From: Labia minor
Taxonomy: Eukaryota; Arthropoda; Insecta; Dermaptera; Spongiphoridae
Assembly (NCBI GenBank): GCA_963082975.1
Contig: OY720346.1
Location: 23,306,720 to 23,370,719 of the forward strand
Direction of reading: 5' to 3'
Length of the DNA: 64,000 nucleotides
This document shows, in pieces, positions 1 to 64,000 of this stretch. Each line of letters begins with the position of its first letter. The first letter of the stretch is position 1. The notes beneath the pieces were generated by a model, which did no database searches, was not told the origin of the DNA, and saw only the letters and a program-made list of their open reading frames with translations. The translations under genes were made by a program, and so were the position numbers.

Positions 1-414
1 TTGAAAATTCAGAAAATTATCTTACATATTCCACAAACTTATTACATTCCATGTCCACTGATGACTTATTATATAATTTATGGAAACTCGAGGATGTTCC
101 TGATAATATTCCTTTTTCTAAAGATGACCAATATACGGAACAACATTTCTTAGAAACACAAAAGATTACGAAATGGAAGGTACTCTGTTAAATTACCATT
201 TAAATCAGAGCCGCCGGACTTGAAGGATTCTTATAGTTTAGCTCGAAAAAGATTTTTTCTACAAGAGAAAAAACTTAACAAGGATTTAGCAACAAAGAAA
301 GCTTATTCTGATTTTATCAACGAATATATTATATTAGACCACATGGAATTTGTTAAAGAAATTAAGGATCAATTTGATTTCAATCAGGATGAATATTCAT
401 ATCAATCACTGTAA
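1..414 (+). pseudogene. BEL/Pao retrotransposon pol remnant, region just before reverse transcriptase
   Basis: Two frames together resemble the segment of BEL/Pao polyproteins between protease and reverse transcriptase. The first frame runs to about 180 and reads as a WKLEDVP-like stretch with an acidic segment. After a frameshift near 178-190 a second frame reads LPFK, then SLARKRF, EKKLNKD and a Y-x-F-x-x-EY-x-x-x-x-HME-like block at about 300-350. That block is typical of the family just upstream of the polymerase palm. The frame stops at 412-414. No catalytic palm is present: only 11 bases separate it from the DUF5641-like piece that follows, so most of pol has been deleted. The element runs off the left edge. 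Family assignment is from remembered conservation, not a search. Confidence 0.7.
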
Positions 415-425
415 AACAAGATTTA

Positions 426-746
426 ATGAACTTTGAAACGAATCGTCTATCTAGGTGGCAACTTATCCAACAAATACAACAATGTTTCTGGAAAAGATGG
501 AAAAATGATTATTTAACTTCGTTACAGGTAAAAGCAAAATGGTTCCAAGGCAAACATGATGTTCAATTGAATCAAATTGTACTTGTTCGAGATTCAAGAA
601 CTACACCTCTCTTATGGAAGATAGGAAAAATTATTGAGATATATCCAGGACAAGATGGAATAACAAGAATTGTCAAGATTCTAACCCGATCGGGTGAAAT
701 AGTGAGGCCAATCACCAAGTTAGCTCCTCTTCCCGAAAATGACTAA
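426..746 (+). pseudogene. BEL/Pao integrase C-terminal (DUF5641-type) remnant
   Basis: A 106-codon frame carries the hallmark order of the DUF5641 region at the C-terminus of BEL/Pao integrases. RWQLIQ and FWKRW lie at residues 10-25 with YL at 29-30. They are followed by a basic patch, a VLVRD strand, LWKIGKI and a YPGQDG-TR turn, and the frame ends in KLAPLP. In complete elements this region ends the polyprotein and is close to the 3' LTR; no LTR pair was recognised here. The upstream reverse transcriptase, RNase H and integrase core are absent, so this is an internally deleted, inactive copy. The ATG at 426 is only the first in-frame methionine and not a real start. Confidence 0.8.
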
Positions 747-899
747 GCCATTGTCCGCTTCCTCATATCCTACTCTTGGTTCTCCAATCCTCTTACTTAC
801 CTTATTTGGTCAAAAAAGGTTGAGAAACACTGATCTAGATAGTATAAATTCAATAAAAACATTTAAAAAATATATTATGTTAAATAGAACAGATTTAAT

Positions 900-2013
900 A
901 GCGAGATCATCACAAGTTTTGTAAACAATATTTTGTAATTTTAATTAATTTTCAAATAAATATTGTATATTACATAAAACATATTCATTTCTTTTAGATT
1001 GGTTAATTAATTTAAAGTATGTAGAATTTTCAGTTAAGTGAAAAATTATTTATTTGGATATAAATCCAACATGGAAAAAAACAACTGATTGCTGCTTTTA
1101 TCCTAATTTTATTCCCAATATTCCTTCTAAATAAATTTATAAAATCTTGAAAGTCCGCTTTTTTTAAAAAAAAAATTAGTTCTATATGAAAATTTTAGGT
1201 GCGCTAGTTCAGTGTCCATTTTTTGAAATTTTCTGTGTTTCTATATGAAATTTTCTAGTCTTACAGAGATGGTCTGGATTTGCTTGTTATTTTGATTGTA
1301 AATCACAGACCACCCGTTATCAGACCTGGACACGCAATGTTATTTTCTGAAACCGCGTTTTGCGCTATCTGGCGGCAGCATACCAGAAACTTTTAAAAAA
1401 GGGGGGTGGGAGCTTGTGGGACGTTTTTTAAATTTATTTTTATTTAGAAGGAATATTGAGAATTAAAAATTGTAGAATTTTGGCACGTTTTTTAAATTTA
1501 TTATTATTTAGAAGGAATATTGGGAATTAAAAATTGTAGAATTTTCAGTTAAGTGAAAAATCATTTATTTGGAGATAAAACTGACAATTCAGCAATCAAT
1601 TATGCTTATCTCAGAATATTGCCAAAATGTTGGTTTTATACCCAACTAAATGATTTTTCACTTAACTGAAAATTCTACATACTTTTATGTAATTTACATA
1701 TCTAAAAGAAACGAATGTTTTATCTCATATACAATATTTATTTGAAAATAAATTAAAATTACAAAATACTCTCTCTCTCTCTCTATTTACAAAACTAGTA
1801 AACATATCCTTTTTACATATTTGTTTGTTACACATTGTATTTAATTTTTCACTTTGGTTTGTAAATTTGTTTTAAATTTGTTTTGATAAATTGCAATTAT
1901 TGAATTTACACACCTAGATGAAACGAATATAGTTCTATATAATATACAATATTTATTTGAAAATTTATTAAAATTATAAAATGCTATTTACAAATTTTGT
2001 GATGATCTCACTA
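900..2013. repeat. Palindromic / foldback repeat cluster
   Basis: A half-unit at about 900-1075 recurs in inverted orientation at about 1645-1797 and, more diverged, at 1905-2013. Shared marks are a GATCATCACAA-like outer end, TCAAATAAATATTGTATAT and TTCAGTTAAGTGAAAAAT. The last block also recurs in direct orientation at about 1540-1565. A TTTAGAAGGAATATTG block is repeated directly near 1440 and 1498 and inverted near 1105-1130. A (CT)n run lies at 1769-1783. This looks like nested foldback (MITE-like) insertions just behind the BEL/Pao remnant. No coding potential was seen. Confidence 0.6.
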
Positions 2014-2300
2014 GTAAACTTAAACTCATTAAGCAATTTTTTCCATTATAGTTGCCACACATTTTTATACCGAGAAATAGTATGCGCCTGCAGTGCCATC
2101 TGACTGTCGCACGCATCTCTTGGGCATCTGCAGCATCGTTTGGCCGTTGATAAGGTGCAATAAGGTGCAAAACTGTGTTTCAAGAGCTACCATATGCGTG
2201 TTCTGGGTCAAAATCAAAATCGTTTATATTACTTATTCTCTTATTCCCTAGAATATATCTTATACAGACCATCACTTGATAATACATTAATCAATTAAAA

Positions 2301-4127
2301 ATGGATCTTTATTCACAAGAAGACAGAAAATATCCAATATATATAGGTAAGTTTTATTTCTATGTTATTTTCATCTAAATTTAGGTTAATTGTAACTAAA
2401 ATTATTTTTTTTAATATTATTTGTAATGATATTATTCCTTAAATTGAATTATAAATTAGATATATAAAAATATAATGATTTAAAATAACGAAAATAATTC
2501 TTTTTTAGGTCCTCTATATTCTTGTGTATATTGTCAGAATAATTTTATAAGTGAGGAATTTTTATCTAAACACCTAAAAAAATGTTTTCATAAAAAAATA
2601 TTTTCAATTTTCAAAAATCATGTAAAACTCGAAAAGGATACAGACAAATATTTAAACGAAAAATTTGAAGAAAATACTAATTCAAACCATACAGAAGACA
2701 GGCGTTTACAATGTAATTATTATAAAAAGAAATTTGATCAGAAATCAACTTTAAATACACATTTATTAATTCATAGAGGAGAAAAACCTTTTGAATGTAA
2801 TTATTGTGAAAAGAAATTTGATAGGAAAACTTCTTTAGATAGCCATTTATTAATTCATACAGGAGAAAAACCTTTTAAATGTAATTATTGTGAAAAGAAA
2901 TTTAATCTGAAATCAAATTTAAAAAAACATTTTTTAATTCATACAGGAGAAAAAACATTTAAATGTAATTATTGTGAAAAGAAATTTAATGTGAAATCAA
3001 GTTTAGATAGACATTTATTAATTCATACAGGAGAAAAACCTTTTGAATGTAATTATTGTAAAAAGAAATTTAAACAAAAATCTGATTTAGATGTACATTT
3101 ATTAATTCATACAGGAGAAAAATCATTTGAATGTAATTATTATAAAAAGAAATTTGATCAGAAATCAACTTTAAATACACATTTATTAATTCATAGAGGA
3201 GAAAAACCTTTTGAATGTAATTATTGTGAAAAGAAATTTGATAGGAAAACTTCTTTAGATAGACATTTATTAATTCATACAGGAGAAAAACCTTTTAAAT
3301 GTAATTATTGTGAAAAGAAATTTAATCTGAAATCAAATTTAAAAAAACATTTTTTAATTCATACAGGAGAAAAAACATTTAAATGTAATTATTGTGAAAA
3401 GAAATTTAATGTGAAATCAAGTTTAGATAGACATTTATTAATTCATACAGGAGAAAAACCTTTTGAATGTAATTATTGTAAAAAGAAATTTAAACAAAAA
3501 TCTGATTTAGATGTACATTTATTAATTCATACAGGAGAAAAATCATTTGAATGTAATTATTGTAAAAAGAAATTTTTTATGAAATCACGTTTAGCTAAAC
3601 ATATATTAATTCATACAGGAGAAAAACCTTTTGAATGTAATTATTGTAAAAAGAAATTTAATCAAAAATCACATTTAGATCAACATTTATTAATTCATAC
3701 AGGAAAAGAACCTTTTGAATGTAATTATTGTAAAAAGAAATTTATTCACAATTCAATGTTAGAAAGACATTTATTAATTCATACAGGAGAAAAACCTTTT
3801 GAATGTAATTATTGTGAAAAGAAATTTAATCAGAATTCAATTTTAGAAAGACATTTATTAATTCATACAGGAGAAAAACCTTTTGAATGTAATTATTGTA
3901 AAAAGAAATTTAATATGAAATCAAGTTTAGCTAAACATTTATTAATTCATACAGGAGAAAAACCTTTTGAATGTAATTATTGTAAAAAGAAATTTAATCG
4001 AAAATCACATTTAAAAACACATTTATTAATTCATACAAGAGAAAAATATTTTGAATGTAATTATTGTGAAAAAAAATTTAAACAGAAACCACATTTAGAT
4101 AAACATTTATTAATACATAATGTTTAG
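2301..4127 (+). CDS. Tandem C2H2 zinc-finger protein, two exons
   Basis: Exon 1 is 2301-2346 and exon 2 is 2509-4127, joined across a GTAAGT...TTTTTTAG intron (2347-2508). The frame stays open across the join and gives 554 residues. The ATG at 2301 has an AAAAATGG context and is the only upstream in-frame start. An atypical finger lies near residues 21-43 (Cys21, Cys24, His37, then Cys41 or His43). A linker follows, then 17 units with a strict 28-residue period from Cys84 to the C-terminus, joined by HTGEKPF-type linkers. Units 1 and 6 of the array have Tyr in place of the second zinc cysteine (CNYY). Units 1-5 and 6-10 are a 420-bp duplication. Such arrays bind DNA in the nucleus and usually act as transcription regulators; the target is unknown. 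No KRAB, ZAD, BTB or SET domain is visible. Confidence 0.88.
2347..2508 (+). other. Intron of the zinc-finger gene
   Basis: A 162-bp phase-1 intron with donor GG|GTAAGT at 2347 and acceptor TTCTTTTTTAG ending at 2508. Removing it joins the first 15 codons and one base to the long finger exon without breaking frame. Splicing is inferred; there is no transcript evidence. Confidence 0.8.
2711..3550 (+). repeat. 420-bp tandem duplication of a five-finger block
   Basis: 2711-3130 and 3131-3550 match base for base apart from one substitution: C at 2843 versus A at 3263, which is Ser127 versus Arg267. Each copy encodes five fingers, including one with a Cys-to-Tyr lost zinc ligand. The duplication keeps the reading frame and the 84-bp finger period. 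Confidence 0.93.
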
Positions 4128-4206
4128 GAAATAGGCTTATTAATGAAAACAATATTTTCTTTGAATATATCTTATATACTTTATAGCTCAAATTGTAGTT
4201 TAAATC

Positions 4207-4212
4207 AATAAA
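4207..4212 (+). terminator. Probable polyadenylation signal of the zinc-finger gene
   Basis: AATAAA about 80 bp after the stop codon, the first canonical hexamer downstream. The AT-rich composition makes chance hexamers common. Confidence 0.45.
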
Positions 4213-4600
4213 AATCTGATTTATTTAACTTAGTAATTATATTAACTATTTTATTTGGTCTATTAAATAAATACATTATTACTAATTATCTATTATACAT
4301 TTAAGAATCCTATCATTTTATTATTCATAATTGATTTATTTATTATTTATTTATACAAGTCCAAAATATGTCTAATGATTCTTTCTTTTTACTAGTCTAT
4401 AATTGTGTGTTAATAAAAAAGAAACTTTATAAAAATCCTTATTTTAATTCTTACGAAATTTTATAAAATTTATTTTAATTCTTAAACGAGAAAAGCATTT
4501 TGAATTTTTTGGTAATTGTTCAGTTTAACGTATGTATGATGGATTTTGATAAAACCTTTCCAGTAGATTCCTTTTTTTATTCCAAACAAACTTTCCTTAA
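4213..4600. other. AT-rich intergenic DNA, nothing recognised
   Basis: Low-complexity AT-rich sequence between the zinc-finger gene and the decayed element to its right. No ORF, tRNA or repeat signature was found. Confidence 0.5.
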
Positions 4601-4609
4601 GAAGTATGT

Positions 4610-4800
4610 GCCGGTCGTTACTAGTTCACGAGATAAAAATTACACAGGCCAACAAAAAAATTTTTTTTAAAACTTTTTTCACGTTAATAGGTGATGTTTA
4701 TAGATTTTTTTGAGCTGAATCCAATTCTGGCCTTGGTTTTTTTGTATCACGCACAGTTTTTGAGCAATCTGTTTTTTAATGATATAGTATAAAACCACTT
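4610..4800. repeat. Noncoding transposon-like segment, shared with about 12040-12200
   Basis: Contains ACACAGGCCAAC followed by A/T tracts. A similar arrangement occurs inverted at about 12040-12200 (GGCCTGTGT at 12183-12191). It lies on the 3' side of the minus-strand pseudogene that follows and may be part of the same element. No termini were recognised. Confidence 0.4.
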
Positions 4801-4922
4801 TAGTATATAGGGAAATTAATGAAACGCTATGTTAAATCATAAGCATGGTTTGTATTTACAGTTTAAAACAGTGACCGAATGTGTGTGTGTGCCATTATAG
4901 GTTTTTATTGATATTACAGGTT

Positions 4923-5670
4923 TCACTTGTCAGCTGGAATTGGTTTATACTTCCGTTCTCTTTTTTCTTTGGAGCTTCTTATGTAGCTTTTTCTTCGATG
5001 TGTTGCTTGCTGAACTTCTTGTTTAAAATACTTGGAAAATTGCTGCTCTCTCTTTCTATACACATGAATGCTGGTTCCAATGGCTAACAAGTTCTTTTCT
5101 TTCAGTCTAGAGCCAAGCAATTCAGCCTTTTCTTTAGTCAAGCCCAGATCCCTAACCAAGTCATTAAGCTCGATTTGTGTAAACACTTTAGGCTCTACAT
5201 TTTCAGTAGTACAATGGAATTCTTCATTGACTCGGATTGCACATCAGAAAATACTTCAATAGAATTTAAATCATCTGGTGGTTCAGGGACCGGTAAATCT
5301 ACACTGTGTCCTACTGGTCGGATGGCAGATGGAACCTTCTTGTTTTTTGAGTTATGACGAGTAATATCAACACTGCAAAAATAGCAGTCATCAGAATGAT
5401 TTTTCGGCTCCCTCCATATCATAGGAACAGCAAATTTAAAGGTTTTTCTCTCCTTTTTTGACCATTTTCTTAGATCTTCAACACAAACATAACATACCTA
5501 ATGTGGTGCCCAAGATTTCTCCTGATCACCCCAAGTTTAGTTCGAAAATATGATAGATAAACCTTTTTCACAAAGTCTGTAATGTTTCTTTGGTGTTTTT
5601 TAATCACAAACTCACCACAAATATAACAAAAACTGTCAGCAGAGTTTTTACAAGCGCGATTAGACATTTT
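4923..5670 (-). pseudogene. Decayed copy of an unnamed multicopy arthropod protein
   Basis: Read on the minus strand from 5670, the first frame begins MSNRACKNSADSF and contains a CYICGEF cysteine motif. A frameshift near 5538 moves the reading to a second frame holding an in-frame TAG, then a CYFC motif and PSAIRPVGHS with a PVPEPP stretch. A second frameshift near 5210 leads to a third frame with LNDLVRDLGL, LLGSRLKEKNLL and YRKREQQF. The order and motifs recall an uncharacterised, highly repeated arthropod protein family of several hundred residues that I know only as hypothetical proteins. The rest of the C-terminal half is not recognisable. Two frameshifts and a stop make it non-functional. 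Function unknown; the copy number suggests mobile DNA. Confidence 0.55.
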
Positions 5671-5819
5671 ACTGAGCACATGTACTAGAAACGTTAAAGT
5701 GAGGTTTGGTTGACAGTAAAGAAAACACCAGCTGTTTGACCAGCAAATGTTTTTTGGCAGTGCTACCAACATCATCTACATCCATTAGACCTACTTTTCC
5801 AATTTACTTATAAATATTA

Positions 5820-8149
5820 CTAGCTGCTCAGAGCGCCTTCGGCGCTCTTCACACCTAGACGGGGGCTCCGCCCCCTGTACCCCCGAGTTGTACATAGTAT
5901 TTGGTGGTTGAAAGTATTAAAAGGTTTTCATCCATTTTGTTTCAATCAGTATATTACATAAAACATTCATTTCTTTTTGTGTTCTTATTTAAAAAATATA
6001 TTTTAATTTAATCACTATATTAATTATATATATTATTATTGTATATGTTATATCTATCTACCTATGTGGCTCAAAGATACTCTAAAGTTCTTAGCCGCAA
6101 CAACCACATTTCTCCAAGTGTCCCTATCCTGAGCCCTTGTTCCATCTCTCTTACGTCCCTTCCTACGCGTCATTGGTTTTCCAAGCGTCGTTTTCCAATA
6201 GGTCTTCCCACCAATATCTTTTTCCTCTCCCATTCTAGCCACGTGCCCTGCCTATCGCAGCTTTTTCCCTTTTATAAGCCTAACTATTTCTGAAGATGCA
6301 GAGAGGCCATGCAATTTCTTGTTATACAGTCTCCCTCATACCCGGTGACCTCATCTTTCTTTGGCCAATAAATGCAGGGAAGAATCCTATTCTCAAATAC
6401 TCTGAATCTACTCTCATCTTCAAGGGTCATAGACCATGCCTCCCACCCATATAATGCAACAGGCAAAATAATCTTTTTATATATTCCCTTTGATAATAAT
6501 TTTGAAGAGATAAGCCTCTATATTGCAGATAACAGGCGTTTCCCGATTGCAACCCCGATTTAAATTCTTCTCAAATATTATTATCCTTCATGATTACATT
6601 CAATTTTTATACATATTCAAATTCTACATTTTGTATCTTAAGATTTTGTATGGTAATACTCTTCCTCTTTGTTACTAAATATTTTTTCTTATCACTATTA
6701 ATTTCAAACCTCCATTAAATTTTCCTCGCTATCTGTAATTGAAATTGCCGAATCTCCTATTATATTTAAGTCGTCTGAGTAACCTAATATTTTACAATTG
6801 ATTTCCGCATCTTATTCTTTCTTTACTACCTTCAAGAGAAATTTGAAGATTGAAAATTTGAAAAAGTTTATCCGGATCTATTGAGTCATGCGTATGTTTT
6901 ACTAAAGTCTACAAATAATTAGTGAACAGAAATATTGAATTCGCGGTTTTTTTCCTAATATCTGTCATAATGAAAATATCTTAATTAATGTTGATCGATT
7001 TGGCCTTAACCCGCAATGATATCTCCTAATATTTCCTCCGCCTATGGTTCTTAAGTATTGTATATGTTATAATAGTGAAATAGAGTATAATATTTCTTGA
7101 TCATTACATTTTGGTATTTTATTTTCATTGCTAGATTATTATTGAATATTTTTAATTTTAATGAAACTTGGGAAAATGCAAAAATAGAGACTTGAGACAA
7201 TATATAAAAATTAACGGTATAAAACTATAGATAAATGACCAATATATACATTCATTAATAGTATTAATTTAAATTAATTGTATTATTTGTTTTTTTTATT
7301 ATTAAGTTCATTTATTAATTTTTTTAGATCATAGTTATTTTCCTTAAAAGAAACTTAAATTCTGTGGTGCTAGGGGATTTGAAAATTATTCGTCGCAATA
7401 TGAAGATTTCGCTTACAGTTTCTGTCATGTCCGACCTCCATCCAACAGTTATTTTCTGTTAAGTTTTTTGCTTCTCTTAATCATGTGATCTATATATTTA
7501 ATTTTTTTTGATTCATTATAATAAAATTTAAACAAATAAAAATTTTTACTTTGTTAATTTATATAAATTTCAATATAAACTGATTGTGAGTGATACGCTT
7601 AGCCAATACTCTGAATAATTTGTGTACAAAAATATTGAATGTTCTTAGCGAGATTTGATATAATGTTGTACGATTTGTCCTAAATCTGAATTAGAAGAAA
7701 ATTATAAATTGCATTAAAATGAGACCTTTTAGAATAAATTATTTAATTGAAATGATATTTAAATATAAGAATTTAAAAAAATATTATATTCTTTGTTTGG
7801 CAATTGTTATTTAATTATGTGCAACATGATTCGACTTGCACAGAGCATCGTTATTTTTTATTAATATCACATAATAAAAATGAATCTTTTAAACATAATA
7901 AATAAAAAAGACATTTTAATAAATTTAAAAAATATACCCAATTTAAAAATGTCAAAAATTTAAAACAACTTTATATCATCATATTTTAATTTTTATATAA
8001 TATATATATATATATATTTAGTAATTAATAATAGAGTAATTAAATTAAAATACAAAACAAAGATAATATAATTCAGTCATTTTAATTCAGGTTAAATAAT
8101 ATTTTTTTTTATTATTCAATGATAAAATTTATATATTATTATATATATA
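5820..8149 (-). mobile_element. Helitron-like element, family 1, copy 1 (3' end at left)
   Basis: Read on the minus strand, the 3' end is a GAGCGCC-GAA-GGCGCTC hairpin, a short spacer, then CTAG (5820-5823) followed by T. This is the hairpin plus CTRR end of Helitrons. The body carries a LINE reverse-transcriptase fragment (about 6040-6960) and about 1.2 kb of AT-rich DNA. The right side stops at 8149, where copy 2 begins. The 5' module of about 1.1 kb seen in copy 2 is missing, and an internal stretch of about 386 bp present in copy 2 is absent after 7712. No Rep/helicase ORF exists, so it is non-autonomous. Confidence 0.7.
6040..6960 (-). pseudogene. LINE reverse-transcriptase C-terminal fragment inside Helitron copy 1
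   Basis: On the minus strand, GYSDDLNIIGDSA spells a non-LTR retrotransposon palm motif of the YxDD class (codons at 6770-6781). Further on come VALYGWEAWSMTL, SRFRVFENRIL and WPKKDEVTG (6284-6466), then ARMGEEKDIGGKTY (6054-6242). This order is standard for the RT thumb and C-terminal region of a common arthropod LINE group. Several frameshifts and stops interrupt it, and fingers, endonuclease and ORF1 are absent. The same segment with similar limits recurs in the other family 1 Helitrons here. Confidence 0.75.
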
Positions 8150-8369
8150 CTAGCTGCTCAGAGCGCCTTCGGCGCTCTTCACACCTAGACGGGGGCTCCG
8201 CCCCCTGTACCCCCGAGTTGTACATAGTATTTGGTGGTTGAAAGTATTAAAAGGTTTTCATCCATTTTGTTTCAATCAGTATATTACATAAAACATTCAT
8301 TTCTTTTTGTGTTCTTATTTAAAAAATATATTTTAATTTAATCACTATATTAATTATATATATTATTAT

Positions 8370-9290
8370 TGTATATGTTATATCTATCTACCTATGTGGC
8401 TCAAAGATACTCTAAAGTTCTTAGCCGCAACAACCACATTTCTCCAAGTGTCCCTATCCTGAGCCCTTATTCCATCTCTCTTACGTCCCTTCCTACGCGT
8501 CATTGGTTTTCCAAGCGGACGTTTTCCAATCGGTCTTCCCACCAATATTTTTTTCCTCTCCCATTCTTGCCACGTGCCCTGCCTATCGCAGCTTTTTCCC
8601 TTTTATAACCCTAACTATTTCTGAAGATGCAGAGAGGCCATGCAATTTCTTGTTATACAGTCTCCCTCATACCCGGTGACCTCATCTTTCTTTGGCCAAT
8701 AAATGCAGGGAAGAATCCTATTCTCAAATACTCTGAATCTACTCTCATCTCCAAGGGTCATAGACCATGCCTCCCACCCATATAATGCAACAGGCAAAAT
8801 AATCTTTTTATATATTCCCTTTGATAATAATTTTGAAGAGATAAGCCTCTTTATTGCAGATAACAGGCGTTTCCCGATTGCAACCCCGATTTAAATTCTT
8901 CTCAAATATTATTATCCTTCGTGATTACATTCAATTTTTCTACATATTCAAATTCTACATTTTGTATCTTAAGATTTTGTATGTTAATACTCTTCCTCTT
9001 TGTTACTAAATATTTTTTCTTATCACTATTAATTTCAAACCTCCATTAAATTTTCCTCGCTATCTGTAATTGCAATTGCCGAATCTCCTATTATATTTAA
9101 GTCGTCTGAGTAACCTAATATTTTACAATTGATTTCCGCATCTTATTCTTTCTTTACTACCTTCAAGAGAAATTTGAAGATTGAAAATTTGAAAAAGTTT
9201 ATCCGGATCTATTGAGTTATGCGTATGTTTTACTAAAGTCTACAAATAATTAGTGAACAGAAATATTGAATTCGCGGTTTTGTTCCTAAT
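8370..9290 (-). pseudogene. LINE RT fragment inside Helitron copy 2
   Basis: Nearly the same sequence as the fragment in copy 1, with VALYGWEAWSMTLGDESRF on the minus strand at 8615-8797 and the YSDD palm motif near 9100. It has the same frame breaks as copy 1, so both descend from one captured, already decayed fragment. Confidence 0.75.
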
Positions 9291-10860
9291 ATCTGTCATA
9301 ATGAAAATATCTTAATTAATGTTGGTCGATTTGGCCTGAACCCGCAATGATATCTCCTAATATTTCCTCCGCCTATAGTTTATAAGTATTGTATATGTTA
9401 TAATAGAGTATAATATTTCTTGATCATTACATTTTGGTATTTTATTTTCATTGCTAGATTATTATTGAATATTTTTAATTATAATGAAACTTGAGAAAAT
9501 GCAAAAATAGAGACTTGAGACAATTTATAAAAATTAACGGTATAAAACTATAGATAAATGACCAATATATACATTCATTAATAGTATTAATTTAAATTAA
9601 TTGATTTATTTGTTTTTTTTATTATTAAGTTCATTTATTAATTTTTTTAGATCATAGTTATTTTCCTTAAAAGAAACTTAAATTCTGTGGTGCTAGGGGA
9701 TTTGAAAATTATTCGTCGCAATATGAAGATTTCGCTTACAGTTTCTGTCATGTCCGACCTCCATCCAACAGTTATTTTCTGTTAAGTTTTTTGCTTCTCT
9801 TAATCATGTGATCTATATATTTAATTTTTTTAGATTCATTATAATAAAATTTAAACAAATAAAAATTTTTACTTTGTTAATTTATATAAATTTCAATATA
9901 AACTGATTGTGAGTGATACGCTTAGCCAATACTCTGAATATTTTGTGTACAAAAATATTGAATGTTCTTAGCGAGATTTGATATAATGTTGTACGATTTG
10001 TCCTAAATCTGAATTAGAAGAAAATTATAAATTGCCTCCTTTTCCAGCCCAATTCATTTACCCACCCATGTTGCATATGGCATCTAAATTTCTTAAAACT
10101 CCGTTTTTTTAATTTAAAATAGAAGGAGAGAAAGAGTTTTAAATTATATTCGAATAGTCTATATATTCTATATATCAGTATTTTTTTTCTGAATTTAATA
10201 GCAAGATGATTTTAAAAAATTTTCCATTCTTAATGCATATGATTGATTACATGTGTTAAAATTTAAAAAAATTCAAATATTCTAATTTTTATATTTATAT
10301 ATACAACAATTTAATATTATTTTTTATTAATATCATATCAAAAAAAGAGAATTTATTAAAAATAAAAAAAGAAGCCTATTAATAAAAAATTGAATGGTGA
10401 TTTAAATATTTTATTAAATTAATTAAAATGAGACCTTTTAGAATAAATTATTTAATTGAAATGATATTTAAATATAAGAATTTAAAAAAATATTATATTC
10501 TTTGTTTGGCAATTGTTATTTAATTATGTGCAACATGATTCGACTTGCACAGAGCATCGTTATTTTTTATTAATATCACATAATAAAAATGAATCTTTTA
10601 AACATAATAAATAAAAAAGACATTTTAATAAATTTAAAAAATATACCCAATTTAAAAATGTCAAAAATTTAAAACAACTTTATATCATCATATTTTAATT
10701 TTTATATAATATATATATATATATATATATAGTTAATTAATAATAGAGTAATTAAATTAAAATAAAAAACAAAGATAATATAATTCAGTCATTTTAATTC
10801 AGGTTAAATAATATTTTTTTTTATTATTCAATGATAAAATTTATATATTATTATATATAT

Positions 10861-11266
10861 ATTATAGAAAAGAAGAAATATTCAATTAAATAAAAAATAA
10901 TTTAAGATAAAAATATGATCTAATTAAATTGAGAACTTTTAGAATAAATTATTTAATTGAATTGATATTTGTATATTAGAATTTAAAATAAAAAGGGAAA
11001 TATTATAATAATTCTTCGATTGGGAATCTCTATGATAATTCATTGTTTGAAATGATTCCGCTAGGCCGACAGTGAGCCGCGAGCTGCTCTTGAATGAACA
11101 ACACGGAGAATTATATAAACTTTAAAAAATTAATTTCTGCGGTTATTGATAAGATATTAATAAAATTTATAGCCTATGTTACTCTAGAGGTATATAAGAA
11201 TATTGTGATGTAATTTCAAAGAAATCGGTTCAGCCAATTCTGAGTCTATAAAATAGTAATTTTCCG

Positions 11267-11325
<59 letters not shown>

Positions 11326-12000
11326 GTGAAAAATTCTAAAGTCACTTTTGGATTCTAGAGGTCATGAAACGCGAAGATATGCAAAAATTTTTAAATTCTG
11401 AGCAATGTGCAGACAAAAACCTTTTTTTATATATATAGAAGATTATAGAAAAGAAGAAATATTCAATTAAATAAAAAATAATTTAAGATAAAAATATGAT
11501 CTAATAAATATTTTAATTAAATTGAGAACTTTTAGAATAAATTATTTAATTGAATTGATATTTGTATATTAGAATTTAAAATAAAAAGGGAAATATTATA
11601 ATAATTCTTCGATTGGGAATCTCTATGATAATTCATTGTTTGAAATGATTCCGCTAGGCCGACAGTGAGCCGCGAGCTGCTCTTGAATGAACAACACGGA
11701 GAATTATATAAACTTTAAAAAATTAATTTCTGCGGTTATTGATAAGATATTAATAAAATGTATAGCCTATGTTACTCTAGAGGTATATAAGAATATTGTG
11801 ATGTAATTTCAAAGAAATCGGTTCAGCCAATTCTGAGTCTATAAAATAGTAATTTTCCGGACAGACAGACAGACAGACAGACAGACGTGAAAAATTCTAA
11901 AGTCACTTTTGGATTCTAGAGGTCATGAAACGCGAAGATATGCAAAAATTTTTAAATTCTGAGCAATGTGCAGACAAAAACCTTTTTTTATATATATAGA
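10861..12000 (-). repeat. Doubled 5' Helitron module with (GACA)n tracts
   Basis: 10861-11439 and 11442-12000 are near-identical direct repeats. Each starts ATTATAGAAAAGAAG on the plus strand and ends in the TCTATATATATAAAAAAAGG Helitron 5' terminus (minus-strand sense). The GACA run is about 59 nt at 11267-11325 and 27 nt at 11860-11886. A third, diverged copy is at about 25553-26128. Confidence 0.8.
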
Positions 12001-12820
12001 TAATACTATAAATCTGTTTAAATTCTTTAAATATCGCTAAACGCAAAAATCTCGAAAAAAATGCATTTAACTATAAAATGTGAATAAATGGTAGGTGATT
12101 CAGTTTTTTAAGCATCATATTTGGATTCAGCAACCTAAAAAACATAATAAGGTATATTCATTAAAAAAGTTTTTTCATCGTTGGCCTGTGTTATTAAAGT
12201 TTGGCAGATACAGTACTTATAAAATGTGGATTTTTCGCCATTTTATAATGGGTTTATTGATTCGGTTATTTTTTTAGTTAGTAATAATTTTAAAAATTTC
12301 TTTGAGAGAAACATTCTATAATTACAATAATATATAATAATTATCTAACTTTCATTATTTTAACAAATAAATATCTCTGAGGATCGTTATTTGTTTAAAG
12401 AGAGTTTTTGTAGATATTCATTTTTAGTTTTATATTATTCATTATATTTATTTATATTTATTATATATTATATTCACATTATATTTATTTATATTTTTAT
12501 ATTATCGATGCAAAAATTTTTTATCAATTAATATGAGTTAGTTATTCTGGTCATTATTAGTAGTTAATGAGATACTTAATTTATAGGATTCACATTTACT
12601 ATCGAAAACCTTATAGAATTTCTATTTATTATTTATAAATTGCTGCCATAACATTCATTGCCTCGATTCCAAAGGTTTTTTTTTTAATAAACATTTATGG
12701 AATTTTATAAGAATCAACCACTAATTTTTGGGATTGCATAGCGTTTCAATTTATATTTTATAACCAGGCGTATATCAATATGGGTAGAGCAAATTTCATT
12801 TTTCTCTAATTCGCTCTCTG
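12001..12820. other. AT-rich flank with an inverted trace of the 4610-4800 repeat
   Basis: About 12040-12200 resembles the 4610-4800 segment in inverse orientation. The rest is AT-rich without recognised features; the short open frame at 12095-12277 has no recognisable motif. Confidence 0.4.
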
Positions 12821-12822
12821 AA

Positions 12823-13960
12823 ACCCCGAGTGGTACATAGTATTTGGTTGAAAGTAGTAAAAGGTTTTCATCCATTTTGTTTCAATCAGTTTTTAATATA
12901 AAACATTCATGTCTTTTTGTGTTCTTATTTAAAATATATTTTAATTTAATCAGTAAATTAATTATATATTATAATTGCATATGTCTATATATCTATCTAT
13001 CTCTGTGGCTCAACGGTACTCGAAAGTCGTTGGCCGCAACAACCACATTTCTCCAAGTGTCCCTATCCTGAGCCACATTCAACCCACTCCTACCCGTTCT
13101 TATTAAAAATATATTTTAATTTAATCAGTAAATTAATTATATTGTATATTATTATTGTATATGTTATATCTATCTATCTATGCGGCTCAAAGATACTCGA
13201 AAGTTCTTGGCCGCAACAACCGAAATTCTCCAAGTGTCCCTATCCTGAGCCCTTATCCCATCTCTCTTACGTCCCTTCCTACGCGTCCTTGGTCTTCCAA
13301 GCGGACGTTTTCCAATCGGTCTCCCCACCAATATCTTTTTTCTCTCCCATTCTACCCACTTGCCCTGCCTATCGCAGCTTTTTCCCTTTTATAACCTTAA
13401 CTATTTCTGAAGATGCATAGACGTCATGCAATTTCTCGTTATGCAGTTTAATACTATATTATTATACAATTTATATACAATTTAATATTATTTTTTATTA
13501 ATATCATATCAAAAAAAGAGAATTTATTAAAAATTAAAAATAAAAAAGAAGCCTATTAATAAAAAAATATAATAGAATACAATAATATTGATTTAAAACA
13601 AATTTTAAAAAAATACTCAAAATTTAAAATATCTTGTTTATATCATTTGTCTAAAAAATCATATTTTAATTTTATATAACAAAGAAATAATTTTTGCACT
13701 TAAAATATAGTTGTAATTAATAATTGAAACAAAAATAATATAATTTAGTCATTTTAATTGACGTTTTGAAAATATTTTTGTATTCATAAAACTTTAAAAA
13801 TAATATATTGTTTTTTTAACCTTTCACTTTCAAATAGAAAAGAAGAAATATTCAAATATATAGAAAGAATAAATAAAAATTAAGTTAAATATGTTCTAAA
13901 TATTTTATTCAATTAATTAAAACGAGAACTTTTAGAATAAATTATTTAATTTTTTAACTC
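12823..13960 (-). mobile_element. Truncated family 1 Helitron copy with rearranged LINE fragments
   Basis: Starts within the conserved CCCCGAGTGGTACATAG block but lacks the hairpin and CTAG end. The LINE 3' part is present twice (about 12835-13085 and 13107-13445), showing a local partial duplication. From about 13446 the sequence matches the segment specific to copy 2 (about 10300-10390). From about 13838 it matches the TAGAAAAGAAGAAATATTCAA module, then fades near 13960. Confidence 0.6.
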
Positions 13961-14629
13961 TGCAAATGTGTTTTAGTGTGGTATGTATGTATATATTTGA
14001 ATTATAGCTCTCTATAAAGGAAGTTAATTGCATAGAAATCAAATGAATACTAAAAGCGCCCAACGTTTTTTGTTGAATATGAAGCAATTCATCCATACAC
14101 TTTGTCAGGCTTATAGAAAAATTATTTTATCCTTTTTAGTCCATTGGAAAATTGTTATTTTATAAAATTTTGATTGGCACTAAACCTGATTAATAAGAAT
14201 TCATCATAATTTTAATGCTATAAAATATTCTTAATTATATTAATAATGAAAATCTATGCTGAAATCAATATTTAGGCTTCAGAATCCGTTGAAAAAAATT
14301 TATCGGAGCAATACAAAAGGAGTTAATTCCTAAAAGTAATTAATCGCTAATTAATTACAATTAATTCAATTATATTTTTTCTATACCTTCTAGGGATCGA
14401 TTGAAATATCTATAAAAATTTTCAAAAGTCTATCTCAATCATGAAAAATCAATGATGAAAAATCGATTTCAATTTGTCAAAAGAGCGAACAGACAGACGC
14501 CAAGTGAAGTTGAGAAAAACGATATAAAAAATTTTAAGAGGACTTTATGCTTCATTCTCTAGTTATTTTTTTATAAAAAGCCTATAAATAAGTTAATGAA
14601 AAATATTAGTGATGATTTCTCAATTTGGT
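13961..14629. other. AT-rich DNA, possible old Helitron relic
   Basis: No gene seen. A GAGCGAACAGACAGACGCC stretch near 14483 resembles the GACA-bearing 5' portions of the Helitrons, but no termini could be found. Confidence 0.35.
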
Positions 14630-14890
14630 AGTGGATGATCGATTCCCTGGGGCACACTTGGGAAGAAGAGACGTCCCCCTCCCCCGGGTAATAGGTTGGG
14701 CGTGACGGGGCACATTCCCCCAAGAGCTACTGCACGCCGACACTCCACCCACGGGGCCATCTTTCTCTCTTGAGTTTATTAATTATGATAAATTGCTGTT
14801 GTATTGCGATCAAGGGGGTTGATAAGCCGGCTTGAAAAGCTCAACTTTACAAGATGGCGGCATTCGCCAACAAGACGTTTCTAACAAGAA
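14630..14890. promoter_or_regulatory. GC-rich island with YY1/Pho-type motifs
   Basis: A marked GC-rich block in AT-rich surroundings without an ORF. It contains GCCATCTTT near 14756-14764 followed by CTCTCT, and AAGATGGCGGC at 14851-14861. AAGATGGC is the core of YY1/Pho sites and CTCTC/GAGAG of GAGA-factor sites. A regulatory role is inference only. Confidence 0.35.
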
Positions 14891-15686
14891 GTGATTAGCC
14901 ATATTTTAAATTGAATCAAATCATTTCCTTTCCATTCTTTATTCAAATGAATATACACGAAATGATCAATTATAAAAGATAATTGCCTTTGATAAAAAGA
15001 GAAGGAAAAAAAATTGTTCGAGATATATTCATTAAGAAGAATTTAAATAAAAATTTATAACAAACAATATTTCAAATTTCTTTGTGTGAATGAAATATTT
15101 TTTCTTATATTTTATTTGTTTCATTTGTTTTTGTAAATTAATTATATTAAAAAAAAAAAAATTATTTGAAACAAAGATCAAGAAATAAAAAAGGATTTAA
15201 ACTGAAGAACAAAAAAAAAATTATTTACTGATTTTTAAAGATTAAATTCTCTTTATTTTAAGATAGAAAGAATAGATAATAAGTGTAGGAGTGATTTTCT
15301 TATAATAACAAGATTAAATACAATAATATGTAGATATTTTTAAATAAACAAATTTCAATTAATGTTTAAATATATTAAAATGATTTACTTAGAAATATTG
15401 AAAGAATTTTTAAGAGTGTTAATGTAAACATAAAAAGATATAAAAGAAAAGATACAGATATAGATAAAGAAGATATAAAAAAAATGTTAATCACATATCA
15501 AAATGTTACCTTTAATTAATTGTGTTGATTATTCATAATTAAATTTGGAAAAATCTCACGTTAATAATTATTTAAATTAATTATAAATAAAATAATAATA
15601 GTAATAACAATGAAAAAAACATTCGTTCTTTGCCGATGTAATAGTAATTTTATACACCTGATAGAATCAGAAAATCTCTTTTATAT

Positions 15687-15722
<36 letters not shown>

Positions 15723-15962
15723 ATAAATGCTGAGAAAATGGTATCTGTTTAATGATTTCATGTGTAAAATTGTATAGGCTCCTCATATATATATATATCC
15801 TATGATATTCGTAGGTAAACTATAAAACTATCTATAGAGATTTGATAGAGATAGATTAAACTTTAATGAAAAAAAATCTTGATAAATAATAGCAATTGTA
15901 TTGCCTTTATTAGAAACTTATTTGAATTATGATTTCACATTTTACATTTATTTTATTATTAA
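14891..15962. other. AT-rich DNA with TA microsatellite
   Basis: No gene or transposon end recognised. A (TA)n tract occupies about 15690-15718 and a shorter one lies near 15787-15799. Confidence 0.5.
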
Positions 15963-16985
15963 CTAGCTGCTCACAGAACCTTCGGCGCTTTCACACCTAG
16001 ACGGGGGCTCTGTCCCCTGTACCCCCGAGTGGTACATAGTATTTGGTTGAAAGTGTGTATGTAAAAGGTTTTCATCCATTTTGTATCAATCAGTATTTAA
16101 CATAAAACATCCATTTCTTTTTGTGTTCTTATTTAAAATATATTTTAATTTAATCAGTAAATTAATTATATATTATAATTGTATATGTTATATCTATCTA
16201 TCTCTGTGGCACAACGGTACTCGAAAGTTCTTGGCCGCAACAACCACATTTCTCCAATTGTCGCTATCCTGAGCCACATTCAACCCACTCCTACCCTCTT
16301 CCATCTCTCTTTCTAATCGGTCTCTTCGCCACTATCTTTTCCTCTCCCATTCTAGTCATGTGCTTTACCTATCGCATCCTTCTCGCTTTTATAACCCTAA
16401 CTATTTCTGAAGATGCATAGAAGTCATGCAATTTCTCGTTATGCAGTCTCCGCCATTCGCCGGTGACCTCATCTTTCTTTGGCCAATAAATGCTGGGAAG
16501 AATCCTATTCTCAAATACTCTGAATCTACTCTCATTTCCCAGGGTCATAGACCATGCTTTCCACCCATATAATACAACAGACAAAATAATTGTTTTATGA
16601 GATAAGCCTCTTTACTGCATGATAACAGGCGTTTCTCGATTGCAACTTCGATTTAAATTCTTCTCAAATATTATTATCCTTCGTGATTACATTCAATTTT
16701 TCTACATATTCAAATTCTACATTTTGTATATTAAGATTTTGTATTTTAATACTGTTCCTCTTTGTTACTAAATATTTTTTCTTATCACTCTATTAATTTC
16801 AAACCCCATCTCTTTTCCTACCTCAATTAATTTTTACTCGCTATATGTAATTGCAATTCCCGAATCTTCTATTATATTTAAGTCGTCTGGTTAACCTAAT
16901 ATTTTACAATTGATTTCCGCATCTTATTCTTTCTTTACTACCTTCAAGACAAATTTTAAGAACAAAATCTGAAAAAGTTTATCCG
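15963..16985 (-). mobile_element. Degraded family 1 Helitron 3' part with LINE fragment
   Basis: Starts with CTAG at 15963-15966 and a mutated version of the 3' hairpin, so the stem is imperfect. The CACCTAGACGGGGGCTC and CCCCGAGTGGTACATAG blocks follow. Minus-strand LINE coding remains at about 16190-16970, including VVLYGWKAWSMTL, PKKDEVTGEWRRLHNEKLHDFYAS (written here only as landmarks) and VRVIKARRMR. Homology stops near 16985 at the same LINE point (TTTATCCGGAT) where the other copies leave the LINE. Confidence 0.65.
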
Positions 16986-18487
16986 GATAGGAGAGGGTTG
17001 AAAGGGTGGGGTTTTTTTAGGTAGTCCCTCCTAGAGGGTTAGTCCCTCTCGCAAACGCGTGCGTAAATGCATTTCTTACTATAAAAAAAAATATTATAAT
17101 ATATCATTAATGGATTATTTTTATATATATTAAGTAGTAATAAATATATTGAATTTATTAGACTTCTTTTCAGACTTTTTAAATAAATAATAATGAAATT
17201 TATTTAGTGTGATTAACAAATTTTAAATATTATGAAAAATACTATATTTAATAAATATAAGTATAATAGTATATATTTATATGACGTTATTTGGGCGTGA
17301 GAAATGGCTTTTGGGGATGATAATTTTTTAGAAATAAAATTTTATTAGTAATTACAACCCGAATATGTATATATAATCATTAAAATATGACGGAAATTGT
17401 ATAATCTCTAAGATATTTAAAATTGTGAAACCTATGACGTTACTATGAGGAGTAATCTTAGAGAATAATAAAGTTTTTAATGCTCCTCCAACAAATAATT
17501 TCCAAACCAAAAATCTTTTAAATAAGACATAAGAGCAGCATAAGACAGATTGAATTTATAAAATATCCTTCTCTATGGAGTATTTTTTTCTCTTTATTTC
17601 TATATTAAATGAGTTATAATTAAAATGATTTTTATTTATTTGTGTGCTTTAATAATTAAAAGCTCTATATTAAGTTATATGAAATCTGTAATCTGTATTT
17701 TTAAAAATTATTTCTTTGGTACGTAGTAAAAAAAAATCTATAGAAATTTAAAAAAACAATACAAAAGTAAAATTTAATATTTGGAAATTATAATGAATAA
17801 AATTAAAAAAATAGATACAGATTAATTTCTTAATTGACTTAAATTATTAATCAAATGAATGCATAATTCTTTCATTTTCAAATATAATTGGACGGTAAAA
17901 GCATTTGGAATTCTATATACTCTAAATATTTATATATTTTTAATTAAGAATTTAAAAAGTTGATAAAATTGTTAATATTAATTACTTATCATCATCATTC
18001 ACACAGCCAACTTTTGATATCTTGTCTTATTCACTGTACAAAACAAACTAAGTAAAAAAAATATATTTTCTTTTATTTTTTAGTTTATCGTTTTTCGAAG
18101 AAATAGATTGAGTGGATTATCGCCTAAAGAAAGAAAAATATTTTTGCGTTACCAATTATTCTCGTTCATCGCCTATTTAACATACGATAGAATAGAATAT
18201 TCTCAATTTATATTAGTAATATTATTAATATATAATTAAAAATAATAAAAATATATTAATATTCTTAATAAATTATTTAAAATTAGTTCAATTATAATAT
18301 TTAACATTATTATTTTTATAATTCATATATCTTCAAATAATTTAATTATTATTGTTGATTGCATTTTTTAATTTAATTTTAATATTAAATTATTATAAAG
18401 TAAAAGAAAAGGTTAAATAAAATCTATAATACATAAATATATATTAATTATTTATACTATAACATATATACATATATATATACAACA
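16986..18487. other. AT-rich DNA with a short GC-rich patch
   Basis: 16986-17060 is GC-richer, with AGTCCCTCCTAGAGGG followed by a second AGTCCCTC. The remainder is AT-rich and featureless to the eye. Confidence 0.4.
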
Positions 18488-18495
18488 TTCAACAC

Positions 18496-19245
18496 CAGTG
18501 GCGTACCTAGAACTTTTGCCGCCCGGGGCGATCTCCAGTTTGCCGCCCTTTTTATTATAAGTCAATCAAATAGTGGTATTTATAAATTAATGTACATAAA
18601 TAAATTATTAAGTTATTTAATTAATATTAATTAATACACAGAGAGTAAATTTTTTTACACATATTTGTATGCACTCGTAAACATATTTATATAATATTTT
18701 CTCTTCTAGCTTTCATACTAGAAAAATCGTGTATGATGCTCTCAAAATTTATATTTATATTTTTTCCGCCGACCCTGCTTTTCAAAAGAGAAATCGATGA
18801 TTTAAAAAAATATTGGTATATCACTTCAAAGTAATCATATAAACTTTTCAAAAGAAATAACATTTATAAACTGATATCAAAAAATTTTAGTTAGGAAAAA
18901 TTGCTGAACAAAATCTTAAAGATGCGTTTACGAATTCAACGAATTTTAATGAATACAATAAAATAAAATTATTATCCTGTTCTTGGAATTAGAATTCAAA
19001 ATTTACACTAAAATGCATTTATATACACCGAGGAATAATATTCGAAATCATATAGTTGATCATAATTTATATAAATCAAATAGTAAACTTATAATAATCA
19101 TAATAATCATTTATTATTCAAGAAAGAAAAAAAATAAATATGAAGTTACTTTTTACAACTATAACTAAATATAAAAAATGCCGCCCCAAGATAAGTGCCG
19201 CCCGGTGCGGACCGCACCCTCCGCACCCCCCTAGGTACGCCACTG
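18496..19245. mobile_element. hAT-type MITE with perfect TSD
   Basis: The ends are CAGTGGCGTACCTAG and its exact reverse complement, 15 bp. They are flanked by an identical 8-bp TTCAACAC duplication at 18488-18495 and 19246-19253. CAGTGGCG-type termini and 8-bp TSDs are diagnostic of hAT elements. The 750-bp interior is AT-rich, with GCCGCCC-rich subterminal blocks, and has no transposase. Confidence 0.92.
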
Positions 19246-19253
19246 TTCAACAC

Positions 19254-21416
19254 TATAACATACATATATATATAAGAATGTTTGTCTATCGTTCTAAGTT
19301 TTTCATAAGCAATCCTATATATACCATATTTTCCAAATTTCCAAATGAAATAAATCAAAATGTTATGACAAATTTATAAATAAACTCCATGCTTTTGCAT
19401 ATTTTTTAAATTACCAATTAATTTTTTACTATAATTTCTACGAAGAAATTTATATTTTAAGTAATAATATTATCATACTCTTATTAGAAAGTAATGCAAG
19501 AATTCTAAGAAAAAAAATTGGATTCTGCCATGTGAATCACTTTCATTTCAATTTAATTTTCTATTTATTTTAATTTTTGTACTAAACTTATTTTGAATAT
19601 TCATTTAATTTTAATATAAAAAAAATAAAATAAAATTTATTCAGCTCAGAAGTTATGTTACTATATTAGTGATTATAAAGTGTTATGAATTTCCCCGGGT
19701 CATCTGTAGCTAGTAAGTGAATAAAAGCTTGAGATCATAATTTTATTGAAAACTGAAATATAATTTAAATTTATTTTGTTATTTTAATTTATATCAATTT
19801 TTTTAAATAAATTAATTAAAAATTAATTAATAATTTAAAATAATTAATTTTAATGAATAATATTAAATAATAATAATTTTTATGGTGCTCTATTATCTTG
19901 ATAGTCATCAAACAGTTAACAGCCAGAATTCAACTTTTTTTTTAAATCTCTAGAGATTTCATATGAAATATAACCAATATGCAAATATGTAATTCATATT
20001 ATAATAAATGATTAATCGAAATTGGCTGATAATCAAATAAATGATTCTTCAACTTACTTACGACATTCTTCATTATTTTTCACTATGTGATTAAATTAGA
20101 TTTAAGAAAAAAAAAAAAAAAGAAAATTATTAAATTAAACATTTTGTAGCCTGTCGCATTAAATGGAGACCTTGGAATTGCCGTTGGGCATCCAATGTAT
20201 TTATTATGCATTGCATCTATCAAGAACCGGCATCTTTCAATCGAGAGTCTCCGTCCGACTAAGTAAAAAATTAGAGAATTTATTAATATCCCAAACCTGT
20301 CTTGTTTCAACAATTTTTTAATCATGTTTGTTGTTTTCTACTTCATCTATCTCATCTAAATAACGTCATTAACCGTTTTTTATATTAAATTTAATTCATA
20401 TCTATTAAATGACACTGATATTCCGTCCCAATCTTAATTAACGACCAATTCGAATATTTTTTTTATTTGTATTTGTATTTCTTTATTATGAAAAACAAAT
20501 TTTAACAAAATATTATTTTACATATTTTTTCAGAAAATTAAATAAAAATACAACTATTACATCATTCTTCATTATTTTTTTTACAATGAATGATGAATTA
20601 ATAATCATATTTATAATAATACAATATTTAACTAATTGTTTTTAAAGAAGATGTTATGAATACAATAAATAATTAAATTATAACGCGAACCATAACTTTA
20701 GACTTATGTAACCAACTCTAGTAAAACTTATTAAATTTATTTATTATTTTTTCTTATTTCTTATTTATTTATTTATTATTATTAAAATTGTTGTTATTGT
20801 TTTATATTCCAATTTATTAATTTACTTTATACAGTTATTTTTAAGATAATATATATTAAAATTTTTTATAAGTTTTTAAAGAATATAATATTTTCTTAAA
20901 TATTAAATATGATTACCCAAGACAGTTAAAACAAAAGAAAAAAGAAAAATTGTTCAAATCGGAAAAAATATCAATCATTTTACTTTTATATATATAGATT
21001 TCATGTATTTATATTATTATATGGAACATAATACTAAATAAAAATAATGACAAACCTCTTAATTTTGATAGCAATTCAACGTTATGGGAAGGTTGCATAA
21101 TTCCAAGGCGATTACAGAGATAAATATGAACTTTTCCTAAATCTATGTAGATATCTCGAAAAATAGAATTATAGACTATATTCATAATTAATTAATTTAT
21201 AAAATATACACTTTTTTATTATAATATTATATAATATGTATGATTATTATTATGATTTATGAGTTTTGTTGCTTTATATATTAAAATAGTGTATTTGTTA
21301 ATTAATTCTTCGAATGTTTATTTTTGTTAATAAGAGTATCAAGATAACCCACCGATTTTTTAATAATAAAATAAATAAATTTCATGTTTTAACATACTTT
21401 AAATGGGGATAAATGA
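19254..21416. other. AT-rich DNA; one GC-richer patch at about 20140-20260
   Basis: No gene recognised. 20140-20260 (TAGCCTGTCGCATTAAATGG through CGAGAGTCTCCGTCC) stands out from the A/T background and may be a noncoding conserved element. The open frame through it has no known motif. Confidence 0.4.
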
Positions 21417-21489
21417 GCCCCTGTGGCCTAATGGATAAGGCATCGGTCTCCTAAACCGGGGATTGTGGGTTCGAGTCCCACCAGGGGTA
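21417..21489 (+). tRNA. tRNA-Arg (anticodon CCT)
   Basis: A complete 73-nt cloverleaf. The acceptor stem GCCCCTG/CAGGGGT has a terminal G-T pair and discriminator A. The D arm contains the A box TGGCCTAATGG (21424-21434). The anticodon loop CTCCTAA gives anticodon CCT, reading AGG. The T arm contains a perfect B box GGTTCGAGTCC (21468-21478). There is no intron and no encoded CCA, as expected for a nuclear gene. A T5 run at 21495-21499 can stop RNA polymerase III. Confidence 0.96.
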
Positions 21490-21494
21490 AAATA

Positions 21495-21504
21495 TTTTTC
21501 TTTT
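21495..21504 (+). terminator. Pol III terminator of tRNA-Arg
   Basis: TTTTTCTTTT a few bases after the mature tRNA end; oligo-T runs of four or more end RNA polymerase III transcription. Confidence 0.75.
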
Positions 21505-22379
21505 AAGTTTTATAATAACAATAACAATTATAATTATAATTAAATCATAAAAATAATCCAATCTAATTTGGAGAAATTAAAATAAAATAAGTAAATTAAA
21601 ATATTATTTATAAACAAAAACAAATAAACAAATAAATAAATTGCTTCATATTTACTAATATCTTTAAAAATAAAATAAATAAAGTGTATTGTAATTTAAG
21701 CTAAGGAAATAATAATATAATAATGTTGATCTTTGAACATTCTTAAAAAACAAAGTTTTTATAATAGGTAGAATAATTAATAAATATATATACCATAGTA
21801 CAATACATCGATTTTTTTAAAGAAGGGGAGTATCCGTTTGAATGTAGAAAACCCGAAAATTCTGTCTCAGTTGCTTTAGTTTTATATGCATGATAATGTT
21901 TTCTCAGATGAGATTTCAATTCAAAAAAAATATTTATTTATTTAATAGGATTTTGGTTTAATTTTTTGAAATTATGATTAATATATTATTATTTATATGA
22001 ATTTTTAATTTACTTTCATGCGGCTGGTTAAAAAAACACTCACAAACATTAGAGAACATATAGAATGGTATACCTTTGTAGATTGTACTGATATCTCGAT
22101 GACTATTATTTTAATTATGTATTAGATTTTTTAAATTTGGATTTTACAAAGAAAAATATTCTCATTTATATAATGTTCATAAATTGAACATAAAGAACTG
22201 AAAACATTCAGGTTGTTCCCCCGATATTAAAAGATAAAATGCAAATGAATAATTAGTTTCAGAGCTATTATTTTACCAATTGATGTTGTTTTCTTGGGCC
22301 ACTCCATAAATCATTGGTTCTACTCCTCCTTTAATCGGTCCATGTCACCAAATAATAGAAATTTATAAACTGTATAGCT
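21505..22379. other. AT-rich DNA, nothing firm
   Basis: No gene recognised. A patch at about 21820-21930 gives a weak zinc-finger-like reading on the minus strand but has no splice acceptor. Confidence 0.4.
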
Positions 22380-22860
22380 GGCGGTTGTAAATTTCCCCAA
22401 CTTCGCTACTGTAAAATTACACGTTTCCCCAAAAGGTAGTTGCACACTCTGGCTGAGCTAATTAACAGGTGTCCGCCCTTTGGTTCTCGAGCATCCATCT
22501 CTTTAGGCCTATGCATAACAAGTTTGGGGAATCCGCCCTCTGGCTCCATGCGTAATTGCACAATTAAATTAACTTGTGTCGGTAGATTTCCTGATAAAAA
22601 AGTGATTAGCATTCGATTTTTATAGTTTATAATTTTCTATAATTTAATCACGACGCGCGAAAGCCTCTCTGGCCCATAAATAACCATCTCATTTCTGAGT
22701 TTTAATGGAAAATTCGATCAAGATCTGCCTTAATAACACAGTGTCATCGCAGCCTGTTTGATGGATGAATGGAATCTGACACTTTAGACTCATCTCCATA
22801 ATACAATCAACTTCATCATCAACCTTCTTGTTTCCATTAATTGCATCTCCCATCAAGTAT
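22380..22860. promoter_or_regulatory. GC-richer noncoding island pair
   Basis: 22380-22600 and 22645-22850 are clearly less AT-rich than their flanks. They carry motif-like strings such as GCTAATTAACAGGTG (homeodomain core plus E-box) and GGCCCATAAATAACC. Short open frames cross both strands without family motifs. A conserved enhancer is a plausible but unproven reading. Confidence 0.3.
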
Positions 22861-24639
22861 TAATAATTTATTTAAACTTTTTTTTTATCCAACTAGAAAA
22901 TTAGTATTTAATAATTAATCTACTCAGTAATCATTTAAAATATAATCAAAGGTAGTTTAAATATTATTATTATTATTCGAAATTTTTAATTAATTTAATA
23001 AATAGATCAAAAAGGACTATAAATATTTAAAGTTTTATAGTCGATAGTCAAAGACAGTATATTGACAATACTTTTTAATTAAAAAAATATTACATATAAG
23101 AAGAATACATATTTTAATTCCAAAATAATAAAGTCTTACCAAAAGTTTTAAATCAAACAATAAACTTATCAATTATTTAAATTTACATATATATTATGAA
23201 TATTTAAATTAAATATTAATTGGATATGAGATTAAAGTGAATTTTTTTGGAAATAATGATAGTTCAAGAAGCATTTGAAATGATTGAGAGTGAATTTCAA
23301 GTAAATGTCGTTGGATCTATTTATAGAATTATAAAAGTGAGATAATTAAGAAATAAAATACAAAATTTCAAAAACAAACTAAAACAGCCCTATTATCTAG
23401 TCTAAACACGAAGATTGATCATCTTTTTTCAAAATTATTAAACTATGGGTAAACTCTTGTGTCTGTAAGATGAAGTAAAAATTGATACAGAACTTCCACT
23501 GAGTCCAATTAGATAAAAAAAAAATTTGTGCAAGGTTATATGGAAGAAAAATGATTAATTTATTTGAATTATTAAAAGACTGAGAACCCTTAGGGGGGAT
23601 AATATGAAATCAATCATCAAGATGAAAGAAAATATGACATGATATTTTAATAATAATTTATTTATAATATTAATTTTTCTATCAATTTAAAAATTTAAAG
23701 ATTATTAGAAAGTTCAATTAACTGATAATTTTTTTCTATTATAGTAATTTTATTTATTTGATTAAAGAGATAATATGTAAAATAAACGGCATCAGAACGC
23801 CATTATAAAAGAGCGCTGACATGGAAAATGTTTTATTGAATTTAATTATATGCTTTGCGTTGATAAATATAATCTTTAGGAAGAAATTAAATGCAAATGT
23901 TGTTTAAAAAATGTTTGATTTGAATTGAAAGAGACATTACAAATAAATTAATCTGATTTGATAAAAAATTTCAATCCCTGTTTTGTTATATTTACTCAAT
24001 AAAATAGTTTAACTGAATTAAATGGAGTAAAGCTGAGCAATGACTTTTTTACTAAAATCGGAATAATAAATAAGTGTATTTTATATAAAGTTTCAAATTT
24101 TTAATCGACTTAATGTCCTGAAATATACGTAAGGATTTTTAACATCCTTTATTTACCAGTTTTTAAATAACTTGTATATTTACATTTAAATAATATCCTA
24201 TTTTACAGATAATTGTTTATTTCTTTTTGACTTAAATCAAAATTTCGGGTTTTATTTAAATATTTTAAAAATATGCAAAAAGTTCTAATAAGACCGAGAT
24301 GTACAAATGTATAATGTGTAATTATTTGCGAAATAAGTCAAAAAACATTGAAAATATGATACAAAATGATGAATTGAAATATATATCTTAAATCTTTGAA
24401 AACACTTGACGGGCATTACCATGGCCTCAACTGCAATAAAGTCTATTTCTTCAAATAAGATACTCAATACTCGAAAGCAACATTAGTAAATACTTTACCA
24501 GGTCGGTCGTCATTTTGGAAATATAACATTGTAAGTTTAAGTCTATAAATTATTTTGAACAATAAAGTGAGATTTTTTTGTAGCTTTGACAGTTTATAGA
24601 GTTAGAAAATCATAAGATACTTTTTAATTTAGTAAGAAT
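22861..24639. other. AT-rich DNA, nothing recognised
   Basis: Only scattered short ORFs and A/T tracts. No transposon termini or RNA gene found. Confidence 0.5.
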
Positions 24640-24644
24640 TCACA

Positions 24645-24785
24645 GATCTCTCTCGTCAAAATTATTATCAAAGGGAATCCAAATTAAAATATATAAAATA
24701 ATTATTTTGCTGGTTGTATTATAAGGGTGTGAGGCATGGTCTATGACCTTAGGAGATGAGAGTAGATTTGAGTATTTTATTTTAT
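24645..24785 (+). pseudogene. Short LINE RT fragment
   Basis: On the plus strand, KIYKIII then CEAWSMTLGDESRFEYF with one stop. This matches the thumb segment of the same LINE carried by the family 1 Helitrons. It joins a family B repeat at about 24795. Confidence 0.65.
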
Positions 24786-24794
24786 TTATAATAT

Positions 24795-25540
24795 ATAGCT
24801 GAAGTACCCGGCGTTGCCCGTGATCTTTCCCGGGAAAATAATAAGGAGGCTGTGGCGTCATGAAGGGCTGGGTGACGATATTAAGAAAAACCTAATTAAG
24901 TTGATTTTTCCTGAGGATAAAACCAATAGAAAGTGCATGATTCGTGGAGATATGTATAAAATCTCATGTGAAATATTGTGTGAAAATAACCTTTCCCTTT
25001 CTTTCGTCGATCGTTAGTTCTACCCAGGCACGGCCCGAGCTCTTATGGCGCCCTAGGCCAAGGGTCTAAAGTTCGCCCCATATGTTTTAACAAGCAAAAA
25101 AAAAAGAATCAACTAAAAAATTTTTGTTTGTTATTAAAAAAATATTTTTATTTATCTTCCTAAAAAGGAGATTTCTTGGTATGATATCAACATTATATTT
25201 TTAAAAATGTAATAATTTACTACTTATTTTAAATAAACGCAATTTTTTTATTGCGTACCATAATTTTTTATTTACTATTAAGTCTTATAAGCCCTGATAT
25301 CTTGCGAAGGATTAATTTTTTTTTCATAATGGCGCCCCTGCCAGCCAAGCGCCCCGAGCCATGGCCTTACTGGCTCGGCTCTAGGGCCGGCCCTGGTTCT
25401 ACCATCTCCGGTTTCCGGATATACACGAAAAGGTGATCAATTCATGATATTGATGCATTAAGTAAATACACCAAATTTCATCAAAATCCGTTGAGCCGTT
25501 CAATCTGTACACATCTACATATACATACATTTATATATTC
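24795..25540 (-). repeat. Family B repeat copy, split by a hAT MITE
   Basis: On the minus strand it ends with a GGGCAACGCC hairpin-forming stretch and ACTTCAGCTATATA. It contains CCCAGCCCTTCATGACG and the CGGAAACCGGAGATGGTAG block shared with copies at 27310-27838, 35854-36315 and 42246-42728. The copy is interrupted by the MITE at 25025-25395. Confidence 0.65.
25025..25395. mobile_element. hAT-type MITE inserted in family B repeat
   Basis: An identical 8-bp GTTCTACC duplication flanks it (25017-25024 and 25396-25403). The ends are CAGGCACGGCCC and, inverted, CAGGGCCGGCCC. The 371-bp element is GC-rich at both ends and AT-rich inside. Its right arm is open over about 60 codons but codes for no transposase. 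Confidence 0.9.
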
Positions 25541-25552
25541 TTAATTATATAT

Positions 25553-26128
25553 TATAGAAAAGAAGAAATATTCAAATAAATAAAGAATAAATAAAAAAAA
25601 ATTCAAGATAAAAATATGATCTAAATATTTTATTAAATTAATTGAAATGAGAACTTTTAGAATAAATTATTTAATTGTAATGATATTTGAATATTTTAGA
25701 ATTTAAAATAAAAAGTGAAATACGAGTATTATTATAATTCTTTGATTGGGAATTGCTAGAGAAATTTATATTCATTGTGTAAAATGAGTCTGCCTGGTCA
25801 GTGGGCCACGCCAGGCTCTTGAATGAACAACACGGAGAATTATATAAACTTTAAAAAATTAATTTTTGCGGTTATTGATAAGATATTAATAAAATTTATA
25901 GCCTATGTTACTCTAGGGGTATATAAGAATATTGTGATGTAATTTCATGGAAGTCGGTTCAGCCAATTTTGAGTCTATAACATCCTTATTTTCCGGACTG
26001 ACAGACAGAAAGACAGACATGAAAAATTCTAAAGTCACTTTTGGATTCTAGAGGTCATGGAACGCGAAGATATGCAAAAATTTTTAAATTCTGAGCAATG
26101 TGCAGACAAAAACCTTTTTTTATATATA
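25553..26128 (-). mobile_element. Isolated 5' module of family 1 Helitron
   Basis: Diverged third copy of the module at 10861-11439, sharing GAGAATTATATAAACTTTAA, TTTTGGATTCTAGAGGTCATG and GAGCAATGTGCAGACAAAAACC. The GACA tract is shorter and interrupted. The TC terminus is not intact, so it is a truncated relic. Confidence 0.7.
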
Positions 26129-26420
26129 AATATATTTAGGTACAAGTGTGGTCTTTATGCAATATTGAGTTGATTCTTAATTCCCTTTAGACAAATAATA
26201 ATTAAAAATTCACCTTTTCTATATTCAATTAGAGTTATACTTCTTTCTTAAACCTCAACTCCATTTTTCTTCTTCAGATAATTATATTTTCAATATTAAT
26301 CCAAATGTTGTTCTTTTCAAGAACATTTCTATTAAAAAGACCAATTATCACCTATCAAAGATTTAATGAATATTACTTTTAGAAAAGATATAAAGCCAAT
26401 AATCTATAAAACGAGGTTTC
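26129..26420. other. AT-rich spacer
   Basis: No feature recognised between the Helitron relic and the GC-rich island. Confidence 0.5.
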
Positions 26421-26424
26421 ATCT

Positions 26425-26890
26425 AAAATGGGGCCTCTGAATAGTGGGGTGGGGGCGTGGCACCTCACTCTCAACTCGACCTGGCTTAATTATAACCGAT
26501 TTATAACTCATTATATTGTCTCGATACAAGTAATTATTATATTGGGCAGATATTTTTCTAGTAATTATAATCGAGGCGAGCCGGCTCACGTGATCGTGTT
26601 AAAACGTCGTCTTGATAAACATTAATTATGGCGATAACAAGATGGCGGCGAACGTCAGGAAGGCAGGAGCTGATTACAACTCACTGACGTCTTCTATTAC
26701 GATTTTAATTATCTGGCTGCAGGGAAAGATTGAAAAATTCTTCAATTTCACTTGGCATAGATCCCGGTTAGACGTTTAATGGCGAATAGAGGTCAAGAGC
26801 TGGGAACGAGAGCTTCTTGAATTTACAAGCTGTCAATCAAAAGGGAACCGCTCTTGTTCTAAAACGCACTCCATGGTTGAGAACAAAAGA
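26425..26890. promoter_or_regulatory. Longest GC-rich island, with ATGGC cluster
   Basis: About 460 bp of mixed composition in AT-rich DNA with no convincing ORF. It contains TTATGGCGATAACAAGATGG running into AAGATGGCGGC at 26639-26649, and ATGGC again near 26779. It also has GGCTCACGTGATC (E-box/bHLH-like) and TGACGTC-like strings. The clustering suggests regulatory DNA; the function is inference. Confidence 0.38.
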
Positions 26891-27305
26891 AAATCAAATG
26901 ACGTGGAGAATCAAAAAAACAAATAGTCAAATTGTTAATTAGATGAAGAAATGTTAATTAAGAGGTGTTAGAAAGATTCACTATAATAGGTTGTCTACCA
27001 TTTGGAAACTATTTGATTACGATGAATATTTTATTAATATAAAATCGAGAAAGTTATAGTAAAAGTAAGAGAACTCAATAAAATGAACTGAGGCCAGGCA
27101 CAGAACCAACCGACGATTGGAAATAAATTAATTTCCAAACAACATCTTATATATGTATATATTAAAAAAAAATCTTTAGAACTTGAATTAAAATGACTAA
27201 ATTAATTTATCTTAGTTTTTATTCTTAGTTTAATTAATCAATTATTAATTACTACTATATTTTAAAATGAAATATTTTGGGACAATGAATATAAAATTAA
27301 TACTT
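26891..27305. other. AT-rich spacer
   Basis: No gene or repeat end recognised; one short GC-richer string at about 27089-27118. Confidence 0.45.
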
Positions 27306-27309
27306 TGTA

Positions 27310-27838
27310 AACTACTACTTCCAGTTTTCGGATATACACCAAAAGTTGATTAATTCATGTTACTGATACATTAAGTAAATATATCAAATTTTATCAAAAT
27401 CCGTTCAGCCGTTCAAGCTATACACATCTATATGGACACACATCATGCACACAGATATAATGCTAAAAAATTTCTGTGAACAAATTGCATGATTCGTGGG
27501 GATATGTAAAAAATCTCCTCATGTGAAATTTGGTGTGAAAATAACCCTTCCCTTCCTTTCGTGGATCGGTAATACTACCACTTCGCGGTTTCCGGATATA
27601 CACCAAAAGTTGATCAATTCATCATACTGATGCATTAAGTAAATATACCAGATTTTATCAAAATCCGTCAGACGTTAAGCTGTACACATCTATATGGACG
27701 GACCGACGGACAGACGGATATGCTAAAAATACTTTTTTCTGTTAACAAAATGCATGATTCGTGGAAATATGTAAAAATCTCCACATGTGAAATTTTGTGT
27801 GAAAACAATACCTTCCTTACTTCGGTCGGTATAAAACT
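27310..27838 (-). repeat. Family B repeat, two tandem monomers
   Basis: Two units of about 265-275 bp (about 27310-27573 and 27574-27838), each with CGGATATACACCAAAAGTTG, AAAATCCGT, TGTACACATCTATATGGAC and GCATGATTCGTGG. The right end carries CTTCGGTCGGT, the inverse of the ACCGACCGA start seen in the copies at 35854 and 42246. Confidence 0.75.
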
Positions 27839-28540
27839 ATTGGTTTGAGGAATGTGGTTTCTATAACCATGAACATTCAAGTTCACAACCATAATAAGAA
27901 AAATAGGTATTAAAAATAATCGGAAAAAGTCTAGTAGACTGAAATTCGATGAGAAGATTATAAAAAAATGAAAAACCTCACTGTATATATTATATATAAA
28001 ATGTAAATACATATACAGAAAAAGGAAATTGGAAAAAATAACTCCACTCTAACAACTACATTGATCTATCCTAATTTTCTGAAAAAATGCAACCCATTAA
28101 ATAAAGATAAACATCAAATAAGTACAAAGTCTCATTTTCTCCAATAGTCTAAAGCATAGGTTCTTAAACTTATGTACTCCACGGACCCCCACTTGAAAAA
28201 ATTTTTTTTGACGGACCCCCATCACAACTTTAGGTACTTTACGTCATTTTATTAATTAATTTCTGGCTTACGATCTCATAAGGACAAGGATATATGATGA
28301 ATATTTCTAACAGTGATTGGTGAATAACGATTTTTTTGCATATTGTAGAACACATTTTATTAGAAATTATAATATTGAAGAAAGAAAATACAAACATTGT
28401 CATAGCAACAAATCTCACAAATTATAATGGGTACTTACATTAAATTCATATAAATATTTTATAATTTTTTTCAGAAAATATTAAATAAGAAATATTTTAA
28501 AAAATAACTGCATCTATCTCATTAAATATAACTTACATAT

Positions 28541-30400
28541 TTAATGAGATGTATGCAGTTGTTTTCTTGAAACAAGAATCTCAATATCTGGCTTAATATT
28601 GGAAACTTTTAATCTAAGATCCGGCTCTACATTTAATTTGTTTCTATATTTAGACTTAATATAAAATAGTACCGAAAAAGCTTGTTCGCATAAATATGTT
28701 GTGCAGAATGGAATCAAGTGTTGAAGTGCTTTATTTGCAAGCGCAGGATAATCTGACCTGAGAAGTAACCAAAAGTTGCTCAATTCAGTTTTGTTAAATT
28801 TTAGTTTATAAGTTGTATCACATGATAATTCCACGAGAATATCTTGTTCAGGTGCAGATAAATGTTTAGTATTTGTAATTTCCATATTAAATGGATCTCT
28901 GATCCAGTTATTGCAAGGATCAGGAGTAGAAAAATACTTCCTGAAGTTGCTTTTCAAAGTAATTAAATGTTCAACAAATAATTGACGCGTTTGATTAAGC
29001 AATTTTTCACTGGAGCTTTCTATGAAATCATTGAGAGTTGGAAAAGACTCATATACACCGTTCTGGATGCGTTTCGACCACAAGTCGATTTTTTTAATCA
29101 TTGCTTCTATTTTATCTTCAACTTTAAATATATTTACAACAGTACCTTGCAGGCTCAAATTAAGTTCGTTCAATTTTGTAAAAATATCAGTCAAGTAAGC
29201 CACCTTAGCTAACCAGATAAAATCATTGAAACATTCGGTCAGTTCAAAATGCGCATCTATTAAAAACAATCGTATTTCATCTCGAAGCTCAAAAAGGCGA
29301 ATGAGTACTTTCCCGCGGGACAACCAACGTACATCTGTATGTAATAATAAATGTGTATGTTGACTACCCATTTCCTCACACAAAATTTTAAAAACTCTGG
29401 AATTAAGTGGACGAGCCTTAATGAAATTGACAATTTTAACTACTTCGTCTAATGTTCTTTTCAAATCTGGTGACATATTTTTGGCTGCTAATGATTCTCT
29501 GTGAATGCAGCAATGATTCCAAACAACCTGAGGCGCAACATTTTTAATAAGAGCAATCAATCCAGTTCTTGTACCTGACATTGCACGAGCACCATCAGTG
29601 CAAATTCCAACACATTTTGGCCACTCTATTTCATTTTCGGTTATAAAATTATTCAAACTGTTAAATATGTCATTAGCTGTCGTTCGTGAAGGTAGTGAAT
29701 CACAAAACAATACATCTTCTTGTATTTGATTTTCAAACTCATATCTAATGAAAGCTAACAAATTGGCATTATTAGTGACATCAGTACTTTCATCCAATTG
29801 TAATGAGTAATAGTGACTTTTGCGCACTCTCGATATTAATTCTTCTTTTATATTACATGACATGTCTTCAATCCTATTCTTAACCGTATCATTTGATAAT
29901 GAAATCAAATTTATATCGTTTGCTGCTTTAGTTCCTAACATTATATTTGTAATTACTTTTGTAGCAGGAAGAATTAATTGCTCTGCTATATTATGCGGCT
30001 TTCCTGCTTTAGCAATAAGTAGAGCTACTTCATATGATGCCATTACTGCTTTCTTACTCATACCACCAGATCCCGTCTTTACCATCAATTTCTGACTTGA
30101 ATTAAGTTCTTCTTTTTTCATTTTAAAAAATTCGATAGACTTACTAACATGCTCGCTGTGCTTTGTTTGTAAATGACGTCTGAGATTAGCAGGTTTCATA
30201 CTTTCATTGGATAAACTTTCCTGACATAGAACGCAGACTGGTCTTTCCACATCATTGTTGCAAATATAAGTAAATCCAAATGATAAATAATCATCCGAAT
30301 ATTTTCTAGTTTTGCGTTTCTTGGTAGAGTTTGCTGTTGATGCCTCATCATCTGATTCTTTCCGTTTCTGTGTTGAACCAGTTTGTAGCCAACGATCCAT
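28541..30400 (-). CDS. hAT transposase with BED zinc finger (left copy)
   Basis: 619 residues in one open frame, the normal size for the ZBED5/SCAND3-like (Buster-type) hAT group. A basic segment at residues 27-33 (KKRKTRK) may be a nuclear localisation signal. The BED finger ligands are Cys56, Cys59, His76 and His81. The RNase-H-like catalytic core shows LDESTD (Asp203/207), CTDGARAMSG (Asp269) and CEQAFS (Glu572), the expected DDE set with the insertion domain between the second Asp and the Glu. The C-terminal hAT dimerisation region follows directly. It would cut at the element's terminal repeats and reinsert with 8-bp duplications. The ATG at 30400 has an AAAATGG context. All catalytic landmarks are intact, so activity is possible but untested. 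It differs from the right copy at residue 511 (Thr versus Ala). Confidence 0.95.
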   Translation of the reverse strand: MDRWLQTGSTQKRKESDDEASTANSTKKRKTRKYSDDYLSFGFTYICNNDVERPVCVLCQESLSNESMKPANLRRHLQTKHSEHVSKSIEFFKMKKEELNSSQKLMVKTGSGGMSKKAVMASYEVALLIAKAGKPHNIAEQLILPATKVITNIMLGTKAANDINLISLSNDTVKNRIEDMSCNIKEELISRVRKSHYYSLQLDESTDVTNNANLLAFIRYEFENQIQEDVLFCDSLPSRTTANDIFNSLNNFITENEIEWPKCVGICTDGARAMSGTRTGLIALIKNVAPQVVWNHCCIHRESLAAKNMSPDLKRTLDEVVKIVNFIKARPLNSRVFKILCEEMGSQHTHLLLHTDVRWLSRGKVLIRLFELRDEIRLFLIDAHFELTECFNDFIWLAKVAYLTDIFTKLNELNLSLQGTVVNIFKVEDKIEAMIKKIDLWSKRIQNGVYESFPTLNDFIESSSEKLLNQTRQLFVEHLITLKSNFRKYFSTPDPCNNWIRDPFNMEITNTKHLSAPEQDILVELSCDTTYKLKFNKTELSNFWLLLRSDYPALANKALQHLIPFCTTYLCEQAFSVLFYIKSKYRNKLNVEPDLRLKVSNIKPDIEILVSRKQLHTSH

Positions 30401-30630
30401 TTTATGGAGTAATTTATTAACATTGAACTACAATAATATAAATATAATATAAATATAATATAAATATAACGAATTATTATTTACTAGCTATGTTTTAATA
30501 TGATTTTAAATGAATGTTTTAATATCATTTTAAATGAATGTTTTAAATCATTTTAATAAATGTTTTAAATCATTTTAAATAAATGATTTAATATCATTTT
30601 AAATGAATATTAATTTATATAATAAATATA

Positions 30631-30720
30631 TTTCGTAATTTGATTCTAAAATATTATTAATTTCGTAATTTGATTCTAAAATATTATTAATTTCGTAATT
30701 TGATTCTAAAATATTATTAA
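30631..30720. repeat. 30-bp unit repeated three times in the hAT 5' region
   Basis: Three perfect units (30631-30660, 30661-30690, 30691-30720) containing CGTAATTTGATTCTAAAATA. The same triplet is at 57033-57122 in the right copy. Position between terminal repeat and transposase start suggests transposase-binding or promoter repeats. Confidence 0.9.
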
Positions 30721-30905
30721 AATAAATATTTTTTATTCATAAAACTAACTTATACTTACTCTCAAAAACAGCCTTTCTGGGAAATTGCAAAATGTGTTTA
30801 GTGTTTTTATAAAATAATGATCATGCAAATTACACTAAAAATTAAAAAAAATTATTAGCTATAATAAACTATTATTAGCTATAATTTAATTATAATTAAT
30901 TAAAT

Positions 30906-31015
30906 TAATAAAAATAATTTAAAGATACAACTCGTTGAGAAATGAACTTATAATTAACATTAATAAAAATAATTTAAAGATACAACTCGTTGAGAAATGA
31001 ACTTATAATTAACAT
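30906..31015. repeat. 55-bp unit repeated twice in the hAT 5' region
   Basis: Two units (30906-30960, 30961-31015) with GATACAACTCGTTGAGAAAT at the centre. Also doubled in the right copy, about 56735-56845. Confidence 0.9.
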
Positions 31016-31489
31016 TTGCTTTAAAACTGTTTAAAACCCCAGAGTGGACGCTGACAATTTGGGTTTTTCCGGGTAAGACTGTCCCCTCCCCTGGTTTTCC
31101 CCAATAACAAAGTGAAAGAAAATTCCCTTATATGCCTCCCCTTCCGAGCCCCTAAGAGGGGTTATTTTAAAGGAACAATCGAAAAATGATTTTAAATGAA
31201 TGAATGGATGAAAATTCAAATTTTATATATAGTTTTTTATATATGTTTATTTATTCACAAAAAATTAATTGACATAATTATCAATTTAATAAAATAAAAT
31301 AGTATTATTAATAGTATTAAATTATAGCCGTAATTCTCTAGGAGGATATAGTTACACAATGAACTTTAAATATTTATATATGTATATATTTTTACGATGA
31401 TTTTTTTCCGAGGACCGCGGACCCCCAGTAAAGGCTTCGCGGACCCCCAGGGGTCCGCGGACCACAGTTTAAGAACCACTGGTCTAAAG

Positions 31490-33132
31490 TCTAAAGGATT
31501 TATTATTTGTTTATAAATCCAAATTTACTAAGAGTTTATTTAATGTTAATTAAAAATAACCCGTTATTATATAATGCAAATTTTTGTGAATAGATGATGT
31601 CTAAACATCCATAAGATTAATCATACCATTTTTAACCTTCCACCGTAGGTTTTCTTTTAAAGTTGTCTCTTGTATACTACAAGGCAGTTTAAAATGAATG
31701 AAGGCTTTGTCCGATCTTCAGGACTGATACGCCTTCAGGAAAGTGATTATGCAAATTAGGACACGGCTACTGAGTGTCCTGTCATCATTTGAACTCTTTC
31801 CCTTTGTGTCTATCAACTATGATGACAATCTTTAGATAAAGTAACAAGAAAATGAGAAAATAATCAACATCAATATGAAATCATAATATGTTTTCTTATA
31901 GTATTATACTCCAAACGATGTTTAATTTGAGTTTATTGAAAAATAATTTAATGTTGATTGAATTTTTTAAAAAATTAAAAAAAAAGTCGATAGTAATAAT
32001 TAAAACAAAAAAGAACAAAATAGTTTATTTTTTCTTTTTAAGTTGATATATAATAAATTTTATGAAAAATTTAATGATTTATTTACCTTTAATAATAATA
32101 TTTGTAAAAAGTGCCAGTATAGGCTATTGTCTTTAGGAATGAATGTTCTATATTCAATAATATTTATTTGGATATTTAAAAAGATGGAATATGACTTTCC
32201 CGCATATTAAAACTACCTTAATTTTTAACCCTATCTTATAATTAAGTTTTGAGATGAATTCATATATTTATTCTCGTCCCCCAAAGTCATGAACCACGCT
32301 TCACAATAAAATAAAAGTTTTATAAATTTTGATGAAATAATACCATATAATAAAAGATGGAACTTTAATTTAATTGTTAATTTTCTCTTCACAATTAACA
32401 AATTAAAAATATAATAATTATAACATATTCTCCACTTAACATATTTCTTGAATCATAAATAATTTAAAATATTATTAAACTTTAAATTTTAATATTAATA
32501 TTATTATTAAAGTAATATTAACTTTTAAATATGTTTGGTATGCACTAATGAAAAAAATGAAATGCATTTTTATATAATAAATGAAAACAAAAGTCTTTTT
32601 AATGGCAATTCATCATCATCATCATCATCATTCTAAAGAAAAGGAATTGAACCAATTGAAGAGAGGTAGTCCGGAATATCTTGATGAAATCTCATTTGAG
32701 AAAGATAAATATCTAACAAACGCATCAAAAAAAAAAAAAAAAGAAACTTGAAAAATCTTTTTTTAATCACTATTTGATATATACAAAGCATTCACTATCT
32801 TCATTTGCATTTTAATTTTAATTATAATTTTACAGAACGGTTAAATAATATACCTACAGCTTAAATTTAGAAGAATTCAAGAAAAAATTATAAAATTATG
32901 AATAAATGAAAGAAAAAATATAAGTAGTGTTTATATATGCATATGTTAAGTTTACGTATATTATCTATATATGTGATTATATGAGAGTAAATGATTTAAC
33001 ATCAACACTTTTTGTCAGATTGATCTCAAATTTTAAGATAAGATCAATCAATCTCCAAAGAATGCTTATTATTTTCTGGCTCTTAACTGTGGTGAGAAAT
33101 TGTTTTTTCTATTTCTAGAAAAAATATACTTA
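31490..33132. other. AT-rich DNA; GC-richer patch at about 31640-31830
   Basis: No gene found. The 31640-31830 patch includes a perfect POU octamer ATGCAAAT (31749-31756) in GTGATTATGCAAATTAGGAC, and a TATGATGACAATC string. A (CAT)n tract lies at 32611-32632 and a 16-nt A run near 32729. The patch may be an enhancer; this is inference. Confidence 0.4.
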
Positions 33133-33299
33133 TCTATATATATAAAGGAGAGTGTTTGTATGTATGTAATTTGTTTACTTTTTTGCTGTCATAGAAACAA
33201 AAAAATTTAAATGCCTTATGCAACATGGATAGGTAAATGAATGGGACTGGAAGAGGAGACATGTGATTAGAGAAATTGGGGAAAAATCAACCGAAAAGT

Positions 33300-34300
33300 A
33301 ATTAATCAAAAAAATTCAAAAATTATGCTACGGATACGACTTAAATATTATAGGAGATTCGGCAACTGCAATCAAATATAGCTTAGGAAAATTAATCGAA
33401 GCAGGAAAAGAGGTGAAGCTTGAAATTAATAGTGCTAACACACAAAGTCCTAACATACAAAATGTAGAATTTGAAAAAGTATAAATATTTAAATACTTAA
33501 GATCTGTAATCACGAAAGATCATAATATTCGAGAAGAATTTAAATCGACGTTGTAATCGAGTAACACCTGTTATTATGCAGTAAAGGGACTTATCTCATC
33601 AAAACTATTATCAAGGAGGATCAAAATAGAAATATATAAAACAATTATTTTTCATGTTGACCGATGACTAGGGTGACCATTTTTCGAAAACACCAAACCG
33701 GGATAAACGGTTTACCTTTTCTTTAGAAATAAATTGAAAAAATTTTGAAAAAAAATACGAAATGTCCTAAATATTGAAAAACGGGACAATTGGCTGTCCA
33801 GAAGACATTTTTGGGGACGCCGGGACAGAGCACCTAAAAACGGGACAATCCCGGAAAAACTGGACGTTTGATAACCCTATCGATGACCCTGGGAGACGAG
33901 AGTAGATTTAGAGTATTTGTGAGATTAATATTGTTCCCAGCATTTATAGGCCAAAGGAAGATAAGGTCACAGGGGGATGGCGGAGATGTCATAACGAGGA
34001 ATTGCATGATCTCCAAATATAGTTAAGGTTGTAAAATCGAGAAGGCTGGGATGGGAAGGGGACGTGGCTGGAATGGGAGAGGCTAGAAAGATCGGCGAAA
34101 AATATATTTGGGAGAAACCGTTTGGGAAACATCCGGTGCAAGACCAAGGACGCGGTGGTTGGACAATGAAGGATGGGACATGGGAGAGATGGGACAGGGT
34201 AGGATTTGATTGTAGCTCAGATTAGGGACGCTTAGAGAAATGTGGATGCTGCGGCTAAGAACTTTCGAAAACTGTAGAGACACAGTATACAACTATCACT
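33300..34300 (+). pseudogene. LINE RT C-terminal fragment inside the 33-kb Helitron
   Basis: The plus strand reads GYDLNIIGDSA (decayed palm motif), KLEINSANTQSPN, ITKDHNIREEFKS and GLISSKLLSRRIKIEIYKTI. After the inserted MITE, a PGDESRFRVFE-like block, a PKED/EEV-like block and a GMGEARKI-like block follow in broken frames. The order is collinear with the minus-strand LINE pieces in the other Helitrons. An A-rich AAATAAAAAAAATT stretch near 34350 may be the old LINE tail. Confidence 0.7.
33669..33879. mobile_element. hAT-like MITE nested in the LINE fragment
   Basis: The 211-bp insert has ends TAGGGTGACCA and, inverted, TAGGGTTATCA. It is flanked by CCGATGAC (33661-33668) and TCGATGAC (33880-33887), a 7/8 match consistent with an aged 8-bp duplication. 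Uninterrupted LINE copies elsewhere show the same flanking sequence joined. Confidence 0.75.
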
Positions 34301-34607
34301 TATTAGTATTTAGTATTGTATAGAATTTATTAGATTGTGATTTTAAAATAAAAAAAATTATATTACTAGCTGCTAGCTTATTATATTACTAGATGATAGT
34401 ATACAATAATAATATATAATTAATTTACTGATTAGATTAAAATATATTTTACAATAAAACAAATAAATATCTTATCTACTTATACTAAATGATACAAAAT
34501 GATTGAAAACCTTTTACATACACGAAATACTATGTATCACTCGGGGGTACAGGGGGCGGAGTCCCCGTCTAGGTATGAGGAGCGCCGAAGGCGCTCGGAG
34601 CAGCTAG

Positions 34608-35850
34608 TATTTATATAAAAGTAAATATAAAATTATTATTTCTTAAACTATTTTTGAGATCTCATCCGAAAATCTATTGATTAAACATCTAGACTATAAA
34701 TCCCTAGTTCCAAAATCAATTTACTTTTTACCTATTTCGGATTTTAATTCAATCAGTCAAATTGTGCCTGTCTATTAATGTTTATATATAGTAGCTATAT
34801 ATTATAGAATATATTAAATATAATGCAAATATCCTTCTTAATCCTCTCTCACTACTAAACTGACTTTGAATCTCCCAGCATCATGGTATTTGGATTTATG
34901 GATCATTTTCTATAATCTTTTAATTTTTATTCCAAAATATAAATAAATGGGATTTTCAACCTTTGCAGGTGAGCTTTTTAATAATACGTACATCTATGAC
35001 ATATACATTTTTTGTTTCTCACTTTTCTTTATTTTAGTTTTTAATTTTAAATTTCATTGTATTTCAATTTATTAATAATATTGCTATTTATTTAAATGAA
35101 AGTAGTTTTAATTTAAAATTGAATATGTTGAAAAATTAAAATAGATTTGAATCATAATTAAATTATATAAGAAGTCATGATAATTATCAATCATTTATTT
35201 ATAAAAATATATTTAATTTAATTAAATCTTTTTTGATGATGTTGAATGATAACTACATCTAAAGCATTTTATATATATTTCTAGAAATACAACAGAAGTC
35301 ATTAATACTCATAATGTAAGTAAGATATTTATATATTCTATTATAAAATCGTATTTCCATTTTTTAAATTAATATTATATTATTTAACTCTATATTATAA
35401 TAAAACTATTTTTATTAATCATATAAATGATCTAATAGTATAAATTTATTGATTCTTGAGATCTTATTAAATAATATACATTTAAAATTATAAATTATAT
35501 ATTAATGAATATATTTGACATAAATTGCTAACTGGTGCACTTTTTATTACCTTCTTTTACACTTAAGAATATTTTTAATTTGTTTTCTAAGAATCCTTCT
35601 TATATAAAAACTTAATTTAACGTAATTTTTTGTAGATATTTTTAGTTCTTGTTAATTGAACTTAAGATATTCTTTGTGAGATAAATACATTTATTTTATA
35701 TGATTTTCATTCCAATTTTCTTCTAAAGATTTTGAATATAGTTTTTTTCTCATTCTCCAATCCTCTTTCTTATCTTCCTGCTAACGGAAGAGACTATTTC
35801 ATATCATCTGGTTATATTTTGATTTTAGTTTATTTATTTAGTTCTATATT
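34608..35850. other. AT-rich DNA, nothing recognised
   Basis: No ORF with known motifs, no RNA gene and no repeat termini found. Confidence 0.5.
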
Positions 35851-35853
35851 TTT

Positions 35854-36315
35854 ACCGACCGACGATAGTAAGGGAGGTATTGTTTTCACACCAAATTTCA
35901 CATGTGGAGATTTTTACATATCTCCACGAATCATGCATTTTCTTAACAGAAAAAAGTATTTTTAGCATGATGTCTGTCCGTCCGTCTGTACGTATAGATG
36001 TGTACAGCCTGAACGGCTCAACCGATTTTGATGAAATTTGGTAAATTTACTTAATGCATCAGTGGGATGAATTGATCAACTTTTGGTGCAAATTCGGAAA
36101 CCGGAAGTGGTAGTATTAGCGATCGACGATAAGAAGGGAAGGGTTATTTTCACACCAAATTTCACATGAGGAGATTTTTCTATATATCACCACGAATCAT
36201 GCACTTTGTGGTGGTTTTATTCTCGAGAAAAATCATCTTTATTAGTTTTTTTCTTAATTTAAAATTATATGACGTCATCCAGCCATTCATGACGTCACAG
36301 TCTGGTCTTACATAT
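35854..36315 (+). repeat. Family B repeat copy
   Basis: Starts ACCGACCGACGATAGTAAGG. One full monomer is followed by a partial second beginning GCGATCGACGATAAGAAGG, then ATGACGTCATCCAGCC and a TATATATTATAAATAAAAT tail. The hairpin seen at 42695-42720 is missing here. Confidence 0.75.
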
Positions 36316-36378
36316 ATATTATAAATAAAATAAAATTAAAAATATTTATGTTCTATCCATATCTGTTTTTTTAAATAA

Positions 36379-36419
<41 letters not shown>

Positions 36420-37480
36420 TTTACTAAATGTAATTTATAATTAATCAGAAGCATCATTTTTGTAATCTACAAGATATTTTCCAATGAAAGAATTCATCAT
36501 ATTTATCTTGTTAATGTACACATCTATTTCAACTACAGATTCAATGACAACCTACATGTATTTATCATTTTGTAACTAAATGATGTTGTCATAATTTAAT
36601 TTTTATTTTTTTTTAATTGTTTTTCTAAATTGAATCCAATGAATGAATAAATTCCTTTACTTTAGAGTTAAATTAAAAAAATAAATAAATAGATTATATA
36701 AATTAGTTGAAGTAGGATGTCATACCTTTCAACATTTTCTAACATCTCACCTCTCCTTCTTATTAAATATATTTTATAAAAATTATATTTACCATCTTTT
36801 AAATTTATTACTTTTTTAAATTACTCGATCTAAATAAATTCACATTTCATTTGTTTTTTTATTAAAGTTCAGTTTTATTAATATTTTTAAAAAATTAAAT
36901 TAATAAAACTTTTACAAATACTTTGGTTAATTTGAATAAAATAGATTGTTATTATATTCTATAATATCTTATTTTATTTTTAAAAATTTTTAAAAATAAA
37001 CCAATCTAATAGCTTTTTTTTAAATTACAATGGATTGCCCTCGCCTCTTAAATTCTAAGTGATTTGTTTCAGTTTAAAAAGTGGAAATAATAATACATTT
37101 TTTTTTATTGTGAGATTTGAACCAGCAATGAACTGTAACGTGTAACCCTTTTTGACCACATTTACACTTTAAGAATACATATCTCCATCTCATTATTTAA
37201 TAATTTTTAAACTTAGTATAAGAGTTTTAAACAAACATTTTATTTCATTTCTAATGCCCATTTAACTAAAAACTATCCATAATTTTAATAACCATTTACC
37301 ATCTAGAAAAAAAACAATGATATTTTTATGCATTTAAAAATTCATTGCTAGAGTTTTGGCCTTAAAATTTTAAAGAAATACGCCTACATATATTTTAATA
37401 TGAATTCTTGAGCTGTTGAGAATAGTATATTTATTTTTTTTTTTTTTGAAATTTCTTCTCCATTATAATCTCGACATTAA
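36316..37480. other. AT-rich DNA with (TA)n microsatellite
   Basis: (TA)n at about 36386-36417. No gene recognised. The first 100 bp or so resemble the downstream flank of other family B copies (also about 38235-38340 and 42728-42825). Confidence 0.45.
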
Positions 37481-38145
37481 TGCCTCTCCTCTTGACTCAT
37501 TTCCATGAATAAATAACCAAATGTTGATTAAGGCGCGTCGTTTAATGAATTTGTAATGCTATTTCACAAGTGTAAATGATAGATCATTAAAAATGGTTAT
37601 TCCTTCAAGTGAAATAGAACAAATTAACATGAAGAGATAGGAAAGTTAAGATTTCATTTGCAGATAGCCTATGAATCTATCTATATCACAATTTGTTTAT
37701 TTAAATAACGCATCCGAAAAATTTCTCATCATTAGATTATTAATCGACTCCCGCTAATGTTTTTCTAAACGGACTCGATGTATAATGAGAAATGAGTAAT
37801 GAGTGTCTGTCTAATTACCCATGAATAGAATCTTTATGTCAATAAGACGTTTCTTTATTTAAATATTTTCTTTAGCATAAAATGAAACAAAAAAAAATAG
37901 AGAAATAAATGATAAATATAAATACAAAATTAGATTGTAATTATACATTGAATAGATATGGAAATTATGAAATTAGTGTTTCTTTTTCTTTGCAACTTCC
38001 AATAGTAGTTATGTACTACATTGTATATTATCTTAATCTTAAGTTATTATGCTTGCTTGTATGTAAATGGATTCTCAGAACCGTTCTAACGATTTTTTTG
38101 AAATTCACACCAGAGATAGTATTTATAAATAAAAATTGAGTTTTT
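37481..38145. other. Mixed-composition noncoding DNA
   Basis: 37490-37860 is less AT-rich than its surroundings, with TTGATTAAGGCGCGTCG and CTAATTACCCATGAATAG. It may be a conserved noncoding element. No coding support. Confidence 0.3.
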
Positions 38146-38149
38146 ATTG

Positions 38150-38345
38150 ATCACATCTTTGGAAAAAATCATCTTCATTAGTTTTTTCTTAATTTAAATG
38201 TATATATGTGACGTCACAGCCACCGCCTGTGTGAGATATATATATCTATTCTAAAAATAAAATTAAAAATATTTATATTATATCCATATTTGTTTTTTTA
38301 TTTCATTAATAGAATCATTTAAATTATTTGATATTGTTTCACAAC
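38150..38345 (+). repeat. Family B 3' fragment
   Basis: Shares GAAAAAATCATCTTCATTAG, a GTGACGTCACAGCC string and the AAAATAAAATTAAAAATATTT tail with the copies at 35854 and 42246. Confidence 0.55.
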
Positions 38346-38569
38346 GTTTAGAAGATTTATCTTTATTCGAAATATAGGAGAATTAAATGATGTGATCAAT
38401 TTATTATACAGCGACTCCGTAAATACAAAATATTATATACTAGTTGTTGAATCAGTATATTTTTTCAGTTCATTTCTTATATTCATTTTTTCTTTATAAT
38501 TTTACATTATAATAACAATAATTACAGTAGTTATAATATATGGGAAATTTTCAACTTTGTCCGCCGATT

Positions 38570-39005
38570 TGACCATGTTCCTAACCAAATTTTAAAAAAT
38601 CAAGACCACTTTACAATTACACTTTTTTAAGCTCTACTCGAATCCAAAATCAAAATTTTAAAAATCGAAAATTTTTGGCGACAGACACACAGATATATAG
38701 ATTTTATAAACGAACTAAAAGTTCATTGAAAATTGTAAAATTTTTAAAGTATATAAAAGTAAATTGTATAAATTTGTTAGAGGGTCGAGCGATAGTTCGG
38801 TGTCCCATGTATTGAAATGAAAATCAATTTATTTTAATTAATTTGAAATATTTTAGGAAACAAATTTTTAATGGGTCATTTTTAGAAATCTTATTTAACA
38901 ATTATAATAAATAATTAAAAAATTGTAAAATTTTTAAAGTATATAAAAATAAATTGTATAAATTTGTTAAAGGGTCGACCGATAGTTCGGTGTCCCAGGT
39001 ATTAA
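38570..39005 (-). repeat. Family D repeat with a local duplication
   Basis: 38627-38725 is the reverse complement of 63902-64000: GAGCTCTACTCG-type end, TTTTTGGCGACAGACACACA and TTTATAAACGAACTAAAAGT. Next to it a segment of about 80 bp occurs twice (about 38730-38811 and 38924-39003), marked by GATAGTTCGGTGTCCCA. Confidence 0.65.
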
Positions 39006-40430
39006 TATTACCAGCCAACCCCAATAATAATGAATTATTTTTTTTTAAACTTAATTACCGAGTCGAGGTTCGGGATCCCGGTACTCATTATTAATTTATT
39101 TTTTGATTCTTTAAAACATTTGCATTTATATTCGGAATTTGAATGAACAAATGTGTGAACCATATTTCTTTTTAATTAATATTTAAATTTATTTTAAAAT
39201 TTATTTATTTATTCCTCCCATTGAAATACTTAATAATACTATAAAATTGAGGATTATTATTTATTATTATTATTACTATCTTATTTTAATGATTTCTATC
39301 AATATTATCCAAATATACATCCTTTCTATATTTTTGTAATCTTGTACACATACACACATACACACATCACAAACACACACATTTTTCTCAACCTTATTGA
39401 AAATGACCTTCAAAACGTATAAAAACATCAAAATCTCGACATCGAAAATTTTCGTGATTGCAATAGTAAAATTAGAGCTTTATATAACATTTCTTAAAGA
39501 GTTATTTATAATAATAATAATAATCAAACCTATAAGCTAATATATTGACTTATTCATTTAGTGGCAATTAAAAATTATGTTAATTTCTATAGTGAGAATT
39601 TTGGTTTCCTTTCTTAAAATTCTTTGTTCTTCCTCTTAATAAATTATTTTAAATTATCTCTAATGATAATTTTATTTAATTAAATCATCTTTTTCTTATA
39701 AAATGAACATTTAAATCATATTACTGTTAATTACTTTAGCTTTTATTATCAAGTTTCTCTGAGGGTATAATTGGTATTTTTATAGTTTATATTGAATGTA
39801 TTAATTTTTTGAATATAATTAATAAGAGCATCATATATAAGAGTAATAGCTAAAAATTATTAATAAATAATTTTAATAAATTTTTTTAGATGTATATACA
39901 ATAAGTTGCATGGATAGTGGTCGTCTTAGGAATAATAAGTCAATATCCTGGTTTATGGATTGGCATGTTATTATAATTATAACAAATTATCGTATTCATT
40001 TTAATTTATTTTTATTAATGAATTTTACCATAACCATTTTCTTTTCATATTTTTCAATTTTCTATTCAACATAGCGTGATACATTTAATTTAGTATACTT
40101 TTTTTATAATTTTTCCAAATTACTTAATCGAAATCAAATTTTTCAACTTTTAGAAAAAAAAAATCCATCTAAGATATTAATATTCAATTTATTTAAATTT
40201 TAGGTTATTTTTTCTAGTTTACAATTTGAAGATTCCAATGTCTCATATATAATATTTTTTTCGCTTTCTATTAATTTGTAAATGCTCATAAACAAATATA
40301 ATTTTTTTTTATTTTTTTCGAATGTGTTATTTTTTTTTTTTTTCTTTAAAGATTTCAATTAGAGAGCCATTCCAATTCGAACCCATTATGGTTCTGAATG
40401 TATATTTTCCTAATATCCATTTGAATAGCT
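39006..40430. other. AT-rich DNA with a family C fragment at about 39333-39470
   Basis: The fragment (minus strand) has CATTTTTCTCAACCTTATTG, AAAACGTATAAAAACATCAA and CGAAAATTTTCGTGATTGCA. Nothing else recognised. Confidence 0.5.
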
Positions 40431-40434
40431 TAAT

Positions 40435-40880
40435 AAACTTATAACACTTCTAAATCAGAATTCTAATCAGCTTTTGATTTTTATAGTTGGAGTTGAAATT
40501 TCCAAGACGCCAGCCGCCTTCTTTTTTTTCAAATAAATTTCCTTGTGAAACGACCTAGCTTTGGGCCCTGACCGTAAATAAATTACCCATTAATTTTTAA
40601 AAGCCTGGGCCCATAAAGCCGCTGTTTGCTTTGGCCATTGGGGGCGCCAAGATTTACGCGATAATTTATATGTTAAATTCATTGGGCGCCCAAAGTGTAT
40701 TCAATTTGTTGATAATTACACAAGTGGAATAGGGATTTGGCTAGAGGGGGCACCAGGGGGTCCAGGGGCACATTAGCCCCCCGCGGGCTGGATCCTTTCC
40801 AAAGCCATCAACGAGTCAGCACCTAAATTCTCTTCCTCAATGCTTTTTATACAACACTTCGCACATTTAATCCTCCGAGA
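40435..40880. promoter_or_regulatory. GC-rich noncoding island
   Basis: Strong composition shift, including GGGCCCATAAAGCCGCTG, TGTTTGCTTTGGCCATTGG and GGCGCCAAGATTTACGCG. CCATAAA and TGTTTGC resemble Abd-B-type and forkhead cores. There is no credible ORF. It ends just before an A run (about 40888-40910). Enhancer function is inference. Confidence 0.38.
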
Positions 40881-40910
40881 TAAAATAAAAAAAAAAAAAA
40901 AAAAAAAAAT

Positions 40911-41985
40911 AAATAAAATAAAATCTATGATTTTATTCATCCATATAGAGTTATTTAAAATTTTATTTTTCATTTTCAAATAAAAAATTTCATAATATTT
41001 ACAATTAAATATTTCAAAAAATTTGTAGATTTGAATTTATCCTTTAAAATTATTATCATTTCATTATTTTTAGACAAGAATATATACTTCTAGAAAGACG
41101 ATAAAATTGGAGTCTAAACTTATTGTACTAATCACAATGTGAATGTATTTACTAAATCCTTAAAAATCAGGATTCCGCTCAAGAAATCTTTACATTAAAA
41201 CTTGATATCGAACTTTTATGTGTCTTAATCATAGTTTATAGACTATTATATTATCCACCTCTATAATTAACGGTCATAGAAACTTTCAATTTCATCCCAT
41301 TTATAGTAGAAATTCAGGTAATTTACTTGATTTATCCCTCTCTTTTTCTCTCTCTCTTTCTATTTCTTTGCAAGGGTAATCAATTCCAATTAATTTATAA
41401 CTTGAATATCAAATAGTTTATGTTTATGATCTCTTTGGTGGCTTGTTAATCGCGAATATTCTCCAGTAAGGAGTCCAAGTGTTTTTAATATCCAGAATTC
41501 CAATGATTTCGAAAGAGAGTCACATGTTTCATGTCAACTTTTATAAATAACGATTAATAAAATAATATTTCGATTTAAAATGAATTCGAATTTCAAACTA
41601 GACAACTTAAATCAAATCATTATTTCTCTACTTTTTCGAATCCATAAAATATAAACTTATTGTCTGAACCAGGTTATATAATATATAGTGCAATAGACTG
41701 AAATTAAGAGGGAACATAAATCAGAGTAATATTTGTTTTTTATATTCTTTTTATATTTCTTTATTTACTTATATTTTTAATATATGATATAGCTCTATGC
41801 TGGGTATAAAGAAAATATGCATGAATATAGTTAAATATATATATATCATAAAATATATTCAATTATATTAAGGTTGTAATTAAAAAAGTTATTTAGGAAA
41901 AATTAAAATATTGTATAATAATATAAAAAAAATTCCAACACAAACGAGGATAATCGGTTTCACAGATTTTAGGTTAACATTTTTG
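40911..41985. other. AT-rich DNA, nothing recognised
   Basis: No gene, RNA or transposon end seen; a (CT)n-like tract lies near 41341-41362. Confidence 0.5.
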
Positions 41986-43402
41986 CTATCTCGTCAGAGA
42001 TAGTATTGCGATCACGAAAATTTTCGATGTTGAGATTTTTATGTTTTTATACGTTTTGAAGGTTCCTGAATCATTTTCACTAAGGTTGAGAAAAATGTCT
42101 TTCTCTGTGTGTGTATGTGTGTGTGTATGTATGCAACCAAGATTACCAAGTTTTTATTAAAATCTAAAATTGTCCATCGTAAATAATAATTATTAATGTT
42201 TATAATAAATATTAATAAAATAATTGAAAATGTTGATATATTTTTACCGACCGACGATAGTAAGGGAGGTATTGTTTTCACACCAAATTTCATATGTGGA
42301 GATTTTTACATATCTCCACGAATCATGCATTTTCTTAACAGAAAAAAGTATTTTTAGCATGATGTCTGTCCGTCCGTCCGTCTGTCCGTCCGTATAGATG
42401 TGTACAGCCTGAACGGCTTAACGGATTTTGATGAAATTTGATATATTTACTTAATGCATCAGTGGGATGAATTGATCAACTTTTGGTGCAAATCCGGAAA
42501 CCGGAAGTGGTAGTATTAGCGATCGACGATAAGAAGGAAAGGGTTATTTTCGCACCAAATTTCACATAAGGAGATTTTTTTACATATCACCACGAATGTA
42601 TTGGTTTTATCCTCGGGAAAAATCATCTTCATTATGTTTTTCTTAATTTAAAATTATATGACGTCACCCAGCCCTTCATGTCGTCACAGCCTCGGGTAGC
42701 GCCGGCAACGCCGGCTACTTCAGCTATATATTATAAATAAAATAAAATTAAAAATATTTATGTTATATCCATATCTGTTTTTACATTAATAGATATATTA
42801 AAATTATTTGAAATTGTTTCTGTAGCTGGAAATTAATTTATTTCAAACCGTCGGTCGGTTCGGACCTGGCCACAGGTCAACTTATTTAGTTTAGGTCTAA
42901 TTTATAAAATTGTCATAGTAAGATAATTTTTTTCTTTGCCTTTTTACTAACTCGTTTGAGCTAGAATGATGAAATTTGGAACATTGGCATTATTCAAAAT
43001 TTATAGTTTTCTATCAACTTTTGGGAAACGTTGCTCAACCGGAAGAGGGTCATTACCTTCAACGTTTTGATTTTTTTTCTTCTAAAGTGACCGTAAAAAA
43101 TAAAGATATATGTTTGATAATTTTTCACATGATTAAAAATTGTACAAAACTGCTATATATAGAATTTGAGCTTGAGTGAATCGCTTAAAGTACCGGAATT
43201 AATTTTTTAACACGACTGCAAATCACGCGCCAGTACGTGACGTGGTGCCATCAACAAAGAGCCAACCACGCGCTGATTTAATAAATATTATTTATTATTT
43301 TTAATTTATAATTTATATAATTAATTAAATTTAATTTAAATAAAATATATGTTATATCCAATTCAAATTTGCGAGATAGTCGAGTGAAAACACTCCCCCC
43401 AG
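41986..43402 (+). repeat. Family C repeat interrupted by a family B element
   Basis: The left part (41986-42140) starts CTATCTCGTCAGAGATAG with CGAAAATTTTCGATG and a GT tract. The right part (about 42940-43402) has AACTCGTTTGAGCTAGAATG, GCTCAACCGGAAGAGGGTC and CGAGATAGTCGAGTG. Uninterrupted copies (44729, 50191) show the two parts adjacent, so the material between, including family B at 42246-42728, arrived later. Confidence 0.75.
42246..42728 (+). repeat. Family B repeat copy with 3' hairpin
   Basis: Starts ACCGACCGACGATAGTAAGG and includes a (CCGT)n stretch, one full and one partial monomer. It ends with GCGCCGGCAACGCCGGC, a strong hairpin, then TACTTCAGCTATATA. The hairpin close to the end recalls Helitron 3' ends, but the terminus reads CTAT, not CTRR, and no TC start is visible, so the class stays open. 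Confidence 0.7.
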
Positions 43403-44728
43403 ATTTTTTTCAATATATTAAGGTTTAGGCCATAAATAAGTTGAAAAATCAAAATGAAAATTTAGTTAGTTCAATTTGGAAATAATTTTTACTGAAAATT
43501 TTACTCATATATATTTAATCAACTATACTTAATAATAATATTAAGAGATCAATTTAGTAATCGGTATTAATAAAGTTAATCAAATCAGTTGTAATTTAAG
43601 GGTCATTTTATAAATGTATTTAGCTAATTTATATGTTTATATAAATCATATTTTGTCCATTCATCCAACTAAAAGTTTCCATAAACATAAATTGATTTAA
43701 AATCAATTTTGGTAATAATTTATTCAATATTATTTTTCCTGATGAATCATCCGACTTCTTTATTTTAGTATCCTGTTTATCCAGGTCATTTCAAACACAA
43801 CACTTATTTTATTAATTGAAAATATCATCTACCTGTTTTTTAAAAGGTGTATTATATCTTTAGACAAAGAATAAAAGGATCTAAATGAGGCTAAATAAAA
43901 ATTATTATAAATCGCTTTTCTTTAATTATAATAAATGATTAGAAATTCAATCAAATGAAAAACAAAAGCCGACGGGCCCTTTGTGAAATTCCCTTTGATT
44001 CTATTAGTTCATATTTTGACCATCAATCAAATGCATAAGGGTATTTTTTTTAACTGAGTCCATATATTTTACTCAAACAGTGATGAGAGTTTTGTCTTCA
44101 CCCTGCAGGCTTCAGAGTGACCCTATTTCTATCTAATTAACCCTGAATGATATATTATCGACTCGATGACATATTCTTGATTGAGTTAATGACTCTTAAG
44201 GTAAAGGTTCAAGTAAATTGTATGATCAAATTAAATAGTCTATTGTGAACAGAATCAATTAATTAATATCTTAAACGAATGGTTCGCTATTTTAAAATAT
44301 AAATTCCCGATATAAAAAACTGGCTAATTAAAAGCTTGATTTGCAAGCGTCTCTTTATTACAAGACCGATTAACTATAGATAAAAAAAAATATTAGTTGG
44401 ATAGATTTCAAGAAAAATATACATCCATTGGATGGACTTTATAGCGAGCCAAGGAAATTGATAAATATTGAAGAAATATTATTGATATGTCAGGATGTAA
44501 AATATCATTAAATTGAAATTTAAAATATTAGTTGCTTAAAAGAAGTTAATATTTCAAGGTTGATAAAGCGTTGAGAATATTTTAAAAATATTAGTCAATT
44601 TTATATTTAAAAAAATTTACTTTTAACTAACTATAAGGAATATAATAATAATATATGCATAAACTAAATTTATAATGTGATCGACCCAAAAATTCGAATT
44701 TAAGATATAACGACAAAAATAGTTTTTT
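43403..44728. other. Mostly AT-rich DNA; GC-richer patch about 43960-44150
   Basis: The first 55 bp or so match the flank after the family C copy at 50796-50850, so the repeat probably extends that far. No gene found. The GC-richer patch includes GACGGGCCCTTTGTG and CACCCTGCAGGCTTCAG. Confidence 0.4.
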
Positions 44729-45267
44729 ACTATCTTGCCAGAGATAGTATTGCGATCACGAAAATTTTCGATGTCGAGATTTTGATGTTTTTATACGTTT
44801 TGAAGGTTCCTGAATCATGTTCACTAAGGTTGAGAAAAATGTCTGTGTGTATGTGTATATCTAGACAAGATTACGCAAAAACGGTTTAAGCTAGAATCAT
44901 CAAATTTGGTACATGGGCATTATTCAAAATTTGTAGTTTTCTATTAACTTTTGAGAAATGTAGCTCAACCGGAAGGGGGTCATTACCTAAAACGTTTTGA
45001 TTTTTTTCCTCTAAAGTGCCCGTAAAAATAAAGATATATGTTTGATAATTTTTCACATGATTAAAAATTGTATAAAACTGCTATATATAGAATTTCAGCT
45101 TGATTGAATCGCTGAAAGTACCAGAATTAATTTTTTAACACTGCAAATCTCATATTATTTATTAATTTTAATTTATAATTTATAATTAATTAAATTTAAT
45201 TTAAATATAATATATGTGTTAATTAATCCAATTCAAATTACGAGATAGTCGAGTGGAGACACTCCAG
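44729..45267 (+). repeat. Family C repeat, full copy
   Basis: Starts ACTATCTTGCCAGAGATAG and ends CGAGATAGTCGAGTGGAGAC plus ACTCCAG, 539 bp. Core landmarks are TTTTTGATG..., GTTGAGAAAAATGTCTGTGT, a short GT tract, CAAATTTGGTACATGGGCAT and GCTCAACCGG. CTATCTCG-like and CGAGATAG blocks sit at opposite ends in inverse orientation. No TSD or ORF. Confidence 0.75.
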
Positions 45268-46180
45268 CTAATTTCTTTAAATCTTAGTTTATTAATACAA
45301 AATAATGATTAAATTCCAAATATACATAATTATTAATTAATATATATAAAAAGAAAATATAATAAAACAGTATTCGTGGTTCTTTATTACTATCATTTAT
45401 TGTAGAACAACCACATTTTTTTCAAAAAACAAAAAAATTCAATAAATCTTACGAAAATAAATTTTCATTTTTTTTATTTCTTTAAGAAAACATAAATTAT
45501 TTTATTATTCATTAATTATTCCTTTTGATTAAAATTAATTTTATATCTAATATAAATGATTAAAGTTTTTACTTAAATTAGTATATTTAAATTAGCTAAT
45601 CAATGGAGCAGAAATAGACATTTCACTTTTTTAGTTTTTATATTCTATTTTTTTTTATATTTGCAAATTTATTTCTTTTAGTTTAATAATAATTAATTAT
45701 TATAGAGGGACGTCGATTATTTAGACATTTAGTGCCTTTCATTTTATAAATTATTTTCTCTCTAAGAATTCGAGTTAATATGATTATTAATATTTGAGCT
45801 ATCAATAAAATAATGAAAATAAATAAATACTTATGGCATATATAAAGAGGCTTCGAGGTTATTCGAAAATGAATAATAACTATTTATTGTTATTATAAAT
45901 ATTGTAGTATAACAATTTTGTTTATTATTGAATTACTATTAAAAAATAAAAAAAACCCTACTGTACTAATTAGTGGAATATTATTTACAAAATTTAAAAA
46001 TTTATTTATATACAAATTTTTAATGTTGTATATTTAATTATAGATTAATTTAAAAAAAACTATTAACTTAATTCAAATTCTTAATTAATTTTAGAAATAT
46101 TTATATATGATTACATATTTAATATTTATTAAATTACAATCTTCAATTATTTTAAGGCTTATTGTGTTGGATAATGAAAT
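45268..46180. other. AT-rich DNA, nothing recognised
   Basis: No feature beyond A/T tracts; a short AGAGGGACGTCGATTATTTA string near 45703 stands out. Confidence 0.45.
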
Positions 46181-46625
46181 TCTCCAATTTTTTCAAATGG
46201 CAAATATTTTGCAAACAAATTTGAACCGGTGGCAATTAGTAGAGTTGTTCGGTTGTTTGGAGGCTGTTGATTGGCCGGTTTTGGGCTCATTAAGTGGCCC
46301 GTGGAGCCCCCGGGGCGGCAGGACCCTTAAATGAACCTTATTATTCATTTCTATTGTAATTAATTTATTATTTGTGTGTGCTGGGGAATGCAACATCATC
46401 TTATTAGCCTCTCTGTATTGTGTGTTTTGTTCTACCATGTTCGTTGTTTTTCTTTTTTATTTTTTTTTTTTTTTTTTTTTTAATCTGGATGCCGTGACTC
46501 GACACAAGAATCCCCTTCTTAAGTTTTCCGATCTACAAGTCGTTCTCCCCCTCCACCGCCTCCAACCCTCCTGGCTCTTTCTATCTTCCTGCAAGCGCCA
46601 GCTAATTGGTCTGTCTAATATATAT
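46181..46625. promoter_or_regulatory. Two GC-rich noncoding patches around a poly(T) tract
   Basis: 46220-46335 has GTTGATTGGCCGG and GTGGAGCCCCCGGGGCGG. 46483-46612 has CTCCCCCTCCACCGCCTCC. They are separated by a long T run at about 46459-46481. Read on the minus strand, the right patch ends directly in that run as poly(A), which would also fit an old retroposed insert. No target duplication was found. Short open frames exist on both strands without motifs. Confidence 0.35.
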
Positions 46626-47890
46626 TTTATTTCTATTGATTAATTTTGAAATATTTTAAGAATATTCCATTCAATTATTTTTATAAAGATAAAAAAAATG
46701 ATCAAACACATCATTTATAACTCACAGCTGAAATTGTATTAAAAAAAAAATATTACTAATATTAATAATTGCTAATTGTTCTAAGAACATATAAAATATG
46801 AAAATTGAAAAGCGAGACAGATCAGGTAAATGATAAAGTATATCGAAAAAAAAATTAATCATGAAGGCAACCAATAAACTAAGAAATGGCTTATGAATGG
46901 TAACAACAGCAAATATATTTCAAAATTGTCAAGAAAAGTTTATTATTTTAAATCATTTCAATAAATATTTATTTATTAGTTAGTGTAGTTAAATTGAAGT
47001 ATTATAAATAAACAAATACATTGATTCAGAATGATTAAAGTGAAATTCAAAGTTAAGAAAATTATTGCTTCTATCATTTGGACACATATTTAATTTATAA
47101 TAAATCGTTGATATTTTCTTTTCAATTAAAATATATAATTTAAAGAAATTGAATGTATATTGTATAACTATTATGGCGAACACATGCAGGTATATATAGT
47201 ATATATACATGTAGTATATATATATACTTTCGTTTAGTCGTTTAAGAATGTGTTTTATATAACTAATTCATTACTAATAATTTTTAAAAATAATATTAAT
47301 AAATCAAACTATTTTGCAATGATTTTATTAATTGCTCAAAATATCTATTATCTAATATTAGTTTTATTTTATCTAAAAGATTAATAGCTAATTTTAAATT
47401 ATTTATATTAAAATTCAACTTTCATATGAAAGCAAAAACATAAACAAGAATGGTTTGATTGGATAATTTAATCAATAAAGATATTAGATGTACCTATATA
47501 TATATATATAAAATTAAACCAAATTATTCGTTCCAAAATCAATTTCATAAGATCGATGAGTTGTATTAATAGAGATTCAAAATCAAGATATTTATCATCA
47601 TTCAAAGCGATTGATTAATTTGAATCACTTAGTTGTTTTAAATCGCACTTTTATTCCTTTTTTTTTATTCTGTAGGTATATCATATCGTTATATTTTTTA
47701 ATTAAAAAAACAACTATTGGTTTTATTTCTAATTTTTGAGATGAATCACCTGTGAAACATTTTCAAGTGCCACGTCAAAACAGCCAGAAAAATTAGTAAA
47801 AAAAAAAAAAAACAAATAGAAAAGAAATTCAATTACATTCCTCGTTTGGTTTTGCCGCTAGTTAATTCAATATAAATAAATAATAAATAA
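46626..47890. other. AT-rich DNA, nothing recognised
   Basis: Short TA tracts near 47191-47226 and 47498-47512; no gene evidence. Confidence 0.5.
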
Positions 47891-47894
47891 TCTA

Positions 47895-48075
47895 GTTGGC
47901 GTTTAATTGCTTGTTAGCCCCAGGCTCGCGATTTATTCCTTCACGATTCTAATGAAGTTACCAGCACCCCAAATAGCTGTAGTGTAACTCCAAAGAAAAG
48001 GTGAGGGAACAATTTGTGATCGATCTAACGCTAGATGAGCCGACAAATTCCCTCATGATTTATAACTAAAACAAC
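47895..48075. promoter_or_regulatory. GC-richer noncoding patch
   Basis: Includes TTGGCGTTTAATTGCTTG, GCTCGCGATTTATTCC and GATCGATCTAACGC-like strings in AT-rich DNA. No ORF. Possible conserved element. Confidence 0.3.
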
Positions 48076-48383
48076 TAATTGCCAATTGATATACGACTTC
48101 AAGGATATTTTACCTCTAATATTATTTTTTAATAGCCATTCTTTATTTTTTATATTTTTCTAAATAGAACCACCTTCATGGAATAAAAGTAGAAAATAAT
48201 AATAGAAGAGTGGATTTATTAAATATTTTGAGTGAATAAAACACAGATGGATTTATGTAACTACAAGAAAATATAATTTATATACATTTTTATAAAAGTA
48301 TTTTTGATGTAGAATTTTTTTTTCTTTTAAATTATATAGGATATTGAACTTTTATTTTGCTCCCTTAACTTTAAAAAAATAAT

Positions 48384-48710
48384 CTGGAGTGTCTCCACTC
48401 GACTATCTCGCAAATTTGAATTGGATTAAATAACATATATTAATTTAAATTAAATTAAATTAAATTAATTAAATTTTCCGGTTGAACAACATTTCTCCAA
48501 AGTTGATAGAAAACTATGAATTTTGAATAATGCCCATGTTCCAAATTTCATCATTCTAGCTCAAACCGTTTTTGCGTAATCTTGGTAACATACATACACA
48601 CACACACAGACATTTTTCTCAACCTTAGTGAAAATGATTCAGGAACCTTCAAAACGTATAAAAACATCAAAATCTCAATATCGAAAATTTTCATGATCTG
48701 GCGAGATAGT
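48384..48710 (-). repeat. Family C repeat, internally deleted copy
   Basis: The plus strand begins CTGGAGTGTCTCCACTCGAC and ends TGGCGAGATAGT, both family C ends in inverted orientation. Only 327 bp remain, with about 200 bp of the centre missing near 48478. The CA/GT tract and the TTCTCAACCTTAGTG block are intact. Confidence 0.75.
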
Positions 48711-49063
48711 AACAATTACAAATTTAGATTTATAAAGTTTTTTAAATTAAACAAAAACATTTTGACGTCATCTGGTTGACAAGAAACAAGCATGATTATG
48801 TATTATGTATCGTATGATTGTGAAAACATTTGAACTTTTTTCGGATTTCAGAATATTTTCACTAAATTGTAGATTAAATGGTTCTTAAAAACACAATAAA
48901 ATCAATCCCAGATATTTAGAAAATTCATTTCCTCTTCTTAACTCAGCAACGTTCCATTGTCAAGAGCCTGCAATTTTAAATATACCGGATAACAACTCTA
49001 GGTTAAAAATTTTCTCGAAAATATATATTACAAAATAAACGCAAATTCATAATTTTGTACATC
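48711..49063. other. AT-rich DNA, nothing recognised
   Basis: No feature seen before the retroposed insert. Confidence 0.5.
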
Positions 49064-49074
49064 AATTATTCATA

Positions 49075-49360
49075 ACGTCGAGGTTATCCAGCTCCTAGAC
49101 AACACAAACCAGATAAGAAGGCTCAAGAGAAGAAAACCTTTTGAGTTAGTGAGAAAGTGAATAGTGCAAAGCAGAGTATTGTGCGAGTTGTGCTACGCGT
49201 TAAACTTAGTGTGGTTAATGTGACAAGACCACAAGGCAAACTATTGAGTAAAGACCTTTGTTTAATTGCATTGTATATATAGGTTAGAAAAAAATTGCTT
49301 ATTGATCTAATATGTAAAAGATCAGATTGTAATAACCTTAAAGGATCTTTGTATCTTTTA

Positions 49361-49396
<36 letters not shown>
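49075..49396 (+). mobile_element. Poly(A)-tailed retroposed insert with TSD
   Basis: An unbroken run of about 34 A (49363-49396) ends the insert. An 11-bp duplication AATTATTCATA flanks it at 49064-49074 and 49395-49405, overlapping the A tail by two bases. The roughly 290-bp body (ACGTCGAGGTTATCCAGC to GGATCTTTGTATC) is GC-richer than its surroundings, with no clear pol III A/B boxes and no protein motif. These are LINE-machinery insertion marks: a SINE-like element, a 5'-truncated LINE 3' end or a processed noncoding transcript. Confidence 0.75.
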
Positions 49397-49398
<2 letters not shown>

Positions 49399-49405
49399 AT
49401 TCATA

Positions 49406-50190
49406 GATGATGTTTACAAAGCCAATGATTAAGAAAATCTAGATAAACTTTAAAATTTTAATTTTAAAAACGGTTAAAAAATAAGAAGAAGAATTCTTTT
49501 GACTGAGAAAAGATAAAGTAAGAATTATCAAAAACCTTTGAAATTCGAAATATATTGAAACTAATAGTCGTTTATACCGAAAATTACTTAAAATTACTTG
49601 AAATTACTTGAAATTTATGTGATTAGACAAATTACATAGAAAATGAACGAAATATACTTAAACAAAAAAAAAAAAAAAAAAGAATGGGGTTATCAATTCA
49701 AAAAGGATTAGTGGGTAGAATAATGTCATGTGATCGGGATGAACTGCCAATACACTAGTAAAAGTGGACGATAGGGAATCAATACGTATTGGATAATTAT
49801 AGGGACGGTTGGCTAAAAAATTCAACAGTAAATATCAGTTTATTAATCGTACATAAATGTGTTCCCCCCTCGCAAATTTTTGAATTTTATAATTCTATCT
49901 AAATCAGAACCTAAATTCTCTAGGTTAATGTTGGGAAGGGATAAAACAATACGCTATTTATTTTCGCATAAATCTCTGTAAATGTCGTGTTGACATGGAA
50001 CATTAAGTAATTATAAGATTATACTTTCAAGAAATATTTCAAAAGCTAAATATACTAAGAAAAAAATATAAAATCCATTAAAATTGAAGAATTGTGTAAG
50101 TACACATTTAGTACATTCATATTAAATTATAATAATTTTTTTAGCAAGATTGTGTTTTACATATATTCATTATAAAATAATTGGTATATT
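49406..50190. other. AT-rich DNA with A-run
   Basis: An 18-19 nt A run near 49664-49681 is followed by GC-richer DNA (AGAATGGGGTTATC...). No TSD was found around it. No gene seen. Confidence 0.4.
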
Positions 50191-50850
50191 ACTATCTCGC
50201 CAGAGATAGCATTGCGATCACGAAAATTTTCGATGTCGAGATTTTGATGTTTTTATAGGTTTTAAAGGTTCCTGAGGTTGAGAAAAATGTCTGTGTTGTG
50301 TGTGTGTGTGTGTATATGTGTATGTATGTAGACAAGATTACGCAAAAACGGTTGAAGCTAGAATCATCAAATTTGGTACATGGGCATTATTCAAAATTTG
50401 TAGTTTTATAACAACTTTTGAGAAATGTAGCTCAACCGGAAGTGGGTCATTACCTACCACGTTTTGATTTTTTTTCCTCTAAAGTGACCGTAAAAATAAT
50501 GATATCTGTTTGATAATTTTTCACATGATTAAAAATTGTATAAAACTGCTATATATAGAATTTCAGCTTGATTGAATTGCTGAAAGTACCAGAATTAATT
50601 TTTTAACACTGCAAATCTCACGCACCAACCCGTGACATGGTCCCATCAACAAAGAGCCAAACATGCGCTGTGTTAATAAATATTATTTATTAATTTTAAT
50701 TTATAATTTATAATTAATTAAAATTAATTTAAATATAATATATGTGTTAATTAATCCAATTCAAATTACGAGATAGTCGAGTGGAGTAACTCCAGATTTT
50801 TTTCAATATATTAACGTTTAGGGCGTAAATAAGTTGAAAAATCAAAATGA
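50191..50850 (+). repeat. Family C repeat, longest copy
   Basis: ACTATCTCGCCAGAGATAG start, (TG)n at about 50296-50318, and the CGAGATAGTCGAGTGGAG end at about 50769. Another 55 bp or so of homology with the 43403-43460 flank sets the true right edge near 50850. It retains CACGCACCAACCCGTGAC, also present in the 42-43-kb copy but lost at 45150. Confidence 0.75.
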
Positions 50851-52125
50851 TTGTTTTTGTTTATTTTACTAGAAGCTATTTTTCAATGGTTAAAGATAAT
50901 AACTTTTTTTCATTCCATTTAGAAAGCCGGGATAATTTTGGTATTCCTGAAAATAAACGTCCAAATAATCGAGTGCATAGAGTTAATGCAATTCTTAGTT
51001 ATTCGATTTCATTAGAAATATGTTTTTTGTTTTTGGATTCAGATTTTTTGACATATCATCATTTACAATATTTCTCTTATTTGTAAATGTAATTACCTAT
51101 ATATATATATATTACATAATATATAATAAAATGATTAGAATTTAATTTAAGAAACAAGAAATTTATTCAAAAACTCTTTTAATTTTTATTATTATTTTTT
51201 AAATATAATAATTTTTAAATGCATTTAACATTTAAAATCCTCATTTTCTTTGTATTATTTTTTCAGTAAACACACCCTATTTATTTTCCTATCAATTTTA
51301 TCCATTCTCTCGACTTTTTCTTTCAGACAAATGGCCATTATTCAATCGCTTTGGTTGGATAGAATTTTGATATATAGCCATTTCAAGCGTAACAAATTAT
51401 TGAGAAAAAATTTGCTCCTTTAGAAAATTCATTGTAATTCATTTTATAAAAGACACATTAAACACCCAGGTTATAAGATGTGTTTAATGGAATCCAATCC
51501 ACGCGTTGAACAAGCACAACATACTTCTCATTGGTTTGGATTTATTTTTTAACAAGGCGATGTGATCTCTACGATTTATGTTGGGTTTATAAAGAACATT
51601 CATCTGCTTTTACAAAGGATTTACTTTATTAAAGAAAACGAGACAACTTATGATTAATTGACAAAGACCTATTATTTATATAAAAAAATATTTTTTAATT
51701 TAATTAATTGAAATTAATACTTGTCTCTTCACACTCCAATCATAAAAAATATTATATACTTTAGATGAAAATTCCACGAAATATTCCTTATGTTAAGTTT
51801 TTATTTAATTTATATTAAAAATCTAATTTAAAAATTATTTCAGTTTTATTAATACACTTTACTTAACTCATAACTGTCCTGTTGTCCGTTTGTACGCGGG
51901 TTGTCCGCGGCATTTTATAATCGATATTTCAACAACTTCCCGTCATTCAATCAACTTAAAATTTTGCATACGCGCTTGCTCCTGCTAATAATACACGAAT
52001 CAATTGAAAAATCCACTGAATTATTTATCTATTAGTGGTAATTAATTAACTAAACTTTTATATGCGGAATATGGAATAGTTCACTATTTCAATCATAGAT
52101 GGCGATAGCAGTTCTACTAAAAAGT
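50851..52125. other. AT-rich DNA with weak GC-richer patches
   Basis: The open frame at 50847-51086 shows no known motif. 51470-51620 and 51880-51990 (GTCCGTTTGTACGCGGGTTG) are less AT-rich; the latter may be an old transposon piece. Confidence 0.35.
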
Positions 52126-52342
52126 ATAAAATAAATTTAAGTAAAAAGAAATCTTTTTAAAAAACACACTTTACTTAAAATTGCACTAAAAAGTAAAAAA
52201 TAAAATCACTGTAAAGTGTGTGCGCTCAAATTATAATAACACCGTAAAAGCACACACTTTACAGTGATTTTTACTTTTTAGTGCAATTTTAAGTAAAGTG
52301 TGTTTTCTAAAAAGATTTCTTTTTACTTAAATTTATTTTTAT
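52126..52342. mobile_element. Foldback MITE with arms of about 95 bp
   Basis: The arms at 52126-52223 and 52250-52342 are nearly perfect inverted repeats, apart from a 4-5 bp insertion in the left arm near 52199 and one or two mismatches. Landmarks are TTTAAGTAAAAAGAAATC and AAAATTGCACTAAAAAGTAA. The loop is only 26 nt. RNA through it would form one long hairpin. No coding and no clear TSD. Confidence 0.85.
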
Positions 52343-52639
52343 TTTAGAAATAAGATATCTACCCGAATATTACCATTTAATGTCATTTATATTATTTATT
52401 TATTCTCATTTAGACTATATTATTAAGTCATGGTAGGCAACAAAATAGAAATGGGATTGAGAGCTCAAAAAGATTGAAACTAACAAGAAAAATTCAATTT
52501 TCACTGATAATTTTGTCTATCCCTAATTTTATTATATAATATACACAAACAAATTATACATAGATATGGTACATATTGTATTCTATACAAAAATTGATAA
52601 ATAAAAAAAAAAAAATAATAAATAAAAAAATAGAAAAAA

Positions 52640-52905
52640 TTCTATAAAGAATCTCTGTCTATCTCTGTGGCTCTAGGGAATTCGAGAGCTCTTCGTCGCA
52701 GCAACTCTATTTCTCCAAGTGTCCCTATTCTGAGCCACATCCATCCAACTACTCAACCTCTCCCATCTCTCTCACGTCCCTTCCTTATTCACTCACCATA
52801 TCCTTGGTAATCGGCCTAACTATGTATGGAGATGCATAGAGGTCATGCAATTCCTCGTTATGCTGTCTCCGCCATTCCCCGATGACCTCATTTCAAAATT
52901 TCTTC
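52640..52905 (-). pseudogene. Isolated LINE RT 3' fragment
   Basis: The plus strand carries GTGGCTCTAGGGAATTCGAG, TTTCTCCAAGTGTCCCTATT and GATGCATAGAGGTCATGCAA. These are the complement of the GHVARMGEE-to-terminus region of the LINE carried by family 1 Helitrons. No Helitron end is adjacent, so it may be an independent or older copy. Confidence 0.65.
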
Positions 52906-55314
52906 CAATTTTTTTTATTTAGAAATACTAATAATATAGATATTTATTTTATTTTTTTCTCATTAATAATAATAATAATTTTATAATTATATTATAATCT
53001 ACTATAAATAATTAATAAATACAGATTTATAATATTGATTGGGAGATTGGGAAGCAACAAATAGGGAAATTTAAGATTTACTTTACAAATGAATAACTTT
53101 GTTCCATTCAATGGTTCGACGTTTCGGTCCTGTATCAGAACCATATTCAAGAAGTATCTGGAGAGTGAAAATTAATGAAATATAAAGGCATATATAGGTA
53201 TGATCTAAGTAACCATGTTCGATCTTTATTCAGGAGACACACACACAATATATATATTTAAACTTTTAACTCTCTAAATTCCTTATTCAAGATTAATTAT
53301 GTGGAATTGTAAATAAGAAAAAATATAATTAATATTAATTAACAATAAATGCTATTTTTGTTCCTCAACGTATATACCTTAAATTATTTGTGACATGAGT
53401 AAATGTAAAAATATTAGTAAAAAAAAATCATAAGTATATAATTTTAATCAATCGCCAAGAATAACTATTCTTCAATTATTGAATGAAACGTGTATGTTAT
53501 TCGAATGTAAACTCGAGCACTTACATGATTTCTAAACCTAATTGGTATTTGTATTGTTTTCTGTTCGTGTACAGTTATATAATCTGTTGGTAATTTCATT
53601 TTTCGATGTTTATTAAGTTCTTTCACGTTCCAAGCCAGATTCATTAATTAGACCTCTTTCAATCTCCATTATACGATGAAACTATTTATTACATTCTATA
53701 ATTAATATTTGAAAAACTGTTATTCAGCCAACTAATAACTATAAGACAGGTCATTTCACTTTTACTCAAGTGTTTATTTATTTTATAATCACACGACATA
53801 ACTTAAATTTTAAAAATTGAATTACCATTTTAACGCTATTAATTCATTTAATTACATTCAAAATAGAAATGAGAATAATTGATAAATTATTAATAGAATT
53901 AATAGATTTAATCGTTGACATTCTTTGGAAATATTTTCTTTTATTTATAAAGCTTAAAATTAATAAATAAACAAATCCAAACAATTTGAATAAATAAATA
54001 AAAATTTACATCAAGTGTTTAAATTCAAATAATTAAATCTTTATACATTTTGAACGATTCTTTAATATAATTAATTTTTAGTAATATTTTGAGTTGATTT
54101 TTTTTTTATTATCATAATTATGTTTATAAGCGTATTAGGAAAGACATTTTTTTTTAAATATTTAAAAATTGATTTCATAATTTTAAATATAGTTTAATAT
54201 AGTTTAGTTAGTGTAATATTAATAAAATATTTTTATTTGTGTGGACGATGCATACATTTACATATATTTCTACAAATATTTTTTTATGAATTGGTTTAAT
54301 TATATTTTAAGAAAATTATAAGTAATGAAATCAATATTTTTTATTTTTAATACGCCATGAATAAAAGTAGACTTAAGTGAAGTTAGGAGACACCCTCCAG
54401 GTTGTTGAATGAATTTCAAATGAACCATTAGGAAGATTCCAAAGCCTACCTGAACTAATTCAATCTATTAAATAATTACCTATTAAAATAAAAACTCAAT
54501 GGAGATTGTTTCATTTAGATAATCTGTACTTAGTAAATTTTAAATATGATTTATATTAAAATTTAGCCTAAGGAATTAAAAATACCATACCTTGTCGAGA
54601 AATATCAAATTTTCATGTTTTGATTTCAACTTCAATCAGATTAATCTCCAACATGCTATAATATTATTTATTCGTTAGTAAATACGATATACTTATAAAT
54701 GTAATATGAATAATTAATGTCATTCAAGATTTCTTATTGTAATTTCTTGCCTGAAGGCTTAATTTTAAAATGAATCAAGTGTGCATCGCATTATGTTTTT
54801 TTTTCTTCTTCATTCTTTTAATTTTCTATTCAAATTGATTCTTTATCAAAATTATGCATGGCGGAAATATTTAATTAAATTATTAATATGAATATCTAAA
54901 TTTGAGGAAAATTAATTAACTGTAATGGTATCATTATTAATAAATATTAATAAGAGTAAATTTAGTAAATTATTTAAAAACTATTTATAACAAATTATGG
55001 TTAATATTCCAAATAGGATAATTAATAAACAGTTTTTTTACAAGAATTGATTCTTATTAAAATTTGTTTCCTATTAATCTGTAAATTATTATTTTTAGTT
55101 ATGGGATTTTTTGTGGTTAAGAAAAATTTTCTGAAAATCATGAAAATGTAAGAAAATTAAAAATGATTTAATTAGGATTTATAGGGTTATGTATTAATAT
55201 ATAGAAAATGATTCATTAAAATATAAATAAAAATTATTGATTAATATAAATAAAATTATTCATTATTAAATCAAAATAAATTTAAACAAAGCTTTATTTA
55301 AGTTTTATATAATA
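52906..55314. other. AT-rich DNA; hairpin motif at about 53121-53150
   Basis: No gene. 53040-53165 is a GC-richer repeat-like patch with a 7-bp hairpin (GGTTCTG-ATA-CAGGACC on the minus strand) followed by GAAAC. 54380-54460 is also slightly GC-richer. The rest is A/T tracts. Confidence 0.4.
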
Positions 55315-56011
55315 CTAGCAGACCCGGCAAAGCTTCGCTTTTGCATGTGTGTCTGTATACATATATGCGTATGTGATAACTGAACACTTAATAATAATAA
55401 TAATAATGTATTAAATGAATATAATTGAAATTTTAGTTTTAGTTGCATTTTTTTTTGGATTTTATTTTTATTTATTTTTATTGGAATTATTACAAATAAT
55501 AATAATAATAATATACCGTTTAATACGTGAAAATAATAATAATAATAATAATAATTTATTATATGAATATAATTGAAATTTTATTTTTTATTATTATTAC
55601 ATTTTTATTATTATTTTTTACCGACCGACGATAGTAAGGGAGGTATTGTTTTCACACCAAATTTCACATGTGTTTTAATTATTTTTATTACAACTGTTAT
55701 TATGGGTATGTTATTTTTGACAGTTTAAAAAAAAATTAAAAATATTAATAAAATTTATCAAATTAATTTTAATTAAAATTAAGATTTCCAATTATTTTTA
55801 TTTATTTATTGTAAATTTTTCAATGTTACCATGGTTACCATAAATAGACTTTTACTAAAATATTACTAATTAAATTAATTTTGGATTTAACCACACTAAA
55901 ACCTTCACTGGGATGCCGACAACAATCCCTGAAAGTTTCATCGCAATCGGACGGGTAGTTTTTGAGTATTTGACAGACACACAGACAGACATTGCCTTTT
56001 ATATATATAGA
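55315..56011 (-). mobile_element. Helitron-like element, family 2
   Basis: On the minus strand it starts TCTATATATATAAAAGGC at 56011. It ends GCAAAGCGAAGC-like hairpin sequence, GGGTCTG and CTAG at 55315-55318, with flanking A and T, so a 697-bp non-autonomous Helitron. The 5' part has GTCTGTCTGTGTGTCTGTC and CCGTCCGATTGCGATG. ATA/AAT microsatellites lie inside, and the first 55 bp or so of a family B element are embedded at about 55619-55672. Confidence 0.78.
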
Positions 56012-56271
56012 TAGATAACAAACTAATACAATTTAAAAACAGCTGTAAAACATTTTCACTATTTTTTTAATAAAAATTAGATGAAATCTTGTCTTGATAA
56101 CGCTTATTTTTATTGCTACCATAGAGCTGATATTTGTTTCTATGTAGAAATATTTCGTCTTCAGAGTCGTTATAATTTAGTCATTTGGGTCAAAAATATG
56201 AAAACAAAATAAATACAATAATAAGTAATATAAATAATAAAGATAGGGTTAGGAAGTAATTTAAGTAATTT

Positions 56272-59200
56272 AAGTGGTTCTTAAACTGTGGTCCGCGGAC
56301 CCCTGGGGGTCCGCGAAGCCTTTACTGGGGGTCCGCGGTCCTCGGAAAAAAATCATCGTAAAAATATATACATATATAAATATTTAAAGTTCATTGTTTA
56401 ACTATATCCTCCTAGAGAATTACGGCTATAATTTAATACTATTAATAATACTATTTTATTTTATTAAATTGATAATTATGTCAATTAATTTTTTGTGAAT
56501 AAATAAACATATATAAAAAACTATATATAAAATTTGAATTTTCATCCATTCATTCATTTAAAATCATTTTTCGATTGTTCCTTTAAAATAACCCCTCTTA
56601 GGGGCTCGGAAGGGGAGGCATATAAGGGAATTTTTTTTCACTTTGTTATTGGGGAAAACCAGGGGAGGGGACAGTCTTACCCGGAAAAACCCAAATTGTC
56701 AGCGTCCACTCTGGGGTTTTAAACAGTTTTAAAGCAAATGTTAATTATAAGTTCATTTCTCAACGAGTTGTATCTTTAAATTATTTTTATTAATGTTAAT
56801 TATAAGTTCATTTCTCAACGAGTTGTATCTTTAAATTATTTATATTAATTTAATTAATTATAATTAAATTATAGCTAATAATAGTTTATTATAGCTAATA
56901 TTTTTTTTTAATTTTTAGTGTAATTTGCATGATCATTATTTTATAAAAACACTAAACACATTTTGCAATTTCCCAGAAAGGCTGTTTTTGAGAGTAAGTA
57001 TAAGTTAGTTTTATGAATAAAAAATATTTATTTTAATAATATTTTAGAATCAAATTACGAAATTAATAATATTTTAGAATCAAATTACGAAATTAATAAT
57101 ATTTTAGAATCAAATTACGAAATATATTTATTATATAAATTAATATTCATTTAAAATGATATTAAATCATTTATTTAAAATTATTTAAAACATTTATTAA
57201 AATGATTTAAAACATTCATTTAAAATGATATTAAAACATTCATTTAAAATCATATTAAAACATAGCTAGTAAATAATAATTCGTTATATTTATATTATAT
57301 TTATATTATATTTATATTATTGTAGTTCAATGTTAATAAATTACTCCATAAAATGGATCGTTGGCTACAAACTGGTTCAACACAGAAACGGAAAGAATCA
57401 GATGATGAGGCATCAACAGCAAACTCTACCAAGAAACGCAAAACTAGAAAATATTCGGATGATTATTTATCATTTGGATTTACTTATATTTGCAACAATG
57501 ATGTGGAAAGACCAGTCTGCGTTCTATGTCAGGAAAGTTTATCCAATGAAAGTATGAAACCTGCTAATCTCAGACGTCATTTACAAACAAAGCACAGCGA
57601 GCATGTTAGTAAGTCTATCGAATTTTTTAAAATGAAAAAAGAAGAACTTAATTCAAGTCAGAAATTGATGGTAAAGACGGGATCTGGTGGTATGAGTAAG
57701 AAAGCAGTAATGGCATCATATGAAGTAGCTCTACTTATTGCTAAAGCAGGAAAGCCGCATAATATAGCAGAGCAATTAATTCTTCCTGCTACAAAAGTAA
57801 TTACAAATATAATGTTAGGAACTAAAGCAGCAAACGATATAAATTTGATTTCATTATCAAATGATACGGTTAAGAATAGGATTGAAGACATGTCATGTAA
57901 TATAAAAGAAGAATTAATATCGAGAGTGCGCAAAAGTCACTATTACTCATTACAATTGGATGAAAGTACTGATGTCACTAATAATGCCAATTTGTTAGCT
58001 TTCATTAGATATGAGTTTGAAAATCAAATACAAGAAGATGTATTGTTTTGTGATTCACTACCTTCACGAACGACAGCTAATGACATATTTAACAGTTTGA
58101 ATAATTTTATAACCGAAAATGAAATAGAGTGGCCAAAATGTGTTGGAATTTGCACTGATGGTGCTCGTGCAATGTCAGGTACAAGAACTGGATTGATTGC
58201 TCTTATTAAAAATGTTGCGCCTCAGGTTGTTTGGAATCATTGCTGCATTCACAGAGAATCATTAGCAGCCAAAAATATGTCACCAGATTTGAAAAGAACA
58301 TTAGACGAAGTAGTTAAAATTGTCAATTTCATTAAGGCTCGTCCACTTAATTCCAGAGTTTTTAAAATTTTGTGTGAGGAAATGGGTAGTCAACATACAC
58401 ATTTATTATTACATACAGATGTACGTTGGTTGTCCCGCGGGAAAGTACTCATTCGCCTTTTTGAGCTTCGAGATGAAATACGATTGTTTTTAATAGATGC
58501 GCATTTTGAACTGACCGAATGTTTCAATGATTTTATCTGGTTAGCTAAGGTGGCTTACTTGACTGATATTTTTACAAAATTGAACGAACTTAATTTGAGC
58601 CTGCAAGGTACTGTTGTAAATATATTTAAAGTTGAAGATAAAATAGAAGCAATGATTAAAAAAATCGACTTGTGGTCGAAACGCATCCAGAACGGTGTAT
58701 ATGAGTCTTTTCCAACTCTCAATGATTTCATAGAAAGCTCCAGTGAAAAATTGCTTAATCAAACGCGTCAATTATTTGTTGAACATTTAATTACTTTGAA
58801 AAGCAACTTCAGGAAGTATTTTTCTACTCCTGATCCTTGCAATAACTGGATCAGAGATCCATTTAATATGGAAATTACAAATGCTAAACATTTATCTGCA
58901 CCTGAACAAGATATTCTCGTGGAATTATCATGTGATACAACTTATAAACTAAAATTTAACAAAACTGAATTGAGCAACTTTTGGTTACTTCTCAGGTCAG
59001 ATTATCCTGCGCTTGCAAATAAAGCACTTCAACACTTGATTCCATTCTGCACAACATATTTATGCGAACAAGCTTTTTCGGTACTATTTTATATTAAGTC
59101 TAAATATAGAAACAAATTAAATGTAGAGCCGGATCTTAGATTAAAAGTTTCCAATATTAAGCCAGATATTGAGATTCTTGTTTCAAGAAAACAACTGCAT

Positions 59201-59597
59201 ACATCTCATTAAATATGTAAGTTATATTTAATGAGATAGATGCAGTTATTTTTTAAAATATTTCTTATTTAATATTTTCTGAAAAAAATTATAAAATATT
59301 TATATGAATTTAATGTAAGTACCCATTATAATTTGTGAGATTTGTTGCTATGACAATGTTTGTATTTTCTTTATCAATATTATAATTTCTAATAAAATGT
59401 GTTCTACAATATGCAAAAAAATCGTTATTCACCAATCACTGTTAGAAATATTCATCATATATCCTTGTCCTTATGAGATCGTAAGCCAGAAATTAATTCA
59501 TAAAATGACGTAAAGTACCTAAAGTTGTGATGGGGGTCCGTCAAAAAAAATTTTTTCAAGTGGGGGTCCGTGGAGTACATAAGTTTAAGAACCTATG
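56272..59597 (+). mobile_element. Complete hAT transposon (right copy, inverted)
   Basis: Nearly base-identical to the element at 28155-31481 but in opposite orientation, about 25 kb apart. The left terminus reads AAGTGGTTCTTAAACT, so the first base is changed. The right terminus is intact. Adjacent 8-mers (GTAATTTA and GCCTATAC) do not match, so no TSD remains. Both internal repeat sets are retained. Differences noted by eye are a handful of substitutions and small indels. Confidence 0.93.
57353..59212 (+). CDS. hAT transposase with BED zinc finger (right copy)
   Basis: 619 residues, identical to the left-copy transposase except Ala for Thr at residue 511 (codon GCT at 58883-58885). BED finger Cys56, Cys59, His76, His81; catalytic Asp203/207, Asp269, Glu572; C-terminal dimerisation region intact. 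Residue 511 lies in the variable stretch before the C-terminal hAT domain, away from the catalytic motifs, so both could be active. The start has the same AAAATGG context, and the stop is followed by an ATTTAATGAGAT palindrome-like stretch also found in the left copy. Transposition of this copy itself may be weakened by the altered first base of its left terminus. Confidence 0.95.
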   Translation: MDRWLQTGSTQKRKESDDEASTANSTKKRKTRKYSDDYLSFGFTYICNNDVERPVCVLCQESLSNESMKPANLRRHLQTKHSEHVSKSIEFFKMKKEELNSSQKLMVKTGSGGMSKKAVMASYEVALLIAKAGKPHNIAEQLILPATKVITNIMLGTKAANDINLISLSNDTVKNRIEDMSCNIKEELISRVRKSHYYSLQLDESTDVTNNANLLAFIRYEFENQIQEDVLFCDSLPSRTTANDIFNSLNNFITENEIEWPKCVGICTDGARAMSGTRTGLIALIKNVAPQVVWNHCCIHRESLAAKNMSPDLKRTLDEVVKIVNFIKARPLNSRVFKILCEEMGSQHTHLLLHTDVRWLSRGKVLIRLFELRDEIRLFLIDAHFELTECFNDFIWLAKVAYLTDIFTKLNELNLSLQGTVVNIFKVEDKIEAMIKKIDLWSKRIQNGVYESFPTLNDFIESSSEKLLNQTRQLFVEHLITLKSNFRKYFSTPDPCNNWIRDPFNMEITNAKHLSAPEQDILVELSCDTTYKLKFNKTELSNFWLLLRSDYPALANKALQHLIPFCTTYLCEQAFSVLFYIKSKYRNKLNVEPDLRLKVSNIKPDIEILVSRKQLHTSH

Positions 59598-59694
59598 GCC
59601 TATACGTCCAGCGTCCGGACTCGTTATTGTCCCACCTCTCTTGCCACTTTGTAATGAGCCTCTCCCTCACGTTTTGTTTTACTATTTCGTAATG

Positions 59695-60085
59695 AAAATG
59701 AGAACTTTTAGAATAAATTATTTAATTGAAATGATATTTAAATATAAGAATTGGGAATTGTTAGAACATGAATGGACTTGCACAGACCATCGGTTAATTT
59801 TTATTAAAATCACATCATAAAAAAGAATATTTTAAACATAATAAATAAGAAAAAAATTTTTTTAATAAATTATAATAGAATATAATCATCTGGATTTAAA
59901 ACAAATTTAAAAAATATAAACAATTTAAAAAAGTCAAAAATTTAAAACTCCTTTATATCATCAAATTTTAATTTTTATATAATATTTAGTAATTAATAAT
60001 AGAGTAATTAAATTAAAATCAAAATCAAAGGTAATATAATTTAGTCATTTTAATTGACGTTTTAAAAATTATTTTGACTTCCTAT
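59695..60085 (-). mobile_element. Family 1 Helitron internal fragment
   Basis: Matches about 7717-8100 of Helitron copy 1 (GAGAACTTTTAGAATAAATT, AATTAATAATAGAGTAATTA and GGTAATATAATTTAGTCATT). No termini. It lies about 100 bp from the right hAT copy; 59598-59694 is unmatched GC-richer sequence. Confidence 0.65.
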
Positions 60086-62091
60086 TGTTTTAATTTAATC
60101 AATAATAAAAACAAATCGATTTCAATTTTTCGATGTATAATATTAACATAGATTTAGATAAAATAAATTGATTCGATATAAATTTATCTTTTTAACTATT
60201 TATTTTCAGCAATTTAATATAAAAAAAAAATTCCAACTAAATATTCATTATTTTCAGATTGATCTAAAGATTTATTAATCTCATAAATTTCATTCTCATT
60301 CTACTGAGCTCGTAAATTGTTTTTAAATTTACTTTATTGAACCTACACTTAAATATTATGCTTTTTTAATTATAATCTATATTCAATAAATCTTTAAAAA
60401 AATATAATTAATTCTAGTTCTACATTCACATATTCCTCATAATTCAAACTAATTCTATTTATTTTCGATTTAATGTCTAACGGATCTAAAATTAAAATTT
60501 AAGTACAGGGAATAATTATTATCATTTTCAATTAGGTCGAATCAAAATTCTCATTAAATTAAAATACCTATATTGTTTTTATAAATAAAATTACATTAAA
60601 GAGATACTATATCAACATAATAAAATTTTTTTAATACTCTTTAAAAATTAAAAAAGGTCAAATTTAAGTAATTATTTATTTTAAAATTTTTTCCATATAT
60701 TTCTGTTAATTTATTCTCTTCTTTTGATTAAAATACGATTACCTTTCAAATAAATAAATTAAAAAAACATTAAAAAAAAATAAAAATAAGAATACATTCT
60801 CAAAATGATATTCTCAATTCTTTTAATTATATACGCTCGGTGTTTTATTCAATTTTGTTTTTTGTTGTTGTTGTTGTTGTCCTGTTGATGCATTCTGTAA
60901 ATACAAATTCATCCCGAACGAGACGTGCCTGAAGGTTGATCATTGAAAATTGATGAGTAACACCACCTTTAATAATTCACGTAAGACGGGGAGTCGATCA
61001 GCATTCGAACAAATAATTCAACGAACAAAAGACCAGTGTTTTTTTTATGGAAGTGTTTCAATATAACAATTATTGAAAAATATTATTCAGTAAAATTTTT
61101 TTTGTTCTTCTCTTTTCTTATAATTTCTCATTAGAAGAAATTATTTTTCCATTTATAAAAATTTTACCTTTCGATAATATACATTTTCATAAATTATGCT
61201 TTATAAAAAAAATATTATTATGAAAAATTGAAAAACAAATTAATAGGTTGATTTAATCAAAATTTAATTAATATATTAAATTATTTCCTAATATTTTTAA
61301 AGAGAATTTAGAAAATGGTTATAAATAAAATTGAGAATCTTTTATTTTTAAATTCAGTTGACATATTGATTTACTAAATATATATATAACAATATATTAT
61401 AGCAATATTTAATTAATTCCAATAGCCAAATGTTAAAAAGCATAATTAATTGATCGTTTAATTTATGGAAAAGTAATATACATTTTTTTTATTTATAATT
61501 AAGGATTAGATTTATCCAGTCTACCCTTTATCAAGAATAATATATTAATAAGTACTATATGCATTTAATTATTTAAATATCCAATTATAATTATAATTTA
61601 ACACATTCTAAGATAATATAATGATGGAAAATTTTAATTTCATTACATCCTATTAATTAAAATTTTATTAATTACCCATTAATAATTGTTCTCGACAAAA
61701 TCTTTGAATATTGATATAATAAAATAACTTATTAATTTAAGTTTTTTTAAACTATTCATATTATTAGAAGAGATAATTATTAATTGCATAGGAAGGGAAT
61801 TTAAAGTTTTTTCACAGGTTTTTTTTCATTAAATTGAAATTAAAATAATTATGAAATTGAAAGAGGAATATCTCTAATAATTTGAAATTTTAGATTCTAA
61901 TGTTTTTTTTTTTGTCTTTTTTGGAATATATCTCCATTTTAGCCAGCTTTTTTCAGATTTGTTTATTATTTTTCTTTTTCTTTTTAAATATCGGTTCGAT
62001 CCCTTGAACTCGAGTCGGTGGACCAGGACTATGAAATTAATTCTAATTAAATCTTTTTATTTATTAATTTCTTTTATTTTAAAATTAATTA
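60086..62091. other. AT-rich DNA; GC-richer patch about 60835-61045
   Basis: No gene recognised. The patch contains a (TTG)n run (60869-60881) and CATCCCGAACGAGACGTGCC with GTAAGACGGGGAGTCGATCA. It may be a conserved noncoding element. Confidence 0.4.
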
Positions 62092-62520
62092 CAGTAAAAC
62101 GGATTACGAGTATCGAGAGTTATAAATGTTTTTTGGGTTCCGGACTTGAGTCCTCTGTTTCAGTTTACAAGTAAAATTTAGGGTTAGATGAGGGGGTTTT
62201 AGACGGAAAATTTTTTATCACTGCGCTGCCTATTTTGCACAACATACTTGCCTTGCAGAGCATGGCAGAGTTTCACAAAAAGAACACTCAACTCTACGAA
62301 GATAATGTTGCGGCCTGAAGTTGTTTTAGAAAGAAACTTAGAGGATGTTAAGAACAAAAAGGAGCCTGTCTAAAAAATCACAAAGAAAATCTCTAGACGT
62401 TAATATAGGCCAAACTGACTTTGAAGAACTCGTTACAAAATATCATTATTGGAAAAATTGATTCGGTTTACGAGCGTTGGATTCTTTGACTAATCAAACA
62501 CGTAATTCAAGGTTCAACTG
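62092..62520. mobile_element. Pogo/Tigger-like MITE remnant
   Basis: The ends are CAGTAAAACGGATTACGAGT and, inverted, CAGTTGAACCTTGAATTACG, flanked on both sides by TA (62090-62091, 62521-62522). CAGT termini with a TA target are typical of the pogo branch of Tc1/mariner. The 429-bp interior is GC-richer and may hold transposase scraps (about 62200-62500), but all frames are broken. Confidence 0.6.
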
Positions 62521-62522
62521 TA

Positions 62523-63900
62523 TATATAGATATATTTTTTTTTATTGAAAATGAAAAAAATGCACGCTTGTGCTAGATTTTGAAAAATAATTAAATAAAA
62601 CCTTTTCAATGATAGGAATAGGTCGAAGGTTGAGGATGGAGTTAGAAATCATTTCATCATTTAAAAATAAAAGAGTATTATTTAAACGAACCAAAATAGC
62701 ATTGCCATATTATATTAACAATAGATAATATCTAAATAGAAATCCAATCAGTATAATTATATAAATATCTATAATTTAATCAGAAAAAAATTTTTATATT
62801 TACTATTGGAAAGTAAAAATATATTTTTATTATTTTCTTATAGAATCTTGATCGATTTCTTAATGTTTATATATTTAAACTTAAATTTTAAATATTAATA
62901 AAAAAATCATACGTGACATGATTTGATTATTACAATCTTGGTTTGGATTTCAATATAAATAATATGAATAATTAATCAATAAAAAAAATCTACAAAGAGA
63001 TAATTATTTCTTTGATTTTATTGAAATTTCCCTTTCATCGTAATCAATTTAATTAATGAAATCAAATTCATCTCCTCCAACTTAATTAATATTTATAATC
63101 GAATTCCGACGACTGGATAACATTCACATCCCGAAAGACATTCATTATAACAAGTTCAACTGAGATTTTTAAAGTAATCACTGAGAAAAAGCGTTAACAT
63201 TGACTTTTACTTCTTCTTTTGCCACTCACATTGACATTTAAAGTGAACGGAAGAAGGGAAAAAATGAAGAAGTTAGAAAAATTACAGAAAATGATAGATA
63301 ATAAATTAATAGCACGGAGATGTATTTATTTTAATTGATTAGATTTGTTTATAATGAAATGGAGGAAAAAATTAACAACTTCCTTAATGTAATGAAGCGA
63401 TTCAAAAGTTTCTTGTTATCCTTGGTTAAATAAAGGTAAAAGTATTAAAAAAAAAAATAAATAAATAAAATAAAAAATAAAAAGTAACATGAACCATTAT
63501 ATTTACATAATTTAATTTTCTTCTTTTAACATTATACAATTTAAATCCAATAAGATAAAAATATAATTAATAATATAATTATATTAATTAATATTTAAAT
63601 TATTCGGGTTATACCTCGTGGCGTTTTTTCATCTAATGATATTAATTTTTAAAATTTATTATCATTGTGAAAGAAATTTTTTTTTTTTTAAATTAATCTA
63701 TAATTGAATTTTTAAGTTTAATACTAACAAAATTATTATAACTTGAATATGTAATTATTAAAAAATATATTTATTAATGAATAATAATCATTTTCATAAG
63801 ATTATATATTATATTTACATAATAAATATAAAAAAAAACAAATATAAATTAATAAAAAATTAAAAATAAATAGAAAAAGAAAATATAATTTTCCAAATTA
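62523..63900. other. AT-rich DNA, nothing recognised
   Basis: No ORF with motifs, RNA gene or repeat end found. Confidence 0.5.
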
Positions 63901-63901
63901 T

Positions 63902-64000
63902 CAACGAACTTTTAGTTCGTTTATAAAATCTTTATGACTGTGTGTCTGTCGCCAAAAATTTTCGATTTTTTAAATTTTGATTTTGGATTCGAGTAGAGCT
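63902..64000 (+). repeat. Family D repeat, start of a copy running off the window
   Basis: Begins with the palindrome CGAACTTTTAGTTCG and continues GTGTGTCTGTCGCCAAAAAT to GGATTCGAGTAGAGCT. It is the reverse complement of 38627-38725. Confidence 0.75.

Follow-up and report, generated by a model that had tools for sequence, protein, structure and literature searches.

PRDM9 carries a coding-minisatellite zinc-finger array in which blocks are duplicated, the framework is homogeneous and helix positions -1, +3 and +6 are diverse, and the insect ZAD zinc-finger genes, which join an N-terminal module to a C2H2 array, have undergone lineage-specific expansion. Tetrapod KRAB zinc-finger genes are well established as a large clustered family whose contact residues are diversifying, and they are described in the same way in the passages of PMC10547256 that we draw on. 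Those passages also describe the FiNZ-ZNF genes of cyprinid fish, which repress transposons and are under positive selection, and whose knock-down raises transposon transcripts; zebrafish has 684 of these genes, almost all on 4q, and FiNZ itself is a 28-residue module encoded by its own exon and lacking similarity to known domains (PMC10547256). In Oncopeltus, the passages used from PMC6444547 describe ZF271-like proteins that have 3–45 fingers with pentapeptide linkers and no domain besides the fingers; within Hemiptera, repeat content did not follow the ZF271-like expansion (PMC6444547). Because counts of such reading frames exceed a thousand in many arthropods (passages of PMC10547256), the kind of family analyzed here is already known. 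In a literature search that, beyond PMC10547256 and PMC6444547, covered titles and the starts of abstracts, we found nothing naming this particular head or family.

The window, that is, the whole 64,000-nucleotide stretch analyzed, contains a spliced gene that encodes a protein of 554 aa with 17 C2H2 fingers, one per 28 residues (Table 1). The intron begins with GT directly after exon 1 and ends with AG, and its acceptor region is conserved across 41 aligned rows. Using hmmscan, we identified zf-H2C2_2 (7.5e-136) and zf-C2H2 (3.3e-75) in the protein, which has the tandem C-x2-C-x12-H-x3-H units and TGEKP-type linkers of C2H2 poly-zinc-finger proteins; further entries that overlap with finger sequence, such as zf-BED, PyrI_C and BolA, were treated as cross-matches. 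Non-finger sequence is present on both flanks of the array. Window positions 1-746, some 1.5 kb upstream of this gene, contain short open frames that by eye resemble the final part of a BEL/Pao-type retroelement polyprotein.

Table 1. Features of the finger gene, in window coordinates
Feature	Position	Strand	Description
Exon 1	2301..2346	+	46 nt; MDLYSQEDRKYPIYI and first base of split Gly codon (15 codons + 1 base)
Intron	2347..2508	+	162 nt; GGTAAG donor, TTTTTTAG acceptor
Exon 2	2509..4127	+	Head module, 17 C2H2 fingers, stop; open in spliced frame
Head	2523..2585	+	Single C-x2-C..H-x3-C motif (CVYCQNNF..HLKKC), residues 21-41; from translation
Block copy 1 (fingers 1-5)	2711..3130	+	431/432 identical at 420 shift
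Finger 1, degenerate	2712..2795	+	CNYY: second zinc Cys is Tyr; from translation
Derived base C	2843	+	AGC, Ser127, helix +6 of finger 2
Block copy 2 (fingers 6-10)	3131..3550	+	431/432 identical at 420 shift
Finger 6, copy of finger 1, degenerate, mid-array	3132..3215	+	From translation
Ancestral-type base A	3263	+	AGA, Arg267, helix +6 of finger 7
Fingers 11-17	3552..4124	+	Outside duplicated block

In the initial annotation, this array was assigned a 420-bp tandem duplication of a five-finger block. The duplication is present where it was placed: at a shift of 420 bp, 431 of 432 bases agree from 2710 to 3141, and the next mismatches beyond this stretch fall at 2709 and 3142. At ten other shifts, all multiples of 84 bp, only 371–382 of the 432 bases agree, so the block duplication is real and not the usual likeness of one finger to another. 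The description as five fingers holds in part, as only four of them are complete; the fifth (finger 1, copied as finger 6) has a Cys-to-Tyr replacement. Fingers 1–5 of this one family member were recently duplicated in tandem and in frame, and the duplication carried along the damaged finger 1, the copy of which now lies mid-array and, judging from its sequence, probably splits the array into shorter working runs. A single block doubled during assembly is a possible alternative, and some relatives are near-identical neighbors (L018/L019); however, one base separates the two copies, non-finger sequence borders the array, and comparable blocks are present in 14 of the 59 arrays described below, which makes such an artifact very improbable. 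Taken alone, the block duplication in the window is of little weight.

The sole difference between the copies (C at 2843, A at 3263) was correctly numbered in the initial annotation as Ser127 versus Arg267 at helix position +6; both residues immediately precede the first zinc-binding His of their fingers. Of 691 other fingers of the family, none uses AGC at +6, whereas 127 use AGA, so the serine copy (copy 1) is the changed one. Replacements in contact codons make up 9.5–10% of all possible substitutions in the 420 bases, depending on transition bias. Since ~10% of random substitutions would replace a contact residue, a single Ser/Arg change is unremarkable, and we rejected it as a sign of selection (chance about 0.1), in agreement with the annotation's own caution that one difference cannot prove selection. 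The change would slightly shift the motif read by one copy of the repeat, and it may be neutral.

The genome analyzed comprises 604,477,936 bases in 71 contigs. Among the 23 contigs examined, seven large ones together span about 599 Mb (C1, 126.3 Mb; C2, 95.4 Mb; C4, 86.4 Mb; C5, 83.5 Mb; C6, 70.8 Mb; C9, 60.0 Mb; C10, 76.9 Mb). A genome search with the block yielded 142 matches from the 40 scored of 1185 candidates. When the head was used instead, all 150 scored candidates (of 1376) matched, the weakest with E = 1e-31, and 149 of these 150 had no internal stop. A 38-base head pattern with ≤3 mismatches identified 771 genome sites, and a 26-base finger-framework pattern with ≤2 mismatches identified 12,933; each pattern read backwards identified 0. 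Counted by heads, the predicted family size is about 770 genes, a figure that perhaps includes damaged heads and perhaps misses diverged ones.

The best 150 head matches are those most similar to the window gene, and 96 of them lie on C10, which makes up 12.7% of the genome. C10 holds 64 of the 73 exact sites of one head variant; for another, 10 of 20 exact sites are on C9 and 5 of 20 on C10. On the six large contigs besides C10, the 38-base head pattern has at least 92 exact matches, and the window gene itself is located on C4. Crowding on C10 is strong, but it varies with sub-lineage. On C2, one fetched locus (L020; C2:32,003,979 on the minus strand and 32,004,843 on the plus strand) contains two family genes head to head, with head matches ~650 bp apart, one difference in 216 head positions and 6/6 aligned fingers identical, forming a small gene palindrome.

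We fetched 58 loci (L001–L058), picked for their likeness to the window gene; three of them are the window's own gene. These loci contained 63 open frames with ≥3 fingers, from which 59 arrays and 707 fingers were obtained; L030 and L058 had none. Between 4 and 22 fingers were found per array, as bounded by the fetched stretch, and some arrays may extend further. Exon 1-like sequence followed by GT was identified upstream of 32 of 43 distinct family heads, including that of the window gene, with introns of 162–1402 nt; for the 11 heads without exon 1, the upstream sequence examined was ≤600 bases in nine cases and 1500 bases in two. Where sequence sufficed, members share a plan of a tiny exon 1, an intron, a conserved head and a run of near-identical C2H2 fingers. 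A retrocopy origin of the family was considered and rejected on the basis of the exon 1 and GT upstream of those 32 heads.

The majority sequence of the head is GPLYSCVYCHTNFISEEFLSKHLKKCFHKKIFSIFKNDVKLKKD, which combines a basic stretch with a C2HC-type motif. Against Pfam at E 10, the head gave four matches, all to zinc-finger families and all under the cut-offs; against PDB it gave 31 weak matches, mostly to zinc fingers, with a best E of 0.017. The head matched no known repressor domain in either Pfam or PDB. KRAB, PR/SET and ZAD are each absent from the 24 Pfam families matched by the whole window protein at E 0.1 and from the four matched by the head at E 10. A scan of viral contigs with exon 2 returned six pattern matches, of which 0 were confirmed, so no viral relative was found there. 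As in the window gene, the first finger reads CNYY or CNYF, with the second zinc Cys lost, in L016, L017, L020, L021, L031, L032 and L035; because this loss in the first finger recurs across relatives, finger 1 is suggested to belong functionally to the head. In L002, L003, L015, L042, L051 and L057, the array ends at a stop or frameshift and more finger-coding frames follow downstream; based on these sequences, the six members look shortened or decaying.

Across the fingers, amino-acid entropy is 3.06 bits at -1, 2.82 at +3, 2.31 at +6 and 2.11 at +5, and it is 0–0.12 bits at the structural residues C, C, F, L, H and H. Our finger finder required F, H and H and nearly fixed the remaining structural residues, so the structural entropy and the first pN/pS figures are partly built in. 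We therefore repeated the pN/pS comparison with 22 skipped in-register units restored (729 units, 59 arrays); all six structural residues are kept in 689 of the 729. Relative to pooled pS, and with finger pairs that are not independent of each other, pN/pS is 3.80 at -1/+3/+6 (bootstrap over arrays, 3.41–4.18; 3.73 before the 22 units were restored), 1.61 at -2/+1/+5 (1.59 before), 1.04 at +2 (1.02 before), 0.66 at other framework positions (0.65 before) and 0.06 at structural residues (0.03 before). When the contact codons' own pS is taken as the reference, the contact ratio is only 1.7. Silent variation near the contact codons is almost absent; the first Lys of KKF is encoded by AAG in 637 of 660 cases although the gene is A+T-rich, a bias that speaks more for recent shared ancestry than for codon preference. 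Part of the contact diversity can be old diversity reshuffled by recombination.

Within-array block duplications, defined as ≥3 fingers with ≤2% difference, were identified in 14 of 59 arrays. These recent blocks contain 34 codon differences: 11 replacements and 2 silent changes at contacts, 15 replacements and 3 silent changes in the framework, and 2 replacements and 1 silent change at -2/+1/+5. Contact replacements are in excess, at 11/34 against ~10% expected (p about 3e-4), and they remain so when the window gene is left out (10/33, p about 1e-3). In the framework of these recent duplicates, the ratio of 15 replacement to 3 silent differences gives no sign of constraint. The excess is smaller among close paralogs whose heads are near-identical, with contact replacements at 16 of 92 differing codons (p about 0.02). 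Exchange, instead of point mutation, may account for some differences. The initial annotation had seen the Ser/Arg difference as fitting rapid retargeting; that difference is no evidence of it by itself, but the family-wide contact pN/pS of 3.7–3.8 in 59 arrays and the composition of the block differences favor it.

We compared 12 paralog pairs whose heads are identical: in seven, under half of the aligned fingers match exactly, and in the other five most of them do. L016 and L017, which lie 10 kb apart on C2, have 0/216 head differences and differ at 1 of 150 intron bases, yet they share no identical finger beyond the first, and the first finger of L017, which has lost one His, is otherwise nearly the same as that of L016. 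In L022 and L024, contacts match over the first six fingers and then diverge. Because pairs with identical heads differ in their fingers, arrays can change faster than the head gathers single-base mutations. To look for finger blocks passed between genes whose heads have diverged, we examined the 41 array pairs that share an exact stretch of ≥120 bp. Seven of them have ≥10 head differences (an indel inflates two of these counts), and no long exact block was detected in pairs of this kind, the longest being 166 bp. The arrays behave as coding minisatellites, with gain, loss and replacement of fingers, diverse contacts and conserved structural residues.

Like PRDM9, the family combines a minisatellite-like array with diversity centered on the contacts, which is a resemblance only; it differs in comprising several hundred genes and not one, and in having no PR/SET or KRAB match. 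The initial annotation's term "PRDM9-like" is thus apt for the style of evolution and not for the domains. An N-terminal module followed by a C2H2 array is also the plan of insect ZAD zinc-finger genes, whereas the window protein has no ZAD match. A large clustered family with diverse contacts recalls tetrapod KRAB zinc-finger genes, but no KRAB match was obtained here. The features reported for the arrays of the ZF271-like/APEZ genes of pea aphid and Oncopeltus are present, namely poly-C2H2 arrays, tandem clusters, recent expansion, arrays that differ from each other and no KRAB; the window family has, in addition, a conserved head without a known domain, the comparison being by description from passages of PMC6444547. 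Compared in the same way with passages of PMC10547256, FiNZ-ZNF genes likewise number several hundred and join a short conserved N-terminal module to fingers. They are also crowded on one chromosome, as are the 96 of the closest 150 matches on C10, and in some clades their contacts are enriched for positive selection, a counterpart to the contact diversity seen here (PMC10547256, same passages). Unlike FiNZ as described there, the head of the window family contains a C2HC-type motif and is encoded together with the fingers in exon 2 (PMC10547256).

Based on sequence and on analogy, our preferred reading, which we hold to be probable, is that this large finger family with arrays turning over serves as host defense, with an action like that of KRAB-ZNF, FiNZ-ZNF or ZF271/APEZ proteins. 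Under such a mechanism, each family protein would bind a different DNA motif and recruit, through the head that all share, the same repressive partner; continual change in the family would stem from a protracted conflict with parasites of the genome, most probably transposons. By analogy with KRAB-ZNFs and FiNZ-ZNFs, repression of genomic parasites is the likeliest role, and transposon fighting, which was also raised in the initial annotation, would be the best analogy. A neutral coding minisatellite, in which unequal exchange duplicates and homogenizes fingers and contacts vary only for lack of constraint, would produce turnover through duplication and replacement, and both the 15:3 ratio in the framework of recent duplicates and the modest contact excess in close paralogs (16/92) fit it. 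Mere relaxation, however, would give a contact ratio of about 1, and contact pN is 3.8 times pooled pS; the structural ratio of 0.06 and the 11 contact replacements among 34 block differences also argue against neutrality, which we consider unlikely.

Two further alternatives concern what the family acts upon. It may suppress drive or sex-linked repeats, or may itself be such an element, with C10 crowding as the consequence. By convention, the sex chromosome is listed last among contigs, and C10 (76.9 Mb) comes after six large contigs that descend from 126 to 60 Mb; from this place in the contig order alone, C10 is possibly a sex chromosome. The share of the best 150 head matches on C10 (96) and the 64 of 73 exact sites of one head variant are in keeping with such a conflict. 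Against it, sex linkage is drawn from listing order only, the 150 matches are those closest to the window gene, which sits on C4, the second head variant is more frequent on C9 (10/20) than on C10 (5/20), at least 92 exact head sites are on the remaining six large contigs, and local tandem duplication could explain the crowding; we give sex-chromosome conflict little credence. The bolder proposal of a new family of ~770 genes that keeps a head without a known domain, replaces its fingers and, from a sex chromosome, would police drive or sex-linked transposons as an independent counterpart of KRAB and FiNZ is likewise doubtful. Least likely of those set out in these two paragraphs is an expansion of ordinary regulatory transcription factors for gene control instead of defense: an arms race is not a necessary cause of insect ZF271-like expansions according to passages of PMC6444547, but several hundred close paralogs with diverse contacts and fast turnover would be hard to square with conserved targets.

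If host defense is the true function, the lineage would have built a KRAB-less DNA-targeting repertoire as large as the FiNZ family of zebrafish. With near-identical heads but arrays that differ in many cases, family members provide natural replicates for following how zinc fingers are retargeted, and the shared head is a possible single route to knock down very many family genes together.

Elsewhere in the window, two 3.1-kb copies (28381-31480 and 56273-59372) lie inverted, 24.8 kb apart, and are 100% complementary. Each contains a frame of 619 aa (28541-30400 on the minus strand, 57353-59212 on the plus strand), and the latter has a weak match, under the cut-off, to the hAT dimerisation domain (E 8.5e-4). 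From these sequences, the pair probably represents two very recent copies of a hAT-like transposon.
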